Source of the DNA: Anaerolineaceae bacterium
Lineage (GTDB): Bacteria; Chloroflexota; Anaerolineae; Anaerolineales; UBA11657
Reading direction: 5' to 3'
Length of the DNA: 64,000 nucleotides
Assembly (NCBI GenBank): GCA_003569365.1
Contig: BGOS01000023.1
Location: 124,001-188,000 of the forward strand
The translations under genes and the position numbers were made by a program. Shown here piece by piece: positions 1 to 64,000 of this stretch (position 1 is its first letter; every line of letters starts with the position of its first letter). The notes beneath the pieces are model-generated. The model worked only from the letters and a program-made list of their open reading frames with translations, searched no databases and had not been told where the DNA came from.

Positions 1-2
1 TT

Positions 3-746
3 GGAATGCTTATGGCTTCCGGGTACATTGAAGGTGGCATGTCGCCGCACATCGTTTTGTTTTTGTTTTCCCACATCACGCCTTTCATGATAACCGTTGG
101 CGGCGGCATGGGTGCGGCAATAGCGTCCGTGCCGGCGGGCACGGGCTTTGGAGTGCACAAGCTGTTTATTCAGGCTTTCACTTCACCGTCGCACTCCGCG
201 TTGAAAACGGTGGAAGAGATTGTGGCGATGGCCGATACTGCCAGAAAGGATGGCGTGCTGGCGCTGGAAGCGGTGGTCAAGGACATTCACGATCCGTTTT
301 TGCAAAAGGGCATGTCCATGGTGGTTGACGGCCTCGATGCTTCTGCGATTGAGAGCGTCCTGAAGCTGGACACTGCCAACATGTCCGCCCGTCATCACGC
401 GGGGATTGACTTCTTCGGAAAATTTGGGGCCTACGCGCCGACGATGGGCATCATCGGCACCGTCATGGGCTTGATTGAGGTGCTAAAGAACTTGAACCAG
501 CCGGAGAAGCTCGGCGGTTTGATTGGAGTTGCGTTTCTGGCCACGCTCTGGGGCGTTATGCAGGCCAATGTGTTTTGGCTGCCGATGGGCAGCGGTTTGA
601 TGCACAAAGACCACCACGAAGTCGAGGCGCGCATGATGGCCCTGACGGGCATCTTGGGCATTCAGGCGGGCGAAAACCCGCGGGTGCTGAAAGAGAAGCT
701 GCTCTCATATGTTTCACAAGGCGCCCGGCCGAAGGAAGAGGGTTAG
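3..746 (+). CDS. motA: Flagellar stator protein MotA (5' end outside window)
   Basis: MotA forms the proton (or sodium) channel of the flagellar stator with MotB and pushes on FliG. The frame is open to the window edge and the readable protein begins inside the first membrane helix, so the true start lies upstream. The TM2 region with VGGGMG follows, then a cytoplasmic loop with the charged stretch RKDGVLALE that corresponds to the FliG-contacting segment, then the TM3/TM4 block GAYAPTMGIIGTVMGLIEVL with the conserved prolines. The C-terminal tail is cytoplasmic. The next gene, a motB, starts 37 bp downstream of the stop. Confidence 0.95.
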   Translation, partial: GMLMASGYIEGGMSPHIVLFLFSHITPFMITVGGGMGAAIASVPAGTGFGVHKLFIQAFTSPSHSALKTVEEIVAMADTARKDGVLALEAVVKDIHDPFLQKGMSMVVDGLDASAIESVLKLDTANMSARHHAGIDFFGKFGAYAPTMGIIGTVMGLIEVLKNLNQPEKLGGLIGVAFLATLWGVMQANVFWLPMGSGLMHKDHHEVEARMMALTGILGIQAGENPRVLKEKLLSYVSQGARPKEEG

Positions 747-783
747 TAACAAGCTCGCGCGGCTTTTTACTGGGCGAATCTGC

Positions 784-1797
784 ATGGCAACTGTAACGCT
801 CCCAGCACCGCTGCGCGCGCTGGCTGGCGGCAATCGGGAAATCCCGCTGGCCGGGGTGACAGTCCTGAGCGCGCTGCAAAGCGCGGCGCGCGAGTACCCG
901 CGCCTGCGCCGGCATTTGCTCACGCGCTGGGGCAGCTTGCGCCCGTTGTGGGTGGTGTTTTTAGACGGGCGGCGCTTGCGCTTTCCGGCACTGCGCTTGC
1001 TTTCCCCTGCAGCGCATCTGCAGCTGGTACCCAGCCCGCGCGGTGGCAACTGGCTGATCAGCTACTCGGACTTCATCACGCTGCTGTTTGTTTTTTTTGT
1101 GGTGCTCTACTCAATGGCAGCGACAAACACCACCAAGCTGAAGCTTGTGGTCGAGAATTTAGCGCGGGCGGTGGCCGGCCTAAAGTCGCTTGAGGTTGTA
1201 TCGCCTTCGATCAGCTTGGGCGGTGCCTTGGACAAAGGCAACCCGGTTCCAATCATCATTGCGGAGCTGCCGCCGCGGCCGCCGGAGACGGTGGATATGC
1301 TGACAGACATGGCGGCCCAGCTGCGTGAAGCTGGCGTCAGCGGAGATGTTTCACTGCAGGCGAACGTGGAGAGCACGCTCGTGGCATTTAATGACAAACT
1401 GCTGTTCAAGCCCGGCACGGCGGAGTTTGAGCCGTCTGCTGTGGAAGCATTGCAAGCCATGCTTGAGTTTTTGCAAAACAGTGAGAAGGAAGTGCGCGTG
1501 ATTGGGCATACGGACAACACGGCCACAGACCCGGCGCGGTTTGCGACAAACTGGGAGTTGTCTGGCGCCCGCTCCGTTACAATTGTGCGCTGGCTGATCG
1601 AGATGGGATCCATCGAGCCGAGGCGCCTGGTAGCCGTGGCACAGTCTGAATATCGGCCGCTGTTTCCAAACGACAGCGAAGAGCACAAGAAGAAGAACCG
1701 GCGCAGTGAAATTATGGTTATCAATCCCATAGAAAAGAAGGCCACGATGTCGGTTGGGGCGGTGGGTTCCACAGAAAAGATCCCGGAGCTGCCTTAG
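784..1797 (+). CDS. motB: MotB with an N-terminal MoaD/ThiS-like beta-grasp domain
   Basis: MotB anchors the stator to peptidoglycan. Residues 1-88 are not normal MotB. They read as a MoaD/ThiS-type ubiquitin-like domain: VTLPAPLRAL at the first strand, EIPLAGVTVLSAL, AAREYPRLRRHLL, WVVFLDGRRLR, and a terminal LQLVPSPRGG ending in a diglycine at 87-88. The standard MotB membrane helix follows at once (WLISYSDFITLLFVFFVVLY), with the ion-binding Asp at residue 96. The OmpA-like peptidoglycan-binding domain fills the C-terminal half (VIGHTDNTATDP, LSGARS, NRRSEIMV). I chose the ATG at 784 because the domain starts there. An in-frame ATG at 709 overlaps motA. No strong ribosome-binding site is seen at either start. 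The fusion is in frame and the downstream half looks intact. Confidence 0.9.
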   Translation: MATVTLPAPLRALAGGNREIPLAGVTVLSALQSAAREYPRLRRHLLTRWGSLRPLWVVFLDGRRLRFPALRLLSPAAHLQLVPSPRGGNWLISYSDFITLLFVFFVVLYSMAATNTTKLKLVVENLARAVAGLKSLEVVSPSISLGGALDKGNPVPIIIAELPPRPPETVDMLTDMAAQLREAGVSGDVSLQANVESTLVAFNDKLLFKPGTAEFEPSAVEALQAMLEFLQNSEKEVRVIGHTDNTATDPARFATNWELSGARSVTIVRWLIEMGSIEPRRLVAVAQSEYRPLFPNDSEEHKKKNRRSEIMVINPIEKKATMSVGAVGSTEKIPELP

Positions 1798-1819
1798 GGC
1801 GCCTGATCTGGCTTTTGCC

Positions 1820-2680
1820 ATGGCAGCATCATCTTCCTCATCATCTTCCGCCTCGCATGGCGGTGCCGGCGACGCGTGGCTGGTTAGCTTTGCCGACTTC
1901 ATGACGCTGCTATTTGTGTTTTTTGTGGTGATGTATGCCCTTGCGGTTGTGAACGTTTCAAAGATGGAGCAGCTGGCCAAAGTTCTGCAAGCCACAATTG
2001 GCGGCATTGAAGTGAAGCAGAAGGTGGAGGCTAGCATTAGCGGTGCCATGCCATTGGGCGAGGGCCAGCCGGCTGCAATCGTGCTGGACAAATTTCCCGC
2101 GAAAGTACCAGCCATGTTTGATGCCGCGGATGATCTGACCCAGCAGCTGAAAGACTCCGGGCTGGAGGGGCAGGTGAAGGCCGACCAGATGGTGGAAGGC
2201 ACGCTGCTAACCTTCAACGACAAACTGCTCTTTCGGCAAAACAGCGCCGACCTTGAGCCCACTACGCTGGGTGCGCTCAAGCAGCTTGCCGAGTTTCTAA
2301 ACACGGTGCCTAACCAAGTGCGGATTGTGGGGCATACGGACCCGGCGCCGCCGACAGACCCGCGTTACCCCACCAACTGGGATTTAAGCATTGCGCGTGC
2401 CGTGGCAGTGGTGCGCTTTCTGGTGGATGTGGGCGGCGTGGATCCGGCGCGCCTGCAGGCGCAGGCGCGGGCGGAATTCTTGCCATTGCGGCCGAACGAC
2501 AGCCCGGAGAGCGTTGCTCTAAACCGGCGCGTGGAAATTATGATTGTGAACGAGCTGGCTCAACCAAAAGGCGGGGTAAACCCGCTTGAGGACGGCGGCG
2601 CAGATGCCGGTGCGGAAGGCGCAGCGCCGCCGGCGGCAGCACCACCGCCGCCGCCGCCGCCACCCCCCAGCGGGCATTAG
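1820..2680 (+). CDS. motB: Second MotB stator protein
   Basis: A second MotB follows the first by 22 bp. It has a short Ser-rich cytoplasmic N-terminus, one membrane helix WLVSFADFMTLLFVFFVVMY with the conserved Asp, a periplasmic linker, and an OmpA-type domain (RIVGHTDPAPPTDPRYPTNWDLS, NRRVEIMIV). It ends in an Ala-rich tail and nine consecutive prolines. It lacks the beta-grasp domain of its neighbour. The ATG at 1820 gives a protein of normal MotB length (286 residues). An upstream in-frame start would overlap the previous gene. Only one motA is visible for two motB genes, so either a mixed stator forms or a second motA lies upstream of the window. Confidence 0.93.
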   Translation: MAASSSSSSSASHGGAGDAWLVSFADFMTLLFVFFVVMYALAVVNVSKMEQLAKVLQATIGGIEVKQKVEASISGAMPLGEGQPAAIVLDKFPAKVPAMFDAADDLTQQLKDSGLEGQVKADQMVEGTLLTFNDKLLFRQNSADLEPTTLGALKQLAEFLNTVPNQVRIVGHTDPAPPTDPRYPTNWDLSIARAVAVVRFLVDVGGVDPARLQAQARAEFLPLRPNDSPESVALNRRVEIMIVNELAQPKGGVNPLEDGGADAGAEGAAPPAAAPPPPPPPPPSGH

Positions 2681-2719
2681 TGCTGCCACTACACCGGTGC
2701 ATATCCATAGGAGCCACAG

Positions 2720-3490
2720 ATGACTAAAAAAGAGGCAAAGCCGGCTGCTCCCCCAGCTGGAGGCGAAGGCGAAGGCGAAGCCCCCCCAAAGAAGAGCAAC
2801 ATGCTGCTGATCATTGGCGGTGCAGTGGGCGGGCTGGTGTTCCTCGGAATGGCTGCCGTGATTGTGATTTTGTTGCTGCGGCCGACGGCGGCTGCGGCGG
2901 CGCCGGCTGCTGAAGCTGCTGCTGCGGTGGATGAGCACGGCAATCCGGTGGAGGCAGCGCCCGCTGCGGTGGACGAGCATGGCAATCCAGTGGAAGCGCC
3001 GGCCGCTGCAGTGGATGAGCATGGCAATCCTGTGGCGGCCGCCGTGGATGAGCACGGCAATCCAGTGGCAGCGGCCGCAGAGCCAAAACTGAACATGGAT
3101 TCCCCGCCTGTGCCACCGGCGTTGCCGGTTCCCGGCGAGGGGGTGTTGTTTGATGTTGGCACCAAGGTCATCAACCTGGCTGACCCGGGCGGCCGGCGGT
3201 ACCTCAAGGTGGGCATTGTGCTGGAGTTTGCGCCGCACGATACCGCGTGGTACTCCATGGCTAGCGAGCAGCGCGCGGAGCTGCAAGCCCTTTTTGAAAC
3301 AGAAATGGGCTCCAAGCAGCCTGTGATTGAGGACCTTGTGATTTCGATTATCTCCAGCAAATCATTCGAGCAGGTGTATACGCTGGAAGGCAAAGAGGGC
3401 CTGCGCCAGGAAATCATCAATCGCATCAACCAGCTGCTGCCGACGCAGTTGGTGATGTATGTTTACTTCAACGAGTTCGTAGTGCAGTAA
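2720..3490 (+). CDS. fliL: Flagellar basal body-associated protein FliL
   Basis: FliL rings the stator and supports motor torque. The protein has a short charged N-terminus, one membrane helix at about residues 27-53 (NMLLIIGGAVGGLVFLGMAAVIVILLL), an Ala-rich linker made of four VDEHGNPV repeats, and the FliL domain at the C-terminus (YLKVGIVLEF, IEDLVISIISSKSFEQV, EIINRINQLL) ending in the typical MYVYFNEFVVQ. An AGGAG ribosome-binding site lies 7 bp before the ATG. At 256 residues it is longer than most FliL because of the linker. It is followed by fliM 5 bp later. Confidence 0.93.
   Translation: MTKKEAKPAAPPAGGEGEGEAPPKKSNMLLIIGGAVGGLVFLGMAAVIVILLLRPTAAAAAPAAEAAAAVDEHGNPVEAAPAAVDEHGNPVEAPAAAVDEHGNPVAAAVDEHGNPVAAAAEPKLNMDSPPVPPALPVPGEGVLFDVGTKVINLADPGGRRYLKVGIVLEFAPHDTAWYSMASEQRAELQALFETEMGSKQPVIEDLVISIISSKSFEQVYTLEGKEGLRQEIINRINQLLPTQLVMYVYFNEFVVQ
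2927..3067 (+). repeat. Four tandem VDEHGNPV coding repeats in fliL
   Basis: Four copies of a VDEHGNPV(E)A unit are encoded between the membrane helix and the FliL domain, spaced 10-14 codons apart. The copies differ at synonymous positions, so they are under protein-level selection or are old. They form an extracytoplasmic spacer of unknown purpose. Confidence 0.9.
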
Positions 3491-3495
3491 AAGCC

Positions 3496-4479
3496 ATGTT
3501 ATCTGAAGCTGAAATCACCTCGCTTCTAAATTCCGGCAACGTAGCCAAGCCTGTGGTGGCTGCAAAGCCCAGCGCCGGCGAAGCGCGTGTTTATGATTTC
3601 CGGTCGCCGGAGCGTTTTACCCGCGACCAGATGCGCGCTATAGAGCTGGTGCACGAGGACCTTGCGGAGAGCATCCGCAACAACCTGCCCAGCTACCTTT
3701 CTACTGACGTGCGCTGCAAAGTTATCGGCCAGGCGCAAACCAATTTCGAGGAGCACATTGACTCTGTGCCGGATCAGACCCAATATTTTATGCTGGCGCT
3801 GGACCCGCTGCCGGACCGGATCGTGGCGATTTTTGACCAGCAAACCTGTCTCGCCGTGTCTGAGCGCCTGCTTGGCGGCACGCCCCCGGACCATATTGCT
3901 GTTGCGCCGCTAACCGATCTCGGCGCGGTGGTAATGCGCGGAGTGTGGGATTACCTTATTCCGCACATCAAAAACGCGTGGAAACCCATCATGGAACTGG
4001 AGCCGCGCTTTATTGAATCCTCCAGCAACAAAAACTGGGTCAACATGTTGCTGGCAAACCGTTGGTCGGTGGGCACAAGCTTCGAGCTTGTGGTCGGCGG
4101 CCGGGGCGGCACGCTTGTCATTTATGTTCCCTATGCCATGCTGAAGAGCATTGCCGACGATGTCTCGCCTTCGGCCTGGCTTGGGGAAGTAAAACAGGAA
4201 TCATCGCAACCCGCGGAAATGCGCGTGGCGCTTGAAGACTTCATGCAGCGTGCGTCGCTGGAGGCGCGCCTGATAGTGGGCACCATGAACCTGACCTTCG
4301 GCGAGCTGCGCTCGCTGCGCCCGGGTGATGTCCTGGAGCTGGACAGCTCCGTGGGAAGGCCCTATGAATTGTGGGTGGGCGGCGGGCCAAGCACAGGCAT
4401 TGGCTACACCGCTGAGCCGGGTACGCACAAGAAGAAATATGCGGCAAAGATTTTGGATCGGGTAATTGTTGAACAGTAG
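3496..4479 (+). CDS. fliM: Flagellar motor switch protein FliM
   Basis: FliM is the middle component of the C-ring and binds phosphorylated CheY. The N-terminus (LSEAEITSLL, residues 2-11) matches the CheY-P-binding peptide (LSQxEIDALL in model species). The middle CheC-like domain spans about residues 35-230 and a SpoA domain lies at the C-terminus (LTFGELRSLRPGDVLELD). Length (327) is normal. It sits between fliL and fliN in the usual order. Confidence 0.96.
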   Translation: MLSEAEITSLLNSGNVAKPVVAAKPSAGEARVYDFRSPERFTRDQMRAIELVHEDLAESIRNNLPSYLSTDVRCKVIGQAQTNFEEHIDSVPDQTQYFMLALDPLPDRIVAIFDQQTCLAVSERLLGGTPPDHIAVAPLTDLGAVVMRGVWDYLIPHIKNAWKPIMELEPRFIESSSNKNWVNMLLANRWSVGTSFELVVGGRGGTLVIYVPYAMLKSIADDVSPSAWLGEVKQESSQPAEMRVALEDFMQRASLEARLIVGTMNLTFGELRSLRPGDVLELDSSVGRPYELWVGGGPSTGIGYTAEPGTHKKKYAAKILDRVIVEQ

Positions 4480-4490
4480 GAGTTACCATT

Positions 4491-4994
4491 ATGGCTGATA
4501 CAACTGACCCAGGCACAGAAGAGGCAGCGCCGGACGCCGGCGCGGTAGAGGCAGTGGCTGACGCTCCAATTGAGGGAGCCGCTGAAGTAATGGATGGCAA
4601 CGGCATGGCTCCGTCTGAGAACGAACCCATGCTGGATTTTGACGCGCTGGGGGCGAGTTCGGTTGCAGTTGCACCGGCCGAGTTTGTGCCGCTGGAAACT
4701 GAGGTGCTGCCGGGTGCTGACGCAGAGACCATCATGGATCTGGGCGTGCTGGCCACCATCCCGCTGCAAGTGACGGTGGAACTGGGGCGGACGCAGATGC
4801 AGGTGCGCGAAGTGCTGGCCCTGCAGCCGGGCTCGGTAGTGGAGCTGGACCGCGTAGCCGGCGAGGCAGTGGATGTGCGCATCAACGAGCGCTTGGTTGC
4901 GCGCGGCGAAGTTGTAATCATCGCCGACAAATTTGGCATTCGCCTGACAGAAATAATGGCGGGTGCGCATGCGATGCTGGGCGGAGCACGATGA
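4491..4994 (+). CDS. fliN: Flagellar motor switch protein FliN
   Basis: FliN forms the base of the C-ring and docks the export ATPase complex through FliH. The N-terminal 80 residues are acidic and Ala-rich, probably flexible. The C-terminal SpoA domain is clear: IPLQVTVELGRTQMQVREVLALQPG, then VDVRINERLVARGEVVIIADKFGIRLTEI. A TAGGAG ribosome-binding site lies about 8 bp before the ATG. The stop overlaps the fliO start by 4 bp. Confidence 0.95.
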   Translation: MADTTDPGTEEAAPDAGAVEAVADAPIEGAAEVMDGNGMAPSENEPMLDFDALGASSVAVAPAEFVPLETEVLPGADAETIMDLGVLATIPLQVTVELGRTQMQVREVLALQPGSVVELDRVAGEAVDVRINERLVARGEVVIIADKFGIRLTEIMAGAHAMLGGAR

Positions 4995-5455
4995 CCGTAG
5001 CCAGCGCCCTGCAATTTTTGCGCGACGACAAACGCGGCCGGCTGCTGGCGGGCGGGCTGGCCGGCGTGGTGCTGCTGGCTGCGCTGCTGCTGGCGTTTAC
5101 CGGCGGCAGCACGCGCGATGCAAGCCTGGGGCTGCTGGCGTTCAAGATGGCCGGCAACACTCTGGCGGTGCTCGCGTGCCTGTACCTTGTATTAATTGGC
5201 CTGCGCCGCTGGCAGACCCAGGTGGCATCTATCAGCGACCGGCAGTTGAGCGTGATAGAAACGCTGCGCCTTTCGCCCAAGCAAGTGCTGCACCTGGTGC
5301 GCGTGGGCGACCGGCAGCTGCTGCTGGGTGCCAGTGACGGGCAGGTGGCACTGCTGGCCGAGGTGGGCGGCACGCTGCCAGTGGCAGGCGGGGCTGCGCC
5401 GGCTTTTATCAGCCATCTGCAGCAGGCTGCAGCGCGCGTAAACCAAGAGGGCTAG
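4991..5455 (+). CDS. fliO: Flagellar biosynthesis protein FliO
   Basis: FliO is a small membrane chaperone that helps FliP assemble in the flagellar export gate. Two hydrophobic segments are present (about residues 17-38 and 50-72). The characteristic cytoplasmic motif follows: ISDRQLSVIETLRLSPKQVLHLVRVGDRQLLLG. It overlaps fliN by 4 bp (ATGA), so translation is coupled. FliO is poorly conserved. The call rests on the RQLSVIETLRLSPKQ signature and the position between fliN and fliP. Confidence 0.88.
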   Translation: MTVASALQFLRDDKRGRLLAGGLAGVVLLAALLLAFTGGSTRDASLGLLAFKMAGNTLAVLACLYLVLIGLRRWQTQVASISDRQLSVIETLRLSPKQVLHLVRVGDRQLLLGASDGQVALLAEVGGTLPVAGGAAPAFISHLQQAAARVNQEG

Positions 5456-5464
5456 CCGCCGCAC

Positions 5465-5508
5465 CTTTACCGGCGTTTTAGCGCCGCTTCACGCCAGCTT
5501 TACCAGCC
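5465..5508 (+). promoter_or_regulatory. 11-bp phased direct-repeat array upstream of fliP
   Basis: Four exact 11-bp units follow each other without gaps, beginning CTTTAC (5465), TTTTAG (5476), CTTCAC (5487) and CTTTAC (5498). They end 17 bp before a -10-like TACACT at 5526-5531. Repeats at one helical turn are the layout of OmpR/PhoB-family binding sites. Similar arrays occur upstream of several other transcription units in this window. Confidence 0.6.
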
Positions 5509-5528
5509 GCCCTGCGGCGCGCACCTAC

Positions 5529-5559
5529 ACTGACGAGGCATATGCTTCGTCAGTTTTTA
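5529..5559 (+). terminator. Hairpin plus U-tract at the fliP start codon
   Basis: Left arm ACTGACGA (5529-5536) and right arm TCGTCAGT (5547-5554) enclose the palindromic core GCATATGC, giving an 11-bp stem with one G-U pair and a 4-nt loop. TTTTTAT follows. This is a textbook intrinsic terminator shape, yet the annotated fliP ATG (5542) lies in its loop. It may end fliO transcription, attenuate fliP, or hide the start codon. Confidence 0.55.
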
Positions 5560-6366
5560 TTTAACTGCCGCAGGTTGCGGCCGGCAACTCAGCTGCCGTG
5601 GCGGCGTGCCGGGCTGCTGCCGGTGCTGCTGGGTTCGGCCGTGCTGCTGTGCTCCTGTGTGGGCATGGGTGCCGGCGAAAAACCGGAGCTGAACGTGCCG
5701 GGCGTCTCATTCAATATTAATGGGCAGGGCAGCCAGCCGGAGCAGGTAGGCACAGGCGTGCAATTGCTGGTGCTCTTCACTGTGCTTAGTGTGGCACCGG
5801 CGGTGTTGCTGCTGATGACGGCTTTCACGCGCATCGTGATTGTGCTGTCGCTGGCGCGCACCGCGCTGGGCACGCAGCAGCTGCCACCCAACCAGGTGGT
5901 GACGGGGCTCGGCATGCTGCTCACCTTCTTTGTGATGGCGCCGGTCTTCAACGACATTAATGAGAATGCATTGCAGCCCTACCTGGCCGGCCGGCTTGCG
6001 CAGCCAGAGGCCATTACGCGCGGCCTGGAGCCGCTGCGCGGCTTTATGTTCAAGCAGACGCGCCCGGCAGACATTGCGCTCTTCATGCAGCTGGCCAAGA
6101 CCACGCAGCCATCCACGCTGGAGGACATCCCGCTCTCCAGCCTGCTGCCCGCATTCGTGATCAGTGAGTTGAAGACTGCCTTTCAGATGGGCTTTCTGAT
6201 ATTTATTCCATTTTTGGTGATCGACCTGGTGGTGACTTCCACGCTGCTATCGCTGGGCATGATGTTTTTGCCGCCCATGCTGGTGTCGCTGCCGCTCAAG
6301 CTGCTGCTATTTGTAATGGCAGACGGCTGGAGCCTGCTGGTCGAATCTTTGGTGAAAAGCTTTTGA
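5542..6366 (+). CDS. fliP: Flagellar export gate protein FliP
   Basis: FliP forms the core helical gate of the flagellar type III export apparatus. After an N-terminal signal sequence (about residues 22-40) and a short extracytoplasmic segment, the family signatures appear: LLLMTAFTRIVIVLSLARTALGTQQLPPNQVV, FFVMAPVF, ISELKTAFQMGFLIFIPFLVIDLVV and the PPMLVSLPLKLLLFVMADGW end. The ATG at 5542 sits inside a hairpin, so a downstream start (for example TTG at 5575) is possible. fliQ follows after 60 bp. Confidence 0.95.
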   Translation: MLRQFLFNCRRLRPATQLPWRRAGLLPVLLGSAVLLCSCVGMGAGEKPELNVPGVSFNINGQGSQPEQVGTGVQLLVLFTVLSVAPAVLLLMTAFTRIVIVLSLARTALGTQQLPPNQVVTGLGMLLTFFVMAPVFNDINENALQPYLAGRLAQPEAITRGLEPLRGFMFKQTRPADIALFMQLAKTTQPSTLEDIPLSSLLPAFVISELKTAFQMGFLIFIPFLVIDLVVTSTLLSLGMMFLPPMLVSLPLKLLLFVMADGWSLLVESLVKSF

Positions 6367-6426
6367 GCAAGCCAGCTGTAAGCAGCGGTCCGTGCCATTT
6401 TCCGGCGGCGGACGGGCAGGGCGCAA

Positions 6427-6696
6427 ATGGATGAAAGCATGGTGATCAATGTGTCGCAGGAAGCGATGCGCCTCACGCTGCTGGTTGTGGGGCCGATGCT
6501 GCTGGTTTCGATGCTGGTGGGCCTGACGGTAAGTGTGCTGCAGGCAGCCACTCAAATCACCGAGCAGTCGCTGACGTTTGTGCCAAAAATTCTGGCTGTT
6601 GGCTTGACGCTAGCCTACACCGGCTCGTGGATCATGCAAAAACTGGTGGCCTTCATGGTCCACATGTTTCAGCTGATGCCTTCCATGACGCATTAG
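6427..6696 (+). CDS. fliQ: Flagellar export gate protein FliQ
   Basis: FliQ is a two-helix subunit of the export gate. The 89 residues show the family pattern: MDESMVINVSQEAMRLTLLVVGPMLLVSMLVGL, then VLQAATQITEQSLTFVPKI and a second helix. Size and order (fliP-fliQ-fliR) are standard. fliR starts 14 bp after the stop. Confidence 0.95.
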   Translation: MDESMVINVSQEAMRLTLLVVGPMLLVSMLVGLTVSVLQAATQITEQSLTFVPKILAVGLTLAYTGSWIMQKLVAFMVHMFQLMPSMTH

Positions 6697-6710
6697 CGCA
6701 AGCATCCGCC

Positions 6711-7478
6711 ATGACTATTTCTGTTGCGCAGTTTCAACTCTTTGTGCTGAGCGCCACGCGCACGCTGGCCATTCTGAGCGGTGTGCCCGTGCTGGGCAGC
6801 GCCGCGGTGCCGGTGCGCATCCGCCTGGCCGCCGGGCTGTTGATTACGCTGGTGATTGTGCCGCTGGTGCCGCTGGCTGTTGCCGGCGAGCCGAAGCCCG
6901 TGGGCGGCTTTTTGGTGCTGGCGGCCATGGAGCTGCTGACCGGGCTGCTGGCCGGCTTTGTGGTGCGCACCACATTTGCTGCGCTTGCCATTGGCGCAAA
7001 TTTGATTGGCACACTGGCCGGGTTCAGTGCGGCGCAATTTGTAAACCCGCTCACCAACATGCAGGGCAGCCCGCTGGACCAGCTCGTGCTGCTTTTTTCC
7101 ACAACTGTTTTCCTTGTCATCAACGGCCATCATCAGTTGATTGTGGCCATTGCGCGTTTGTTTGAGCTGGTGCCGCTGGGCACATTCATCATGGGCCCGG
7201 CCGTAAAGGAAGGGCTGGTGCGGCTTACGCTGGGCATGTGGCTGAGTGGCGTGCAGATTGCGCTGCCGATTGTGGCAACCATCCTCGCTGTGGATGTGGC
7301 AATGGGGCTGCTGGCGAAAACCGCCCCGCAGATCCAAGTGTTCTTCTTGAGCCTGCCGCTCAAGATTGCAATCGGGCTGCTGGGCGTTACGGCGCTGCTG
7401 CCGTTGCTGCTGCCGGTGCTGCACAACATGTTCAATGACACAGCGCGCCACATGCTGGAGCTGGTGCACGCGCAATGA
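6711..7478 (+). CDS. fliR: Flagellar export gate protein FliR
   Basis: FliR is the single-copy gate subunit that completes the FliP5-Q4-R1 complex. The ATG at 6711 starts right after fliQ and gives 255 residues, the normal size. Six hydrophobic segments are visible, with VFLVINGHHQLIVAI and FFLSLPLKIAIGLL typical of the family. The stop overlaps the flhB start by 4 bp. Confidence 0.94.
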   Translation: MTISVAQFQLFVLSATRTLAILSGVPVLGSAAVPVRIRLAAGLLITLVIVPLVPLAVAGEPKPVGGFLVLAAMELLTGLLAGFVVRTTFAALAIGANLIGTLAGFSAAQFVNPLTNMQGSPLDQLVLLFSTTVFLVINGHHQLIVAIARLFELVPLGTFIMGPAVKEGLVRLTLGMWLSGVQIALPIVATILAVDVAMGLLAKTAPQIQVFFLSLPLKIAIGLLGVTALLPLLLPVLHNMFNDTARHMLELVHAQ

Positions 7479-8536
7479 GCGATCTCGACAAGCCGTTACC
7501 ACCCAGTGCCAAGAAGCTGGAAGACGCGCGCGGGGAAGGCAACATTGCGCGCAGCAATGAAATCAACATTGCGGTATCCATGCTGGTTGGTTTCTGGGTA
7601 TTGGTGCCGCTCTTGCGCAATGTGTTGGCCGGGCTGGCCGGTTTGGTGCGCGACAGTTTTGGAAATCTGGGGCTGGGAACGGTCGATCACTTTACAAGCG
7701 CCACTTTGGGGGATGTTGTAAGGCACGCCATAGGCAGTGCCGCGCCGCTGGGCCCGTTTGTGCTGTGGATGATGGTTGCCGGCGTGGCTGCCAGCCTGGT
7801 GCAGACGCGCGGCTTGCTGCAGCCGCCCAAGGTGGACTTCAAGCGCATCAATCCGCTGACTGGATTCCAGCGCTTGCTCTCGGGCCAAAGTTTCTCCGAG
7901 CTGGCAAAGGCAATGTTGAAGGTGCTGGTAATTGGCGTAATCAGTTACTGGACGATTGTGCCGCGCATGCCGCAATTTTTGGATTTGGTGCAGACGGGCT
8001 TTGCTGCTGCAGTGACTTTCATTTTTGAAACGACGGGCACGCTGGCCGTGCGCGTGGCGCTGGCATATTTGTTTTTGGCCGCTGCAGACTATGGCTACCG
8101 CTACAAGCAGTGGTTTGACGGGCTGCGCATGTCGCGCTCCGAGGCGAAGGACGAGGCGCGCCGCTCAGAGGGCGATCCGAAAATGAAGCAGCGCATCCGG
8201 GCGCGCCAGATGGCGCTGCGCCGCCAGCGCATGCTGAAGCGCGTGGCCACCGCGGATGTGGTGATTGTGAACCCGGTGCAGCTGGCGGTGGCGCTGCAAT
8301 ATGACCGCAATATTGCGGCGGCGCCAATTGTGGTGGCCAAGGGCGCGCGGCTGGTGGCAGAGCGCATTGTGGAGCTGGCGCGCGAGCACAGTGTTCCGGT
8401 TGTGCAAAACATTCCGCTGGCGCGCACGCTTTACTCCACTGTGGAGATCAACCACGTTGTGCCGGCAGACTTGTACCAGGCAGTGGCTGAGGTGCTGGCA
8501 TTTGTGTTTAGCATCAAACCGCGGGTGCGCGCATGA
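7475..8536 (+). CDS. flhB: Flagellar export switch protein FlhB, NPTH motif changed to NPVQ
   Basis: FlhB regulates the export switch from rod/hook to filament substrates. The N-terminal half has four membrane segments after the usual PPSAKKLEDARGEGNIARSNEI. The cytoplasmic half keeps VADVVIVNP, but the autocleavage tetrapeptide that is NPTH in nearly all FlhB/YscU proteins reads N266-P267-V268-Q269. The rest of the domain is normal (VVAKGARLVAERIVELAREHSVPVVQNIPLARTLYSTVEI). Loss of Thr and His could prevent or slow Asn-Pro self-cleavage. It overlaps fliR and flhA by 4 bp each. Confidence 0.95.
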   Translation: MSDLDKPLPPSAKKLEDARGEGNIARSNEINIAVSMLVGFWVLVPLLRNVLAGLAGLVRDSFGNLGLGTVDHFTSATLGDVVRHAIGSAAPLGPFVLWMMVAGVAASLVQTRGLLQPPKVDFKRINPLTGFQRLLSGQSFSELAKAMLKVLVIGVISYWTIVPRMPQFLDLVQTGFAAAVTFIFETTGTLAVRVALAYLFLAAADYGYRYKQWFDGLRMSRSEAKDEARRSEGDPKMKQRIRARQMALRRQRMLKRVATADVVIVNPVQLAVALQYDRNIAAAPIVVAKGARLVAERIVELAREHSVPVVQNIPLARTLYSTVEINHVVPADLYQAVAEVLAFVFSIKPRVRA

Positions 8537-10602
8537 CATTCGCCAGTACTGTGCGGTCTGCACCGCCCGTCCTGCGGGCCCTCTTCGGGTCCAAGGATGC
8601 CGGCGTTGCAATAGTGCTGCTGGTCACCGTGATGGTGATGATTGTGCCGCTGCCGGCATTGGCGCTGGATGTGCTGATCGCGCTCAATCTTGCGGTTTCG
8701 ATTGGCATCATTCTCATCTCCGTCTATGTGCAGCAACCGATGGAGTTCTCTGTGTTTCCGGCGATCCTGCTGCTGGTAACGCTCTTTCGCCTGAGCGTGA
8801 ACATTGCCCTGGCCCGCAGCATTTTGCTTTCGGCTGATGCGGGGCGGGTGGTGGCCACGGTGGGCAGCTTGGTACTGGGCGGCAGTTATGTGGTGGGCAT
8901 TGTTATCTTCCTCACGCTGCTCGTGATCCAGTTTGTGGTGATCACAAACGGTGCCGGGCGTGTGGCAGAAGTTGCGGCGCGCTTTACATTGGATGCGATG
9001 CCCGGCAAGCAGATGACGATTGACGCCGACATGGGAGCGGGCGTGATCACCGAGCCGGAGGCACGCCGGCGCCGGCGCGCCCTGCAGCGCGAAGCGGACT
9101 TTTACGGTGCGATGGACGGTGCCAGCAAGTTTGTGCGCGGTGATGCGATTGCCGCAATCCTGATTGTCGCCATCAATATTATTGGCGGCTTTCTGATGGG
9201 CGTGTTTCAGGGCGGGCTCAGCCTGCTGGAATCGCTGCGCAGTTACACGCTGGTCACGGTTGGTGCCGGGCTCATTATTCAAATTCCGGCGCTGCTCATC
9301 TCCACGGCTGCTGCGCTGCTCGTCAGCCGGGCAAATTCTGATGACGGATTTAGCTCCGACTTGGGCAGCCAGCTGGGCAACACGCAGGCGCTGGCAATTG
9401 CGTCATGTGTGGTGCTGGGGCTTGCATTCATGCCCGGTTTCCCCACCATGGCATTTCTGGCAGTGGGCGGCTCGCTCAGTGGCCTCACCTTCTTTGTGTG
9501 GCGCCAGCAGCATGCGCTGCCGGCACTGCCGGCGCTGGCGGCTGCGGAGACTGCGCCAGCGGTGGATGATGTGACCCAGCTGCTGTCTGTGGATGCGCTG
9601 GAGCTGGAGATTGGCTACGGCTTGATACCGCTGGTGGGCGAAGAGCGCGCAGAGAACCTGCTTAAGCGCATCACCGGGGTGCGCCGCCAGCTGGCGACGG
9701 AGCTGGGATTTATTTTGCCCAAGGTGCGCGTGCGGGACAACTTGCAGCTTTCGCCGTATGTGTACCGGATAAAGCTGCGCGGCGAAGAGGTGGCGCGCGG
9801 CGAGGTGCGGCTGGAGCGCTTTTTGGCGATCGGTGTTTTGGAGGAAGGCGCGCTGGTGCAGGGCGAGGCCACAACCGAGCCGACCTTTGGATTGCCCGCG
9901 CTTTGGATTACAGAAGATGAACGCGGCCGCGCGGAGCTGGCCGGGCTGACGGTGGTGGACCCGATCTCGGTGGTGGCCACGCACTTTACCGAAGTGGCGC
10001 GCACCAATGCCAGCGCGCTGCTGGACCGGCAGCAGGCACAAGAGCTGATTGCACGCGTTAAAGAATCATCGCCCGCAATTGTGGATGGGCTGATCCCGGA
10101 AATGCTGAGCCTTGGCGCGGTGCAAAACGTGATGCGCATCATGCTGTCCGAGCGCCTGCCCATCCGTGACCTGCCGAATATTTTGGAAGTGCTGGCCAAC
10201 CATGCAGCCACCACGCGCGACGCGGACGTGCTGGCTGAAGCGGTGCGCCAAAGCATGGCCAACACCATCACCAATCTGTTCCGCCATGATGACGGGCGGG
10301 TGCATGTGTTTACGCTGGCGCCTGCGCTGGAAGCCCAGTTGAAGGAGGCGATTGCCGCATCTGAGCGCGGCCTGGCTCTGAATGTGGCGCCGGCTTTGGC
10401 GCAGACAATTCTGCAGCGCACCAGCGCGCAAATGGAAAGCATGGCCAAGGCCGGCTATCAACCGATCCTGTTGTGCTCGCGCGAAATCCGGCTGGCGTTC
10501 CGGCGCTTGATTGAGCGCACGCTGCCCAACCTGGTGGTGATTGCCTATTCTGAAATCGGCTCCAAGGCGCAGGTGCAGGCGCACGGGATTGTTGAACTGT
10601 GA
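8533..10602 (+). CDS. flhA: Flagellar export platform protein FlhA
   Basis: FlhA forms the nonameric ring of the export platform and binds late substrate-chaperone complexes. About eight membrane helices fill residues 20-320, including the FHIPEP-type region (FPAILLLVTLFRLSVNIALAR) and AMDGASKFVRGDAIAAI. The soluble domain occupies residues 350-689 with ELEIGYGLIPLV, LGFILPKVRVRDN and VIAYSEIG near the end. Length is typical. It overlaps flhB upstream and flhF downstream. Confidence 0.97.
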   Translation: MTFASTVRSAPPVLRALFGSKDAGVAIVLLVTVMVMIVPLPALALDVLIALNLAVSIGIILISVYVQQPMEFSVFPAILLLVTLFRLSVNIALARSILLSADAGRVVATVGSLVLGGSYVVGIVIFLTLLVIQFVVITNGAGRVAEVAARFTLDAMPGKQMTIDADMGAGVITEPEARRRRRALQREADFYGAMDGASKFVRGDAIAAILIVAINIIGGFLMGVFQGGLSLLESLRSYTLVTVGAGLIIQIPALLISTAAALLVSRANSDDGFSSDLGSQLGNTQALAIASCVVLGLAFMPGFPTMAFLAVGGSLSGLTFFVWRQQHALPALPALAAAETAPAVDDVTQLLSVDALELEIGYGLIPLVGEERAENLLKRITGVRRQLATELGFILPKVRVRDNLQLSPYVYRIKLRGEEVARGEVRLERFLAIGVLEEGALVQGEATTEPTFGLPALWITEDERGRAELAGLTVVDPISVVATHFTEVARTNASALLDRQQAQELIARVKESSPAIVDGLIPEMLSLGAVQNVMRIMLSERLPIRDLPNILEVLANHAATTRDADVLAEAVRQSMANTITNLFRHDDGRVHVFTLAPALEAQLKEAIAASERGLALNVAPALAQTILQRTSAQMESMAKAGYQPILLCSREIRLAFRRLIERTLPNLVVIAYSEIGSKAQVQAHGIVEL

Positions 10603-11699
10603 AACCAGTGAGCTTTCGCGCAGAGACGATGCCGGACGCGCTGGCGCAGGCACGCGACCAGATGGGCCCGGATGCGCTGGTGCTCACCACGCGCAAGGTG
10701 TTTGATGGGCCGGCGTGGCAGGTGTGGCGCAATCCGGTGTTTGAAGTATTGGTAATGCCGGCGGCAGGCGCTGCCGGGCAGCCGGCGGAGCAGCCGCTGG
10801 CTGCAAAGCTGGCGCAAGATCTCGCCGAAGTGCGCGCTGCGCTGGGCCAGGTTGCCAGCCAGTTTGAACCGGCAAAGGCGCAATGGCCGGACCCATTGGT
10901 TGCACTGCACAAGCAGCTGCTGGCACAGGAAGTAGACCCGGATCTGGCGCTTGATATTTGTGCAGCCACAAAGGAAACCTTGAGCCCGCGCGCGCTGCTG
11001 GATGGCGCTGCGGTGCATGAATTTGCAGCGCGCCATATGCTGGCGCAGCTGCGCACTGCAGCATTGGTGGAACGCAGCCGGCGCCCGCAGGTGGTGGTGC
11101 TGGTGGGCCTTACCGGTGCCGGCAAAACAACCGCAGCTGCCAAGCTGGCTGCGCATGCGCAGCTGGTGCTGGGGCGCAAGGCCGCATTAATTTCTTTGGA
11201 TACATTTGGCATCGGGGCGATTGCGCAAACCCGCACGCTGTCCGAGCTGATGGGATTGCCGCATGCGCTGGCGTACAGCGCGGATGAGCTGGCGCACGCA
11301 GTGCGCTCGCAAACCAGCGCCGATTTGCTGGTGGTGGACACGCCTGCGCGCAACCCGCATGCTGCGGGGCAGATGGCAGAGCTGGCCGAATTGCTTGCAC
11401 CGCTGCCCGCGGAGCGGATTGTGCTGCTGGTTGCCAGCGCCGCCACAAAAACCAGCGATCAGCTGCTGGCCATGCAGGCCTTCAGTGCGCTGGGCCTGAG
11501 CGGCATGGTGATTACGCATCTGGATGAAACGGCAGCGCACGGCGGCATCTACTCGCTGGCATGCCGCACAGACAGCGCGCTCACATATTTTTCGAGCGGG
11601 CCAAATGTGCCGCTGCACTGGGAGCCGGCCAACGCTGCACAGCTGGCTAATTTGATCCTGGGCGCTGCCCCTGCCGGCAGCGGCTTGGGAGTTGCGTGA
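10599..11699 (+). CDS. flhF: SRP-type GTPase FlhF
   Basis: FlhF is a GTPase that places the flagellum on the cell. The N-terminus VSFRAETMPDALAQARDQMGPDALVLTTRKV is the family signature. The NG domain has P-loop GLTGAGKTT near residue 170, SLDTFGIGAIAQ, DTPAR near residue 246, and THLDET as the G4 motif. It starts with GTG overlapping the flhA stop. Its usual partner FlhG (a MinD-like ATPase) is not encoded next to it or anywhere in this window. Confidence 0.94.
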   Translation: MKPVSFRAETMPDALAQARDQMGPDALVLTTRKVFDGPAWQVWRNPVFEVLVMPAAGAAGQPAEQPLAAKLAQDLAEVRAALGQVASQFEPAKAQWPDPLVALHKQLLAQEVDPDLALDICAATKETLSPRALLDGAAVHEFAARHMLAQLRTAALVERSRRPQVVVLVGLTGAGKTTAAAKLAAHAQLVLGRKAALISLDTFGIGAIAQTRTLSELMGLPHALAYSADELAHAVRSQTSADLLVVDTPARNPHAAGQMAELAELLAPLPAERIVLLVASAATKTSDQLLAMQAFSALGLSGMVITHLDETAAHGGIYSLACRTDSALTYFSSGPNVPLHWEPANAAQLANLILGAAPAGSGLGVA

Positions 11700-11706
11700 A
11701 CCAGCC

Positions 11707-12222
11707 ATGGCAGCCATGAGCCAGCAGGAACTTGAAGATCTGATCGCCGGAGAAATTAACGGCGAGGAGATGGAGCGGGCGTTTGCCACGGCACGCGCGG
11801 GCATGGAACCAGAGCTGCCCGGCGGTCCGGACGCGGCACGGGACGGCTCCGACGATGCGGTTGGCGGCGCCGGGCAGGAAGGCGAGTTTGCCGGCCAGCA
11901 GCGTGACGCGTCCGAAAGCCCGCGGCCAGCCAGAGCTCTCACGCAAAGCGAACTCACCCTGGCGCAAACGCCATTCTGGTTGGAGACCTTTTTCGTTGCT
12001 GCACGCATCATTCCACTGTGGGCATTTCTGATTGCGCTTGTCACAGGAATTGCCAATGGCGTGCAGCTGATGATGGCGGCAACCCGCGCCGTGGTAATTC
12101 TGCTGGTGATTGGCATGGCATGTTGGGGCTTTACGCACTACATGAGCGAATTTTTTGCCCAGCACTTTGCGGTAGGAGGCCCGAGGAGCGGCCAAAGCAG
12201 TACGCAGTCTTGGGAAGCCTAA
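11707..12222 (+). CDS. Uncharacterised two-TM protein with a FliM-like N-terminal peptide
   Basis: I do not recognise a family. The N-terminus contains MSQQELEDLIAGEING, which closely resembles the CheY-P-binding peptide of FliM/FliY (LSQxEIDALLxG). A Gly/Asp/Glu-rich linker follows to about residue 95, then two hydrophobic segments (FFVAARIIPLWAFLIALVTGIAN and TRAVVILLVIGMACWGF). The gene lies between flhF and fliA where flhG is often found. ATG codons at 11707 and 11716 and an overlapping TTG at 11692 are all possible starts. A membrane-tethered CheY-P or motor ligand is an inference from the peptide only. Confidence 0.75.
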   Translation: MAAMSQQELEDLIAGEINGEEMERAFATARAGMEPELPGGPDAARDGSDDAVGGAGQEGEFAGQQRDASESPRPARALTQSELTLAQTPFWLETFFVAARIIPLWAFLIALVTGIANGVQLMMAATRAVVILLVIGMACWGFTHYMSEFFAQHFAVGGPRSGQSSTQSWEA

Positions 12223-12251
12223 TGGCTTCCGCATAAAAGGAAACCAAAGTC

Positions 12252-13085
12252 ATGGATGACAAAGAAGACAAATACGAAGACGACATTCACTTGTGGGTGG
12301 AGCTGCGCCAAACCAAGGCGGCCGCCATCCGTGACGGGTTGATTGTGCGCTACGTGCCACTGGTGCATTTTGTGCTGGGGCGGCTGGGCTTGGAAGCCGG
12401 GCCGGAATACCAGGATTTGGCCGGGCAAGGGCTGCTGGGCCTGATTGATGCAGTTGACCGCTTTGACCCCACGCGCGGCACTAAGTTCAGTACCTATGGC
12501 ATTCAGCGCATCCGCGGGCAAATCGTTGATGCGCTGCGCACCATGGACCTGCTGTCGCGCCCCGCGCGGCGCCGGGTGCGCGATATTGAGCGCGCCACGC
12601 TGCGCCTGCAAACTGACCTGGGACGGCAGCCCACGCTTGAGGAGCTGGCGGATTACATGAAGCTGAATGTGGCGCAATTGCAGAAGAGCTACGGCGACGC
12701 CAGCCGCGTGCTGATCTCCCTCGATGCGCCCCTGCCCAACGGCGAAAGCCTGTATGACACCCTGCCGGACAACGACCCGGAGGTAAACCCCACCGCAGTG
12801 ATGATGGAATCAGAATTGCATCTGAGTCTGAAGGATGCGCTGCAAACCCTGCCGGATCGCGACCGCCAATTGCTGTCCCTGTACTACGTGGATGAGCTGA
12901 CCATGCGGGATATTGGCGAAGTGCTGGGTGTTTCCGAGTCGCGTGTGAGCCAGATGCATGCCAAGGCGGTAATCGAGCTGCGCGCAACCATGCAGCGCGC
13001 ACAGCAGCGGCCGGCCAGCCCGGTGCGCGCTGCGGCGGCGCCGCCTGTGCCGCAGCGCCGCATTTTGCAAGAGGTTACGGCATGA
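12252..13085 (+). CDS. fliA: Flagellar sigma factor sigma-28 (FliA)
   Basis: FliA/SigD directs RNA polymerase to late flagellar promoters. Region 2 is clear (YVPLVHFVLGRLGL, GLLGLIDAVDRFDPTRGTKFSTYGIQRIRGQIVDALR), followed by region 3 and a region 4 helix-turn-helix (LTMRDIGEVLGVSESRVSQMHAKAVIELR). An AGGAAA ribosome-binding site precedes the ATG. Four matching target promoters are found in the window, and its antagonist FlgM is encoded 3.2 kb downstream. Confidence 0.96.
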   Translation: MDDKEDKYEDDIHLWVELRQTKAAAIRDGLIVRYVPLVHFVLGRLGLEAGPEYQDLAGQGLLGLIDAVDRFDPTRGTKFSTYGIQRIRGQIVDALRTMDLLSRPARRRVRDIERATLRLQTDLGRQPTLEELADYMKLNVAQLQKSYGDASRVLISLDAPLPNGESLYDTLPDNDPEVNPTAVMMESELHLSLKDALQTLPDRDRQLLSLYYVDELTMRDIGEVLGVSESRVSQMHAKAVIELRATMQRAQQRPASPVRAAAAPPVPQRRILQEVTA

Positions 13086-13483
13086 GTGATGCGGTGTCTG
13101 CCAGCGAACTGCTGCGCAACACAACTTATCTGATGTCGCTGGCGCGCCGCGCAGCGCTCACGTCACCGGATGCCGCGGAACGGCAGCGCGCTGTGCAACT
13201 GGGGTCTGTACTGCGTGAGCTAAAGGCGCTTGGCGCAACACCGGCAACCGCGGTGCCGGCGGAAAACATGCGGGCTGGCGAAGGGTTTGGCCGGCTGCTG
13301 GATGCCGCGCGCGGGCGCAGCGAGCCGGCAGCGCAGCGCCCGGCTGGCGACCCATTGGAGCGCACAACGGTGGCGTTGGGCATGGCCCAGGCCGGCGCCC
13401 AACAACTTGATATTGCGAAGGCGCTCGGCATGAGCCGGGGCGAAGTGGATGTGATTTTGAATATTGCGAGGCAACAGACATGA
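13082..13483 (+). CDS. Small protein with SwrB/DUF6115-like C-terminal motif
   Basis: The N-terminal 100 residues are helical and Ala-rich without a recognised domain. The C-terminus QQLDIAKALGMSRGEVDVILNIAR fits the short helix-turn-helix-like pattern (IAK-LGxxxGEVxxILNL) at the end of SwrB and related proteins that follow sigD in Firmicutes. Unlike SwrB it has no membrane helix. It overlaps the fliA stop by 4 bp (ATGA) and the next start by 4 bp, so it is translated with them. Confidence 0.75.
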   Translation: MSDAVSASELLRNTTYLMSLARRAALTSPDAAERQRAVQLGSVLRELKALGATPATAVPAENMRAGEGFGRLLDAARGRSEPAAQRPAGDPLERTTVALGMAQAGAQQLDIAKALGMSRGEVDVILNIARQQT

Positions 13484-14607
13484 AAAACATAAATTTGATT
13501 CGACTGACGGTGCTGACAGCGCTGCTGGCAGCGGTGTTGGGCTACAGTGGAAAAGCGCGGGCCGCAGAAAATGACCAGCTTGTGTTTTTGACCTGTGACC
13601 CGGCGATTTGCAATTTCGGCAGCACTACTGCGGCGGGTACGGCAATTGTGGATCTTGTGGTCGGGTCGGTCAGCCTGCAAGCCAATGGCCTGTCGCCGCT
13701 GACCGCTGAACGCTACGTGGTGTGGCTGAGCAATGCCACCTTCGCAAACTCTGTGTACATCGGGGATTTGCCGGTTGACGGACAGCTGCCACTGGTGACG
13801 GTCGCACTGCCCGGAAAGGACTACACGCTGGTGTTGATTACGGTGGAGGCTAACGGTGCTGTGCCGGCCGCGCCCAGTGCGCGGCGCGCATTGAGCGGGG
13901 CGCTGGCGGGACCTCCGGTGGTTGCTGCTGTGCCGGCAGCCGCGCCAACAGCTGCTGCGGTTGGCAGCTTTGATGCAAATACCGCCGGACCGCAAGATGC
14001 ATTTTTGTCCTACATGCCAGACGTGTGCCCGGAGGGCGTGCAAACCGGTGTGGGCACCGGCCTAGTTAACTTTGGCACCGGCGAGTTCTCCGTGCAGATT
14101 TCCGGCGTGGATCCAGGGGCTGGCCAGAAGCTTTCACTTTGGATGCTTGGACCCAACCTTGAGAATCCTGTTTACATAGCCGACATTCCTGCCGGCGGGC
14201 AGCTGCAGCCGGTGTTTGTGTCGTTGCCGGCCGCCACGTATCGCTACCTGATGATTACATTTGAAGCCGAGGGTGCTGCAATTCCGGCCACGCGCGGACC
14301 GTGCGCACTGTCTGCAATTTTTCCGAACGAGGCTGTGCTCGGCACCGCAGTGGTGGCTGCGCCAGTAGCAGTGGCAGCTCCAGTAGAAGCGCCCACAGAA
14401 GTGCCCACAGAAGTGCCAACGGCTGAGCCTGCAGTGGAAAGCGTGGTTGCGCAAACCAGTGCCGACACCGAACTGCCCGTCAAGCTTCCTGAGACTGGTG
14501 CAATTCTGCCGGACGGCTGGGCGGGCCGGGGCTTCGGCCTGCTGTTGCTTATGCTGGGTGTGGGATTGGGCGGCTCTGCGTTGCGCCGCAAGGTTCGCCG
14601 GTCATGA
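13480..14607 (+). CDS. Secreted LPETG surface protein inside the flagellar operon
   Basis: A Sec signal peptide (residues 1-28, ending ARA-AE) is followed by two copies of a beta-rich domain of about 95 residues (near 30-130 and 170-270). Each has a Cys near its start, a V(G/T)GxxLVxFGTGEF-like strand and a closing YxLxLITxEAxG. A Pro/Thr/Glu/Val linker leads to LPETG (336-340), a hydrophobic helix and an RRKVRRS tail, which is a complete cell-wall sorting signal. The start overlaps the previous gene and the stop overlaps the next rod gene, each by 4 bp, so it is part of the flagellar operon. A sortase is encoded at 33578-34411. I infer a wall-anchored protein connected with the flagellum; its exact role is unknown. 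Confidence 0.88.
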   Translation: MKNINLIRLTVLTALLAAVLGYSGKARAAENDQLVFLTCDPAICNFGSTTAAGTAIVDLVVGSVSLQANGLSPLTAERYVVWLSNATFANSVYIGDLPVDGQLPLVTVALPGKDYTLVLITVEANGAVPAAPSARRALSGALAGPPVVAAVPAAAPTAAAVGSFDANTAGPQDAFLSYMPDVCPEGVQTGVGTGLVNFGTGEFSVQISGVDPGAGQKLSLWMLGPNLENPVYIADIPAGGQLQPVFVSLPAATYRYLMITFEAEGAAIPATRGPCALSAIFPNEAVLGTAVVAAPVAVAAPVEAPTEVPTEVPTAEPAVESVVAQTSADTELPVKLPETGAILPDGWAGRGFGLLLLMLGVGLGGSALRRKVRRS

Positions 14608-15407
14608 CACTCAACCGCGGCATGTACGCCGCTGCCTCTGCCATGAATGCCAACTTGTACCGGCAGGAGCTGCTTTCGCACAACCTGGCCAACATCACCA
14701 CAGCTGGCTTCAAGCAGATCAACACCAGCCTGGATGACTTTGTTAGCCTGAACATCAACAATGTTGAGGGCGGGGCGCAGTCCGCCAGCCCGGGCCAGCA
14801 GGTGGGCAAGGGCGGGTTGGGTGTAATTGCCACCGGGCCCTACACGGATTTTGGCGAGGGATCCTTGCGCGAAACCGAGCAGCCCTTTGACTTCAGCATT
14901 TCCGGCAACGGCTTCTTTGCCGTGCAAACGCCCGATGGCGTGCGCTACACGCGCGACGGCCGCTTCACCCGCGACCTGAACGGCCATTTGGTGACGGCAG
15001 ACGGCTTCCGGGTGCTGGACGAAAAATCGGAAAATGCGATTGTGCCTGTGCCGTACGCGGTCGGCGGCGGCATCGGAGACACAGTGGGCAATGTGACGGT
15101 GACGACTGAAGGGCGCATCATTATCAATGGCAAGCCAGCCGGAATGATCGGCATGTTTGGTTTTGACAACCCAAATGAGGATCTGGTGCGCGACGACAAC
15201 AGCCCGAATCTTTTCATCCAGAATAAAGAGGCAGTGCAGGCCAATGGCCGGCTGCGGCAGGGATATTTGGAAATGGCCAACGTGGACCCGGTGTCCACCT
15301 TTACCGCAATGACCACAACTGCGCGCGCCTATGAAGCTGCGCAGCGCGTATTGCAGATGCAAGACCAGGTGGCTGGTCGCGCTGTCAACGACTTGGGCCG
15401 CGTGTAG
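14604..15407 (+). CDS. flgG: Flagellar rod protein of the FlgF/FlgG family (first copy)
   Basis: This is a hook-basal body protein with the N-terminal rod motif (YRQELLSHNLANITTAGFKQ), a central FDFSISGNGFFAVQTPDGVRYTRDGRFTRDLNGHLV block typical of FlgF/FlgG, and a C-terminal helix (TFTAMTTTARAYEAAQRVLQMQDQVAGRAVNDLGRV). With the next gene it forms a pair like B. subtilis flhO-flhP, the rod components. I cannot decide between FlgF and FlgG from sequence alone. Confidence 0.9.
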   Translation: MTLNRGMYAAASAMNANLYRQELLSHNLANITTAGFKQINTSLDDFVSLNINNVEGGAQSASPGQQVGKGGLGVIATGPYTDFGEGSLRETEQPFDFSISGNGFFAVQTPDGVRYTRDGRFTRDLNGHLVTADGFRVLDEKSENAIVPVPYAVGGGIGDTVGNVTVTTEGRIIINGKPAGMIGMFGFDNPNEDLVRDDNSPNLFIQNKEAVQANGRLRQGYLEMANVDPVSTFTAMTTTARAYEAAQRVLQMQDQVAGRAVNDLGRV

Positions 15408-15441
15408 CCCGCATTGAATTTGCCGCAGTAGAGGAAGCACC

Positions 15442-16206
15442 ATGCCATTTACCCCGCATAGCGTTCTGCACACTAACTCCGTGGGCATGATGGCCCGCCA
15501 ATTTGAAATGGATGTGACCGCAGACAATCTGGCAAATCTGAATACGCCCGGCTTTATCGCCTCGCGCGCAAATTTTCAAGAGTACCTTTTTGATAAAGTG
15601 CCTGCCAGCCTGATGAACGGCCCTTACCGCGGATCCGCAGTGCGGCCCAATACCAGCCTCTCCTACACGCTGGGACCAATGGTGCAAAGCGGCAGCCCGA
15701 CAGATCTGGCAATCTTCGGCCCTGGCTTCTTTCGGGTGGAGATGCCGGATGGCACCACCGGCTATACCCGCAATGGCAGCTTTCAACGCGATGCCGAGGG
15801 CAATCTGGTGACGGCCAGTGGGTTGCGGTTGATTTGGGGCGGCAAAATTCCAGCCGAGGCCAAAGATGTGCGCGTTACCGCTGCGGGGTCGGTGGAGGTG
15901 CGCGTGGGCACGGACTGGGAGAACGAGGGGCAGATCTCGATGGCCACTTTTGAAAACAGCAGCGGCATGATCAATGCTGGTGGCAGCACTTACACGGCGG
16001 ATGAGAGCTCCGGGCCGCCCATTATCGGCACACCCAACGCCGAGGGTTTTGGGGCGCTGGTTTCCGGCATGGTGGAGCAATCCGGCGTGAGCCTGCAAAA
16101 CGAGGTGGCGCAGATGATGCTGGCGCAGCGCGCCTACAGTATGTCGCTGCGCTCCCTGCAAACATCGGATGAGATGCTGACGCTTGCAATTCGCATGCGC
16201 GGCTAA
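15442..16206 (+). CDS. flgG: Flagellar rod protein of the FlgF/FlgG family (second copy)
   Basis: A second FlgF/FlgG-type protein follows 34 bp later. It has FEMDVTADNLANLNTPGFIASRANF near the start, DLAIFGPGFFRVEMPDGTTGYTRNGSFQRDAEGNLV in the middle, and the C-terminal VSLQNEVAQMMLAQRAYSMSLRSLQTSDEMLTLAIRMRG. It is more compact than the first copy. It is the last gene before the sigma-28 promoter of the flgM operon. Confidence 0.9.
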   Translation: MPFTPHSVLHTNSVGMMARQFEMDVTADNLANLNTPGFIASRANFQEYLFDKVPASLMNGPYRGSAVRPNTSLSYTLGPMVQSGSPTDLAIFGPGFFRVEMPDGTTGYTRNGSFQRDAEGNLVTASGLRLIWGGKIPAEAKDVRVTAAGSVEVRVGTDWENEGQISMATFENSSGMINAGGSTYTADESSGPPIIGTPNAEGFGALVSGMVEQSGVSLQNEVAQMMLAQRAYSMSLRSLQTSDEMLTLAIRMRG

Positions 16207-16239
16207 ATTTACAGTAAATTAGGCGATTATTAGCACATT
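16207..16239 (+). promoter_or_regulatory. 11-bp phased repeats and a perfect TATAAT upstream of flgM
   Basis: Three 11-bp units begin ATTTAC (16207), ATTAGG (16218) and ATTAGC (16229). Exactly 17 bp after the last unit lies a perfect TATAAT (16257-16262), without a TTGACA-like -35. The -10 falls inside the spacer of a sigma-28 promoter, so flgM may have two overlapping promoters, one needing an activator. Confidence 0.5.
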
Positions 16240-16244
16240 TATGG

Positions 16245-16271
16245 TCAAGCATGCCATATAATTGCCGATAC
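16245..16271 (+). promoter_or_regulatory. Sigma-28 promoter of flgM-flgN-flgK-flgL-fliW-csrA
   Basis: -35 TCAA (16245-16248), 15-bp spacer, -10 GCCGATAC (16264-16271). This matches the FliA consensus TAAA-N15-GCCGATAA with two mismatches and exact spacing. flgM follows about 50 bp downstream. Confidence 0.8.
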
Positions 16272-16319
16272 CAATGAGAGGAATAGAGCCGAACTAACCG
16301 GCCGCCAAAGGAAACAAAA

Positions 16320-16625
16320 ATGGATGTAACTCTAAACCCCGCCAATTCCGACCCGCGCATCAACGGCACGCCGTTGGCTGCAGCCGGAACGCAAGCCGTC
16401 ACCGAGGCAACCGCCACCGGCCGGCCGGCAGTTGGGCAGCTGGCTACTGACCAGGCCACGCTGTCTGACCGGGCGCGCACCCTCAGCCGGGCGCGGGCGG
16501 AATTTGATCGCACTGCCGGTGCACAGTCTGACCGCGTTTCGCAGCTGCGCACGCAGGTGCAGAACGGCACCTACCTCGTGGATGACGACGCGCTCGCGCG
16601 CGCGCTGATGCCCGTAGTCAAATGA
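16320..16625 (+). CDS. flgM: Anti-sigma-28 factor FlgM
   Basis: FlgM binds and holds FliA until the hook is finished, then is exported. The protein is 101 residues and disordered at the N-terminus, with the sigma-binding C-terminal pattern (RVSQLRTQVQNGTYLVDDDALARALMPVV) characteristic of the family. An AGGAAA ribosome-binding site lies 6-8 bp before the ATG. It is the first gene after a sigma-28 promoter, giving the usual feedback loop. It overlaps flgN by 4 bp. Confidence 0.92.
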   Translation: MDVTLNPANSDPRINGTPLAAAGTQAVTEATATGRPAVGQLATDQATLSDRARTLSRARAEFDRTAGAQSDRVSQLRTQVQNGTYLVDDDALARALMPVVK

Positions 16626-17128
16626 ACCAGAGCTATGCCAGCCAGCTTGAAGCCGGGCTGGCTGCGGAATTAGCCGCGCTTGAAAACTTTGTCGACTTAA
16701 CGGTTCAGGAGCGCCAGGTTCTGCGCCGGGATGACCCGGTGGAACTGGACAGAATTGTGCGCGGCAAAGCGCGCCACCTTGCAGACATCTCTTTGATCGA
16801 AGCGCAGCAGCGCGAACGCCTTGAGCAGTGGCACCCAGAAGGCGCACCCGCCGGCGGCTTGCGCCACGTATCGGACTGGCTGCCATTTTTGGATGAGCAG
16901 ACCAGTGCGCGGGTGGGTGGCTTGCGCGACGCCATCATGCGCCACTTGGAGCGCGTGCGCGAAATCAACCATGGCAATCGGGCCCTGATTGAAGATGCGC
17001 TGCAGCGCAACACGGCATTGCACGACTTTATTGCCCGGCTGGTTGCAAACCCGCCGACTTACTCTGCTCCCGGCTTGCCCCCTGCGCTGGCCTCGCAGAG
17101 CGCTCACTTGGTGGACCTCAGCGGCTAA
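16622..17128 (+). CDS. flgN: Flagellar hook-filament junction chaperone FlgN
   Basis: FlgN escorts FlgK and FlgL to the export gate. The 168-residue protein is almost entirely helical (YASQLEAGLAAELAALENFVDLTVQERQVLRRDDPVELDRIV..., ARVGGLRDAIMRHLERVREINHGNRALIEDALQ). FlgN is weakly conserved. The call depends on this helical pattern plus position between flgM and flgK, which is the standard order. Confidence 0.88.
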   Translation: MNQSYASQLEAGLAAELAALENFVDLTVQERQVLRRDDPVELDRIVRGKARHLADISLIEAQQRERLEQWHPEGAPAGGLRHVSDWLPFLDEQTSARVGGLRDAIMRHLERVREINHGNRALIEDALQRNTALHDFIARLVANPPTYSAPGLPPALASQSAHLVDLSG

Positions 17129-17180
17129 ACACCGCTGCGGATTGCCGCCCCGCGGGGGTGGCGCTCAAACTGAATAGAAA

Positions 17181-18722
17181 ATGGCGAATTTGATCTTTGG
17201 TGGAATTCAAACCGCACTGACGGCGCTGCGCGCGCAGCAGCAGGCGCAGCTGGTGTCCGACCACAACGTGGCCAATGCCAACACGCCGGGCTATACGCGC
17301 CAGGAGGCGGTGCTGGGCACGCGCAGTCCATTGGGGGCAGTGGCTTTCAACCGCGCATCCGGTGGCGCAATTCAAATGGGGCAGGGCGCGCAGGTGGAAC
17401 TGACGCGCCGCATGGCCTATGATTTTTATGATGACCGCCTGCGCACTGAAGTTTCAGTTGAGAAGCAGTGGCTGGAGCGCGCCGATGTGCTACGCCACGT
17501 GGAAGCCATGCTTCCGGAAAAAGACGGCTCGGGTATTGCCGAGCGCCTGAGCGAGTTTTGGAGCAGCTGGCAGCAGCTGTCCACCGATTCTGCTGACCCG
17601 GCTGTGCGCCGCTCTGTGCGCGATGCCGGCGTGCGCCTCTCGCAATCCATCAATGAGCGGGCTGACGGGCTTGTGAACTTTCAACGCTACCAGGATGCGC
17701 GCCTTGGCCGGCTGGTGGAAGAAGTGAATCAGGCCGCGGCACGCCTGGCAAAGCTCAATGAGCGCATTGTGGTTGCGTTCAAAGCGGACAACCAACCGAA
17801 CGACCTGCTGGACGAGCGTGACCGGCTGCGCAGCCAACTATCGGAGCTGACCGGCTCCACTTCATACATTCAGAATGACGGTAGTGCGGTTGTATCCATT
17901 GGCCGGCATGTGCTGGTGGCGCGGCAAAACGCGCAACTGCTGCGGGCGGTGAACCCGGCAGCAACCGCAGCGCCGGCCCCGCCCGTTAACCCGGCAAACC
18001 CGGCTGCAGGCGGCGCGGCACCCGTGCCGGCGCCCACCGGCACCGTCAGTGGCCATCTGCGCCAGCTGCAGTGGGAAGACGGGCAGGCAGCCGAGGTAAA
18101 AATGGGGACGATTGGCGGCCTGTTGATTGGCCGCGATAAAGAGGTGGCGGCGCGCATTAGTGCGCTGGAGCGCCTCAGCAACACATTGCGCAGTGAAGTG
18201 AACGCCGTGCACAAAACCGGGTTTGGACTGCCGCCAGCCAATGCCACCGGCCAGGATTTCTTTGTGGGCAACGGTGCGGCGCAGCTGGCCATTAACCCGC
18301 TGCTTGAGGCGAATGTGGGCGGTGTGGCAGCTGCCTCAGTCAGTGCTTCTCCGGGCGATGGCAGCGTTGCGCTCAAGATTTCCCAATTGGAAAGCCGGCT
18401 GCTGATGGATGCGGAAGGCACGCGTGTACCCGCGGGCACAGAGGCAGTGGGAGCCACGCGCAGCATGCTTGAGTCGTGGGCGGATGCTGTGGCTGCGCTG
18501 GGCGCAGACGCCGTGCGCGCCCAGCGTGAACTGGACAGCCATTCAGCGATTGTTGAGCAGCTCACAACCCAGCGGGACTCAGTAACGGGCGTGTCATTGG
18601 ATGAAGAGGCCGCGCGCGTAATGCGCTCGCAGCGCGCCTATCAGGCTGCGGCACGCGTGCTCACCAACTTTGACCAGATGGCCGAAGAAGTGGTGATGCG
18701 CCTGGGCATGGTGGGCCGCTAA
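17181..18722 (+). CDS. flgK: Hook-filament junction protein FlgK
   Basis: FlgK (HAP1) joins hook and filament. The N-terminus IQTALTALRAQQQAQLVSDHNVANANTPGYTRQEAVL is diagnostic of the family, and the C-terminus has SLDEEAARVMRSQRAYQAAARVLTNFDQMAEEVVMRLG. The central region (residues 240-300) carries an Ala/Pro-rich insert. At 513 residues it is of normal length. Confidence 0.95.
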   Translation: MANLIFGGIQTALTALRAQQQAQLVSDHNVANANTPGYTRQEAVLGTRSPLGAVAFNRASGGAIQMGQGAQVELTRRMAYDFYDDRLRTEVSVEKQWLERADVLRHVEAMLPEKDGSGIAERLSEFWSSWQQLSTDSADPAVRRSVRDAGVRLSQSINERADGLVNFQRYQDARLGRLVEEVNQAAARLAKLNERIVVAFKADNQPNDLLDERDRLRSQLSELTGSTSYIQNDGSAVVSIGRHVLVARQNAQLLRAVNPAATAAPAPPVNPANPAAGGAAPVPAPTGTVSGHLRQLQWEDGQAAEVKMGTIGGLLIGRDKEVAARISALERLSNTLRSEVNAVHKTGFGLPPANATGQDFFVGNGAAQLAINPLLEANVGGVAAASVSASPGDGSVALKISQLESRLLMDAEGTRVPAGTEAVGATRSMLESWADAVAALGADAVRAQRELDSHSAIVEQLTTQRDSVTGVSLDEEAARVMRSQRAYQAAARVLTNFDQMAEEVVMRLGMVGR

Positions 18723-18750
18723 CGGCGCGGACTGACGGCGTCAAACAGCC

Positions 18751-19662
18751 ATGCGTGTAACCAACCAAATGATGTATGCGGATGTGCTTGCCAACCTGCA
18801 AGCGCATGGAAAAAAGCTGGCGCGCCTGCAGGTGGAAGCCGGCGACGGCAAGAAGCTGCACATGCCCTCAGACAACTTTGTGGCCATGGGCGATGCGCTC
18901 ACTTTGCGCGGCGCCATTCAATCCAACCAAACCTACCTGAACAATATTTCCACCGCGCGCGAATTTTTATCGGCTTCGGCAACTGCGATGGACGGGCTCT
19001 CCACCATCATCCAAAGCGGGCTGGCAATTGCTGTGCGGGCTGCTTCGGATACCTTTGGCCCCACCGAGCGCGATACCTACGCCAAGCAGGTGGACAACCT
19101 GATAGCGGAAGCTGTCAACGTTCTCAATGCCACCCATCGTGAGCAGTACGTGTTTGGCGGTTTTAAGACTTCCACAGCTGCATTCACTGCCGTGGAGGTT
19201 CAAAAATCAATCACCGCTGCAAAATACAACGGGGATAGCGGCCTGCGCAAAATAGAAATTGAGCCCGGCCAGACCCTGACAATGAATGTGCTGCTGAACC
19301 AAGAGGTGCCGGAATTGAAGATTGCGCCGGCGCGCATGCTATCCACACTTGTGAATCTGCGTGAGGCCCTGCGCAAGGGCTTAGCGCCGGATGTGGGCTT
19401 TCAGATTGGCGAGTTGCAAGGAGACTTGGATGCCATGATCCGGCTGACTGGCGAAGCGGGCGGCCGCTTGATGCGCCTGACCGCAACCCAGGACCGGCTG
19501 GAAAAAGTGCAGATCGGCTTGAGCAACACGCTGCAGACCGCTGAAGACCGGCCCATGGCGCAGGCCGTGCTGGCATTGAAAGAAGAGGAGACCGTGTATC
19601 AAGCGGCGCTGGCCACAGCGGGTGCGCTCAATCGCAACACGCTCTTCGACTACCTGAGATAG
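18751..19662 (+). CDS. flgL: Hook-filament junction protein FlgL
   Basis: FlgL (HAP3) is a flagellin-like adapter that completes the junction. The N-terminal helix starts MRVTNQMMYADVLANLQAHGKKLARLQVEAGDGKKLHMPSDNFV, and QYVFGG at about residue 132 is typical. The C-terminal helix ends EEEETVYQAALATAGALNRNTLFDYLR-like. The gene follows flgK after 28 bp. Confidence 0.94.
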   Translation: MRVTNQMMYADVLANLQAHGKKLARLQVEAGDGKKLHMPSDNFVAMGDALTLRGAIQSNQTYLNNISTAREFLSASATAMDGLSTIIQSGLAIAVRAASDTFGPTERDTYAKQVDNLIAEAVNVLNATHREQYVFGGFKTSTAAFTAVEVQKSITAAKYNGDSGLRKIEIEPGQTLTMNVLLNQEVPELKIAPARMLSTLVNLREALRKGLAPDVGFQIGELQGDLDAMIRLTGEAGGRLMRLTATQDRLEKVQIGLSNTLQTAEDRPMAQAVLALKEEETVYQAALATAGALNRNTLFDYLR

Positions 19663-19663
19663 C

Positions 19664-20110
19664 ATGGAACGGACCGCTGCAGCGACTGCGCCCCTTAACG
19701 GAGCCGGGGCCGATTACGAGATTACGGTGCATTTTGCCGGCGGCCTTGTTGGCTGCGCGGATTGGGAGCACTTTGATATTGTCACCGACGCTGAGCTTTC
19801 CCCGCTCTACCTGATCAACTGCCAGGACGACCCCAGCATCGGCTTCATTGGTGCGGATCCGACTGTCTTCAAGCCGGACTTTTGCCTGCAGTTGTCGCCG
19901 GAAGATGAAGAGCAGTTGGGCTATCCGGAATTTTCTGACTTGCTGGTACTGGCCATCATTACGCCCGCCAGCAGCCTGGGCAGCGCGGCTGAACCGACCA
20001 CAAGTGCCACCATTAACCTGCTCGGGCCGCTCGTCATAAATTTGAAGCGCGGCATCGGGCGCCAGGTGATCCAGTCTGAGTACACTGCCCATCATTCCGT
20101 GGGCGGGTAG
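19664..20110 (+). CDS. fliW: Flagellar assembly factor FliW
   Basis: FliW binds newly made flagellin and also CsrA, relieving CsrA repression of flagellin translation when flagellin is exported. The sequence has the expected FADWEHFDIVTDAELSPLYLINCQDDPSIGFIGADPTVF-type core and LVLAIITPASSLGSAAEPTTSATINLLGPLVINLKRGIGRQVIQ. It starts 1 bp after the flgL stop and lies 5 bp before csrA, the classic pairing. Confidence 0.95.
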   Translation: MERTAAATAPLNGAGADYEITVHFAGGLVGCADWEHFDIVTDAELSPLYLINCQDDPSIGFIGADPTVFKPDFCLQLSPEDEEQLGYPEFSDLLVLAIITPASSLGSAAEPTTSATINLLGPLVINLKRGIGRQVIQSEYTAHHSVGG

Positions 20111-20115
20111 CTGGC

Positions 20116-20373
20116 ATGTTAGTACTCACGCGGCGCGTGGACGAGGGCCTCAATATTGGCGGTGAAATATCCGTGCGGATTTTGGCCATCGATGGCGACC
20201 GTGTAAAACTGGGCGTGGTTGCGCCGCGCACGGTTTCCATCCTGCGCGATGAGCTGTGCCAGCAGGTGCGCAATGAAAACACTGCCGCCGCCATTCCCGC
20301 CGGGCAGCGCGCCGCGGTTGCCCGCTCGCTAAAGTCCCTCGTTCTCCCCGCCGCCGAACCAGACGCAAGCTAG
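20116..20373 (+). CDS. csrA: Translational repressor CsrA
   Basis: CsrA binds GGA motifs, often in hairpin loops, in mRNA leaders. The core MLVLTRRVDEGLNIGGEISVRILAIDGDRVKLGVVAP is complete, followed by VxxLRDEL. A 25-residue Ala-rich tail extends past the usual end. Matching GGA sites are found in both flagellin leaders of this window. Confidence 0.96.
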   Translation: MLVLTRRVDEGLNIGGEISVRILAIDGDRVKLGVVAPRTVSILRDELCQQVRNENTAAAIPAGQRAAVARSLKSLVLPAAEPDAS

Positions 20374-20389
20374 CCGCGCCCGGCGGTGC

Positions 20390-20418
20390 TTGCGGCGCTA
20401 TGCCCGCACAGGTATAAT
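20390..20418 (+). promoter_or_regulatory. Sigma-A promoter of the small lipoprotein gene
   Basis: -35 TTGCGG (20390-20395), 17-bp spacer, -10 TATAAT (20413-20418). The gene starts 88 bp downstream behind a GGAGGAG ribosome-binding site. Confidence 0.7.
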
Positions 20419-20505
20419 GCCATCGATAGTTGGCCCGCTGTAATATCGCAGGCAATCGATACCAAGCCGGGCAGGCAGAGATCCGGCTTCCCGGAGGAGT
20501 TCAGA

Positions 20506-20868
20506 ATGTCAAAAAAACTTTTAAATCAGGGCTTCAGACTGGGGTTGGCATTGCTGCTGCTTGCCGCCTGCTCGGGCGGGGCGAAAAAGGACCCCATTCC
20601 AAAATTCAACAAGGGCGCGCGCATTACTGTGCAGCCCAAGGATGAATCCCCCAGCATCATCATGTACACAAACTGTATGATCCAAGAGGCAACCGTGGTT
20701 GGGGTGGCCGGGCGCAATGATGAGACGGAGGTGATTGACCGGATGCTGCGCTTTAAGTCGACAGATGGCGAGGAGCGGGCGTGCACCGGTGACCAATGGT
20801 GGTACAAAATTACGGCGGGGGAGCCGCCGACCGTGGGCTGGCTGCCGGAGGAAGATCTCGTCAAATAG
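20506..20868 (+). CDS. Small lipoprotein, SH3-like
   Basis: The 120-residue protein has a lipoprotein signal peptide with lipobox LLAAC (Cys about residue 22). The mature part, ARITVQPKDESPSIIMYTNCMIQEATVVGVAG... and WWYKITAGEPPTVGWLPEEDLVK, resembles bacterial SH3 domains that bind cell wall. A GGAGGAG ribosome-binding site fixes the ATG at 20506. It has its own sigma-A promoter and ends at the shared terminator, so its link with the flagellum is only positional. Confidence 0.85.
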   Translation: MSKKLLNQGFRLGLALLLLAACSGGAKKDPIPKFNKGARITVQPKDESPSIIMYTNCMIQEATVVGVAGRNDETEVIDRMLRFKSTDGEERACTGDQWWYKITAGEPPTVGWLPEEDLVK

Positions 20869-20892
20869 CCGCGTGGCAGTAGTTTGCCAAAC

Positions 20893-20924
20893 AAAAAACC
20901 CTCCCGCATGCGGGAGGGTTTTTT
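20893..20924. terminator. Perfect bidirectional intrinsic terminator
   Basis: A6, a 9-10 bp perfect GC-rich stem (CCCTCCCGCA/TGCGGGAGGG), then T6. It ends the + strand lipoprotein unit and, read the other way, the - strand operon ending with flgE. Confidence 0.95.
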
Positions 20925-20952
20925 GTTGCTGCGTGCGGGCCGCTGCGCGGGA

Positions 20953-22275
20953 CTAGCGCTTCATGTTCAGCAGTTCTTGAATCATCTCGTCCGAGGTTGT
21001 GACCACACGGCTGTTGGCCTGAAAGCCACGCCGCGCCAAAATCAGCTGGGTAAATTCAGTCGAAAGGTCCACATTGGAGCCTTCCACATTGCCGGGCAGT
21101 ATCATGCCGAAGTTGTCGTCGCCGGCACGGCCCAGCTGCTGCTCGCCGGAGTTCAGCCACGGGCGCAAATTGTTTTCGCCCACATCCAGCAAGCCGCCCG
21201 GGTTTACAAAATTTGCCAGCGCCAGCTGGCCCACTTCTTTGGACAGGCCGTTGGAATAGAGCGCGTACAGTTTGCCTTCGCCGTCAAACTTCATGCTGGT
21301 CACCGTGCCTTGGGGCATGCCATCCTGTTCGCTCTCGCTCACAGCGGAGGGTTGTGCCAGCTGGCTGACGCCGGAGAAATCGAGGGCCACTGATTGGGCG
21401 GCACTGCCGTTGCTGAGCTGCAGTGTGAGCACGCTTGCACCGCCGGATTTCAGCCCGCCATTGGCGTCAAACTCCACGGCTGCGGTGTCTGCAGTCACGC
21501 TGGCCACGGACTTGTCTGTGGAAGTTGGCTGCCAGGTCCAGCTGCCCGGCAACGTGCCGCGTTTAAAGGTGAGGGAGATGTTATGCTGCTCGCCAACCGA
21601 GTCGTACACCGCAACCGTGCTGGTTGTGGTGCCGGCAGCAGCGGTGAGCACGTCCAAGTTTCCCGCCACTTTCAGATTGGCGGTGGCCACGGCCTGCTTG
21701 TCGCCAACCGGAATGCGCAGGGCTTGCAGCTTCGGGGGCGGGGTGGCTGCCTTATCCGCACCGGCTGCAGCTGCAGCCGCGTCCGGCGCGTATAGCGCAT
21801 CCGCAGCGCCGGCAGCTGCTGGAGCTTCAGTTCCCTGCCCGGGCTTGTCCGCGGGGGCATACCCCATCACTTTGTAGCCGGTCACCGACTGCACGAGATT
21901 TCCATCCACATCCATTTGCAGCTGGCCATCACGCGTGAAGGCGCGCGTGCGGGTGCCATCATCCACAATCATAAAACCGTCGCCGTCAATTGCCACATCC
22001 ATCGGGCGGCCGGTCTCCTGCAGGGAGCCTTGCGTGAAAATCTTGGAGATGCTGCCAATGGACATGCCAGCGCCCACTTGTGAGGCGTTGATGCCGCCCA
22101 GCGCCTCTGTGGGCGGAGTGCCCGAGCGCTTCAAGTGGCTGATTAGCGTTTCAATATCCACGCGGCTGCGGTGAAAACCAACGGTGTTGATGTTTGCAAG
22201 GTTGTTGGCCACAACATCGGTATAAGTCTGGTTGCCTGCCAGGCCCGTGACTGCGCTGTAAAAAGATCTGATCAT
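20953..22275 (-). CDS. flgE: Flagellar hook protein FlgE
   Basis: FlgE polymerises into the hook. The N-terminus MIRSFYSAVTGLAGNQTYTDVVANNLANINTVGFHRSRVDIETL and the C-terminus DLSTEFTQLILARRGFQANSRVVTTSDEMIQELLNMKR are classical. The middle contains an Ala/Asp-rich insert (about residues 145-180) and the FlgE D2-type domain (AVYDSVGEQHNISLTFKR). It is the last gene of the long - strand operon. Confidence 0.96.
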   Translation of the reverse strand: MIRSFYSAVTGLAGNQTYTDVVANNLANINTVGFHRSRVDIETLISHLKRSGTPPTEALGGINASQVGAGMSIGSISKIFTQGSLQETGRPMDVAIDGDGFMIVDDGTRTRAFTRDGQLQMDVDGNLVQSVTGYKVMGYAPADKPGQGTEAPAAAGAADALYAPDAAAAAAGADKAATPPPKLQALRIPVGDKQAVATANLKVAGNLDVLTAAAGTTTSTVAVYDSVGEQHNISLTFKRGTLPGSWTWQPTSTDKSVASVTADTAAVEFDANGGLKSGGASVLTLQLSNGSAAQSVALDFSGVSQLAQPSAVSESEQDGMPQGTVTSMKFDGEGKLYALYSNGLSKEVGQLALANFVNPGGLLDVGENNLRPWLNSGEQQLGRAGDDNFGMILPGNVEGSNVDLSTEFTQLILARRGFQANSRVVTTSDEMIQELLNMKR

Positions 22276-22301
22276 GTTTGTTACCTGGTTGTTGCAGTGG
22301 T

Positions 22302-22748
22302 TTAGATTGCGGGCACAGCCGGCGCCGGGCTGTCCTTGGCGTTGTCGGTATCAATGCGCTCAATTTCCGGCAGCGACACGGTGCGGCCGCCCACGCTGAG
22401 GGTTACCGCGCCATTGCGCTGCTGTACGCTGCTCACCAGGCCTTCCACGGTTTCCCCGTTTTGGGTTGCGTGCACGCGGCGGCCAATGAAGTTTGCGGCC
22501 TGCGAGAGGGTCTCGGCGCGCACGCTTTCCAGCATGGACTTATTCAGCTGGCTCATTTTGTCCGCCATCTGCAGCTGCGAAATCTGCGACATGAAGTCCG
22601 AGTCTTTCATCGGGTTCATGGGATCCTGGTAGCGCAGCTGGGTGAGCAGCATTTGCATGAAGTTGTCTTTGTCGCCGGCGCCAGCTGCCACCACCGGCGG
22701 GGCGCTGGCGGGTGCGGTGGCGTAAGGGGTTGCGGGAAGAATTGCCAT
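22302..22748 (-). CDS. flgD: Hook-capping scaffold FlgD
   Basis: FlgD caps the growing hook. The family core is plain: DNFMQMLLTQLRYQDPMNPMKDSDFMSQISQLQMADKMSQLN. A short C-terminal domain with GRRVHATQNGETVEGLVSSVQQRNGAVTLSVGGRTVSLPEI follows. At 148 residues it is of the short type without the larger FnIII/tudor domains. Confidence 0.94.
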   Translation of the reverse strand: MAILPATPYATAPASAPPVVAAGAGDKDNFMQMLLTQLRYQDPMNPMKDSDFMSQISQLQMADKMSQLNKSMLESVRAETLSQAANFIGRRVHATQNGETVEGLVSSVQQRNGAVTLSVGGRTVSLPEIERIDTDNAKDSPAPAVPAI

Positions 22749-22815
22749 GAGGGGTCCTCTTTAGGGATTGAAAAAATGAGAAATGGAACTGGATCAGGAA
22801 TACGAATGGGTGATG

Positions 22816-23679
22816 CTAGGCATAGACCGTACGCAGAGCTGAGTCTGCAAGGGCGGCTGCGGTTGGCGCGTCATGCGCGGATTGGCTGTCTTCGCTGCCC
22901 ACACTCACAAGCAGTTGCGCTACGGGCACCCCCGCCACTTCCAGCGCCCTGGCAAGGGCGGGCAGGTTGGCGCGCACCAGGCGCGCGGTTTGCAGTTGGC
23001 TGGCGTTAAGTTTTATTTCCATGCCGCCCTGGGCTGCGCGTGTCAGGCGCACACGCATGGGTCCCAGATGCGCCGGCTCAAGCTGCAAGTACACGCCGGC
23101 CTCGCCGCTCTCGTTTAGAAAGCGCACCGCGCGAATGACAGCCTGCACGGCGGGCGGCAGCGCTTCGGTGTCAGGATCAAGCCCGGCAGCCAAAGTGGTG
23201 TCCAGCGGCTGGCCGGCATTGCCGGCACGGTTTGGACCGCTGCCAATATTTTGGCGGCCACTGATTGGCGCAAGTGCGGCTGCGGGCTCCACTGGTTTGG
23301 TTGTGGGCGCCACGGTGGCTGCGGCCGTCCCGTTTTGAGCAGCGAATGCAGCGCCGGGCGCAAAGCCGGACTGCAAGCTGCTAGCGTCAGCACCGGCAGC
23401 ATCGCGCATGGCGGGGTGCGGCTGTGCCGGCGCTGCCGGTTTGGCTGCGGCGCTGCTCTGCGCTGCTGTGGCGGCACGCTGCGGTTGCGCGCTTGGCGCT
23501 ATGCGCTGGCTGGCCGGGCTGGCAGCGGACGGCTTGGCACCGCCGATTGCCGGCCCCACCTCTTGCATAAATGTTTCGAACAGCTCTGCAGCGCTGTTGC
23601 GCATGGTGGCAGCCAGCGCGGCACTGCCGCTAAGCTGCAGGGGCTGGGCCAGGGTGAGCGGGGCGGGGGCTGAGTTCAT
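22816..23679 (-). CDS. fliK: Hook-length control protein FliK
   Basis: FliK measures hook length and triggers the FlhB substrate switch. The N-terminal two thirds is low-complexity Ala/Pro/Gln, as usual. The C-terminal domain has the Flg_hook pattern (EAGVYLQLEPAHLGPMRVRLTRAAQGGMEIKLNASQLQTARLVRANLPALARALEVAGV). It is rather short (287). It lies between flgB and flgD. Confidence 0.88.
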   Translation of the reverse strand: MNSAPAPLTLAQPLQLSGSAALAATMRNSAAELFETFMQEVGPAIGGAKPSAASPASQRIAPSAQPQRAATAAQSSAAAKPAAPAQPHPAMRDAAGADASSLQSGFAPGAAFAAQNGTAAATVAPTTKPVEPAAALAPISGRQNIGSGPNRAGNAGQPLDTTLAAGLDPDTEALPPAVQAVIRAVRFLNESGEAGVYLQLEPAHLGPMRVRLTRAAQGGMEIKLNASQLQTARLVRANLPALARALEVAGVPVAQLLVSVGSEDSQSAHDAPTAAALADSALRTVYA

Positions 23680-23698
23680 TTAGTGTCCGGGCGGCCGG

Positions 23699-24106
23699 CT
23701 AGCGGCCAGTCAATGCCCGGATCAGAGACAGCTTCTTGGTCTCAATCTGGGTCATGGTTTGGTACAGCAGATTTGTTTCAGCCAGGCGCGTCATCTCCAG
23801 ATCCACATCCACGTTGTTGCCGTCGAGGCGCATGGAGGAATCTGCGCGCCGGGTGACTTTCGGCTCCATTTCTGCGGTGAGCGAATTCATATGATGGGAA
23901 TTGCTGACTGTGGCTTGCAGCGGCAGGTGCCCCTCGCGCGAGCGCGTGGCAGTACTGAGTGCATGCTCAAATTCAATATTCATCGCCTGATACATGGGCG
24001 TGTCAGCATTTGCAATGTTGTTGCTGATTAGTTCCTGGCGCTTCCCCAAGCCACTGAGCGCAGCCTTGGTGGCTGTGCTTGCAAAGTCGTTAAATAATCC
24101 CAGCAT
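23699..24106 (-). CDS. flgB: Flagellar proximal rod protein FlgB
   Basis: FlgB is a proximal rod subunit. The N-terminal helix with LGKRQELISNNIANADTPMYQAMNIEFEHAL is the family signature; the C-terminus has VDVDLEMTRLAETNLLYQTMTQIETKKLSLIRALTGR. It is separated from flgC, which sits at the front of the operon, by nine genes, an uncommon arrangement. Confidence 0.95.
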   Translation of the reverse strand: MLGLFNDFASTATKAALSGLGKRQELISNNIANADTPMYQAMNIEFEHALSTATRSREGHLPLQATVSNSHHMNSLTAEMEPKVTRRADSSMRLDGNNVDVDLEMTRLAETNLLYQTMTQIETKKLSLIRALTGR

Positions 24107-24108
24107 GA

Positions 24109-25074
24109 TCAGGCCTCCACATAAGTTTTGTATAAAGAAAGCACACGCGGCACGTAGCGTTGTGTTTCAGGGTAGGGCGGAATGCCGCCATACTGTGCCA
24201 CCGCGCCCGGGCCGGCGTTATAGGCAGCCAGTGCCAGAGACACATTCTGGTCATAGCGGTCCAGCAGCTTGCGCAACAGGCGCGTGCCGCCGTCAACATT
24301 TTGAACCGGGTCGTTGGAGTTGGTCACTCCCAGTGAAGCAGCGGTGCCGGGCATCAACTGCATCAGGCCCTGTGCCCCGGCGGATGATTTCACGGTGGGC
24401 CGGAAGTTTGACTCCGCGTGAATTACGGCCTTCACCAGCGCGGGATCCACCTGATGTTGCATGGCGGTGGTGTAGATCAGTTCGTCAAACTCGCTCGGGC
24501 GCACTTTGGAAATGCTGCGCTCCACCGGCACCACCCAGCCGCCGTTCTGCAGGTCTGGAATGCTGCTGGGCGGTATGTAGTTGGGATCTATTGCCAATGG
24601 CGCGGGCAGCAGGTGGTTGGGATCCACTTCCATGGGTGCGGGCAGGGCTTTCACCACGGGCGGGGCCGCGCCAGCTTGTGCCCGGGCTGCCGCACTCGCG
24701 GCAACAGCGGCTGCTTCTGATTCGGCGGCCGCAGTCAGTGCCATCCAAGTGATCGGTTCTGGCAGGGTTGTGGCTGGTGCTGGCGGCTTGGCCATGCCGG
24801 TTTGTTCTGTGGCCGGTTGCAATGCGCCGCTTACATTTTGGCTCAAACCGGTTGTGTCGAATGGCTTTGCGATGCCCGCTTGATCCGGCGCGAGCTGCGC
24901 CGCAGTGGCCGGGTTCGCCGGCGGCAGCCCGGCAGCGGGCGGGAGCAGGTTGGGCAGTGGCGCGGTATCGGCAAGTGTGCGGCCGGGTGCAGCGTTGTAT
25001 TGTTTGGACAACATACCGTGCAGCGTGCGCAGCAGCAATTGTCCATTTGCAGCCGGGCTGCCGGAAATGCTCAT
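24109..25074 (-). CDS. Flagellar-operon lytic transglycosylase (SLT domain), no signal peptide
   Basis: The C-terminal 130 residues are a soluble lytic transglycosylase domain: QHQVDPALVKAVIHAESNFRP with catalytic Glu221, SSAGAQGLMQLMPGTAASLGV, and ALAAYNAGPGAVAQYGGIPPYPET. The N-terminal 185 residues are Ala/Pro-rich with no hydrophobic signal peptide. Since it must act in the wall, export through the flagellar apparatus is likely, as for FlgJ. It sits between fliJ (4-bp overlap) and flgB (2-bp gap), fitting a role in opening peptidoglycan for the rod. Confidence 0.92.
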   Translation of the reverse strand: MSISGSPAANGQLLLRTLHGMLSKQYNAAPGRTLADTAPLPNLLPPAAGLPPANPATAAQLAPDQAGIAKPFDTTGLSQNVSGALQPATEQTGMAKPPAPATTLPEPITWMALTAAAESEAAAVAASAAARAQAGAAPPVVKALPAPMEVDPNHLLPAPLAIDPNYIPPSSIPDLQNGGWVVPVERSISKVRPSEFDELIYTTAMQHQVDPALVKAVIHAESNFRPTVKSSAGAQGLMQLMPGTAASLGVTNSNDPVQNVDGGTRLLRKLLDRYDQNVSLALAAYNAGPGAVAQYGGIPPYPETQRYVPRVLSLYKTYVEA

Positions 25075-25517
25075 ACGGCCCGCCGGTTGAAGGCGCGCGC
25101 AATGTAAATGTCATCGCGCTCGGCTGCCTCATGGCGCAACAGTTCCGCCTGCCAGCTGCTGGCGTGGCGTTCGCCCAGTTTGGCCACCACATCGCGGCGC
25201 TGCGCGGCTGCCACCAGCTCGGCGCGTTTTTCATGGACTGCGTTTTGCAGTGTGCGCATCTCAGATGCCAGGCGCTGCAGCTCATCATGCAAAGTTTGCC
25301 AGCCGTTTTGCAGGCGCTGGATTTGCTCAATGTTCAGCAGGCCGCTTTGTAGTGCGCGCAGCTCCGCCAGCACGTTCAGCTGCGCTGCCTGGTTGGCGGT
25401 AATGCGGCTGCGCAAGCGGTGGCCGGCGCTCAGCAGGCGGGCCAATTCCACCTCAAGCCGGTCAACCAGCACTTTGCGAAAGTCCAGCACGGGCTGGAGC
25501 GGGAACTTGGGTGGCAT
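25071..25517 (-). CDS. fliJ: Flagellar export chaperone FliJ
   Basis: FliJ is the coiled-coil stalk of the export ATPase. The protein (148 residues) begins FPLQPVLDFRKVLVDRLEVELARLL and continues as a long heptad-rich antiparallel coiled coil. Position directly after fliI and the FPLQxxLDxR start support the call. Confidence 0.88.
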   Translation of the reverse strand: MPPKFPLQPVLDFRKVLVDRLEVELARLLSAGHRLRSRITANQAAQLNVLAELRALQSGLLNIEQIQRLQNGWQTLHDELQRLASEMRTLQNAVHEKRAELVAAAQRRDVVAKLGERHASSWQAELLRHEAAERDDIYIARAFNRRAV

Positions 25518-25531
25518 GTTCGGGGTTTGGT

Positions 25532-26884
25532 TCAGGCGGTGGCGAGCGTGCCCTGGCTGGCAAGTTCGCCCATCCGGCGCAGGCTTTCCATAAACGGCGT
25601 GGGTTCGCTGTCTTGCTGCAAAAACGCCAGCGCTTCCGGCATCAGGCGAATGGCCGCATCGATGGTGGCATCTGAGCCGCTCACATAGGCGCCAATGTTG
25701 ATCAGGTCGCGCGCCTTCTCATAAGCTGCGAGCAGCTGCCTGAGCATGCCGGCATCTTTGAGGTGCGCTTTGGCAGCCACCGCCGGCATCACACGGCTCA
25801 CGGAGTGCAGCACATCGATGGCGGGAAAGTGGTTGCGGGCAGCCAGCTCGCGCGTCAGCATGATGTGCCCGTCCAGAATGGAGCGGGCTGCGTCAGAGAT
25901 GGGTTCGTTGAAGTCGTCGCCCTCCACCAACACGGTGTAGAAGCCGGTGGTGGTGCCGTGCTCGGAGTTGCCGGTGCGCTCCATCAACTTGGGCATCAGG
26001 GCAAACACCGATGGCGTATAGCCTTTGCTGGCCGGCGGCTCGCCAATCGCCAGGCCAATCTCACGCTGCGCCATGGCCACGCGCGTAACGCTGTCCATTA
26101 AGAATGTTACGTCCATGCCTTCGCTGCGAAAGCTGTCTGCAATGGCGGTTGCCAGCCAGGCGCCGCGCACCCGCACCAGAGCGGGCTGGTCAGAAGTGGA
26201 GACGATAACGACCGAACGCGCAAGGCCGGCCGGCCCCAGGCTGTTGGTTACAAACTCGCGCACTTCACGGCCGCGCTCGCCAATCAGGGCAATCACAGTC
26301 ACATCTGTGTTTTGGCTGCGCGCAATGCAGCCCAGCAGTGTGCTTTTGCCGACGCCGCTGCCGGAAAAAATTCCGATGCGCTGGCCTTTGCCCACCGTGA
26401 TCAAGGCGTCGATGGCGCGCACGCCGGTGACCAGCGGTTCGCTGACGGGCTTGCGGCGCAGCGGGTGGGGCGGGTCGCCCACCACCGGCACGGTGCGTTG
26501 TGTACCCAGCGGGCCAAGCCCGTCAATTGGGCGGCCAAGGCCATCCAACACGCGGCCCAGCAGCGCCCGCCCCACTGGTGCGCGCAGCTGCGCGCCCGTG
26601 GCAGTAACGCGGCTGCCCGGCTGGATGCCGGTCATTTCTGCGAGCGGCATGATCAGCACATGGCCGGCTCGAAAGCCAACCACCTCGGCCGGAATGGTGC
26701 TGCCGTCGCGCACGGTGATATCCACCCGTTCGCCAATCTCGCACACCAGGCCCTTGGCTTCAATTGTCAGGCCCACCACTTCCACCACCCGGCCGCTGGC
26801 TTGCGCGCGGGGCAGCGCCTTTATGGCGCGCGCATAGCGTTCCAGGTCCGGCGGGGCAGGGGCTTCTTGTTCGGCGGTGGTCAT
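25532..26884 (-). CDS. fliI: Flagellum-specific ATPase FliI
   Basis: FliI powers and unloads substrates at the export gate. It is an F1-beta-like ATPase with Walker A GSGVGKSTLL near residue 178, GLGPLGTQRTVPV upstream, Walker B VTFLMDSVTRVAMAQREIGLAIGEPPASKGYTPSVF, and VEGDDFNEPISDAARSILDGHIMLTRELA. Length 450 is normal. It lies between fliH and fliJ. Confidence 0.97.
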   Translation of the reverse strand: MTTAEQEAPAPPDLERYARAIKALPRAQASGRVVEVVGLTIEAKGLVCEIGERVDITVRDGSTIPAEVVGFRAGHVLIMPLAEMTGIQPGSRVTATGAQLRAPVGRALLGRVLDGLGRPIDGLGPLGTQRTVPVVGDPPHPLRRKPVSEPLVTGVRAIDALITVGKGQRIGIFSGSGVGKSTLLGCIARSQNTDVTVIALIGERGREVREFVTNSLGPAGLARSVVIVSTSDQPALVRVRGAWLATAIADSFRSEGMDVTFLMDSVTRVAMAQREIGLAIGEPPASKGYTPSVFALMPKLMERTGNSEHGTTTGFYTVLVEGDDFNEPISDAARSILDGHIMLTRELAARNHFPAIDVLHSVSRVMPAVAAKAHLKDAGMLRQLLAAYEKARDLINIGAYVSGSDATIDAAIRLMPEALAFLQQDSEPTPFMESLRRMGELASQGTLATA

Positions 26885-26893
26885 CAGCAGCGC

Positions 26894-27835
26894 TTAGTCT
26901 GTGTCGTGCTCGGTTGCGTCCAGTGTTTCGCGCAGGGCACTCTGTACGCGGTCCAGCCGGCGCCGCACCTGAAAGTCCACGTCGCCTTCATCGCCATGCA
27001 CCACGCAGCCGCCGGCTTGTACTTCAGCGTCGGCAATCAGCGCCACACTGGGGGTTGGCCACAGCGGCAGCAGGCGCTCGTAGTCCGCGGGGTGCAATGC
27101 CACGCGCAAGTTGCTCAGATGCTGTGCTTGCTGCACCGCAGTGCGCACCATTTGCTGCAGGGCTTCGTCCGCCAAAGTAAAACCCTTGCCAAACAGCTGC
27201 TCGGCAACTATGCCAAGCAGGTCCACCAGTTTGCCTTCACTGGCTGCCAGCAGGCTGGCGCGCCAGCCCTCGGCTTCCACAATCAGGCGCTGCGCTTGCA
27301 GCAGCACTAACTGCGTGGAGGCCTCGCCCACAGTGCGCCCCTCTTCACGGCCGGTAATGAAGCCGGCTGCCTGCGCAGACTGGCGGATGGCAGCCGCCTG
27401 GTCTTCGGCGGCCAGCACCAGGCGCTGTGCCAGGGCCTGGCCGTCGGTGTACGCATCGGCAGCCGTCAGCTCCAGCAGATCTGCCGCCTGAACGCCGGCT
27501 GCGCTGAGCGCCGCTGCTGCAGCTGCTTGCGCTGCTTCCAGCGCGGCTGCGGCCTGCGCATGTACCGTGGCGGCTGCGGCATGCGCAGTTTCCAGCGCCG
27601 CATCCATGTCTTTGCCGCGCCGGGTGAGGGCAGCTTCCAGCTGCAGGCGCTGGGCATTGAAAGTCATTTCGCGCTCGTTGAGCTCGGCTTGCGTGCGCAG
27701 CAGCTCGGCTTGCAGGTCGGGCAGCGCCTCTGGCGCCTGCGGTTGCGCGGGGGCATTGCTGCGCTGCCCTGTAAAGGCACGCCGCGGCACCACCTGCACC
27801 TGCTGTGAGCGCAGTAACCGGCCGCTGGCTGGCAT
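26894..27835 (-). CDS. fliH: Flagellar export ATPase regulator FliH
   Basis: FliH binds FliI and FliN and brings the ATPase to the C-ring. Residues 40-130 form an Ala/Glu-rich coiled coil. The C-terminal domain has DLLGIVAEQLFGKGFTLADEALQQMVRTAVQQA, LRVALHPADYERLLPLWP and VQAGGCVVHGDEGDVDFQVRRRLDRVQSAL, the last typical of FliH/YscL/AtpE-type subunits. Confidence 0.92.
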   Translation of the reverse strand: MPASGRLLRSQQVQVVPRRAFTGQRSNAPAQPQAPEALPDLQAELLRTQAELNEREMTFNAQRLQLEAALTRRGKDMDAALETAHAAAATVHAQAAAALEAAQAAAAAALSAAGVQAADLLELTAADAYTDGQALAQRLVLAAEDQAAAIRQSAQAAGFITGREEGRTVGEASTQLVLLQAQRLIVEAEGWRASLLAASEGKLVDLLGIVAEQLFGKGFTLADEALQQMVRTAVQQAQHLSNLRVALHPADYERLLPLWPTPSVALIADAEVQAGGCVVHGDEGDVDFQVRRRLDRVQSALRETLDATEHDTD

Positions 27836-27838
27836 GGG

Positions 27839-29116
27839 CTAGGCAAACTCCTGCTGGCCGCCGGCGCGCGGGATCGAGATTTCCTGCTTGGCTTCAAGGT
27901 CGCGCACCAGGTCAATTACTTTGCGCTGCGCGTCGTAAACAGTCGTCAGTTTGGTGGGCGGCATAAACTGCAGCTCCTCTTGCATCATCTGCGCGGCGCG
28001 CGAAGACATGTTCTTCCAGATTTTGCTTTGCATTTCCGCACTGGAAGACTTCAACGCCACAACCAGATCGGCTTTGTTTACATCGCGCATAATCCGCTGA
28101 ATGGATTTGTCTGTCAGCTTGCGAATGTCCTCAAAGGTGAACAGCTGGGCCTTGACAGCCTCTGCAAGTTCCGGCTTGGCGTTATCCAAGCCTTCCAGAA
28201 TAAGTTTCTCAGTGGGGCGGTCCACACCCTGCAGCAGGGACACCAGAAAATCGGGGCCGCCGATTTTTGCCTTTTTGCCGCCGGAACTGGAAAACTCTTT
28301 ATCGATCGCCTTCCCAATATTCGCGGCGACGCTTGGGTGGATTGCCGTCATAGATGCAATGCGCACACTCACATCTCCCAGCATTGTGGGCGGCAGAAAA
28401 GCCATAACCATTCCCGCTTTCGATTGCTCCATCAGTGCAAGCACCAGCGCCACAGCCTGCGGATGCTCGTCTTTAAGGTAGGCGGCCACCTCCGCTTCGT
28501 CGGCTGTGTTCATCACATCGAGTTGCTGAAGGCCTACTGCGCTTTGCGACACCTGCGCCTCGGCCTGCGCCAGCTGCTCGGCTTCTGCAAGGGCGGGATC
28601 TACAACCTCGCCTGGTTCTGGCTCACCGCGGATACCACGGCGCCATTGGTCCAGCGCGGAAACCATGCGATCTGCCACTGGCTGGCCTTCGCTGCGGGAG
28701 CGCAGCCGGCCAATCAGTTGGCGAATGAATCCCATGCTGCCCTGCGCCAGTGATCCGCCGGCATGTGAGAGCTCAAATGCCTCTTGGAACACACTGTCGC
28801 GGAGCTCTGCCCCCACTGATTGCAATTTGGAGAGCGCCAAAACCACCTCTTCAACTTCCGCATCCGAAAGCGAAGTTAGAACGTCTGCCGACACATCGAC
28901 GCCGAGGCCGGCAATCAGGATGGCGGCTTTCTCCGGCCCGGTCAGCGAAACCGGCCCAGTGCGCCCGCCCGCCAGCATAGTTTTGAGTGACTCGAGCAGG
29001 TTGGGCTGTGTGGTGCCAACCGCTCCGAGCACATCCGGCAGGGCGGCCGGGTTGCGTACTTCCGCCTCTGCCACTTCCATGTTGAGGCCGCGTTGTGATT
29101 CAGTTTGAACTGCCAT
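27839..29116 (-). CDS. fliG: Flagellar motor switch protein FliG, extended
   Basis: FliG is the torque-receiving switch protein. All three domains are visible: LTGPEKAAILIAGLGVDVSADVL, the middle EHPQAVALVLALMEQSKAGMVMAFLPPTMLGDVSVRIASM, and the C-terminal LFTFEDIRKLTDKSIQRIMRDVNKADLVVALKSSSAEMQSKIWKNMSSRAAQMMQEEL with charged torque residues. At 425 residues it is about 90 longer than model FliG, from an N-terminal extension of roughly 60 and an acidic Glu/Gln/Ala insert (about residues 155-190) between the first two domains. Confidence 0.96.
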   Translation of the reverse strand: MAVQTESQRGLNMEVAEAEVRNPAALPDVLGAVGTTQPNLLESLKTMLAGGRTGPVSLTGPEKAAILIAGLGVDVSADVLTSLSDAEVEEVVLALSKLQSVGAELRDSVFQEAFELSHAGGSLAQGSMGFIRQLIGRLRSRSEGQPVADRMVSALDQWRRGIRGEPEPGEVVDPALAEAEQLAQAEAQVSQSAVGLQQLDVMNTADEAEVAAYLKDEHPQAVALVLALMEQSKAGMVMAFLPPTMLGDVSVRIASMTAIHPSVAANIGKAIDKEFSSSGGKKAKIGGPDFLVSLLQGVDRPTEKLILEGLDNAKPELAEAVKAQLFTFEDIRKLTDKSIQRIMRDVNKADLVVALKSSSAEMQSKIWKNMSSRAAQMMQEELQFMPPTKLTTVYDAQRKVIDLVRDLEAKQEISIPRAGGQQEFA

Positions 29117-29171
29117 TAGTTACTGCTCCCGCGAAGTTGTAAGTTGCTGGTCTATGCGCGGCATGGGCCAG

Positions 29172-30812
29172 CTACGCAGCCGACGGATCCTTGTCCTGCT
29201 CCATCCACTGCCGGATTATTTCTGCCACCGTCATGGGGCGCTGCTCTGCAATGCGCTGCACCGCGCGCCGCGCCCGCGAGCTGTCTTGGGTGGGTAGCCG
29301 GTCTTCTTCATCGTCCGGCAGAGCCATGGGCATCATTGGCACGGACGCCTGCAACAGGCCGCTGCCGCCGCCGGTTTCTGTGTCCACGCCCAGGCGCATG
29401 TTGTCCCACACGTCGCGCTCCTCCGCCTTTAGGCGCAGGTTGCGCACCAGACGCTGCGTAAACCACAGCGCAGACAAAAGCACAACGGCAACGCCAAACC
29501 ACTGCGCCACCTGCCGGTAGGTTTGGCCAAGCTGCTGGTTTTCAAAGTCCGCAGTTTCTTCTTGAAAAAATGTGCGGTCAAATGGAATGGACTGCAGTGT
29601 GAACTGGTCGCCCCGCTCGATGTTCACTCCAGCTGCGCGTGCCGCCACTTCCTTGAGCGAGTCCAGCATGTCCTCGTCGGTCACGTTGTCCACCACTACG
29701 GAGACCGAAAGCTGCTGCAACTGCCCGCCGGCTACTTTGCGCTTTTCTTCCACACTGCCCATTTCATAATTTGTGGTGGTCTCAGTGTGCGCGTAATCTA
29801 TGTTGGTGCCCGTGTCTTTCATTGCTTGATAGCTGGGAATGCCCTGGTCACTGGGCAGGTTGGAGCCCGCACCCGGGGACCCGCCCACAAACTCGCCGGT
29901 GCCGGTGTAGGATTCGGTCGTCACTTGCTCGGAGCGCACCACGCTATCCGGAAAGAAATTCTGCTCAACTATTTCCACCGCGTCCCATCCCAGGCGTGCT
30001 TTTACGCGCACCACGGAGCGGTCCGGCCCCAGAGCGCGCACCAGCATGGCCTGAACGTTGGTTTCAATCTGTTCCTCGTACTTGCGCTCTGCGGTCATTT
30101 TGTCGCTGTTGGTATCTGCTGAGGATTTGGCCACGTCATCCAGCAACAGGCCGGAAAGCATGTTTCCCGCCATGTCCACAATCACCACATCTTTGGGCTT
30201 CAAGCCCTGCACCGAGGAGGAAGCCAGCCCCTTGATGGCGCTCACCTGTTCGTCACTTAACTTCTGGCGCGGTTCCAGCTTCAGGGTAATGGCGGCGGTC
30301 GGCTCTTTCTGCTGGTCTTTAAACAGCGCATCTTCCGGCAGCGTAATATGCACGCGCGCCAGCGCCACCGCATCCAGCGCCTCAATGGTGCGTGCCAGCT
30401 CGCCTTCGAGCGCGCGCTGGTAGGTCACTTTCTGGTTGAACTCCGTCATGCCCAGCGCAGAGGTGGTGTCAAACAGCTCGTAGCCCACGGTGGACTCTTG
30501 CAGCAATCCCTTGCTGGCAACGTCAATGCGTGTGTCAAAAACCTGGCTGCGCGGCACAAGGATTGTGCCGTCCGCCTGCACCTGATAGTCGATGGACTGT
30601 TCCTTCAGGTGCTGCGCCACGGCACCGGCATCGCCCTCGGTGAGGCCGGTAAAGGCCACCGCGTAATCGGGCTGCGCTGCCCACACGATAAACAACACCA
30701 GCATTAGAGCAATCAGCGATCCGCCGCCCACCAGCACCAAACGCTGGTTGCGCTCGAGCTTTGCCCAGAAGCTCGTGAACTGGGACATGAAATTTCCGGC
30801 TATTCCAGCCAT
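29172..30812 (-). CDS. fliF: Flagellar MS-ring protein FliF
   Basis: FliF builds the MS-ring. A membrane helix at about residues 25-45 (LVLVGGGSLIALMLVLFIVW) is followed by YscJ-type ring-building motifs (VAQHLKEQSIDYQVQADGTILVP, ARVHITLPEDALF, ATAAITL-like strand), a beta-collar region, a second helix near residue 430 (FGVAVVLLSALWFTQRL) and a cytoplasmic FliG-binding tail. The ATG at 30812 has AGGAAG five bases upstream; a GTG two codons earlier overlaps that site and is less likely. Confidence 0.96.
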   Translation of the reverse strand: MAGIAGNFMSQFTSFWAKLERNQRLVLVGGGSLIALMLVLFIVWAAQPDYAVAFTGLTEGDAGAVAQHLKEQSIDYQVQADGTILVPRSQVFDTRIDVASKGLLQESTVGYELFDTTSALGMTEFNQKVTYQRALEGELARTIEALDAVALARVHITLPEDALFKDQQKEPTAAITLKLEPRQKLSDEQVSAIKGLASSSVQGLKPKDVVIVDMAGNMLSGLLLDDVAKSSADTNSDKMTAERKYEEQIETNVQAMLVRALGPDRSVVRVKARLGWDAVEIVEQNFFPDSVVRSEQVTTESYTGTGEFVGGSPGAGSNLPSDQGIPSYQAMKDTGTNIDYAHTETTTNYEMGSVEEKRKVAGGQLQQLSVSVVVDNVTDEDMLDSLKEVAARAAGVNIERGDQFTLQSIPFDRTFFQEETADFENQQLGQTYRQVAQWFGVAVVLLSALWFTQRLVRNLRLKAEERDVWDNMRLGVDTETGGGSGLLQASVPMMPMALPDDEEDRLPTQDSSRARRAVQRIAEQRPMTVAEIIRQWMEQDKDPSAA

Positions 30813-30866
30813 AGTCACTTCCTATTTTTCAGTATAGCAGTCGTAATAAATTAAGCGCTGCGCAGC

Positions 30867-31208
30867 CTAGACGGCCATGCGCATCACTTCCTGGTAAGCC
30901 TCAACCAGCTTGTCCCGCATGGCAAGCGCCAGCCGGAAAGCGATATCAGTTTCTTGCGTGGCAATCATCACATCATGCAAGTCTACATTTTCACCAGCAG
31001 CCAGTTGTTCAATCGCTTTGTCGGATGTGAGCTGCATCTGGTCGAGCAGTTCCACTGACCGGCCAAGCGAGGCGCCGAAGCCGCCGGTGACATCCATGGG
31101 CGCGGGGCGGGCTGCGGCCGCTTCTTCGGCCGCCATCTGCCGGCGGATGGTTCCATTAAGCCCCACCGGCGGGGTGAGGGCGGGCTTGGCCAGGCTGTCA
31201 ATATTCAT
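30867..31208 (-). CDS. fliE: Flagellar hook-basal body protein FliE
   Basis: FliE links the MS-ring to the rod. The conserved C-terminal half (SDKAIEQLAAGENVDLHDVMIATQETDIAFRLALAMRDKLVEAYQEVMRMAV) is diagnostic. It lies between flgC and fliF as usual. Confidence 0.95.
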   Translation of the reverse strand: MNIDSLAKPALTPPVGLNGTIRRQMAAEEAAAARPAPMDVTGGFGASLGRSVELLDQMQLTSDKAIEQLAAGENVDLHDVMIATQETDIAFRLALAMRDKLVEAYQEVMRMAV

Positions 31209-31238
31209 GTTTGGTGTGCTCCGGGCAGCGGGCCAGTG

Positions 31239-31769
31239 TTAGCCGCGGCCAATCTCAAGCGCCTTCACCGCCATTTGCTTGGCGGAGTTCATCACGGTTA
31301 CGTTGGCTTCGTATGCCCTGGTTGCGGAGAGCATGTCGGTCATCTCGGTCACCAGGTTTACGTTGGGGAAGGTGACGTAGCCCTGTGCATCTGCATCCGG
31401 ATGGCCGGGGTTATACATGCGGGCGCCCGCATCGCTGTCCACTTTTACATCCACCACCTCCACTCCGCCGGAACCAACGGACTGGTTGAACATCTGCGGG
31501 CGGTGTTTTACAAAACTGGGCAGCGTCAGGTCCGGAATGCGGCCAAAGCCGCCGGCGTTTTTGATCACCTTCTGCATCGGGCCGAAGCGCGGCAGGCCGC
31601 CGTTCTCTGAGGCGCGCGATGAAAACACCACGGTTTGTTTTTTGAAGGCGCCGCCTTCGTCGGTGCGCGTGGTCTCCACATTGGCAACATTGTTGGCAAT
31701 GGTGTCAAGTCGCATGCGCTGCGCTGTCAGGGCTGAGGCCGAAGTGCGAAACGTGTTGAATATGTTCAT
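31239..31769 (-). CDS. flgC: Flagellar proximal rod protein FlgC
   Basis: FlgC is a proximal rod subunit. The N-terminus FNTFRTSASALTAQRMRLDTIANNVANVETTRTDEGG and C-terminus YNPGHPDADAQGYVTFPNVNLVTEMTDMLSATRAYEANVTVMNSAKQMAVKALEIGRG are family signatures. At 176 residues it is slightly longer than usual. Its start overlaps the stop of the upstream glycoside hydrolase gene by 4 bp, so the two are translated together. Confidence 0.95.
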   Translation of the reverse strand: MNIFNTFRTSASALTAQRMRLDTIANNVANVETTRTDEGGAFKKQTVVFSSRASENGGLPRFGPMQKVIKNAGGFGRIPDLTLPSFVKHRPQMFNQSVGSGGVEVVDVKVDSDAGARMYNPGHPDADAQGYVTFPNVNLVTEMTDMLSATRAYEANVTVMNSAKQMAVKALEIGRG

Positions 31770-33451
31770 GTCAGTTCCTTAAGCGAAGCAATTAGCGGGC
31801 TGGTGTAATTCTGGCGGATCAAGGCCTGCGATTCCCATGCCGGGTCGCTGCCGCCGGCCGTCTGGTTGGCCAGCACCCATTGCGAGTAGGCAAAGTTGTA
31901 GGGTTCGCGCTGGTCGCGCATGTGGCGCATGGCGGCGGTGATCTGCTGCGCTTGCTGCGCCTCGCTTACATTGGCGCTGGCGGCAATGCCGCCTTCGGTG
32001 CCAATTACGGGCAGGGCGCGGCCGAGCAGCTCGGTGGCCAGCTTGTTGTAGTCATTCGCGCGCAGCAGGCCGCGCTCATCGGTCACCGGGTTGGCACTGT
32101 AGTTGTGCGCAGAGATCCAGGCGCGGTCCAGCACGCCAGCAGCGCCGCGCTTCACAATTTCGCGCAGCGTGGCATCCATAAATTTGGCGTCATCTTGCAC
32201 GCCGGGTGTTTGCGAGTTGGACAGCGCGCCGATGCCCGGGTAGCCGCCGTTTTCCGCCACTGTGCGCGCGGCGGGCAGCCATGCATCCAGGTAGCGGTTT
32301 ACGTTTGGTTCGCGGCCCGCATTTTCCACATTGGTGTTGGGCTCGTTATAGAGCTGAAAGTAATTTACGCCTTGCTCTTTGTAGTGGCGCACCATGGCGC
32401 CGAGGTCGCCTTGGATGGGCTCCATGCCGTTGGTGTAGACGCGCATTACCGGCTCTATGCCGCTGGCCTTAAGCTGGCCCACCAGATAATCATTTTTGCC
32501 GATGTTGCTGTTGTCATTGAGCAGCGTCACCCAGCGCACGTTCATGGCGCGCAGTTCGGGCATCAGGCGGTCCACATCGGCCGGCTTGGTGCTGGTGGTG
32601 GGCACCCAGTGCATGCCCCGGCCGTTGTCCAGCGGCGGGCGCGGATAGGCTGCGAGGGCCAGCGGCCCGGCGGCAGCTGCGGGCATTGCGGGCGTGAGGG
32701 TGCTGATGCTGGCAAGTGCGGCTGCCAGCGGGCTGCCGGTTGCGGCTGTAAGCGCGGTTGCAGCTGCGCCCGGGGCAGCGGGGCGCTGGTAGCGCTCTGC
32801 TGTTGTGGGGCGTGCCACACTTACGCGGCCAACGGCCGGTGCAGCCGGGTCATAGGGATCAGAGCGCGGAACTTCAAGCGGGGTCCCGTTGGCTGGCGCC
32901 AGCTCCGGGCTCCGGTTTGGTGCGATGGGCGCTGTGGCCGGTGCAGCCGTTGCCGGCTGCACAGCCTGTGGCTTGGCTATTGTGAATGTGACCGGGGGCG
33001 CCACCGGCATGTCTTTTGCAGCTGTTGCCGGCGTGGCTGCCGGCGGAATGAAGACCGGCATGAACGGCCACTTGCCCGGTTCTTTGTAGGCACTGGTTGC
33101 CTGGCTGAGCGTGGGGCTGGCAGCGGTCAAGCCGCTCAGCATTTGTTGAATGCCGCCCACCTGGCTGCCGGATTGCCCGCCAGCAAGCGCAGACAGCAGC
33201 ATGGCCGGGTTGGCTGCCATGCCGTCAAGGTTCAAGTTCGTGGGGCTGCTTGCGCCGGTGTTGGCGCCAGACTTGTTTTCGCCCATGGCTTGCATCAGCA
33301 CGCGCAGCAGCGCCAGGTTAAATCCGCCGGTGCTGTTCTGCGGCCCCAGCATGGTGCTGGCGTCGGAGGCTTCGTCGCCAAACAAGCCGGACAGCGTGGT
33401 GCTGTTGGCTGTGGGCAGCGCAGACTGGAGTAGGTTGGGGATTGCCTGCAC
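31766..33451 (-). CDS. Putative clan GH-A glycoside hydrolase at the head of the flagellar operon
   Basis: The C-terminal 290 residues look like a TIM-barrel glycosidase of the GH5/GH39 type: VRWVTLLNDNSNIG, YFQLYNEPNTN with the likely acid/base Glu370 in the Asn-Glu-Pro triad, DRAWISAHNYSANP, and PVIGTEGGIAA with the likely nucleophile Glu486. The first 270 residues are Ala/Pro/Ser/Thr-rich and have no signal peptide, reminiscent of flagellar export substrates. The start is GTG at 33451. It overlaps flgC by 4 bp and is the first gene of the basal-body operon behind a phased-repeat array. I infer a type III exported glycan hydrolase, perhaps for passage through the envelope. The family assignment is moderate. 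Confidence 0.8.
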   Translation of the reverse strand: MQAIPNLLQSALPTANSTTLSGLFGDEASDASTMLGPQNSTGGFNLALLRVLMQAMGENKSGANTGASSPTNLNLDGMAANPAMLLSALAGGQSGSQVGGIQQMLSGLTAASPTLSQATSAYKEPGKWPFMPVFIPPAATPATAAKDMPVAPPVTFTIAKPQAVQPATAAPATAPIAPNRSPELAPANGTPLEVPRSDPYDPAAPAVGRVSVARPTTAERYQRPAAPGAAATALTAATGSPLAAALASISTLTPAMPAAAAGPLALAAYPRPPLDNGRGMHWVPTTSTKPADVDRLMPELRAMNVRWVTLLNDNSNIGKNDYLVGQLKASGIEPVMRVYTNGMEPIQGDLGAMVRHYKEQGVNYFQLYNEPNTNVENAGREPNVNRYLDAWLPAARTVAENGGYPGIGALSNSQTPGVQDDAKFMDATLREIVKRGAAGVLDRAWISAHNYSANPVTDERGLLRANDYNKLATELLGRALPVIGTEGGIAASANVSEAQQAQQITAAMRHMRDQREPYNFAYSQWVLANQTAGGSDPAWESQALIRQNYTSPLIASLKELT

Positions 33452-33484
33452 GAAAAATAGTCCGTGCGAGCATGTTATCAGCGC

Positions 33485-33528
33485 GCCGACTCAGCGCTGG
33501 TTAAGCCTCCATAAAGGGCGGCTTAAAC
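33485..33528 (-). promoter_or_regulatory. 11-bp phased direct-repeat array upstream of the glycosidase-flgC operon
   Basis: Read on the - strand, units at 33528, 33517 and 33506 begin GTTTAA, CCTTTA and GCTTAA, with a fourth weak unit GCTGAG at 33495. A -10-like GATAAC follows about 15 bp after the third unit. The same stretch contains GCTGATAA, one base from a sigma-28 -10, but no good -35 at the right distance. Confidence 0.5.
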
Positions 33529-33577
33529 GTGAATGAATTCAGCAGCGGGTGCGCGCTTGTGGCGCGCCGGCTGGCGC

Positions 33578-34411
33578 CTAACCCGCGGCGCGCGGATGCG
33601 CCACAACTATCAAGCGATGGCTGTTGGTAAAGAACGGCCAGCAGCTTATCAGCGTCAGGCGGTCATCACGGGTGGGGCGGATGAAACTGGCGTACAGCAG
33701 CTGCTCCGCCGGAGACGAGTACCACATGGGAACAATCAGCCGTTCGGTCACCGCGTATTTGCGCATCGCGCCGTTGGCATAAACATCCAGCTCGTCGCCG
33801 GGCACAAGTTCGTTCAGGTTGCGGAAGACCATGCCTTCAGTATTTTGGTGGCCGGCCAGCACTGTGTTGCCGCCAATCCCAAACCCGGCTGAGGCGGGCA
33901 GCCAGCCGGCCAGCCCGTAGGGAATCTTCCAGTTTCCGTCCGCCGCCGCGGCCGCACTGCCGATGGCCGCATCCAGCCCGATGCGCGGCGCCACAATGCG
34001 CTGCGGCGCAACTTGCACCCGGACTTGGGGCGCTTGCGCCGTGGCGACTGGCACAGGCTTCACACGCGCCAGAAACCCGCCGCGGATGGGAAGGTATTTT
34101 GCGAAGCCGGCACCGCGCCGCAGCTGGGTGCTGGCCGCAGAGCGCAGCGCAGCCGGCAGCGCAAGCGGCGTGCCCGGGTTTGTGTGGCTGGTTAAGTCTG
34201 AGCTGGGCGCCACTGGTGTTGCGCCAAGATTGGAGTTTTGAGCTTTGGCCATTTCTGCCAATACTGTGGCGAGCGGCACTACAACCACATGTTTGGGCAG
34301 CGTGTACGCCACCGAGGCGGTTGGCCCGCCCAGCGTGCAGCCGGCAGCGGCGCAGGCAGCAGCCACACCAAGCAACAGCTGCGCTGGAGCAGCGCGCAAC
34401 CAGCAGCGCAT
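33578..34411 (-). CDS. Sortase in the sigma-28 flaG-fliS operon
   Basis: Sortases cleave LPxTG-type signals and attach proteins to peptidoglycan or each other. The catalytic triad is visible: His188 in TVLAGHQNTEG, Cys257 in LTLISCWP, Arg266 in SHRLIVVAHP. The fold pieces RIVAPRIGLDAAIG and GDELDVYANGAMRKYAV fit class D/E-like sortases. The N-terminus has a hydrophobic signal ending in AAAGC that could be a lipobox. The ATG at 34411 starts 4 bp after the fliS stop, so it is co-transcribed with flaG and fliS from a sigma-28 promoter. The LPETG protein at 13480-14607 is the only candidate substrate in the window. Confidence 0.93.
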   Translation of the reverse strand: MRCWLRAAPAQLLLGVAAACAAAGCTLGGPTASVAYTLPKHVVVVPLATVLAEMAKAQNSNLGATPVAPSSDLTSHTNPGTPLALPAALRSAASTQLRRGAGFAKYLPIRGGFLARVKPVPVATAQAPQVRVQVAPQRIVAPRIGLDAAIGSAAAAADGNWKIPYGLAGWLPASAGFGIGGNTVLAGHQNTEGMVFRNLNELVPGDELDVYANGAMRKYAVTERLIVPMWYSSPAEQLLYASFIRPTRDDRLTLISCWPFFTNSHRLIVVAHPRAAG

Positions 34412-34415
34412 GCGC

Positions 34416-34769
34416 TTACGCGATCGCAGTGACGGCGGGCAGCGCGACCGCCACGCTTTGTTTTTGAAGTTCTGACCAGGTGGAGCGCAGCTCGAGCAGC
34501 ACTTCCGCTGCTGCATCCCAGCGGCCGGAGCGGCACTCGTCGGATGTCCACTGGTAAAGTGCCAGCAACCGGGCGGGCAGGTCGCCCTGCTCAAAATCGA
34601 GGCTCTTGATTAATTCATGAATGGCGCGCGTTGCCGTGGCAAGGTCCTTGCGGCCACAGGCTGAGATTGCGGCATCGTATGTAAGCACAACCAGCTTCAC
34701 GGGATCCGCATTGAGGATGTCGTGTTCGCGGTAGTTGCGCGCCAGCCGAGCGTAGGGGTTGATGGTCAT
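34416..34769 (-). CDS. fliS: Flagellin export chaperone FliS
   Basis: FliS prevents premature flagellin polymerisation. The pattern NPYARLARNYREHDILNADPVKLVVLTYDAAISACGR, LDFEQGDLPARLLALYQW and ECRSGRWDAAAEVLLELRSTWSEL is typical. Length 117 is normal. It follows flaG and precedes the sortase by 4 bp. Confidence 0.93.
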   Translation of the reverse strand: MTINPYARLARNYREHDILNADPVKLVVLTYDAAISACGRKDLATATRAIHELIKSLDFEQGDLPARLLALYQWTSDECRSGRWDAAAEVLLELRSTWSELQKQSVAVALPAVTAIA

Positions 34770-34849
34770 GCTGCGTTAGCTCCTAAAGGGTTAACCCGGC
34801 GCGGCGGTGGCTCCACCGCCGTGCGGATTCGAAATTGTGTTTATGTGCG

Positions 34850-35266
34850 CTAAGTAAACAGGTTCAGAAAGTGGTCGTATCCCATTTTGTTAAGTTCGTC
34901 GGGCGGGATGGTGCGCACGACCTCTTTTGTTTCCGGGTCGATCATAGTGATCGTAACGGACCCGTCTTCACGATTAATTTGAAAGCGCAGGCTGGTGCCC
35001 GACTTGGTTTGAAATTCAGGCTGCGGGTCTGCCTTCGGCTTTGATTCTTTGTTGTCGGATTCGGCCAGCTTGCGAGCCGACATCGAAATTTGCCCCTCAT
35101 CTGCCGGTGCCAGCCGGTCTGCCTTTTGGCCTATGGCTGCGCCCGGCAGGGCGCGTTCTGTCTTGGCATCGGCAGCCGTTCCCACCGCGGGCTTTGCCGC
35201 TGCTGGGGCCTGGCTGGCCGGCGCAGTTTGCCCGCCCACAGGTGTAAGTGAATCAGAGGGTGCCAT
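34850..35266 (-). CDS. flaG: FlaG family protein
   Basis: FlaG proteins affect filament length and lie near fliD. The C-terminal block LRFQINREDGSVTITMIDPETKEVVRTIPPDELNKM is the family hallmark. The N-terminal 70 residues are Ala/Lys-rich. It is the first gene of a sigma-28 unit that also carries fliS and the sortase. A GGCGGTGG/CCACCGCC hairpin lies in the 80-bp gap to fliS. Confidence 0.92.
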   Translation of the reverse strand: MAPSDSLTPVGGQTAPASQAPAAAKPAVGTAADAKTERALPGAAIGQKADRLAPADEGQISMSARKLAESDNKESKPKADPQPEFQTKSGTSLRFQINREDGSVTITMIDPETKEVVRTIPPDELNKMGYDHFLNLFT

Positions 35267-35302
35267 CGTAATTTTTGCCCAAGCTGCTTTTCGTTAGCTT
35301 GG

Positions 35303-35329
35303 GTATCGGCGGGGCTGGCCGAAACTTTA
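35303..35329 (-). promoter_or_regulatory. Sigma-28 promoter of flaG-fliS-sortase
   Basis: On the - strand the site reads TAAAGTTT-N11-GCCGATAC: 15 of 16 positions match the FliA consensus. It lies just past the fliD stop codon and about 37 bp before flaG. It puts the sortase under late flagellar control. Confidence 0.88.
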
Positions 35330-35333
35330 GCGG

Positions 35334-37058
35334 CTAGGCCAATTTGCTCAAGGAGCTTTGGGTGTTCATTAGCGTCATAATTTCCGCCTGGTGCCGCCCG
35401 TACTGGGTTTTTAGGCTTGTTTCATGTTCCGTTATCAACTGCTTGCCTCTGGAAATGCGGCTGGTAACGTCGCTAATTTGTGCGGTTATGCCCTTAATGG
35501 AGGCATCCACGACGCCCTTGGTGGTTGTGGTGAAGGTTTTAAGGCGTGCCTGCAGCCTGTCTGCCACGGCATTTACGAGTGCCTTGGCACCGGTGGGATC
35601 GGAGCTGAACGCTGCAAGCAGCTTGGCTTCGTCCAATGTGGCGGAAAGCGAGGTTGTGCTGATGTTAACGCCCAGGTCGGTCATGGCGGTGTATGTGGTT
35701 CCCGTAAGGCCGCTGACGCGGCTCTGCAGATCCGAAATCAAATTGCGGCGCAGGCTCACAAAATTGTTGTCTTGCGCCAGGATCCCGGCGGAATATTTCT
35801 TGTCGGCGACCTTGGAGATTGCTGTTTGCCCCGTAACGTAATCGTTGGTGGAGTTAAAGTCCGCGACCAGCGCTTTGAGCTTTGCAACTATGGTGGCGTT
35901 GTCGCGGGTGACGACGAGCGCGGCATTTTTTCCGGCTGCATCTGCTGCCAGGTTGAGCGTCACGCCGGAGATCACATCCGTCAAACCGGAGTTTTGGCTG
36001 CGGGTCACGCTGATGCCATCCACGCTGAATGCGGCGTTGGTTGGCGCCTGGATGACACTGGCGAAGGCGCCGCCACTATCCACAACCTTCAGCGCCAGCA
36101 GGATGTTGTCTGTGCCGCTGGCATGGCCGGCTAGCACGGAGCGGTGGGTGCCGCTGTTGTTTGCGGTGAGGATCAGCCGCCGGTCCACAACTCCGGCTGT
36201 CACTTCATTGCCCTCGGCAAAGGTGCCGCGGTTGATGAGGGCAGCAATATTTGTTAAGGTGTGCGTGCTCAACACGGTAATGGCAGCGCCCTTTGCAACA
36301 TAGGTGGCTGATGCTGCGTTGGCGGCTTTGCTGCCAGTGGTGTAGCTGCCGCCGCCGAATGTGAACTTTAGGCCGCGCCCGGTGTCCACGGTTGGCTGGC
36401 CGGCGGGCACAGCTTGCCACGCGGATGTCGTTTCGGTGGAAGAGGCGCTGCCATATTTGCGGATGGCCACTGCCTGTGACTGGCTGTTGACCAGCCGGAA
36501 TTCATAAACGCTGCTGTTGTTGCGTACTTCCACATAGTACTGGTCGCTGCCTAGCTCGCGCAGTCCGGTTGTCAGGTCGGCGGTGCTAAAGCCGGACACG
36601 GTGGCGGGGTTGGGCGTGGTTGTGGAAGAGATGGAGCGGGTAGCGGCACCGCCCACAGTGAACACGCCGGACAGGCCAAGCTGTTGGTCGGAATATTCCA
36701 AGGCCGTGCTGGAGCCAACTGCGTGGGCTTTGGCGAGGGCAGTAACCGCAATGCGCTGGGTGCCGGCAATTGCCTGATCGTTTGCAGAAGCCGTAAACAC
36801 GGCGGCCCCGGTTGTGGAGGGCTCGGATACGGACGCGCTGCGCTGCTCCAAAAAGTTGGTTGTGCTGTCTGTTGCCAGATTGTTGACGGAGGTGAGCATG
36901 CTGGAGAGCCGCGTGCCGGCCGTGGAATAGACTGACTTGCGCGCCTCCAGCGACTGCAGCTCGGTGGTCAAGCGCTGGAGGGGTTTGGCTTCGGTTTGCA
37001 GCGTCTCGGTTATCAGATTGCTGAAAAACGAGTTGATTGCTGCGATATCGGTGGCCAT
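35334..37058 (-). CDS. fliD: Flagellar filament cap protein FliD
   Basis: FliD caps the filament and folds incoming flagellin. The N-terminus (AAINSFFSNLITETLQTEAKPLQRLTTELQSLEARKSVYSTAGTRLSSMLTSVNNL), central SVDGISVTRSQNSGLTDVISGVTLNL and C-terminus (KGVVDASIKGITAQISDVTSRISRGKQLITEHETSLKTQYGRHQAEIMTLMNTQSSLSKLA) all fit. At 574 residues it is within the usual range. It follows flagellin 1 beyond a terminator, so it may depend on read-through; I see no separate promoter. Confidence 0.94.
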   Translation of the reverse strand: MATDIAAINSFFSNLITETLQTEAKPLQRLTTELQSLEARKSVYSTAGTRLSSMLTSVNNLATDSTTNFLEQRSASVSEPSTTGAAVFTASANDQAIAGTQRIAVTALAKAHAVGSSTALEYSDQQLGLSGVFTVGGAATRSISSTTTPNPATVSGFSTADLTTGLRELGSDQYYVEVRNNSSVYEFRLVNSQSQAVAIRKYGSASSTETTSAWQAVPAGQPTVDTGRGLKFTFGGGSYTTGSKAANAASATYVAKGAAITVLSTHTLTNIAALINRGTFAEGNEVTAGVVDRRLILTANNSGTHRSVLAGHASGTDNILLALKVVDSGGAFASVIQAPTNAAFSVDGISVTRSQNSGLTDVISGVTLNLAADAAGKNAALVVTRDNATIVAKLKALVADFNSTNDYVTGQTAISKVADKKYSAGILAQDNNFVSLRRNLISDLQSRVSGLTGTTYTAMTDLGVNISTTSLSATLDEAKLLAAFSSDPTGAKALVNAVADRLQARLKTFTTTTKGVVDASIKGITAQISDVTSRISRGKQLITEHETSLKTQYGRHQAEIMTLMNTQSSLSKLA

Positions 37059-37070
37059 GGTGTGTGCTTT

Positions 37071-37111
37071 GGTTTAGAAACCGGCCCCCGCGTTTTTGGC
37101 GCGGGAGCCGG
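37071..37111 (-). terminator. Intrinsic terminator after flagellin 1
   Basis: On the - strand CCGGCTCCCGCG and CGCGGGGGCCGG form a 12-bp stem with one mismatch and a 7-nt loop, followed by TTTCT. It lies 54 bp past the flagellin stop. Partial read-through would supply fliD. Confidence 0.85.
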
Positions 37112-37164
37112 CACAAATTGCTCTTGTGTGGAGTGCCGGTTTGCGAAGTGCCCTAGTTCGTCGC

Positions 37165-38082
37165 TTACCGGAACAGCGAGAGGACTGCCTGCGGATTGGC
37201 ATTGGCTTGCGCCAGGGCTGCCGTGGCAATCTGCTGCAGGATGAGGTAGGTAGTGGCCTTCACCTGCTCCCGCGCGATGTCTGCATTGTAGATGCGGTTG
37301 AAGGCCGCTTCCACGTTGGCATGCGCCACCGTCACCTGCTCTTCTTTGAAGGTGAGGCGCGCCATCATAGAACCAACCTCGCGCATTGAGATGGAAACGG
37401 AAGCGATGGCAGACTCGATGCTTCCCATGTAGGCTTGGGCAGAAGCATGTGAGTCCACGTGGCCGCGCTCCACTACGCCAGCCAGATGCAGGTCACCAGA
37501 GCTGTGGCCCTGCCGGCCGGCGACGCCACTCATCGAAAAACCAAAGAAGACTGTGTTTTGGCTGTCAGCCCCCGTCTGGAGCATGACGCGCGTGCGCGGA
37601 TGGTTCGGGTTGGTGGTGATGCGCTCATCGATTTCGAGCAGCTTGCGGCCGTTCCACGTTGTCTCGTTATTGATGTCGTCCATTTCCGCCAGGAACTGGG
37701 AGATCTGGGCTTCGATGTCATTGCGCTCCACCGGTCCCATGATGTCACCGATGGCCTGCTGCGCTTTGCTGCGGATCTTGACGAGAAGATCCATCAGCTT
37801 TTGCAGGCTGCCTTCGGCAGTGGCCAGGAAGTTCTTGCCATCGCCGATATTGTCCAGCGCCTGCAGGTAGCCAGTTGCGCGGACGCGCATCTTGGTACCA
37901 ATTGTGAACCCGGCGGGGTCGTCCTCGGCGGTGTTCAGGCGCCGGCCGGTGGCCAAGCGCGTCTGCGCAATTGCGAGTTCCCGGTTGTCCAGCAAAAGAG
38001 AGTTGAGTGCGTTCAGTGCGCCAATGTTTCCGGCTACCCGGGTGAGATCCGGATTGGCGGCTGAACCGATAAGTCCTGGCAT
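37165..38082 (-). CDS. fliC: Flagellin (copy 1)
   Basis: The filament subunit, 305 residues. The N-terminal D0/D1 helices contain LNALNSLLLDNRELAIAQTRLATGRRLNTAEDDPAGFTIGTKMRV; the C-terminal helix ends EQVTVAHANVEAAFNRIYNADIAREQVKATTYLILQQIATAALAQANANPQAVLSLFR. The central variable region is short. Strong AAGGAGG ribosome-binding site. The gene has its own sigma-28 promoter and a CsrA-type leader. Confidence 0.97.
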   Translation of the reverse strand: MPGLIGSAANPDLTRVAGNIGALNALNSLLLDNRELAIAQTRLATGRRLNTAEDDPAGFTIGTKMRVRATGYLQALDNIGDGKNFLATAEGSLQKLMDLLVKIRSKAQQAIGDIMGPVERNDIEAQISQFLAEMDDINNETTWNGRKLLEIDERITTNPNHPRTRVMLQTGADSQNTVFFGFSMSGVAGRQGHSSGDLHLAGVVERGHVDSHASAQAYMGSIESAIASVSISMREVGSMMARLTFKEEQVTVAHANVEAAFNRIYNADIAREQVKATTYLILQQIATAALAQANANPQAVLSLFR

Positions 38083-38090
38083 GGTTGTAA

Positions 38091-38127
38091 ACCTCCTTGT
38101 TTACCAAATTTGGGGGATCCTTCCCCC
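38091..38127 (-). promoter_or_regulatory. CsrA-type sites in the flagellin 1 leader
   Basis: On the - strand a GGGGG/CCCCC stem (38127-38112) presents the loop AAGGAT, the core of the CsrA consensus. A second site CAAGGAGG overlaps the ribosome-binding sequence (38099-38092). Two sites, one covering the Shine-Dalgarno, is the architecture of the B. subtilis hag leader. Confidence 0.7.
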
Positions 38128-38229
38128 ATTGTGATGTGCCAGCAGTCTGCGAAACTTGGCGCCTGGTCCCTGCGGAATGTGCTCGGGCACGACCTCCGCT
38201 GCAGGGGTATTTATTGCGCTGTAAGAGGG

Positions 38230-38256
38230 GTATCGGCACACCAGCGCTGCGCTTTA
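38230..38256 (-). promoter_or_regulatory. Sigma-28 promoter of flagellin 1
   Basis: On the - strand TAAA (38256-38253), 15-bp spacer, GCCGATAC (38237-38230): one mismatch to the FliA consensus. The transcript would have a leader of about 140 nt containing the CsrA sites. Confidence 0.88.
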
Positions 38257-38285
38257 CCAGCGGCGCTGGTAAAGATTGGGTAAAC
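38252..38285 (-). promoter_or_regulatory. Perfect 23-bp inverted repeat plus extra direct unit over the flagellin 1 -35
   Basis: CTTTACCAGCG and its exact reverse complement are separated by a single base (38252-38274), covering the sigma-28 -35. A further unit beginning GTTTACC (38285-38275) lies exactly 11 bp upstream in direct orientation. The word CTTTACC is the same as in the phased arrays, so the same regulator may touch this promoter, possibly as repressor or activator. Confidence 0.55.
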
Positions 38286-38321
38286 GCTCCGCCGGAGGGC
38301 GGGGCGCTTGGCTGGCGGCTG

Positions 38322-38362
38322 GGCCGCCACCGCCGCGCTTTGCGCGCAGGCGGCGGTGGCCG
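38322..38362 (-). terminator. GC-rich hairpin after flagellin 2
   Basis: GGCCGCCACCGCCG (38322-38335) pairs with CGGCGGTGGCC (38351-38361). It lies 37 bp past the flagellin 2 stop on the - strand. No U-tract follows, so it could be a weak terminator or an RNA-stabilising hairpin. Confidence 0.5.
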
Positions 38363-38398
38363 TTTGGGGGCGGGCAGGAGGCTACCCGCGCCCCGGTT

Positions 38399-39280
38399 TT
38401 ACCGGAAGAGTGCGAGCACTGCCTGCGGATTTGCATTCGCCTGCGACAAGCTGGCGGTGGCAATCTGCTGCAGGATCAAGAAGGTGGTGGCCTTCACCTG
38501 CTCGCGGGCAATATCCGCGTTCATGATGCGGCTGAAGGCCGCTTCGGTGTTGGCATGCGCCACCGTCACCTGCTCTTCTTTGAAGGTGAGGCGCGCCATC
38601 ATGGAGCCCACCTCGCGCAATGAAACGCTGATGGAGGCAATCGCCGAGTCCACGCTGGACATGTAGGCTTGGGCAGAGCTGCTGGAATTTACGTGTCCGC
38701 GGTTTGAGACGCCATCCAAATGAAGATTGGATGAGCTGTGGCCAGTGGTGCGCCCGAACTTGAATGAAACTGTGTTGTCGGCGTTGGCGCCGGTTTGGAA
38801 TACAGTGTCAGCACCGCCAACCGACATTTGCAGAAGCTTCTTGCCGTTCCATTGTGTCTCGTTATTGATGTCAGAAATCTCAGCCAGGTAGCCTTCAATT
38901 TCTTTTTCAATATCGCTGCGCTCGGTTGTGCCCATTATGTCTGAAATGGCCTGCTGCGACTTGGTGCGGATCTTGATCAAAATATCATTGATCTTCTGGA
39001 GTGATCCTTCGGCGGTAGCAAGGAAGTTCTTGCTGTCCCCCAGATTGTCCAGCGCCTGCATGAAGCCTTCCGCCCGAGCACGCAGCTTGGTGCCGATGGT
39101 CAAACTTGCCGGATCGTCTTCAGCGGTGTTGATCTTCCTGCCCGTGGCCAGGCGCGTCTGCGCCACAGACAACTGCCGATTAACCAGGTTCAACGCATTC
39201 TGTGCGTTCAACGCCCCCACATTGCTTGCGACGCGCGCCAACTGGTCAGATTGAGCCGCCGATCCTACTAGTCCAGCCAT
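38399..39280 (-). CDS. fliC: Flagellin (copy 2)
   Basis: A paralogue of the neighbouring flagellin, 293 residues. It has LNAQNALNLVNRQLSVAQTRLATGRKINTAEDDPASLTIGTKLRARAEG at the N-terminus and the same C-terminal helix ending ANANPQAVLALFR. Its central region is shorter than in copy 1. It has its own sigma-28 promoter with a perfect -10 and -35, and a strong AAGGAGG site. Confidence 0.97.
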   Translation of the reverse strand: MAGLVGSAAQSDQLARVASNVGALNAQNALNLVNRQLSVAQTRLATGRKINTAEDDPASLTIGTKLRARAEGFMQALDNLGDSKNFLATAEGSLQKINDILIKIRTKSQQAISDIMGTTERSDIEKEIEGYLAEISDINNETQWNGKKLLQMSVGGADTVFQTGANADNTVSFKFGRTTGHSSSNLHLDGVSNRGHVNSSSSAQAYMSSVDSAIASISVSLREVGSMMARLTFKEEQVTVAHANTEAAFSRIMNADIAREQVKATTFLILQQIATASLSQANANPQAVLALFR

Positions 39281-39290
39281 AATAATGTAG

Positions 39291-39328
39291 CCTCCTTGTC
39301 TGTGACGGTCCGTGGGACTGCATCCCTG
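39291..39328 (-). promoter_or_regulatory. Possible CsrA sites in the flagellin 2 leader
   Basis: CAAGGAGG covers the Shine-Dalgarno (39298-39291). CAGGGATG (39328-39321), an exact CARGGAUG match, and CACGGAC lie upstream within 40 nt. The hairpin context is less clear than for flagellin 1. Confidence 0.5.
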
Positions 39329-39441
39329 CCGAAATCCGTTTTTTCCGCTTTGCCCTAATAATGGCGCGTAGTCACCAAATGCCCCTGCATTGTGGTTCCC
39401 TTACTACGCCCCAGCGCAATCCCTGTCTCGCGCTTGGGGGG

Positions 39442-39468
39442 TTATCGGCAATTTGCCGGACACCTTTA
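39442..39468 (-). promoter_or_regulatory. Sigma-28 promoter of flagellin 2
   Basis: On the - strand TAAA (39468-39465), 15-bp spacer, GCCGATAA (39449-39442): a perfect match to the FliA consensus. Confidence 0.92.
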
Positions 39469-39705
39469 GATTGCCTTTACTAAATTTGGCGGGGGATGCA
39501 GCACAAGGATGAAATGGTGGAAAGCAGTCATTTGGGCGATTTTTTCACGAAAAGATGGCAAGTTGGGGGGTATTTGCCAAAATTTATGCCGCGGATGGAA
39601 GGGCGCTCGGCTGCGCTGGCTTCGAGGCTGGATTGTTTCCGAAATGGATTGGAGCAAGGCGTGCAGCTGCGGGCTGCGGCGGCTGACGGGGTAGCGCGCC
39701 GGATT
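39469..39705. other. Intergenic region between flagellin 2 and the glycosyltransferase operon
   Basis: No convincing gene. The stretch is less GC-rich than its surroundings around 39500-39600. No intrinsic terminator is visible for the - strand glycosyltransferase operon ending at 39706, so that transcript may run toward flagellin 2. Confidence 0.5.
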
Positions 39706-39960
39706 CTATGTACGGACTCTAGCCTCCATTTGGCGGGCTTGCCGTAAAAAGACTTCTGCTTTGGCTTCTTCGCCGGATTGCATTAGCAGGGCGCCCAGAT
39801 TATGCAGTGCCTGAGAGTTGTGCGGCGCTAGTTTTAGGGCTGCGCCAAAGGCGCGCACTGCCGGCAACAATTGGTTGGCATTGGCATAAGCTGCGCCGAG
39901 GTCGTTGAGTACGTCTGCATCCAATGGAGCCAGCTCCCGCGCGCGCTCCAGAACGGCACG
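39706..39960 (-). pseudogene. C-terminal TPR fragment, out of frame with the upstream GT2 gene
   Basis: From about 39960 the -strand frame reads AVLERARELAPLDADVLNDLGAAYANANQLLPAVRAFGAALKLAPHNSQALHNLGALLMQSGEEAKAEVFLR-type TPR repeats. These continue the TPR array of the preceding gene, but one base is missing near 39960-39970 relative to it. It is either a sequencing error, a real frameshift mutation, or a separately translated piece starting at the ATG at 39924. Confidence 0.6.
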
Positions 39961-41642
39961 GCTGCGCCTGGTTGTTGCGCAGCCAGCAGCGCCAGGCCCA
40001 GCTCGCGTTGCAGCCGGGCATCGGCGGGGTGGGCGGCAATAGCAGTTTGCAGCGGCCCAAGCGCTGCACTGGCTGCGTCGCTAACGCGCAGGGCGTGGCC
40101 AAGCGCCAGCGCAGTTGCAGCACTTGCGTCCCCGGCGGCAACAGCAGCGCCCAGCTGCACAGCGGCTGCAGCCCAGCGCTGCAGGCCGCACAATGCGCGG
40201 CCAAGCTGCACCAGCAGTGTCGCGGGGCTGAGCTCCACCACAATTCCTTCCGCACCCGCGGCCGGTGCTGCAGCCAGCGCCCGCTCATAAGCAGCAACTG
40301 CGTCCGTGTGCATCGCCAGCGAAAGATAGAGCTGGCCAGCTGCGGTCCAGCTAATGCGGTCATGCGCAAAGAGGCGCGTGTATTCGGCGCACACGGCCAG
40401 CGCTGCTTCCGCCTGGCCGGCGGCGTTTAGGCTCTCGGCCAGCAGGTGGCTGGCGTTGGCGCGCATGCGCCAGCTAAGGTTTGCAATTTCCAAATACTGG
40501 CGCAGTTCGCTGGCGGCTTCAATGTGGCGCCCCAGGCCAAAGTACACGCGCCCCAAATAAAAGTGGTTGAGCGGGTTGTCCGCGGCTGCGCTGCCCGCCG
40601 AAATCTGCTCCAATATGTGCAGGTCGCGGTCTTTGCGCTGCTGGCGGTCAGCTGCGGTTAGATAGCCAAAATGGTGCGCCAGAATATCAGTGCGCAGCGG
40701 CTCCACACCGGCGGCGCGCAGTTGCGAGTAAATCTGCTCATGCACAGCGCCGCTGAAGCGCGCATGCGGGCCGTTCTTAAACAGCCAGGCGTGCGCCACG
40801 GTTTCAATGTTGCCGTTGTCGTGCGGCGATTGCACCAGCAGGGTGTATGCATCCGCCAGGCCGGAGGCAACTGTGCGGCGCAGCTTGTAGCCGTGCCCGG
40901 GCGCCAGCGCCATGTCTGCATCCAGGTGCAGCACCCAGTCTGCAGTGGTGTGCTGCAGCGCAAAGTTTTTGGCCGCTGCAAAATCGTCAATCCAGGCAAA
41001 GTGCTCGACGCGGGCGCCAGCCTGCAGCGCCAGCTGCACGGTGGCGTCGGTGGAGCCGGTGTCCACCAGCAAAATTTCGTCCACGGCAGTGCGCACAGAT
41101 TCAAACAGAGCCGGCAGGTGCTGCGCGGCGTTGCGCGCTATCAGGCACAGTGCGATGCGGGCAGCACCCGGCAGGGCGGGCAGCGCCGCGGGCGGAAAGG
41201 AAAGCACCGCGGTGGCTTGCAGTTGCGCGCGCGCAATTTCCAGATTGGCAAGCGTGGTGCTGTCGGCCGGCTTGAGCTTGTGCACGCGCTCCAGGCAGGC
41301 CACGGCTTCGCCAAAGTTGCCCAGCTGCACCCAGAGCGTGCCCAGGTTTTCGAGGGCCAGCAGGTTGTCCGGTGCCAGGGCAAGTGCGCTGGCAAATGCG
41401 GCTTGCGCACCGGCCAGGTCGTGGGTCTCAAGCAAACATGCGCCCAGATCAATGAAGGCTGCGACGAAACGGGGGTCGAGGCGCACGGCCTCCCGGAAAG
41501 CTGCAATTGTGGCGGGCAGGTCGCTGTGCTTGAAATGGCGGGTGCCGCGCTGCCAAGCCTGCGCAGCGGCGGGGACGGTGGTTGCGGCTGCGCGCACGGC
41601 GGGCGGGCGCGGCGCGGGCAGTGGCCGGTGGCGCTTGGCCAC
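39834..41642 (-). CDS. GT2 glycosyltransferase flanked by TPR repeats (apparent 3' frameshift)
   Basis: The protein has N-terminal TPR units (WQRGTRHFKHSDLPATIAAFREAVRLDP, LETHDLAGAQAAFASALALAPDNLLALENLG), a GT2 domain (IALCLIARNAAQHLPALFESVRTAVDEILLVDTGSTDATVQLA, and DXD motif LHLDADMAL), then more TPR units. The start is a GTG that shares a base with the stop of the upstream TPR gene (TAGTG). The last 35 residues are not TPR-like because the frame is lost near 39965, while the TPR pattern goes on in the next frame to 39706. TPR-GT2 proteins of this kind modify surface or filament proteins in other bacteria; the acceptor here is unknown. Confidence 0.82.
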   Translation of the reverse strand: MAKRHRPLPAPRPPAVRAAATTVPAAAQAWQRGTRHFKHSDLPATIAAFREAVRLDPRFVAAFIDLGACLLETHDLAGAQAAFASALALAPDNLLALENLGTLWVQLGNFGEAVACLERVHKLKPADSTTLANLEIARAQLQATAVLSFPPAALPALPGAARIALCLIARNAAQHLPALFESVRTAVDEILLVDTGSTDATVQLALQAGARVEHFAWIDDFAAAKNFALQHTTADWVLHLDADMALAPGHGYKLRRTVASGLADAYTLLVQSPHDNGNIETVAHAWLFKNGPHARFSGAVHEQIYSQLRAAGVEPLRTDILAHHFGYLTAADRQQRKDRDLHILEQISAGSAAADNPLNHFYLGRVYFGLGRHIEAASELRQYLEIANLSWRMRANASHLLAESLNAAGQAEAALAVCAEYTRLFAHDRISWTAAGQLYLSLAMHTDAVAAYERALAAAPAAGAEGIVVELSPATLLVQLGRALCGLQRWAAAAVQLGAAVAAGDASAATALALGHALRVSDAASAALGPLQTAIAAHPADARLQRELGLALLAAQQPGAAVPFWSARGSWLHWMQTYSTTSAQLMPMPTNCCRQCAPLAQP

Positions 41643-41917
41643 TAGTGCGCCAGCGTTTCGGCTGCTTGCATGCGCGCAAAAAATATGGCGGCAAGCGGCA
41701 GCGCTTGCTGCTGCATGAACAGCAGGCCCAGCTCGCGGTGCGCATCTGCCGTGTTTGGCTGCAGTGCAGCGGCGCGCAGCAGGTGGGTGGCTGCGGCTGT
41801 GTAGTCGCCTTGCCGGCGCGCGATGCGCCCCAGCGCAAGCGCGCTGGTTGGCGCGCCGGCTGCGCAATCACCAGCCGCGTCGGGCTGCGCCATTTGCAAA
41901 GGTGCGGATGGCAACAT
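41642..41917 (-). CDS. Small TPR protein
   Basis: A 91-residue protein with about two TPR units (LALGRIARRQGDYTAAATHLLRAAALQPNTADAHRELGLLFMQQQALPLAAIFFARM). Its TAG stop overlaps the GTG start of the GT2 gene by one base, so it probably is a translationally coupled partner, or was once the N-terminus of the same protein. Confidence 0.65.
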   Translation of the reverse strand: MLPSAPLQMAQPDAAGDCAAGAPTSALALGRIARRQGDYTAAATHLLRAAALQPNTADAHRELGLLFMQQQALPLAAIFFARMQAAETLAH

Positions 41918-41926
41918 CGGCAGCAG

Positions 41927-42202
41927 TTACGCGGGCTCAGCCACCCGCAGCAGCGGCATTATTTCAAAGTCCAAAATGTCCGCCAGTCGGGCAAAATCAT
42001 TGGCGGCATGCGCAATGGCAAAGTGCTCGAACGGCTCCAGCAGCGCATCATGCTGCGTGGCGCCAAGTTGATGGTTGACCTCGTAAATCAGAGCGTCAAC
42101 CAGCTCCAGCAGCAGCGCGTCACGCCCGGCGGGCCGGGCGCTGCGCAGAGACGCGATGCACGCGGGCATCAATTGCAGCAGGCTGGTGTTTGAGTGGATC
42201 AT
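41927..42202 (-). CDS. Small helical protein of unknown function
   Basis: A 91-residue, predominantly helical protein (LLLELVDALIYEVNHQLGATQHDALLEPFEHFAIAHAANDFARLADILDFEIMPLL). The ATG at 42202 has a strong AAGGAGA site 8-9 bases upstream, which decides against the longer upstream frame. No family is recognised. The four-helix pattern and location could suit a chaperone, but this is a guess. Confidence 0.75.
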   Translation of the reverse strand: MIHSNTSLLQLMPACIASLRSARPAGRDALLLELVDALIYEVNHQLGATQHDALLEPFEHFAIAHAANDFARLADILDFEIMPLLRVAEPA

Positions 42203-42248
42203 AGTGTGATTCTCCTTGGGCATTTTGCCGGGTGTGATGGTCATTGGT

Positions 42249-44891
42249 TCAAGCCGCAACCAGTGCGGGCTCTGCAAGGTGGCGGGCGCGCACCAGCTGC
42301 GCCTCGTGGCGCGCCAGCGGGCGGTCACGGTTCTCGCGGCTTTGGGGTGAGCGCAAATACAATCCGAGCACTTCGTTCAAGTGCAGGAACTCCTCGGGCG
42401 GCGTGCAGCGCAGCCAGAATTCCCAGTCACCAGCCACTTGCAGCTGGTCATCAAAATTGCCGTAGCGGGTGTGCAGCTGCCGCCGCCACATGGGCTGCGG
42501 CCCCACGAAGCAATCTTTGCGGAGGCGGGCGGCGTCAAAGTCTTCCCAGATTGCCGCGTTGACGGCCGTGTTATTTTCGAAGGTTTCGTGCTCGCGGTCG
42601 GTGATAAGTACATCCGCATACACCAGCGCAATATCCGCGCGCTGTGCGAGTACGCCAGCCATGCGCTCGAACGCGTCGGCGCGGTGGCGGTCGTCCGCAT
42701 TGGCGTTGGTAAGGTACTGGCCGCGCGCTGCCGCAATGCCCAGGTTCCACGCGCCATACACGCTGCACTGCGCGGGTGCGCGCAGGTACACAATGTTGTC
42801 GTACAGCTGCTGGTACTCTTCCACAATGGCGCGCTCGTTTTGCTGCGAGCCGGCGTCAATCACAATAATCTCAAGCCGGTCAGCAATGGTTTGCGCTTCA
42901 AGATCGTCAAGCAGTCCGCGCATGAAGCGCTCGGCGTTGTAAACAGATACAAGGGCTGAGACCAGCGGCGGGCGGGCGGGCTGCCCGGCAGTGGGAGCCG
43001 CTGCAGGTGCGGCGGCTGCTGCTTCCGGCAGCGCGCGGCCAAATGCCAGCCCCAGGCGGGCCATGCCCTCGGCCAGGGCCTGCTCCATGCGGTCGGCGGT
43101 GTGCGCCCATGTGTAGCTGCGCGTTACTGTGGCGCGTCCGTTGGCGGCCAGAGCCGCGCGCTGCGCGCTGTTGCGGTGCAGCTGCACCAGTGCGGCCGCA
43201 ATTTTGTCCGGGCGCTGCGGCGGCACAACGAGTGCGTTGTGCCCGTCCAGCAGGTAGTCGCTGGCACCGGGGTGGGTGGCAATTACGGCACAGCCCGCTG
43301 CCATTGCCTCCAGCGGCGGCAGCGGCAGCCCTTCAAAATGGCTGGCGTGCACAAAAATATCCGCGCTGCCCAGCAGCGCCGCGTACTCTGGTTGCGGCAG
43401 CGGCGGCAGCAGGCGGTGTTCCAGCCCGCCCATATCCAGCGGCTGGCCCATCACCAGCACCTCAAAGTTTGCGCCCTGGGTGCGCGCCAGCTGCAGCGCG
43501 CGCACAATGTCCGCACTGCCGCGGAAGGCATGCTCGCGGCTGAGGAACATCACGCGCGGCAGGCCAGCGCTTTTGGCGCCGGGCGCAAACAGCTGCGGGT
43601 CCACGCCGCCCGGCACCAGCGGTGCCAGTACCTCGCGGCCGTAGATTAGCTCCAGTATTTGCTGCACATAGCTGGAGGTTGCAAAGTACTGCAGCTGCGG
43701 CAGGCGGTAGGACTGTTCAGACATGGTGCGCCAGCTGTCCGGCCGGCCGGTGAGCGCCGGGAAGCGCGGCTCATAGGAGTGCACCCAGTAAAACTTGCCG
43801 GAGGCATTGGAGTTGGCAACCAGCTCCGCAGTTGGTGAATAGGGGCTGATCAGCACTCCGCGAAAGTCCGGCAGCTGCGCCAGCGGGCGCACCGGAAATT
43901 CGAGTTGCAGCCAGTCGCAGCGCAGGTCTGGCTGCGTCACATAGCAGGCGGTGTTGTAGCCGCGCCGCGTCAGCTCATTTAGTGTTTCAGCAATGCAGCG
44001 CACGCCGCCGGAAGTAAAGTTGAGCGTCTCGGTGACCATTGCAATGGCGGTGCCGGCTGGCGGCAGCGCAGTGTGCGTTACGGCAGCGGCGGGTTGGGCT
44101 GCGGCCGGCGCGCTGCGCAGCATTACAGCTGCGGCTGGCGCGGTTTGGAATGCGGGCTGTGCGCTGCGCAGTTGCAGTGGCGCGGCTGCTGCAGCGGGTT
44201 GGGGTGCGGCCGGCTGGCGGGCAGCGGCCACTTGCCTGGCAATTGCATCCCAGTCCGCTGCTTGCGCGGGCTGCTCGTAGATCCAATGCAGTGTGATGGT
44301 GCTGTCCGCAGCAATTGCCTGCGCCAGGTGCGGCAGAATTTTGCGTGCATCGTTGTAAAGCGGCGGCAGGCACAGGTCCAGCTGCAAGCCGCCGTGCTGC
44401 AGCTTGTGCATGCCGTGCTGCAGGCCGGCTTCGCCGCCCAGCAGCTGCTCAAATCCAAATTCGTTGAGCACATCCAGCAGCGGCTGCGTATACACATTGA
44501 AGGGCGCAATAAATTTGCGCAGCTTGAAATCGGACAGCGTATGCAGCGCACGCTGCATGCTGGCGCGCAGCTCGGCGTGCGTTGCAAACGCAAACTCGCC
44601 GCCCAGCGGCCAGGTTTCGGTGATGCGCGGCCAGCGCGCCGCAAAGCGGTGCCAGCCGTGGTTGAAGCCGTGCAGCGCCACCTCGCAGTGCTGCAGGCCG
44701 CGCAGGAAGAAGAGGTCGGAGTGATTGTTGATCAGCTCCGGCGAAACCCCCAGCACATACGGCACCCCGCGGCTCTCAAAGGCCTGCAAGAACTGCCAGA
44801 TATGGTCGCGGTGATCGTAGCCCGGCTGGCTGCGCAGTTGATTGTGCAGCGCCAGATCGCCGTGCGGAAAGTCGTCGACGCGAATCAGCAT
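42249..44891 (-). CDS. Three-domain protein: polysaccharide deacetylase-like, GT4 and GT2
   Basis: Residues 1-210 resemble a DUF2334/NodB-type deacetylase (LIRVDDFPHGDLAL with two Asp, VALHGFNHGWHRF with the His pair). Residues 290-630 are a GT4 glycosyltransferase (IAMVTETLNFTSGGVRCIAETLNELTRRGYN, PGGVDPQLF, FVHASHFEGLPLPPLEAMAAG). Residues 655-880 are a GT2 domain (SALVSVYNAERFMRGLLDDLEAQ, IIVIDAGS, NANADDRHRADAFERM, QPMWRRQLHTRYGNFD). Ala/Pro/Gln linkers separate the parts. It overlaps the kinase-like gene by 7 bp. It could build and trim one glycan. Confidence 0.85.
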   Translation of the reverse strand: MLIRVDDFPHGDLALHNQLRSQPGYDHRDHIWQFLQAFESRGVPYVLGVSPELINNHSDLFFLRGLQHCEVALHGFNHGWHRFAARWPRITETWPLGGEFAFATHAELRASMQRALHTLSDFKLRKFIAPFNVYTQPLLDVLNEFGFEQLLGGEAGLQHGMHKLQHGGLQLDLCLPPLYNDARKILPHLAQAIAADSTITLHWIYEQPAQAADWDAIARQVAAARQPAAPQPAAAAAPLQLRSAQPAFQTAPAAAVMLRSAPAAAQPAAAVTHTALPPAGTAIAMVTETLNFTSGGVRCIAETLNELTRRGYNTACYVTQPDLRCDWLQLEFPVRPLAQLPDFRGVLISPYSPTAELVANSNASGKFYWVHSYEPRFPALTGRPDSWRTMSEQSYRLPQLQYFATSSYVQQILELIYGREVLAPLVPGGVDPQLFAPGAKSAGLPRVMFLSREHAFRGSADIVRALQLARTQGANFEVLVMGQPLDMGGLEHRLLPPLPQPEYAALLGSADIFVHASHFEGLPLPPLEAMAAGCAVIATHPGASDYLLDGHNALVVPPQRPDKIAAALVQLHRNSAQRAALAANGRATVTRSYTWAHTADRMEQALAEGMARLGLAFGRALPEAAAAAPAAAPTAGQPARPPLVSALVSVYNAERFMRGLLDDLEAQTIADRLEIIVIDAGSQQNERAIVEEYQQLYDNIVYLRAPAQCSVYGAWNLGIAAARGQYLTNANADDRHRADAFERMAGVLAQRADIALVYADVLITDREHETFENNTAVNAAIWEDFDAARLRKDCFVGPQPMWRRQLHTRYGNFDDQLQVAGDWEFWLRCTPPEEFLHLNEVLGLYLRSPQSRENRDRPLARHEAQLVRARHLAEPALVAA

Positions 44892-45508
44892 GGCGCGCCG
44901 CCAGCCGCTGCGCTCGCAGCGCGCAGTTTGCGCAGCACATATTGCACGCCATACGGGTAGGGGCGCCCGCCCGGAAACGCATGCATGCCCGGCTCGGGCT
45001 TCAGGCTGGCAAAGTCCGCGCCGAACTCGCCGCTGTAATCCGCGCTGTGCATGAAGTCCGCGCGCACGCTAAAGTGCCCCGCAAACTCAAAGTCGATCAA
45101 CACCGGTTCCAGCCCGCTCGTTAGCAGTACATTGCTTTCGTTGATGTCTGCATGAAAGCAGAACCGGTCGTACAGATATTCCACGGCGCTGGTGAGCTTG
45201 AGCTCAATCAGGCGCAGTTGAGCGGCCGTTAGAGGCGTGTCCCAGTTTTCCACAGCGGTGCCGGCGGATTGCTGCAGGATGAGCGCAGCGCGCCCGTCTG
45301 CCAGCTGCTGCCAGCCGTGGCAATGCACAATGCCGGGGTGGTCAAGCGCAACCAGAAAGTTATGCTCGCGCTCAATGCGCAGCCGGTCCCAGATTTTGGC
45401 AAACACCGGCATGCCGTTGAGTGTGCCGCTCAAGTAGCTGCGGTCGGTATTGCGCGTGCGGGTGGGCGGCAGGAAGGGCTGCAAGCCGCCGCCATTTAGC
45501 GCTGGCAT
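44885..45508 (-). CDS. Small protein-kinase-like fold protein
   Basis: At 207 residues it keeps the core of the kinase/lipopolysaccharide-kinase fold: ATP-binding Lys38 in VFAKIW, catalytic loop His119-Ala-Asp121 with Asn126 (HADINESNVLL), and metal-binding Asp139 in LIDFEFAG. The glycine-rich loop is weak. It starts inside the stop of the GT/methyltransferase gene (TAATG). Sugar or glycoprotein phosphorylation is a reasonable guess, comparable to Kdo/heptose kinases in LPS loci. Confidence 0.75.
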   Translation of the reverse strand: MPALNGGGLQPFLPPTRTRNTDRSYLSGTLNGMPVFAKIWDRLRIEREHNFLVALDHPGIVHCHGWQQLADGRAALILQQSAGTAVENWDTPLTAAQLRLIELKLTSAVEYLYDRFCFHADINESNVLLTSGLEPVLIDFEFAGHFSVRADFMHSADYSGEFGADFASLKPEPGMHAFPGGRPYPYGVQYVLRKLRAASAAAGGAPC

Positions 45509-47043
45509 TACGCGCGCTGCCCCCGGAAAGCCGGCCGCGTATGGCCATTCAGTTCACCCGGTGCATTTTGGCCGCTGTCTGTGGCATGCAGGGTTTGCAC
45601 AGCCGCAAAGCCCATCGATTCGAGGTAGCCGCGATAGCGCTGCACTTCGCGTGCGCCATCCGCACTGTGGCCTTCCAAATAATATGTTTGCGCAATATGC
45701 GGCGCAAGGCTGCGCGAGAAGCTGCCGGCGTTGGTGAGGTTCTCAATCATCGAGCAGCAAAACACAACATCAAACTGGTCCAGGCCGAAGGTGTCCGAGA
45801 AAGTGCTGAAATCAAAGCGGTTCAGGTCCAGCTGCAGATATTCGGCGGCGATCCCGCTGCGCGCAGCCAGCTGTTGGGCAGCGTGCACATATTGCGGGTC
45901 GTTGTCCACGCCCACAACCCGCGCGGCGCCGCGGCGCTTGGCTTCCAGGCACAGCATGCCCAGGTTGGCGCCGAGGTCCAGCACTGTCTTGCCGGTGAAG
46001 TCGATGTCATCCAGCTGCAAGTCACGCACGCGCGGCGCGTACGAACGCAAACCCGGCAGCAAGTTGCCGTTGTCCAAAGGCATGGATTGGTACGGCAGGT
46101 AGCAATGCACGCCTTGCACCACAGTCGCGGTGTTTTCGCCGGCGTTGGGAATGGCGTGCAGCGTGTCTTCGAGCGTGGGGCGCTGCACACCCAGCACCGC
46201 CAGAATCTGCTGCGCGCGGCGCACGTAGGTATGCTGGCTGCGCACGTGGGCGTAGCCGGCGCGCGCAATGCGCTCGCATTCTGCAGGTGCGTGCAAATAA
46301 TCCTGCAGCTGGCGTTCCAGGTCTGCGCGCTGCGCGTACACCGCCAGATGCTCTCCAATGTTGAAGAGCTGCTCCAAACCCGGCGTGTAATTGGTAAGCA
46401 GAAAGCTGCCGCACGCCAGCGTTTCAAATGTGCGGTAGTTAATATCCAGGCCCATGTTGCGGTTCCAGTGCACTTGATAGCTGTTCACTGCGCGCACCAT
46501 GTCCGGGCCAAGCACCATCTGCGCATGCTGCAGTCCGTGCTGCTGCTGCAAATACTCCAGCCATTCGCCGCGATTGCCGGTGTTGCCGCAGAAACCGAGC
46601 GGCACACTGCGCTCAACCGGGTACATGCGGTCCAGCAGAAAGTGGTCCGCTGCGTTGGGCAGCCATTGCGCGCCACCCGCCACGCGCGCAAAGCGGCTTA
46701 CGTAATGCTGCGTGGCGCTGAACACTGCATCGAAGCGGTTGCTGCGCGCAAACTGCAGCAGGCGCTCCGGATGCACGTGTGCATCAAAGCACCAAAACAT
46801 TTTGGGAATTTTGAGCGGCGCCAAGTCCGGATGCCAGCCGCTGTCGTAGTTCTCCAGCGAGAGCACTGCATCAAAAGTGGCGGCCAGGGTGGGGAAGTCG
46901 GTGCTGTAATTTTCGTGGCCCAGGCCCCAGACTTCCGCGTGCACGCCCAGCTCCGCAAAGGCGCGTTGCAGCGCAAAACACTCGCGGAACTTTTGGTTGC
47001 GCGCGTGGCGTCCGTTCTCCTGGATGATGAGCAGGCGCTGCAT
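45508..47043 (-). CDS. CgeB-like glycosyltransferase fused to a SAM methyltransferase
   Basis: Residues 1-290 resemble CgeB/DUF3880-type glycosyltransferases (LLIIQENGRHARNQKFRECFALQRAFAELG, MFWCFDAHVHPERLL, WLPNAADHFLL, NYRTFETLACGSFLLTNYTPGLEQLFNIGEHLAVY). Residues 340-511 are a class I methyltransferase (GKTVLDLGANLGMLCLEAKRRGAARVVGVDNDP, FDVVFCCSMIENL). The fusion suggests transfer and methylation of one sugar. Confidence 0.85.
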   Translation of the reverse strand: MQRLLIIQENGRHARNQKFRECFALQRAFAELGVHAEVWGLGHENYSTDFPTLAATFDAVLSLENYDSGWHPDLAPLKIPKMFWCFDAHVHPERLLQFARSNRFDAVFSATQHYVSRFARVAGGAQWLPNAADHFLLDRMYPVERSVPLGFCGNTGNRGEWLEYLQQQHGLQHAQMVLGPDMVRAVNSYQVHWNRNMGLDINYRTFETLACGSFLLTNYTPGLEQLFNIGEHLAVYAQRADLERQLQDYLHAPAECERIARAGYAHVRSQHTYVRRAQQILAVLGVQRPTLEDTLHAIPNAGENTATVVQGVHCYLPYQSMPLDNGNLLPGLRSYAPRVRDLQLDDIDFTGKTVLDLGANLGMLCLEAKRRGAARVVGVDNDPQYVHAAQQLAARSGIAAEYLQLDLNRFDFSTFSDTFGLDQFDVVFCCSMIENLTNAGSFSRSLAPHIAQTYYLEGHSADGAREVQRYRGYLESMGFAAVQTLHATDSGQNAPGELNGHTRPAFRGQRA

Positions 47044-47066
47044 GGGTTGCGCGCCGTGCCCGGCAA

Positions 47067-48437
47067 CTAGCCGGGCAGCAGGCTTACGGCTTCCTGTAGC
47101 TCAAGCGCCGCCGGGCATTCCGGGTCTTGCGCTTGAATGCGCAAGAGCGCGCTGCGCGCACCCTCATAATTGCCGGCCTCAACACTTACCGTGCCGTAGG
47201 CAGCGAGTACGTTGATGTCTGTTGGCGCCAGCTCAAGCGCGTGCTCCGCCGCTGCCTGCGCTTGCTGCAGGTTCAAAGCGCCGGGGCGCTGGCCTGCGCT
47301 TGCCGCTGGCTGCGCGGCCGCAACAACGGCAGTGTCCGTCGCTGTGCCGTCCGGCGCGCGTTCTGGCGCACCCAGAAAGCGATGATAGAGTTCATGGTAC
47401 AAATCAGCCATTGCAGTAACCTCCTGCTTCAAATCAAATTTTGTTTCTATGAGCTGCCGGCCTTGGCAACCCATCCGCCGTCCGATTTCCGGTTCATTCA
47501 GCAGATAGCAAATACATTGCGCCAGGCCCCAGGCATCCTGCGGCTCAATCAAAAAGCCGGTTTCGCCATCGCGCACCAGCTCGGGCACCGAGCCTACGCG
47601 CGTGCTTATCACCGGCTTGCCCATCGCCATTGCCTCGGCGTTCACAAATCCAAATGAGTCGCCCAGCGTGGGGTAGGCAAAGATGTCAAAGGCGGCCAGC
47701 ACTGCGGGGACATTGGCGCAGTTGCCCAAAAATGTGATGCGCGCATCAAGGCGCTGCGCGAGCGCTTCCAGCTGCGGGCGCAACGGGCCATCGCCGGCAA
47801 TCACAAAATTCGCTTGCGGGTGGCGCGCCTGCACAATTGCAGCCGCGCGCACAAATGTCTCCGGATCCTTCTCTTCGACCAGGCGGCTGACGCGGCCCAC
47901 AACCGGCCCGTCAAAGCGGCGGAAGGGCTGCACGGTTGCCGGGTCGTAGCGCGCCAGGTCGATGCCGGCATTGATGCGCTCGAGCCGGTTTGGCACGCCG
48001 GCAGCTTCCTGAATTTGTTTCAGCACTTCGCTTTCCAAAATCACGGCATCCAAGCCGGGGTCAACCGCGGGCACCAGCCACTCAATGCTTTGCACCTGCA
48101 CCGCAATGCGCAGCGACTGCGCCGCTTGCATTCCGAAGTTGAGCGGGCCGCCGCCGTACCAGGTGTGCGCAATGTCAAAGCTGCGCAAGTGCGCCAGAAA
48201 AGCGCGCGCCTGATCGCCGTTCACAATCCGGCCATCGCCATCCACCACATTGAACACGCGCACCGGGATGCCTGCATCCTGAAAGACGGACAGCATTGGC
48301 CCGCCCTCACGGAACAGGCAAACCTCAAGCTCGAAGCGTGTGCTGTCAAAGTGGCGGCACAGGTTAAGGATGTGGTTCTCCACGCCGCCAAATGGCAGGT
48401 AGCTGTGCAGGTGCGCAACCCGAATTCGTTTTGTCAT
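47067..48437 (-). CDS. GT4 glycosyltransferase with C-terminal TPR
   Basis: A GT-B fold transferase: HLHSYLPFGGVENHILNLCRHFD at the start, INAGIDLARYDP, GPVVGRVSRLVEEKDPETFVRAAAIV, VIAGDGPLRPQLEALAQ, and YPTLGDSFGFVNAEAMAMGKPVISTRVG, where the first Glu of the usual E-x7-E pair is Asp. A short TPR segment lies at residues 395-450. It is the first gene of the seven-gene operon running to 39706, behind a phased-repeat array. Confidence 0.88.
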   Translation of the reverse strand: MTKRIRVAHLHSYLPFGGVENHILNLCRHFDSTRFELEVCLFREGGPMLSVFQDAGIPVRVFNVVDGDGRIVNGDQARAFLAHLRSFDIAHTWYGGGPLNFGMQAAQSLRIAVQVQSIEWLVPAVDPGLDAVILESEVLKQIQEAAGVPNRLERINAGIDLARYDPATVQPFRRFDGPVVGRVSRLVEEKDPETFVRAAAIVQARHPQANFVIAGDGPLRPQLEALAQRLDARITFLGNCANVPAVLAAFDIFAYPTLGDSFGFVNAEAMAMGKPVISTRVGSVPELVRDGETGFLIEPQDAWGLAQCICYLLNEPEIGRRMGCQGRQLIETKFDLKQEVTAMADLYHELYHRFLGAPERAPDGTATDTAVVAAAQPAASAGQRPGALNLQQAQAAAEHALELAPTDINVLAAYGTVSVEAGNYEGARSALLRIQAQDPECPAALELQEAVSLLPG

Positions 48438-48509
48438 TTAATTATTGCGGCGCGCACCGACCCAATGCGGGCAGGCACCTAATTCACCACATGCTGATTA
48501 AATCTGTTT

Positions 48510-48563
48510 GGGAATAAAAGTCCGTAAAGCGACGGCAAAAGCAGGCTTAAGTGATCGTTAAGC
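48510..48563 (-). promoter_or_regulatory. Phased direct-repeat array upstream of the GT4 operon
   Basis: Read on the - strand, units begin GCTTAA (48563), ACTTAA (48552), CTTTTG (48541), GCTTTA (48530) and CTTTTA (about 48520), spaced 11, 11, 12 and 10 bp. A -10-like TTTAAT (5 of 6) lies 18 bp after the GCTTTACGGA unit. The layout matches the array before fliP. Confidence 0.55.
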
Positions 48564-48666
48564 GCTGTTGATGGAACGCGGCACTTGGGGGCTGTGGCCC
48601 GGCTCCATGCCGGCTGGCTGCCCAAGCGGCGGCTTGCACGCTGCACCGGGAGCATTGTTAGTGTTT

Positions 48667-48741
48667 GCCATTTGTGTGCGGAGTGGTGCCATTGGCGGCA
48701 TGCTGGCCATTTGTGTACGGGCATGCTGGCCATTTGTTACG
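48667..48741. repeat. Tandem repeats around the stop of the giant gene
   Basis: The word GCCATTTGTGTRCGG occurs at 48667 and again within two near-identical 23-bp units, CATGCTGGCCATTTGTGTAC (48699) and CATGCTGGCCATTTGTTACG (48722). The second one-base-shorter unit contains the TAA stop (as TTA on + strand) of the 3548-residue gene. Function unknown; it may be a slippage product. Confidence 0.7.
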
Positions 48742-51700
48742 GGCTGGTGTTGCTGGCAGCCCCGTGGCCATTTTGGGCAGAGAGAGTGTCGTTCTGGCTG
48801 GGCAGGGCATCCAGCGTCGCTTGGGCGGGCTTGTGTGCGGCCAGCGCCGCGTTCAGCTCACCAACTGCTGGGTGGCTTGGCTGCGTTTTTTCGAGGCGGC
48901 GCAGCGCCAGCCCAGCGCCTTCCGCATCGCCCAGCTCCAAGCTGAGGCTGCCGAAGACCAGCAGCACATCGGGGTGGTTCGGGTCCGTTTTAAGCGCTGC
49001 GTGCGCAAAGTGGGTGGCGGCGGCATAGTTTGCGCGGGCGCGCTCCAGCTCCACCAGGTTCAGCATTGCGTCCAGATTCTGCGGCGCAATTTGCAGCGCT
49101 GTATGAAACTGCTCTGCGGCACCGGCGCCATTGCCGGCTTGATACATTGCCACGCCCAGCTGGTTATGCAGGCCGGGCTCATCCGGTGCCAGCTGCACTG
49201 CGCGTGCCAGCGCCGAAATGGCAGCGGGTGCGTTGCCTTGCGCCAGCAGCGTGGTGCCCAGCGCGGTATGCCCGGCGGCCAGGTCGGGCAGCGCCAGCGT
49301 CAAGCCGGTGAAGGCTTCAATGGCGGTGGCGTAGTCGCCACGATCAATGCACTGCTTGCCAAGCGCCAGCATCTCCACCAGCTGCGCCTCCAAGTTGCGG
49401 GTGGCGGCTGTTTGTGGCTCGCGCGCTGCGGCTGCGGCCTGCAAGTCTGCCAAGGCCGGGTGCCCGGGCGCAACCGTAGCGAGGCGCTGCAAGCCCAGCT
49501 GCATGCCTTCAAGGTCATCCAGCTGCAGGCACAAGTCTGAAAACGCAGCCAGCACGTCCGCGTTTGTCGGGTCGAGCTGCAGCGCCTGCTTCACCAGCCC
49601 GGATGCAGCCGCAATGTCATCCTGTGCCCGGCGCAAGTCAATCAAATTCAGCAGCGATTGCATGTCGGATGGATCCGCGTTGTGCGCCTGCGCAAATGCG
49701 TCCGCAGCGCGGTCCAGATTCCCGGCGGCGTGGTGCGCAACGCCCAGCTGGTTCCAATAGATGGCGCTGTCCGGCTCCAGCTGCGTGGCGGTCAGCAATG
49801 CTGCAGTGCTGGCGGCCGGGTCCTGCAGCTTCAGCAGCACCGCCCCGAGCGCTGCGTGCCCGGCGGCAAACTCCGGCATCGCCAGCGTTACCGCCCGCAA
49901 GCCGGGCAGCGCTGCGCTGTAGCTGCCTTCTGCCAGCCACTGCTGGCATTCAGCAAGCACAGCGCCAAGCTCTGCATCAATGGTCTCGAGCGTCGCATAC
50001 TGTGCCCCCTCGAGTGTCGTCAGCGTGTCGTGTTCCAGATTTACGTGCATGGCTTGTCCCACCTTTTTCCCGGATTGTTGTATGTGCGCCAGGTACTCCC
50101 AAAACGCCACATGAAAGGCAATGTCTTCGCGCAGCGGTGCAAGGCCGCGGCAAACTTCTGCATTGAAAACCACACAGGCGCTGCTTACAGTGCGCACCGC
50201 GAGGGTGGCGGCCGGCAGCACTGCGTGTGCAACGGGTGCCACCAGCGCCAGCTCAGGATCACTGGCGAGTTCTGCGCACAGCTGCTGCAGGGCCTGTGGC
50301 TCAAGCGCTGCGTCGGAAGACAGCAGCACAATGGCAGGTGCGTTGGTGTGGCGGATGAGCTGATTGAGCAGCTGGGCAAGCGGCGCTGCGCTGCAGGCTG
50401 CGCCGGGCGGTGCAGCCGCGGGCTGCAGGTCCAGCGCGCTGCGCGCGCCCACGGCGTACAGCTGCAGGCTGCCCGCCGCATGGCGGCTGAGCGCAGCACT
50501 GGCGAGCGCCGCGCCGGCTGGCTGCGCCACAAAGATTGCGGGCAGGGCGCCCGGCGCCGCCTGAAAGCGCATCACCGGCCGCGTGCTCAAAGATTGCAGG
50601 CGCGCTTGCACCTGCGCCACCACATGCCCCCACGTAAACTGCGCCACGATTGCTGCGCGCGCCGTGGCTGCCTTGGCTTGCGCCGCGCTGCGGTTCTCAT
50701 ACACCGCGCGCATCAGCGCTGCGGTTGCCGGCACATCCGGCTCATGCAGGAACGGCACGCCGGCCGTTTGCAAGTCTTCAATGCGCTGCACCGGAAAATC
50801 CTGGCGCGTTGCCGGTATCAGATAAGCCGTGTCGGCGTTGCAGAAGTCCAGCGGCGCACCGGCAGCGGGCACAATCACGGGCAGGCCGCACGCCATCGCT
50901 TCCGCAATTGGCAGGCCAAAGCCCTCGCCGCGGGTGGGGTACACCAGGCAGTCCGCCGCTGTGTACAAGCCGGGCAGTTCAGCGGGCTGCAGGTTGTGGT
51001 TTACATACAGGACGCGCGGCGCCAATGGGTCAGCCTGCAGCGCGCGAATGCGCTCCGTCCACTGGAAGCCTTCATAAAACGGCAAGTCTTTAATTACGAG
51101 GCACACATCATCTGCGCGCGTGAAAGCCTGCTGATATGCCGCCAGCAAAATGTCCGGCCCTTTGCGCCAGATGGTGCCGCCCACAAACAAAAACTTGAAC
51201 GTGTCTGGAGCCAGCTGCGTATCCGCAGTGGTCCACGCGTTCAAGTCCAGCGGCGCTGCGTCCGGGTGAAAGCAATCCACATCCACGCCGTTGGGCACAA
51301 CGGCAACGCGCTCTGCGGGCATGCCACTGGCGATGTAGCACTCGCGCAGGTAGTTGCTTGGCACCCACACTTCATCCACTGCAGCGCGCATCTCCTCAAT
51401 CCACTTTTGCGGCAGGCTGCCAAACTCCCACGGCTGGATCATCACCCAATGGCCCGCGGGAGGCGCTGCAAAGCTGGGCGGATATTGGTGGCGCACATGC
51501 ACGTGCGCGGCGCCGGAGAGCGGCTGGTTGATGCGCGCCACAAGCGCCTGCATGCGCGCGTCTGTTCCCGCTGCAAAAACATGCGGCTCGTCTGGAATGA
51601 TGGAGAGCTCAACTGTATCGTCGGCTGCTAGCCGCGCGCAGATCTCGCGGTTGATGAGCGCCATGGAATGGTGCACAAGCTGCGAGCCTTCCCAGCGGAT

Positions 51701-54700
51701 GCGCAGCGGTGTGGCGGGCGCTGCCGGAATGGCGGCTCCGTGCCCGGCCACGGCCAGCATCGGCACGGGCAGCGCGCTGCCATGCGCGCCAAGCGCTTGC
51801 AAGCGGGCGGAAGCTGCCGCCGCGGCCCGTTCCCAGCTCCAGTGGTCCAGCATATCTTCACGGGCCAGCAATCCCACCTGGCGTGCCTCGCCGCGGTTGC
51901 GAAAGATGTGGCGCAACGAGTGCACCAAATGTTCAACGGAGGGCGTGGCCCAACGCAGGCCGGCAAAGTACGGCACATCGATGTCCGCGCCAATTTCCGT
52001 CAGGCCGCTGCTGTCGATCAGATAGCTGTTGAAGTCGTTCATAAAGGCGAGGTTGCCGCCCCAGCGCGTGCCAATCACGGGCAGGCCCGTGGCCATGGCT
52101 TCCATGTACGGCCGGCCCCAGCCTTCGCCCCGCGTCGGGAGCACAAATGCATCGGCGGCGGCGTACAAACCCGGCAGGTTGGCGTACAGCGGCTCCGTGA
52201 GGATGTGCACGGGCGCGAGGTCTGCCAGGCTGGTGCCCAGCTCTGTTGCGCAAAAGCGCTCAATGGTGGCGCGAATGTCCGCCGCTGCGGTTTGCGCACC
52301 CGTAACCTGCAGGATGAGGTGCACGCGCTCGTGGCGCCGGAAGCTGCGTGCCCAGGCGCGCAATAGAACATCCCAGCCCTTGCGCTGCTGCCACGCAAAC
52401 ACGGACAAGAATTTGAGGCCTGGCAATTGCGCAATGGCATGTGGCTCGGCTGCCGGGTTGAAGCGTGCACAATCCACGCCCATGGGCACAATGTGCACCG
52501 GCGTTGTAACTCCGGCGGCCACAAAAGTGCGCTGGTTGAATTCACCGGGCACCCAGATCTCATCCATCTGGTTGCAGCGCGCCACCCAATTTGCGGGCAG
52601 GCCTTCTGTCTCAAACATGGTGCGGCCGATGTTGGCCGTGGCTTGCGGGTCGCGCACAAAGGCATAAGCGGGCACATGCATCACGCTGCAAAAGGGGGCG
52701 TGCAGCTGCGTGCGGGTGAGTTCGACCAGCGTTGTCTGCGCCTGCGTGCCCAGCTCGGCCATAAATGCCGGCACGGCTTTGCCCACGGGCTCGAGCAGCA
52801 CACAGTGGCCGCTCGCTGCCAGGTGGGTGGTGAGCGCGCGTGCATCATCGGCGTAACCACTGGGTTCAAAGATGGGCGCATGCCAGCGCACCGCTGCTAG
52901 CTGTGGGGCAGCTGTTGCAGCTTGCTCCGCCGGAAGTGCAGCATCGATTGGTGCGGATTTCACAGCTGCGGCTGCGGCAGACTGATAAGCCGCCTGCATT
53001 GGCAGACCGGCAGCAGCTTCTGCTTCAGGCTCTGTGGCCGGGCGGGCGCTGAGGATTGCAATGCGATCGATGATCCACGCAGCGGTGCGCTCCAGGGTCC
53101 AATCGCGGCAGATGTCTGCGCGCGCCTGGGCACCGGTGGCGCGGCCTGCAGCCCGCTGCGTGAACAGCGTGCGCATTAGTTTTGCCGTGTGCGCAGCGGA
53201 GGGCTCTGCCCACAGTTGGTCCGCCGTGTAAAAAGGATTGACGGCAGTTTGTTCGCTGCAGACCGGCACCAGCTGTTCGATGTCAATCAAGTAGCTGTTG
53301 GCATCGTTCATGAAGTCCAGATGGCTGCTCCAGCGCGTGCCGATCACGGGCAGGGCGCTGGCCATGGCTTCCATGTATGGAATGCCCCAGCCTTCGCCGC
53401 GCGTGGGCAGCACGAAAGCATCGGCAGCGGCATACAGCCGCGGCATGTCGCCTTCCGCAATGAAGTCTGTGAGCAGCACAATGTCTGGAATGCGCTGCGG
53501 GTCATAGCCCAAGGCGCGCACGTGCGCATCAATCTGTTCGCGGATGGGCTGCGGATCGCCAGCATCGGGGTGCACGCGCAGCAGCAGGCACACGTCGTCT
53601 TGCGGTTGGAAGGCGGCAAGGTAGGCGCGCAGCAGCACATCCCAGCCTTTGCGCCGGTGCCATTGAAATACTGAGAGGAAGTTGAAGCCGCGCCGCCCGC
53701 TCACGGGCAGCGGCTGCACGTGCCCGGGCTCGTACGCGGAAGCATCAATGCCGCATGGCACAACGTGCAGTTTTTTGGCTGCGATACCCGCTCGCGCAAA
53801 AGTTTCAAGGTTGAACTGGCTCGGCACCCACACTTCATCCATGCGGTTGAGCGCAGTCGCCCAGCCTTGCGGCAGGCGGTCGGTCTCGAACATGGTGAAG
53901 CCCACCGCGGCGCTGCAATGCGGATTGCGCGCGCGGTAGTGCGCATACACATCATCGCCATTCCACAGCACGGGCGGGTGAAAGCAAACATAGACCGGGT
54001 TGCCCGCGTGCCAGCCCAGCATGGATTGCCAGCGCCGCACCAAATCCCGCGGCAGCTCACCCAGCAGCTGCTCATTTACGGCGTAAGGCTCAAGCGAGAG
54101 CGCAAGCTGTGGCTGGTCCAGGCCGCGCAATATTTGGCGCGAGAGCCATGAGTAACCGCTGTAATCCAAAATGCTGCCGCCCCAGCGCAGCGCCAGCGCT
54201 GCGGTGCTTGCCACCGCTGGCTGCGCAAACACAACTTGCTCTGGCACATTCACCGCTAAAGCTGTTGTCGGGCCTGGTGCGGGCACATCATCAGTGCCGT
54301 CTGCTTGCGCAGCGGGCTGCGCTGGGACGGGCTGTGAGGCGACGGGGTCAGAGTCTGGTTCCGGCAGTGGTCCGGTATGGTGCTTGGCCTGCCGCAGGCG
54401 ATCCGCAGCCGGTGCGCTGCTGCTGTCAATATCCACGGCACGCGCATACACAGCCCGGGCTGAGCTCCAGTCGCCGCCTTGCGCGTAGAAATCACCCAGC
54501 TGCAGCAACGCTTCGAGGTCAAACGGCAGCTTGGTGAGCACGTCAGAGTAGCTACGCGCCGAGCGCGGTGCCGCCTGCGCCGTTGCGTTCAATGTGGCCA
54601 GCATGCGCAGCGCTTGCGGGTGCGTGCGATCCAGCGCCAACGCGCGCTGCACTGCCTGGCCAGCTTCGTGCGTGCGGCCCAGTGCCAGCAGGCTGCCTGC

Positions 54701-57700
54701 AAGGCGGGCGTACGCCGGTGCAAAGCGCGGGTTTACCAGCACCGCTTGGGCAAAGGCGCGCTGTGCGCCCGCAAAGTCCGCCTGGCGCATCAATGCCAGC
54801 CCGTTGGCAACGCTCAACCAGGTGTCATCCGGCGCAAGCTGCAGTGCGCTGCGCAGTGCGGCATGTGCGCCCGGCACGTCGCGCGCTGTTAGCAGTTCTT
54901 CGGCTTGCTGCACTGCGCCAAAGAGCGCGTCGGCGCTGGCGCTCGTGTCGTCCAGTTCGCGCACGCGCGGGCCGTGAATGTGCACCATTTCATCCGCCAG
55001 CTTAAAGAGCTGCGCAGCCAGTGCGCCGCGCCCGTCGCCTTGCGCGGTCTCGGCCACCAGCCGCATCAAGCGCACAAAATTGCGATCCAAGTCCGGCTTG
55101 TGCTGATGCAGCACCGTGGTCAGGTCCGCATCTTGCAGCTGGCGCAGAATCAGCGCTTCCGCGGCGGCTGCGGCCGTGGCTGCTGCAACCGCGCCGCCCA
55201 GATTTACCGCGCCGGAGTTTGAGCCGGCGATGGTGTGCAAGTGCAGCAGGCGTTGCGCCGCGGGCTTGTAGTTGGGCACATTGTGCAGTGCGCGCTCGTA
55301 ACAAAACAGCGCGTCATCGGCTTTGCCGCGCGCCAGCACGCAATCGCCCTGGGCCACCAGTACATGCGGGTCGTTGGGCAGGTCTTCCACCAGCTGTACC
55401 AGCAGCTTCTCCGCTTCCAGGAACTCGCGTTGGTCTACACGCACCCCGGCCAGCACCAGTACCAGCTCGGTGCGGCCGGTGTTGAAGTCGAGCGCGCTTT
55501 CGAGCAGCGCCGCGGCTTCCTCCAGCCGGCCAAGCTGGCGCAGAGCCGTGCCCAGCCGGTGCACGCTGTCAAAATCATGCGGGTCGCCGCGCAGCGTTTG
55601 CTGCAGCATTGCCACACCCTCAGCCAGGCGGCCGTGGCGCAGGTGCAAGCGGGCCAGCTGGCGCGCTGCGGCCGTATTGGCGGGGTCTGCCTCCAGCAAT
55701 GCCAGCAGCTGCGCTTCGGCTTCCACGTGGTAGCCATCCAGCTCCGCTATTTTTGCAGTGCTTTGAATGGCCAACCGGGCTGTTGCCGCCGCATCTAAAA
55801 CGCTGTTTTCCAGCACTGTGCCGTAGAGCTCTGTCAACTGCTGCGCCTGAACAGTGGCTGAATATTGCGCAGCAATGCGCTGCGCCAGCGCAGCCCGCTG
55901 CGGAGCGCGCTCGCCATGGCGCGCATAGGCGCGCAAAACGGCAGCGCCAATCGATTGCACACTGGCCGGATCGCAGTAGTGCGCATCCGCGCCCAGATAT
56001 TCTTTTTCGCCGCCGCGGTCGCCCAGCACAATGCTGCAACCGGCTAGCGCAGCCAGCAGTGCGGCACTGGGTGCGGACTGCCACCAGCCCGGCAGGGCGA
56101 ACACGCGCGCTGCAGCCAGCGCTGAGTGCAGCATTGCAGCCGGCAGGCGCTCCAGGAACAGGGTGGTGGGGGCGGCGGCTTGCTCGCACTTGCGCAGGTA
56201 TTCGGGGTATGGCACCGGCCCCACAATCACCACCGGCAGATCCGTGTTGCGCAATGCATACAGCAGCAGCAGCTGGTTGTTGCGCGGTTCCACCGGGCCA
56301 AGCACAATCACAAAGTCACGCATGCCATAGCGCTGCGTGAAAGTTTCCGGCGCCGCAGCTTGTGCGTGCGCGGCAAGACCCGCGCGCACAACTGTGGCGG
56401 GCACTTGCGCTGCTGCCAGCTGGCGGTTGAGCAGCGCCAGTTCGGCAAAGCTGTCGGGCGCCAGATGGCGCGCCAGGTTGGTCACATCGCGCTGGTCATG
56501 CAAGTACACCAGGCTGGCCGGGTTCAGGTTGTAGCGCGTGCGGCCCTCAACCAGCAGCGATGATTCGCCAATGCGGCGCAGGTACGCGCGCGTATCGGTT
56601 TCCTCGCTGCTCTCGGAAAGCATTTTGCCGATTGCCATTTCCGCCCACAGCGATTCGCTTTGGTCCCAATGGTGCGGCGAGAGCACCACCGGCACACCGT
56701 CCGCTTGCAGCGCGTGAATTTGCTGCGCGGTTACATCCGGTGCTTGAATGCCGTGCACATGCGCCACGTCATACGCGCGGCCGTCGGGGCGCCAATCCAC
56801 AGATACATCAGCTTGCAGGCCCTTGGCGCGCAGGCTGTCGCGCTGCGCCAGCAGCGCGCTTGTGTCCGGGCCGGGATTGATGGGCGAGTCCGGGTGGCCA
56901 ACCAGCAGCACACGCATTGCGGTGTGGGCGGCGGTTTGGCGCTGGCTGCGTGCTGCCAGCGGGTGGGCTGCTGCCGGACGCCGGCTGTGCAGCGCCGCAA
57001 TGCGCTCGCCCAGCTGCGCGGCAGTGGCCTGCGGCGTGAAGTGCGCCACCATATGCTGCCGTGCGCGTGCTCCGCGCTGCGCGCCCGCTTCCGGATTTTC
57101 AAACAGCGCACGCATGGTGGCCGCCAGCTGGGTGGCATCAGGCTCGGCCCAGCGCAACCCCTCGTACAGCGCCAGGCCCTGTCCCTCAGAGCGGGCCGCG
57201 TCTGAAACGGGCAGCAGTTCGTAATCCAGCAGGTGGCTGTTATCGGGCAGCATAAACGCCGTGTGGCCGCCCCAGCCGGTGGCCACCGTCGGCAGCCCCA
57301 TCGCCATGGCTTCCATCAACGGCACGCTCCACGCATCGCCGCGCGTGGGCAATACAAATGCGTCAGCAGCTGCGTACAGTGCCGGGAAGTTTTCCTCGCC
57401 TAAAAATCCGGTGGGCACAATGATGCGCGGCGCCTGCGAGCGCGGACAGCCAAGCGTGGCGAGGAATGCGTCCAGCTGCTCCTCGATGTACGCCGTGCCG
57501 AGGGTGTCGCCGCGCGGCGGGCGCAGCAGCAGGCACACGTTGTCGCTGCGGTCAAACGCTTGCACGTAGGCGCGCAGCAAAACATCCCAGCCCTGGCGCA
57601 GCGACCATTCGCACACCGACAGAAATGTGTAGCCCGCTTGTCCCGCAATCTGGATCGGCGCGCTGCGCGCCGGATCATAGAGGCGGCAGTCAATGCCCGG

Positions 57701-59383
57701 TTGCAGCGCGTGCACCTGCTGCGGCTCAACGCCGGCGGCAATCAGCGCCTTGCGGCTGAACTCGCCGGGCGTCCAGATTTCGTCCATCGATTTGCAGTAC
57801 TGCGCCCAGTGCGCGGGCGCCTGCTCGGTCTCTGCGTACGCAACTGCCGCATACGCCAGATGGCCGGGGTTGTTGCGGCGCAGCTCGGCGTAAACATTTT
57901 GCGGGCTGAGGCCGACGGTAGGTTGTGCTTGCGCCACGTATACGGCCTGCTGGTTCGGTGCCGTTTGCAGCACATCCCAGCGCAGGCGCGCTGGCTTGGA
58001 CAGCTTGTTGAGAAACTCCGGATCCTTGCCAAGTGTGCGCACGGAAACATCCTGGCCGGCGGCATCGAGGCCGCGCACAAAGCTGCGCGCCAGCCAGCCC
58101 TGATCGCCATAGGTGAATAGCGGCGCTGCCCACTTGCTGGCCGGACGCGTATCGTTGCCGGGCATGGGCTGCGGACGCACTGCCTGCTGATGGGCTGGCT
58201 GCTGCTGCGTGAGCGCGTGCAGGCGCGGCAGCATTGCGCGCGCCGGCGCATCCCAATTGAAGTGCGCTATTAAGTGCGCGCGCGCGGAGCGGCCGCGTGC
58301 CTGCGCTGCCGTTGGGTTGGCATGCACCGCGCGCAGCGTGGCAATCAAACTATCCAGATTCGGCTCGGCCCAGTTGTGGCCTTTGTAGATTTCAGAGTTG
58401 CGGTTGTCGCGCCAGGCAGCCTCGGAGACGGTCGTGAGTTTGTAATCCAGCAGGTAGCTGTTTTCTGCCGTCATGAACTCTGTGTGGCCGCTCCAGCCCG
58501 TGGCAATTGCGGGCACGCCCAGCGCCATGCTCTCCATGTATGGCAGGCCCCAGCCCTCGCCGCGTGTCGGCAGCACAAACGCATCCGCAGCGCGGTACAA
58601 GCGCTGCATTTCCACTGGCGAAAGCTTCTGGCTGATTACGATGATGGCCGGCGCACTCTCCGGCGAGCGCCCGAGCGTGCGCAGGTATTCATCCACCTGC
58701 TGCCGGACGGAAACCTTTTTGCGTCCGCCGTGCGCCTTGATTACCAGGCACACATCATCGCGGGCGCTAAACGCTTTTACATAGCCCTCGAGCAGCACAT
58801 CCCAGCCTTTGCGCAGCGTCCACTCAAACACCGAGAGAAACATGAAGCCCTTGCGCCCGGCAATTTCCAGCGGCTGTATTTTGAGCGGGTCGTACTGCAG
58901 CATGTCCAGCCCCATCGGCACAACTGCCAGCTTGTGGGGTTCAATGCCGCAGGCTGCAAAGGTCTCGCGGTTGAAATGCGTTGGCACCCAAATTTCATCC
59001 ATGGACTGGCAGGCGCGCACCCAGCTGGCTGGTACGCGGTCTGTTTCCAGCATGGAAGCGCCCACGTAGGCGAGATGCCCGGGGTGTTGCAAGCGCTGCG
59101 TTGCATACACATTTTGCAAGTCAGCCGGTGAGACGGGCAGGTTATAGGTGACGTGCACGCCCGGTCCGGCGCGCTGCTTCAGGATCTGTGCCCAATCTCC
59201 GGCGGTCTGTGCGTCGAGCAGGCGCATGTAGTTGGGGTCGGTGTTGAACGGCTCGACCTCAACCTGTACGCCACTGCGCACCAATGACTGCACGCTGGCG
59301 CGCGCCACCGTCGCGTAGCCATCAAAGCAAAGCAGCGGCGCAGACCATTTGGTCTGCAATTGTGAATTCGCTTCAGGGATCAT
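48737..59383 (-). CDS. Giant multi-modular glycosyltransferase (six GT4-like modules, TPR arrays, GT2-like part)
   Basis: The 3548-residue protein is built of repeated GT-B modules of about 390 residues. Module 1 (1-385) has RGEGWGLPYMESMALG with Glu276. Module 2 (405-800) has Asp in place of the first Glu (RGDAWSVPLMEAMAMG). Module 3 (830-1200) has lost both (GWWQSAPSAALLAALAG) and is probably inactive. A TPR array fills 1210-1700. Modules 4 (1730-2110), 5 (2160-2545) and 6 (2565-2935) keep RGEGWG/FG...EAMA. Residues 2945-3140 resemble a worn GT2 domain, and 3140-3520 is a second TPR array. No signal or membrane segment is seen, so it should be cytoplasmic. The ATG at 59383 begins where module 1 begins; a TTG at 59470 would add 29 unrelated residues. 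Assembly-line addition of several sugars to a protein such as flagellin is an inference. Confidence 0.9.
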   Translation of the reverse strand: MIPEANSQLQTKWSAPLLCFDGYATVARASVQSLVRSGVQVEVEPFNTDPNYMRLLDAQTAGDWAQILKQRAGPGVHVTYNLPVSPADLQNVYATQRLQHPGHLAYVGASMLETDRVPASWVRACQSMDEIWVPTHFNRETFAACGIEPHKLAVVPMGLDMLQYDPLKIQPLEIAGRKGFMFLSVFEWTLRKGWDVLLEGYVKAFSARDDVCLVIKAHGGRKKVSVRQQVDEYLRTLGRSPESAPAIIVISQKLSPVEMQRLYRAADAFVLPTRGEGWGLPYMESMALGVPAIATGWSGHTEFMTAENSYLLDYKLTTVSEAAWRDNRNSEIYKGHNWAEPNLDSLIATLRAVHANPTAAQARGRSARAHLIAHFNWDAPARAMLPRLHALTQQQPAHQQAVRPQPMPGNDTRPASKWAAPLFTYGDQGWLARSFVRGLDAAGQDVSVRTLGKDPEFLNKLSKPARLRWDVLQTAPNQQAVYVAQAQPTVGLSPQNVYAELRRNNPGHLAYAAVAYAETEQAPAHWAQYCKSMDEIWTPGEFSRKALIAAGVEPQQVHALQPGIDCRLYDPARSAPIQIAGQAGYTFLSVCEWSLRQGWDVLLRAYVQAFDRSDNVCLLLRPPRGDTLGTAYIEEQLDAFLATLGCPRSQAPRIIVPTGFLGEENFPALYAAADAFVLPTRGDAWSVPLMEAMAMGLPTVATGWGGHTAFMLPDNSHLLDYELLPVSDAARSEGQGLALYEGLRWAEPDATQLAATMRALFENPEAGAQRGARARQHMVAHFTPQATAAQLGERIAALHSRRPAAAHPLAARSQRQTAAHTAMRVLLVGHPDSPINPGPDTSALLAQRDSLRAKGLQADVSVDWRPDGRAYDVAHVHGIQAPDVTAQQIHALQADGVPVVLSPHHWDQSESLWAEMAIGKMLSESSEETDTRAYLRRIGESSLLVEGRTRYNLNPASLVYLHDQRDVTNLARHLAPDSFAELALLNRQLAAAQVPATVVRAGLAAHAQAAAPETFTQRYGMRDFVIVLGPVEPRNNQLLLLYALRNTDLPVVIVGPVPYPEYLRKCEQAAAPTTLFLERLPAAMLHSALAAARVFALPGWWQSAPSAALLAALAGCSIVLGDRGGEKEYLGADAHYCDPASVQSIGAAVLRAYARHGERAPQRAALAQRIAAQYSATVQAQQLTELYGTVLENSVLDAAATARLAIQSTAKIAELDGYHVEAEAQLLALLEADPANTAAARQLARLHLRHGRLAEGVAMLQQTLRGDPHDFDSVHRLGTALRQLGRLEEAAALLESALDFNTGRTELVLVLAGVRVDQREFLEAEKLLVQLVEDLPNDPHVLVAQGDCVLARGKADDALFCYERALHNVPNYKPAAQRLLHLHTIAGSNSGAVNLGGAVAAATAAAAAEALILRQLQDADLTTVLHQHKPDLDRNFVRLMRLVAETAQGDGRGALAAQLFKLADEMVHIHGPRVRELDDTSASADALFGAVQQAEELLTARDVPGAHAALRSALQLAPDDTWLSVANGLALMRQADFAGAQRAFAQAVLVNPRFAPAYARLAGSLLALGRTHEAGQAVQRALALDRTHPQALRMLATLNATAQAAPRSARSYSDVLTKLPFDLEALLQLGDFYAQGGDWSSARAVYARAVDIDSSSAPAADRLRQAKHHTGPLPEPDSDPVASQPVPAQPAAQADGTDDVPAPGPTTALAVNVPEQVVFAQPAVASTAALALRWGGSILDYSGYSWLSRQILRGLDQPQLALSLEPYAVNEQLLGELPRDLVRRWQSMLGWHAGNPVYVCFHPPVLWNGDDVYAHYRARNPHCSAAVGFTMFETDRLPQGWATALNRMDEVWVPSQFNLETFARAGIAAKKLHVVPCGIDASAYEPGHVQPLPVSGRRGFNFLSVFQWHRRKGWDVLLRAYLAAFQPQDDVCLLLRVHPDAGDPQPIREQIDAHVRALGYDPQRIPDIVLLTDFIAEGDMPRLYAAADAFVLPTRGEGWGIPYMEAMASALPVIGTRWSSHLDFMNDANSYLIDIEQLVPVCSEQTAVNPFYTADQLWAEPSAAHTAKLMRTLFTQRAAGRATGAQARADICRDWTLERTAAWIIDRIAILSARPATEPEAEAAAGLPMQAAYQSAAAAAVKSAPIDAALPAEQAATAAPQLAAVRWHAPIFEPSGYADDARALTTHLAASGHCVLLEPVGKAVPAFMAELGTQAQTTLVELTRTQLHAPFCSVMHVPAYAFVRDPQATANIGRTMFETEGLPANWVARCNQMDEIWVPGEFNQRTFVAAGVTTPVHIVPMGVDCARFNPAAEPHAIAQLPGLKFLSVFAWQQRKGWDVLLRAWARSFRRHERVHLILQVTGAQTAAADIRATIERFCATELGTSLADLAPVHILTEPLYANLPGLYAAADAFVLPTRGEGWGRPYMEAMATGLPVIGTRWGGNLAFMNDFNSYLIDSSGLTEIGADIDVPYFAGLRWATPSVEHLVHSLRHIFRNRGEARQVGLLAREDMLDHWSWERAAAAASARLQALGAHGSALPVPMLAVAGHGAAIPAAPATPLRIRWEGSQLVHHSMALINREICARLAADDTVELSIIPDEPHVFAAGTDARMQALVARINQPLSGAAHVHVRHQYPPSFAAPPAGHWVMIQPWEFGSLPQKWIEEMRAAVDEVWVPSNYLRECYIASGMPAERVAVVPNGVDVDCFHPDAAPLDLNAWTTADTQLAPDTFKFLFVGGTIWRKGPDILLAAYQQAFTRADDVCLVIKDLPFYEGFQWTERIRALQADPLAPRVLYVNHNLQPAELPGLYTAADCLVYPTRGEGFGLPIAEAMACGLPVIVPAAGAPLDFCNADTAYLIPATRQDFPVQRIEDLQTAGVPFLHEPDVPATAALMRAVYENRSAAQAKAATARAAIVAQFTWGHVVAQVQARLQSLSTRPVMRFQAAPGALPAIFVAQPAGAALASAALSRHAAGSLQLYAVGARSALDLQPAAAPPGAACSAAPLAQLLNQLIRHTNAPAIVLLSSDAALEPQALQQLCAELASDPELALVAPVAHAVLPAATLAVRTVSSACVVFNAEVCRGLAPLREDIAFHVAFWEYLAHIQQSGKKVGQAMHVNLEHDTLTTLEGAQYATLETIDAELGAVLAECQQWLAEGSYSAALPGLRAVTLAMPEFAAGHAALGAVLLKLQDPAASTAALLTATQLEPDSAIYWNQLGVAHHAAGNLDRAADAFAQAHNADPSDMQSLLNLIDLRRAQDDIAAASGLVKQALQLDPTNADVLAAFSDLCLQLDDLEGMQLGLQRLATVAPGHPALADLQAAAAAREPQTAATRNLEAQLVEMLALGKQCIDRGDYATAIEAFTGLTLALPDLAAGHTALGTTLLAQGNAPAAISALARAVQLAPDEPGLHNQLGVAMYQAGNGAGAAEQFHTALQIAPQNLDAMLNLVELERARANYAAATHFAHAALKTDPNHPDVLLVFGSLSLELGDAEGAGLALRRLEKTQPSHPAVGELNAALAAHKPAQATLDALPSQNDTLSAQNGHGAASNTSP

Positions 59384-59526
59384 GGCAATGTGCCCATGCC
59401 GGGTGGGGCACTGCCGCTGGCGGTCAGGCGGAAGCCGGTAGCGGTTGCAAGCGCCGTATGAATCCAGCAAGCCACGGGGCTGACGGAAAGCTCCATAGCA
59501 GGGAGTTAATCACGCGCCCGCTGTTC

Positions 59527-59581
59527 ACTCCATAAAGCCGGCGTAAGCCGGTGTTGAAGCGCGCGTAAAGCTGAGTTGAAG
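59527..59581 (-). promoter_or_regulatory. Five-unit phased repeat array upstream of the giant gene
   Basis: On the - strand units begin CTTCAAC (59581), CTTTACG (59570), CTTCAAC (59559), CTTACGC (59547) and CTTTATG (59537), spaced 11, 11, 12 and 10 bp. The leader to the giant gene start is about 140 bp. No good -10 is obvious downstream. It is the most regular long array in the window along with those before fliP and the FkbM gene. Confidence 0.6.
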
Positions 59582-59590
59582 GCGGTTGCG

Positions 59591-59809
59591 TTAGGGGCTT
59601 GCGGAAGCGGCCGGTGCCTCTGCCAGCAGCTGCTGCAGTGGCACGGCCAGGCACCACAGCATGTTGTGCCATAGTGCAACCGGCACAACCGGCGCGGGCA
59701 GGCACGGCAGCAGCTGGCTTGCTGCCAGCCGGCGCGTGCGCTGCGCGTGCTCGTCAAGCAGCCGCATGCGCTCTGTGCGGATGCGCATTTGGTGGCGCGG
59801 GGTTAGCAT
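59591..59809 (-). CDS. Small protein coupled to the double GT4 gene
   Basis: A 72-residue frame whose ATG overlaps the TGA of the upstream glycosyltransferase gene (TGATG). It has a basic N-terminus (RHQMRIRTERMRLLDEHAQRTRRL) and a hydrophobic C-terminal half with two Trp. No family is recognised. The coupled start is the main support. Confidence 0.5.
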   Translation of the reverse strand: MLTPRHQMRIRTERMRLLDEHAQRTRRLAASQLLPCLPAPVVPVALWHNMLWCLAVPLQQLLAEAPAASASP

Positions 59810-62511
59810 CAGTGGCTGCCTTGCTTAGCCTGGCTTGCAGTAACTTCGCCGGCGCTTTCTTGCAGGGCTTCCACGCGGCGCAGGGCGGCCAGGCCGTTGC
59901 CGCGCAGTGCGGCAGCCCGGTAGAGCTCCAGCGCTTGCGCCGTGTGGCCGGCGTGCACTTCGCAATCGGCTGCCAGAATGTAGGCATCGCCAGAGAACGG
60001 CTGCGCAGCGCGCGCAGCCACAGCCAGCTCTGCGGCTGCCGGCCAGTTTTGCGCTGCCAGGGCGGTGCGCAGCGCTGCAAGCTCGCGGCCGCCGCCGGCA
60101 GCCGCGCTTAGCGCGCGCAGGCGCGGCAACATGCAGTTGGCGCCCGTCTCCGGCGTGAACTCGCGGGCAATCCAGGCGCGCGCAGCCTGGCCGCGGCTGG
60201 CAGCAGCAGCACGATTCTCAAATACATTACGCAGGATGTGCGTCAAATGTTCGACGGATGGCTCCGCCCAATTGAAGCCCTTGTATTGGACAGTATTTTC
60301 GTTTTCATTCCAGCCCGCGGTGCTCACCGGCGTCAGCTTGTAGTCCAGCAGGTAACTCACATCTGCATTCATAAAATCCAGCTGGCCGCCAAAGTTGGTG
60401 GCAATAGTGGGCAGGCCGGCAGCCATTGCCTCCATGCACGGGATCGCCCAGCCTTCGCCGCGCGACGGCAGCACAAATGCGTCCGCAGCTGCGTACAAGC
60501 GCGGCAGGTCTTTCGTCGGCAGGTCTTCGTTGAGCACAATGCACTGCGGCAGGCGGCCCGTGTCAAAGCCGTGCGTGCGCGCAAATTCTTGAATGCGCGC
60601 ATGCAAAGCGGCGCCGCTGTGGCTGTCGTACGCGCGCAGCACAAGGCACACATCATCTGCCGCAGAGAACGCCGAGAAGAAGGCGCGCAAGAGTACGTCC
60701 CAGCCCTTGCGGTGCGCCCATTCAAAAACGGACAGGAAGGTAAAGCCGCGCTTGCCCGCAATCGGCAGCGGCTCAAGCAACGCGCGATTGTACAAGCTGG
60801 CATCGATGCCCGGGCGCATGGCAAACACCCGTTGCGGGTCATGGCCGGAGCGCACAAGCGCATCGCGCACAAACGTGCTCACCGTCCAGGTTTCATCCAT
60901 CGCCCCGCACGCCGCCACCCAGTCGGCGGGCGCGCCATCCACTTCTGTGGCCACAAATCCCACGTAGGCGTTGTAGCCCGGGTTGCGCTGGCGCAGCTTT
61001 GGAAACACCGCTTCGCCGCGGTTGGATACCGGCACATTGTGCACCACAAAGACGCCTTTGCGCACCGGCCGGCGCTCCAGCGTGCGCCACGCGTTCAGCT
61101 CGCTTGCGCTGAGCTGGTTGATGTAAAAAGTGTTGGCAGTGAGATCCACCGCCCGCACCGGTACGCCGGCGTTATGCAAACTGGTGATATCGCTGCGCCC
61201 GCGCCACGCATACCCGCCGAAATGAAAGATGGCTGATTGAAATGTAACCGGCAAATCTTTGAGCAGGGTGGTGGTGGCGGCGCTGCTGTGGGCGCGGCGG
61301 GCGGGCTGCGCGCCGAGGGCTTGCAGCCGGGCAGCGATTGCGGCTGCCACGCGTGGCGGCCCCCAATGCTGCAGCAAGTCGGCGCGGCCGCGCGCGCCAA
61401 TCTCTCTTGCGCGCTGCGGGTTGGCTGCAAGCCCTTGCATCAGGTGCGCCAAATGCTCAGCCGATGGGTTGGCCCAGCGGTGCCCGCGGAAGTGCGGGTT
61501 GTGATGCAGAAACTCGGGGTCGTCCATTTCCACCAACCCGTCAATGTCCAGCAGCAGCGAGTTGGCGTCGGTCATAAATTCGGTGGAGCCGCCCCAGCGT
61601 GTGGCAATGCACGGCACGCCCATTGCCATGGCTTCCATGTACGGCAGGCCCCAGCCTTCACCGCGCGTGGGCAGCACAAATGCATCCGCCGCAGCAAACA
61701 GCGCTGGCATCTGGTCCGCGTGCAGGTAGCTGTCCAGCAATATGATGGTGGGGTCGCGGCCCTCTTTCCAGTTCAGCTCGCGCAGCAATTGCATCAGCGG
61801 CGCACGGGCCGATTGGCCGTCGCCGCTGTACACGCGCAGCGTGAGCGATACGTCATCTTGCGCCTGAAACGCGCGGCGGTAGCCTTTGAGCAGTACATCC
61901 ATGCCCTTGCGCACGCTCCACTGGAACACACTCAGGAAGTTGAAGGTGCGCCGGTTGGGAATGGGCAGGGGGCGGGTAGTGCCCGGCTGAAACACGCTCA
62001 GGTCAATTGCCTCCGGAACAATATGCAGCTTTTCCGGCGCCACGCCCACGCGCGTAAATGTCTCTTGCGCAAAGCGCGAAGGCACCCACACCTCATCCAT
62101 TGCGTTGCAAGCATGCACCCACGCGGGGGGCAGGTTGTTAGTCTCAAATTTTGTGGCGCCCACATAAGCATGCAGGTTGGGGTGCCGTTCGCGAAAGGCA
62201 CGAAAGACATCAAAGGTGGTGCCGGGCCGGATGGGCTGCTCGTAGCACACGCCAATCCCGTTCGTGTAATCGGCGTGCGTCAGGCTTTGCAGCAGCTGCT
62301 TGTCCGCCGGCTTCAAGCCTTCGCATTCATCCGAGTGCAGGTCGCTGGGCAGCAAGCGGATTGGCGTTGCGCTGCGCGCCAGCCCCAGCACTGCGGTGCG
62401 GCACGCGGTGGCGTAGCCGGTGTAATCAAAGATTGGCGACTCCCAGATGACTGGAAGGGGGCTAGCACCCGCGGTTTGCGCGGTGGGCTTGGCAGTGGCT
62501 TGCGGCTGCAT
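59809..62511 (-). CDS. Double GT4 glycosyltransferase with TPR tail
   Basis: Two GT4 modules in one 900-residue chain, each like those of the giant protein. Module 1 (1-400) contains PVIWESPIFDYTGYATACR, MDEVWVPSRFAQETF, and LPTRGEGWGLPYMEAMAMG. Module 2 (415-805) contains FQSAIFHFGGYAWRGRSD, FTFLSVFEWAHRKGWDVLL, and LPSRGEGWAIPCMEAMAAG. A TPR-like tail (AALRTALAAQNWPAAAELAVAARAAQPFSGDAYILAADCEVHAGHTAQALELY) ends it. It follows the FkbM gene by 3 bp. Confidence 0.9.
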   Translation of the reverse strand: MQPQATAKPTAQTAGASPLPVIWESPIFDYTGYATACRTAVLGLARSATPIRLLPSDLHSDECEGLKPADKQLLQSLTHADYTNGIGVCYEQPIRPGTTFDVFRAFRERHPNLHAYVGATKFETNNLPPAWVHACNAMDEVWVPSRFAQETFTRVGVAPEKLHIVPEAIDLSVFQPGTTRPLPIPNRRTFNFLSVFQWSVRKGMDVLLKGYRRAFQAQDDVSLTLRVYSGDGQSARAPLMQLLRELNWKEGRDPTIILLDSYLHADQMPALFAAADAFVLPTRGEGWGLPYMEAMAMGVPCIATRWGGSTEFMTDANSLLLDIDGLVEMDDPEFLHHNPHFRGHRWANPSAEHLAHLMQGLAANPQRAREIGARGRADLLQHWGPPRVAAAIAARLQALGAQPARRAHSSAATTTLLKDLPVTFQSAIFHFGGYAWRGRSDITSLHNAGVPVRAVDLTANTFYINQLSASELNAWRTLERRPVRKGVFVVHNVPVSNRGEAVFPKLRQRNPGYNAYVGFVATEVDGAPADWVAACGAMDETWTVSTFVRDALVRSGHDPQRVFAMRPGIDASLYNRALLEPLPIAGKRGFTFLSVFEWAHRKGWDVLLRAFFSAFSAADDVCLVLRAYDSHSGAALHARIQEFARTHGFDTGRLPQCIVLNEDLPTKDLPRLYAAADAFVLPSRGEGWAIPCMEAMAAGLPTIATNFGGQLDFMNADVSYLLDYKLTPVSTAGWNENENTVQYKGFNWAEPSVEHLTHILRNVFENRAAAASRGQAARAWIAREFTPETGANCMLPRLRALSAAAGGGRELAALRTALAAQNWPAAAELAVAARAAQPFSGDAYILAADCEVHAGHTAQALELYRAAALRGNGLAALRRVEALQESAGEVTASQAKQGSH

Positions 62512-62514
62512 GCG

Positions 62515-63567
62515 CTAGTTTGGCAGGCACACCAGCTGTGTGAGGGTCTCGCCGGGAGCAGGCTGGTACTCAAACTGCTGGTCGGAGCCGCGCAAGTAGT
62601 CGGCCAGATCCAGCACGCGGTAGTTGTAGCTGCGCAGTTGTGCCAGATACTCGGCCGGGTCGGACTCGTTCATGTTGCGCAGGCAGTACGGGTTGAACTC
62701 GGCCAGCAGCACCGGGCGGTCGCGCTGCAAGATGCGCTGCATGCCGCGCAGCGCATGCGGTTCGGCGCCCTCAATGTCAATCTTCACGAGCCCGATGCGC
62801 TTGTGGGCTGGCACGGCTTCATCCACCGCCACTTGCGGCACGGTAATCCCCACCATGCCGGTGGTGATGGCAGCACCCGCGTGGTTGGGCGTAAACATGT
62901 GGCCCATGTTGCCGAACGGATTGGGGTTGGAAAAGATGGTGATGCTGCCGGCGGCTGCGTGGCACGCTGCCGCATGCAGCTGCACCGCAGGCTGCAGCTG
63001 GTTCTCAGCGCAGTTGCGCTCCAGCAGCGCAAACGCGGAAGGGAAGGGCTCGAAGGCGTGCACGCTGCCGCCCGCCGGGCCAACAGCAGCTGCCATCAAG
63101 ACGGTAAACAAGCCAATGTTGGCGCCCACGTCCACGCAGTGCATGCCGGGTTTGAGAAGCCCGGCCAGGGCACCCAGCACCTCCGGCTCGTAGCGTCCCA
63201 GCGCAATTTGCAAACCCACGGTGCGATCCTTCAAATAAAACCACAGCCGCAGGTTGTCGGGCAGTTGCGCCATCACTGCCAGGTCGGAGTCCGGCATGTC
63301 GTAAATGCGCGCTTGAAACTCCGGCGCGCTAAGCAGCGAGCGCACGTAGTCAAAGAGGTTGCAGCCTGCAAGGCGTTCGCGGAAGGCGGGCACGCCATCA
63401 AACTCTGGCAGGCGGCCGAGCAGTTGGCGGTAGGAAAACAAAACATCGAGCAGCAGCGGCGTGTCTGGCGCGCTGTTGCCGTTGGCGAGCAGCGCTTGCA
63501 GTTCGCGCATGAGCGCGACAGAAAGTGCGTTATTCATGGCGGGGGCGCGCGAGCGGGCCGCAGACAT
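62515..63567 (-). CDS. FkbM-family methyltransferase with DUF4214-like N-terminus
   Basis: The C-terminal 220 residues are an FkbM-type SAM methyltransferase (MHCVDVGANIGLFTVLMAAAVGP, VHAFEPFPSAFALLERNCAENQL, LVKIDIEGAEPHALRGMQRIL, LLAEFNP). Residues 45-95 resemble DUF4214 (LFSYRQLLGRLPEFDGVPAFRERLAGCNLFDYVRSLLSAPEFQ), a domain often found beside glycan-modifying enzymes. ATGs at 63567 and 63537 are both possible; neither has a clear ribosome-binding site. FkbM enzymes commonly O-methylate sugars. First gene of its transcription unit. Confidence 0.9.
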   Translation of the reverse strand: MSAARSRAPAMNNALSVALMRELQALLANGNSAPDTPLLLDVLFSYRQLLGRLPEFDGVPAFRERLAGCNLFDYVRSLLSAPEFQARIYDMPDSDLAVMAQLPDNLRLWFYLKDRTVGLQIALGRYEPEVLGALAGLLKPGMHCVDVGANIGLFTVLMAAAVGPAGGSVHAFEPFPSAFALLERNCAENQLQPAVQLHAAACHAAAGSITIFSNPNPFGNMGHMFTPNHAGAAITTGMVGITVPQVAVDEAVPAHKRIGLVKIDIEGAEPHALRGMQRILQRDRPVLLAEFNPYCLRNMNESDPAEYLAQLRSYNYRVLDLADYLRGSDQQFEYQPAPGETLTQLVCLPN

Positions 63568-63619
63568 CGGGTTTGCAGCGCAGTTGCATGGCTCAGAGTT
63601 TAGAATTTGTGGCGGCGCG

Positions 63620-63663
63620 CCTCCGTAAACGATTTAGTAAGCCGCGATTAAACCGGCGTGAAC
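63620..63663 (-). promoter_or_regulatory. Exact 4 x 11-bp repeat array upstream of the FkbM gene
   Basis: On the - strand four gapless 11-bp units begin GTTCAC (63663), TTTAAT (63652), CTTACT (63641) and GTTTAC (63630). A -10-like TCTAAA (63604-63599) lies 15 bp after the last unit, and the ATG 53 bp after it. GTTCAC is also the core word of actinobacterial PhoP boxes. Confidence 0.6.
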
Positions 63664-63794
63664 GAACGCGAGGCTCGCGCTTGCAAGCCGGCTAACAAGC
63701 CGCATGTAGTTTGCGGTGCACCGTGGCACGGATGCTCAAAGCGCGGTGGCGTGTGCTGCGAGCACCGCCATCGGTGTGATCGCTGATTGGAATC

Positions 63795-63833
63795 AAAAAG
63801 GGCGCAGTGCCGCTGATGGCACTCCGCCCTTTT
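63795..63833. terminator. Intrinsic terminator, bidirectional
   Basis: A5, arms GGGCGCAGTGCC and GGCACTCCGCCC with one mismatch, 6-nt loop, then T4. It ends the - strand gene entering from the right edge. Confidence 0.85.
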
Positions 63834-63848
63834 ATCCATCACAAGGGT

Positions 63849-63879
63849 GGGGCGGGCAACCGCTTGGGTTGCCCGCCCC
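63849..63879 (-). terminator. Strong GC hairpin after the last gene
   Basis: A perfect 13-bp stem (GGGGCGGGCAACC/GGTTGCCCGCCCC) with a 5-nt loop, 7 bp past the stop codon of the - strand gene at the edge. No U-tract. It probably works with the terminator 15 bp further on, or protects the mRNA end. Confidence 0.7.
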
Positions 63880-63886
63880 GCCCGCA

Positions 63887-64000
63887 CTAGTAGTACGGGT
63901 CGAAGTCTGTGGTGTATTCCGGAGCCGGGATCGGCCAGTCCGTTCCGCCAGCTATGCCCCAGGTGGTGACCGAAGCCACCGCATCGCTGGACTGCCTGAT
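63887..64000 (-). CDS. 3' end of an unidentified - strand gene
   Basis: The last 37 codons of a protein enter from the right edge and end at a TAG at 63887-63889. The tail reads ...SVTTWGIAGGTDWPIPAPEY and ends DFDPYY. Two hairpins follow the stop, which supports a real gene end. No family can be named from this piece. Confidence 0.5.
   Translation of the reverse strand: MRQSSDAVASVTTWGIAGGTDWPIPAPEYTTDFDPYY

Follow-up and report, generated by a model that had tools for sequence, protein, structure and literature searches.

A sortase and an LPXTG protein encoded with the flagellar genes of Chloroflexota suggest a wall-anchored flagellar part

Introduction

Substrates of sortases are exported by the Sec machinery, retained in the membrane by a C-terminal helix, cleaved at an LPXTG motif and then transferred to peptidoglycan. 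Class C pilus sortases, with their pilins, are a described case in which an extra sortase, besides the housekeeping enzyme, is tied to a surface apparatus and an LPXTG protein. Here, we describe two genes from Chloroflexota that are alike in this respect but differ in their layout; enzyme and candidate substrate are encoded in two flagellar operons, rather than in one cluster of their own. By sequence, the solved structure nearest to this sortase is that of SrtE1, a class E enzyme (PDB 5cuw), and the catalytic His, Cys and Arg are the same. However, the sortase scores far under the class cut-off and is encoded in a flagellar filament operon. A further difference is that flagella-linked sortases, as a group, are often predicted lipoproteins. 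To our knowledge, lipoprotein-type sortases would be unusual in themselves.

The P ring (FlgI) of diderm flagella is comparable in terms of place, since we propose that the LPXTG protein sits in the wall around the rod. The two are nonetheless unrelated in sequence, and the LPXTG protein bears a wall-sorting signal. How the rod passes through peptidoglycan without a P ring is, as far as we know, an open question. Another described relative is the RskA_C domain of anti-sigma-K factors (PF10099), which is a remote match to the head domain in one member of the LPXTG protein family. Unlike those factors, the LPXTG protein has no anti-sigma domain; it has a Sec signal at the N-terminus and an LPXTG sorting signal at the C-terminus.

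Flagellar gene sets of the same phylum type are known from Thermomicrobium roseum, which has both genes described below, and from Tepidiforma. The T. roseum genome paper lists the flagellar parts and notes that P and L rings are missing (PMC2615216). For Tepidiforma, a flagellum was shown by cryo-EM and the lack of flgH and flgI was noted; the authors argued that flagella are an ancestral trait of Dehalococcoidia, and perhaps of the phylum (PMC10284905). The word 'sortase' does not occur in the main text of either paper and 'LPXTG' does not occur in that of the T. roseum paper, which was the text searched for this term.

Results

A sortase gene lies in the filament operon

The window, which is the whole stretch of 64,000 nucleotides that was analysed, comes from a 2.6 Mb genome assembly (G000, contig C23, positions 124001-188000) of the Anaerolineae (Chloroflexota). 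It contains a nearly complete flagellar gene set. Genes on the minus strand run in the order fliC-fliC-fliD-flaG-fliS-sortase-GH-flgC-fliE-fliF and onward. The order on the plus strand is flhA-flhF-orf-fliA-DUF6115-LPETG-flgF-flgG-flgM-flgN-flgK-flgL-fliW-csrA. The features of interest are collected in Table 1. A preliminary description of this DNA had drawn attention to the sortase and the LPETG gene; on re-reading, all of its coordinates and gene junctions were correct.

Table 1. Features of the window relevant to the sortase and the LPXTG protein
Feature	Position	Strand	Basis
fliA (sigma-28)	12252..13085	+	sigma-70 regions 2, 3 and 4
DUF6115-like gene, between fliA and the LPXTG gene	13082..13483	+	PF19610, E 8e-4, below the curated cut-off
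LPXTG protein, 375 aa: signal peptide, two related beta domains, linker, LPETG, helix and tail	13480..14607	+	
LPETG sorting motif, residues 336-340	14485..14499	+	
C-terminal hydrophobic helix and basic tail of the sorting signal	14527..14604	+	helix predicted at residues 350-374
flgF-type rod gene, 3' of the LPXTG gene with a 4-bp overlap	14604..15407	+	PF22692, PF06429, PF00460
flgG-type rod gene	15442..16206	+	PF22692, E 6.9e-21
flgM, near the LPXTG gene	16320-16625	+	
Gene for a 561-aa protein, between the sortase gene and flgC	31766-33451	-	weak glycoside-hydrolase (GH5-like) match
Flagella-linked sortase, 277 aa, His/Cys/Arg intact	33578..34411	-	PF04203, alignment to solved sortases, lipobox scan
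fliS, 4 bp upstream of the sortase gene	34416..34769	-	PF02561, E 2.2e-10
flaG, first gene in the sortase operon	34850..35266	-	PF03646, E 5.8e-11
Sigma-28 (FliA) promoter, TAAAGTTT-N11-GCCGATAC, between fliD and flaG, before flaG-fliS-sortase	35303..35329	-	
Run of glycosyltransferase genes, downstream of the flagellin genes	42249-62511	-	

The sortase matches PF04203 with an E-value of 1.6e-22 and scores 80 bits, above the cut-off of 26.6. When aligned with solved sortases, the catalytic His is found in GHQNT, the Cys in TLISC and the Arg in SHRLIV. None of the NCBI class models, that for class C included, reached its own cut-off. The nearest was the class E model (NF033747), with 55.3 bits where 160 are needed. 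The N-terminus is signal-like and, in the lipobox scan, has a borderline lipobox (AAGC). One other sortase is encoded in the genome (G000:C24, 80197). With open reading frames judged by eye, the neighbours of this second gene resemble prfA, prmC and murJ, which is a housekeeping-like setting.

The order fliD-flaG-fliS, upstream of the sortase gene, agrees with Pfam. As first described, the sortase gene begins 4 bp after fliS (34416 is the last base of fliS and 34411 the first of the sortase ATG) and a FliA promoter precedes flaG. The latter, a sequence match, fits at 15 of 16 bases and has one mismatch. Sites of this type, with three mismatches or fewer, occur twice in the 64 kb, compared to an expectation of 0.13. 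The second such site is upstream of a flagellin gene. Note that the window also contains a run of glycosyltransferase genes. The product of one of them, 3577 aa long, combines TPR repeats with several GT4 domains. Possibly, these genes function in flagellin glycosylation.

The LPXTG protein has the features of a sortase substrate

The preliminary description had placed the LPETG gene between sigma-28 and the rod genes, with 4-bp overlaps on both sides. This was borne out; the DUF6115-like gene ends at 13483, flgF starts at 14604, and a single gene, the DUF6115-like one, separates fliA from the LPETG gene. Relatives carry a DUF6115-like gene in the same slot too. The protein has all of the hallmarks of an LPXTG substrate, namely a signal peptide, the LPXTG motif, a hydrophobic helix and a basic tail (RRKVRRS). 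The linker is rich in P, E and V. No Pfam or NCBIfam model matched the protein, and a profile of the LPXTG family found no match among PDB sequences.

The sorting motif is well conserved. When 15 relatives from other genomes were aligned (A1), all of them shared the Leu, Pro, Thr and Gly of LPXTG. Across the family, 50 of 51 sequences have LP.TG or LP.TA near the C-terminus, with residue X variable. In the exception, L228, the motif is LPNTG and the open frame continues into a longer tail. At least one LPXTG protein is encoded elsewhere in the window genome (L029:1438-1944, G000:C9), away from flagellar genes. This is a protein of 168 aa, with LPDTG and an N-terminal hydrophobic helix.

The number of head domains differs; the window protein has two and most relatives have one. 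The structural model of the two-domain window protein was too weak for searching (mean pLDDT 52) and a single-domain relative, L241, was used instead. The predicted structure of L241 is a confident eight-stranded sandwich (residues 31-143), followed by a disordered linker and a C-terminal helix. Foldseek, with this model, returned nothing below an E-value of 1e-3. With a second aligner, the predicted model could be placed on Cu,Zn-superoxide dismutase (SOD) with a Z score of 11.6 and an rmsd of 2.5 over 105 residues, which is consistent with a SOD fold. The family alignment contains no invariant, or nearly invariant, His that could correspond to the metal ligands of Cu,Zn-SOD. One family member scored above the RskA_C cut-off (PF10099, E 2.1e-9) and matched an NCBI anti-sigma model below the cut-off for the latter. 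The N-terminal cytoplasmic domain of anti-sigma factors is absent from the LPXTG protein; the Sec signal leads directly into the beta domain. From these models, we read the protein as a non-enzymatic SOD-like or RskA_C-like head, on a stalk ending in a predicted wall anchor. In one genome of the same genus (G001), a whole FAS1 (fasciclin) domain is inserted before the sorting signal (L026:1501-3003; Pfam E 6e-38).

Both genes are linked to flagellar genes in several classes

The preliminary description had proposed that flagellated monoderm genomes be surveyed for linkage of the two genes to those for the flagellum. The survey was positive; the LPXTG protein and the sortase are tied to flagellar genes across several classes of Chloroflexota. 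Both are in the same slots in the genus of the window (G001 and G002) and in a genome of another family (G025), where the sortase is 41-45% identical. Outside the window's order, the slot between fliA and flgF holds the LPXTG gene in 15 of the 16 flagellated Anaerolineae for which the slot is readable. The LPXTG gene is missing only from G250 and is also present in G546, examined later. In G250, the slot instead encodes a protein whose middle part resembles, by eye, an integrase core-binding domain (L186:132-1010).

When the A1 profile was compared to 400 genomes of the phylum, strong matches were sharply set apart. All 29 strong matches with readable neighbours, the window included, are between fliA and flgF or adjoin one of them. 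One strong match, in G844, is without readable neighbours and has the motif LPSTA. A search of GTDB with alignment A3 yielded five loci, all from Chloroflexi or Anaerolineae MAGs, a result that carries no implication for other phyla. The gene is also found in a cultured organism, T. roseum DSM 5159. Here, it is TRD_RS09470, annotated 'hypothetical protein', and the product ends with LPQTG, a helix and basic residues. A gene for a FliA-family sigma factor is upstream, with one gene between, and there is a 4-bp overlap with a rod gene.

Sortase genes adjoin flagellar genes in at least 35 genomes, a count that leaves out 13 LPXTG-bearing genomes of other classes (unchecked or fragments). Most often, the sortase gene follows fliS, fliD or flaG; in a few cases it is near motA or flgE. 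For LPXTG-bearing Anaerolineae outside the window's order, the sortase gene is directly beside flagellar genes in 14 of 16. In the other two, G344 and G391, the LPXTG gene is present and a flagella-linked sortase was not seen among the three sortases of G344 or the 6 inspected of the 10 in G391. Flagella-linked sortases also occur in G000, G001, G002, G025 and G109, and in 16 genomes elsewhere in the phylum. In T. roseum, the order is fliD-fliS-fliT-sortase, with a 3-bp gap before TRD_RS13845, annotated 'sortase'. One sortase (L278) was dropped from the flagella-linked set, its single flagellar-type neighbour being a sigma factor. The catalytic His, Cys and Arg are kept in all 38 flagella-linked enzymes. 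Sites resembling sigma-28 promoters precede flaG in the sortase-bearing operon of T. roseum (L307:143), fliD in that of G1061 (L248:8091) and fliC in that of G502 (L264:5728). Most other sortase loci have no sigma-28 site with three mismatches or fewer.

Of the 34 flagella-linked sortases, 22 have a strict lipobox after a hydrophobic signal, as do 11 of the 71 other sortases (odds ratio 10, p 9e-7; the statistic ignores kinship and the criterion was tightened following an initial look). By sequence, the flagella-linked enzymes with such a motif would be lipid-anchored. The sortase tree places the flagella-linked enzymes of Anaerolineae in one half and those of other classes in the other. A single, vertically inherited clade of flagella-linked sortases was rejected (11 changes on the tree, AU p 0.0005), although a short domain and some long branches call for care here. 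If the tree holds, different sortases have come to lie beside filament genes, which speaks for a need more than for simple inheritance.

Some members of the phylum have a different sortase, beside motA/motB, fliN/fliO or flgE/flhB (L249:9578-10918 in G1061, L251:15146-16321 in G942, L305:2757 in G893, and L300/L302 in G935 and G858). This suggests a further flagella-linked type. A separate observation concerns G109, which belongs to another family. The flagellar cluster at L107 (G109:C30:700-15457) encodes a FliF almost identical to that of the window genus and a sortase that is 82% identical, and so is either a recent transfer or a mis-binned contig. Chance co-location of the sortase and LPXTG genes with flagellar genes was considered and rejected in view of synteny across the phylum.

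One flagellated clade lacks both genes

The preliminary description had named, as the case that would count against it, relatives with the same flagellar genes but without the pair. Such relatives exist in one clade of the window's order; elsewhere the pair is kept. In this order, FliE is present in 49 of 400 genomes. The LPXTG gene is absent from 22 loci of the order with a readable slot (L159-L181 except L161), where the DUF6115 gene mostly abuts flgF. Similarly, for other flagellates of the order, no sortase was seen around fliD-fliS-flgC. On a FliF tree, the pair-less relatives form one derived clade, accounting for 37 of 61 rows, nested among lineages with both genes. The flagellar clusters of this clade are complete, and both genes are missing where the sequence is readable. 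We conclude that, because complete flagella occur without either gene, the pair is dispensable in the derived clade and not essential to all Chloroflexota flagella.

For genomes in which both states are known, 17 have both genes, 21 have neither, one has the LPXTG gene only and none has the sortase only. The association is significant in a Fisher test that ignores kinship (p 4e-10), and there are only two independent contrasts, both agreeing. Apparently, the sortase and the LPXTG gene were lost together in the derived clade, the genomes of which still have sortases elsewhere. Joint loss fits what is predicted of a working pair, yet is close to a single event. The GH5-like gene between the sortase gene and flgC shows a related pattern. 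All 19 LPXTG-bearing Anaerolineae clusters in the survey have it, compared to 3 of the 22 that lack the LPXTG gene. Since three genomes within the pair-less clade retain it (G011, G019 and G044), its loss there apparently came later. The encoded protein may open the wall for the rod.

FlgI (PF02119), the P-ring protein, was found in none of 60 genomes, that of the window included. A swap, in which genomes without the LPXTG gene would have FlgI, was tried and failed, with FlgI missing from both groups. Hence, the absence of FlgI is weak evidence for a collar, because relatives lacking the LPXTG gene are also without FlgI. By the same reasoning, a collar is not needed in the pair-less clade of 37 rows.

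Discussion

The preliminary description held that co-expression of an anchoring enzyme and its substrate suggests a dedicated anchored structure, such as a bushing in place of P/L rings or a sheath around the basal body. The core of this idea is strongly supported by flagellar linkage in several classes; the pair is not universal. On the evidence of sequence, the genes suggest an undescribed wall-anchored flagellar part in bacteria without the usual P ring. The LPXTG protein is likely a wall-anchored protein dedicated to the flagellum. We more tentatively propose a collar or bearing, for which the chances are somewhat less than even. We prefer this reading in view of the coupling between the substrate and the distal rod genes, and of the lack of FlgI in all 60 genomes.

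We envisage that the LPXTG protein would be produced from the basal-body operon, exported by Sec and kept in the membrane by the C-terminal helix before cleavage. The sigma-28 filament operon would supply the sortase, often predicted to be lipid-anchored. This enzyme would cut at LPXTG and link the protein covalently to peptidoglycan, so that the beta-sandwich head, on a flexible linker, would then lie in or on the wall. Most likely, the protein would encircle the rod or hook base and form a collar or bearing in the wall, FlgI being absent from the phylum. From gene linkage, we infer that the flagellar sortase, and not the second sortase, acts on the LPXTG protein. Judging by operon position, expression of the substrate would go with that of the rod genes, and expression of the enzyme with that of the filament genes. 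Both the covalent link to the wall and the location of the protein are predictions, and a bushing or sheath would be a plausible role. Taken whole, the statement that these genes are an ancestral accessory flagellar module of Chloroflexota, collar included, falls somewhat short of even likelihood. The most specific version is possible but doubtful. It holds that a covalent LPXTG ring or collar, built by a lipid-anchored flagellar sortase, is ancestral to this monoderm phylum, takes over the function of the P ring and was lost, with its enzyme, in one clade.

The main rival to a collar is a surface or adhesive role. The LPXTG protein would then be a wall-anchored factor outside the basal body, co-regulated with motility (an adhesin, or a protein contacting the filament or S-layer), that the sortase anchors when cells are motile. 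The position of the sortase in the filament, or late, operon fits this reading. So do the varying number of head domains and the copy in G001 with FAS1, a domain known from adhesion proteins. Such a role is nonetheless rather unlikely; in every lineage the genes to which the LPXTG gene is coupled are those of the distal rod, flgF-flgG, and not those of the filament, and no strong match lies outside the fliA-flgF slot.

It is also conceivable, if improbable, that a housekeeping sortase handles the substrate. The flagella-linked sortase would then act elsewhere or stay in place by inherited gene order. Enzymes that could serve are available, with at least one sortase, and usually several, in every genome tested. 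The window genome encodes a further LPXTG protein as well as a second sortase. G344 carries the LPXTG gene, yet its three sortases all lie away from flagellar genes. In addition, residue X of the motif varies. However, flagella-linked sortases of more than one lineage, in varied positions (after fliS, fliD, flaG or fliT), are still with filament genes. Moreover, the pair is missing together in the derived clade though sortases remain there.

We consider it very unlikely that the protein belongs to an anti-sigma or sensing system, as a derived extracytoplasmic component whose RskA_C-type domain the sortase would release or anchor to provide a checkpoint in assembly. The one family member above the RskA_C cut-off, the sub-threshold NCBI anti-sigma match and the position of the LPXTG gene after fliA all suit this explanation. 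The Sec signal at the start, and absence of the cytoplasmic anti-sigma domain, do not. Furthermore, FlgM, the known anti-sigma factor of FliA, is already encoded nearby. Least probable is that the two genes are ordinary neighbours, without flagellar function, carried in a conserved cluster; syntenic flagellar clusters do let neighbours persist, and a flagellated clade lacks both genes, but slot, motif and triad are conserved across several classes and, by our own estimate (about 3 sortases, 4 Mb and a flagellar set of about 60 kb), chance would give about 0.05 cases per genome, against at least 35 genomes with linkage.

Our search of the open literature, with subscription papers and supplements outside its scope, found no prior report of a sortase-anchored flagellar protein in Chloroflexota or other monoderms. 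Novelty is thus provisional. As far as we know, a wall-anchored flagellar protein of the kind proposed would be the first sortase-anchored component of a flagellum. A flagellar gene found phylum-wide, with a wall-sorting signal and a sortase in the filament operon, is a concrete candidate that is testable in cultured Chloroflexota.
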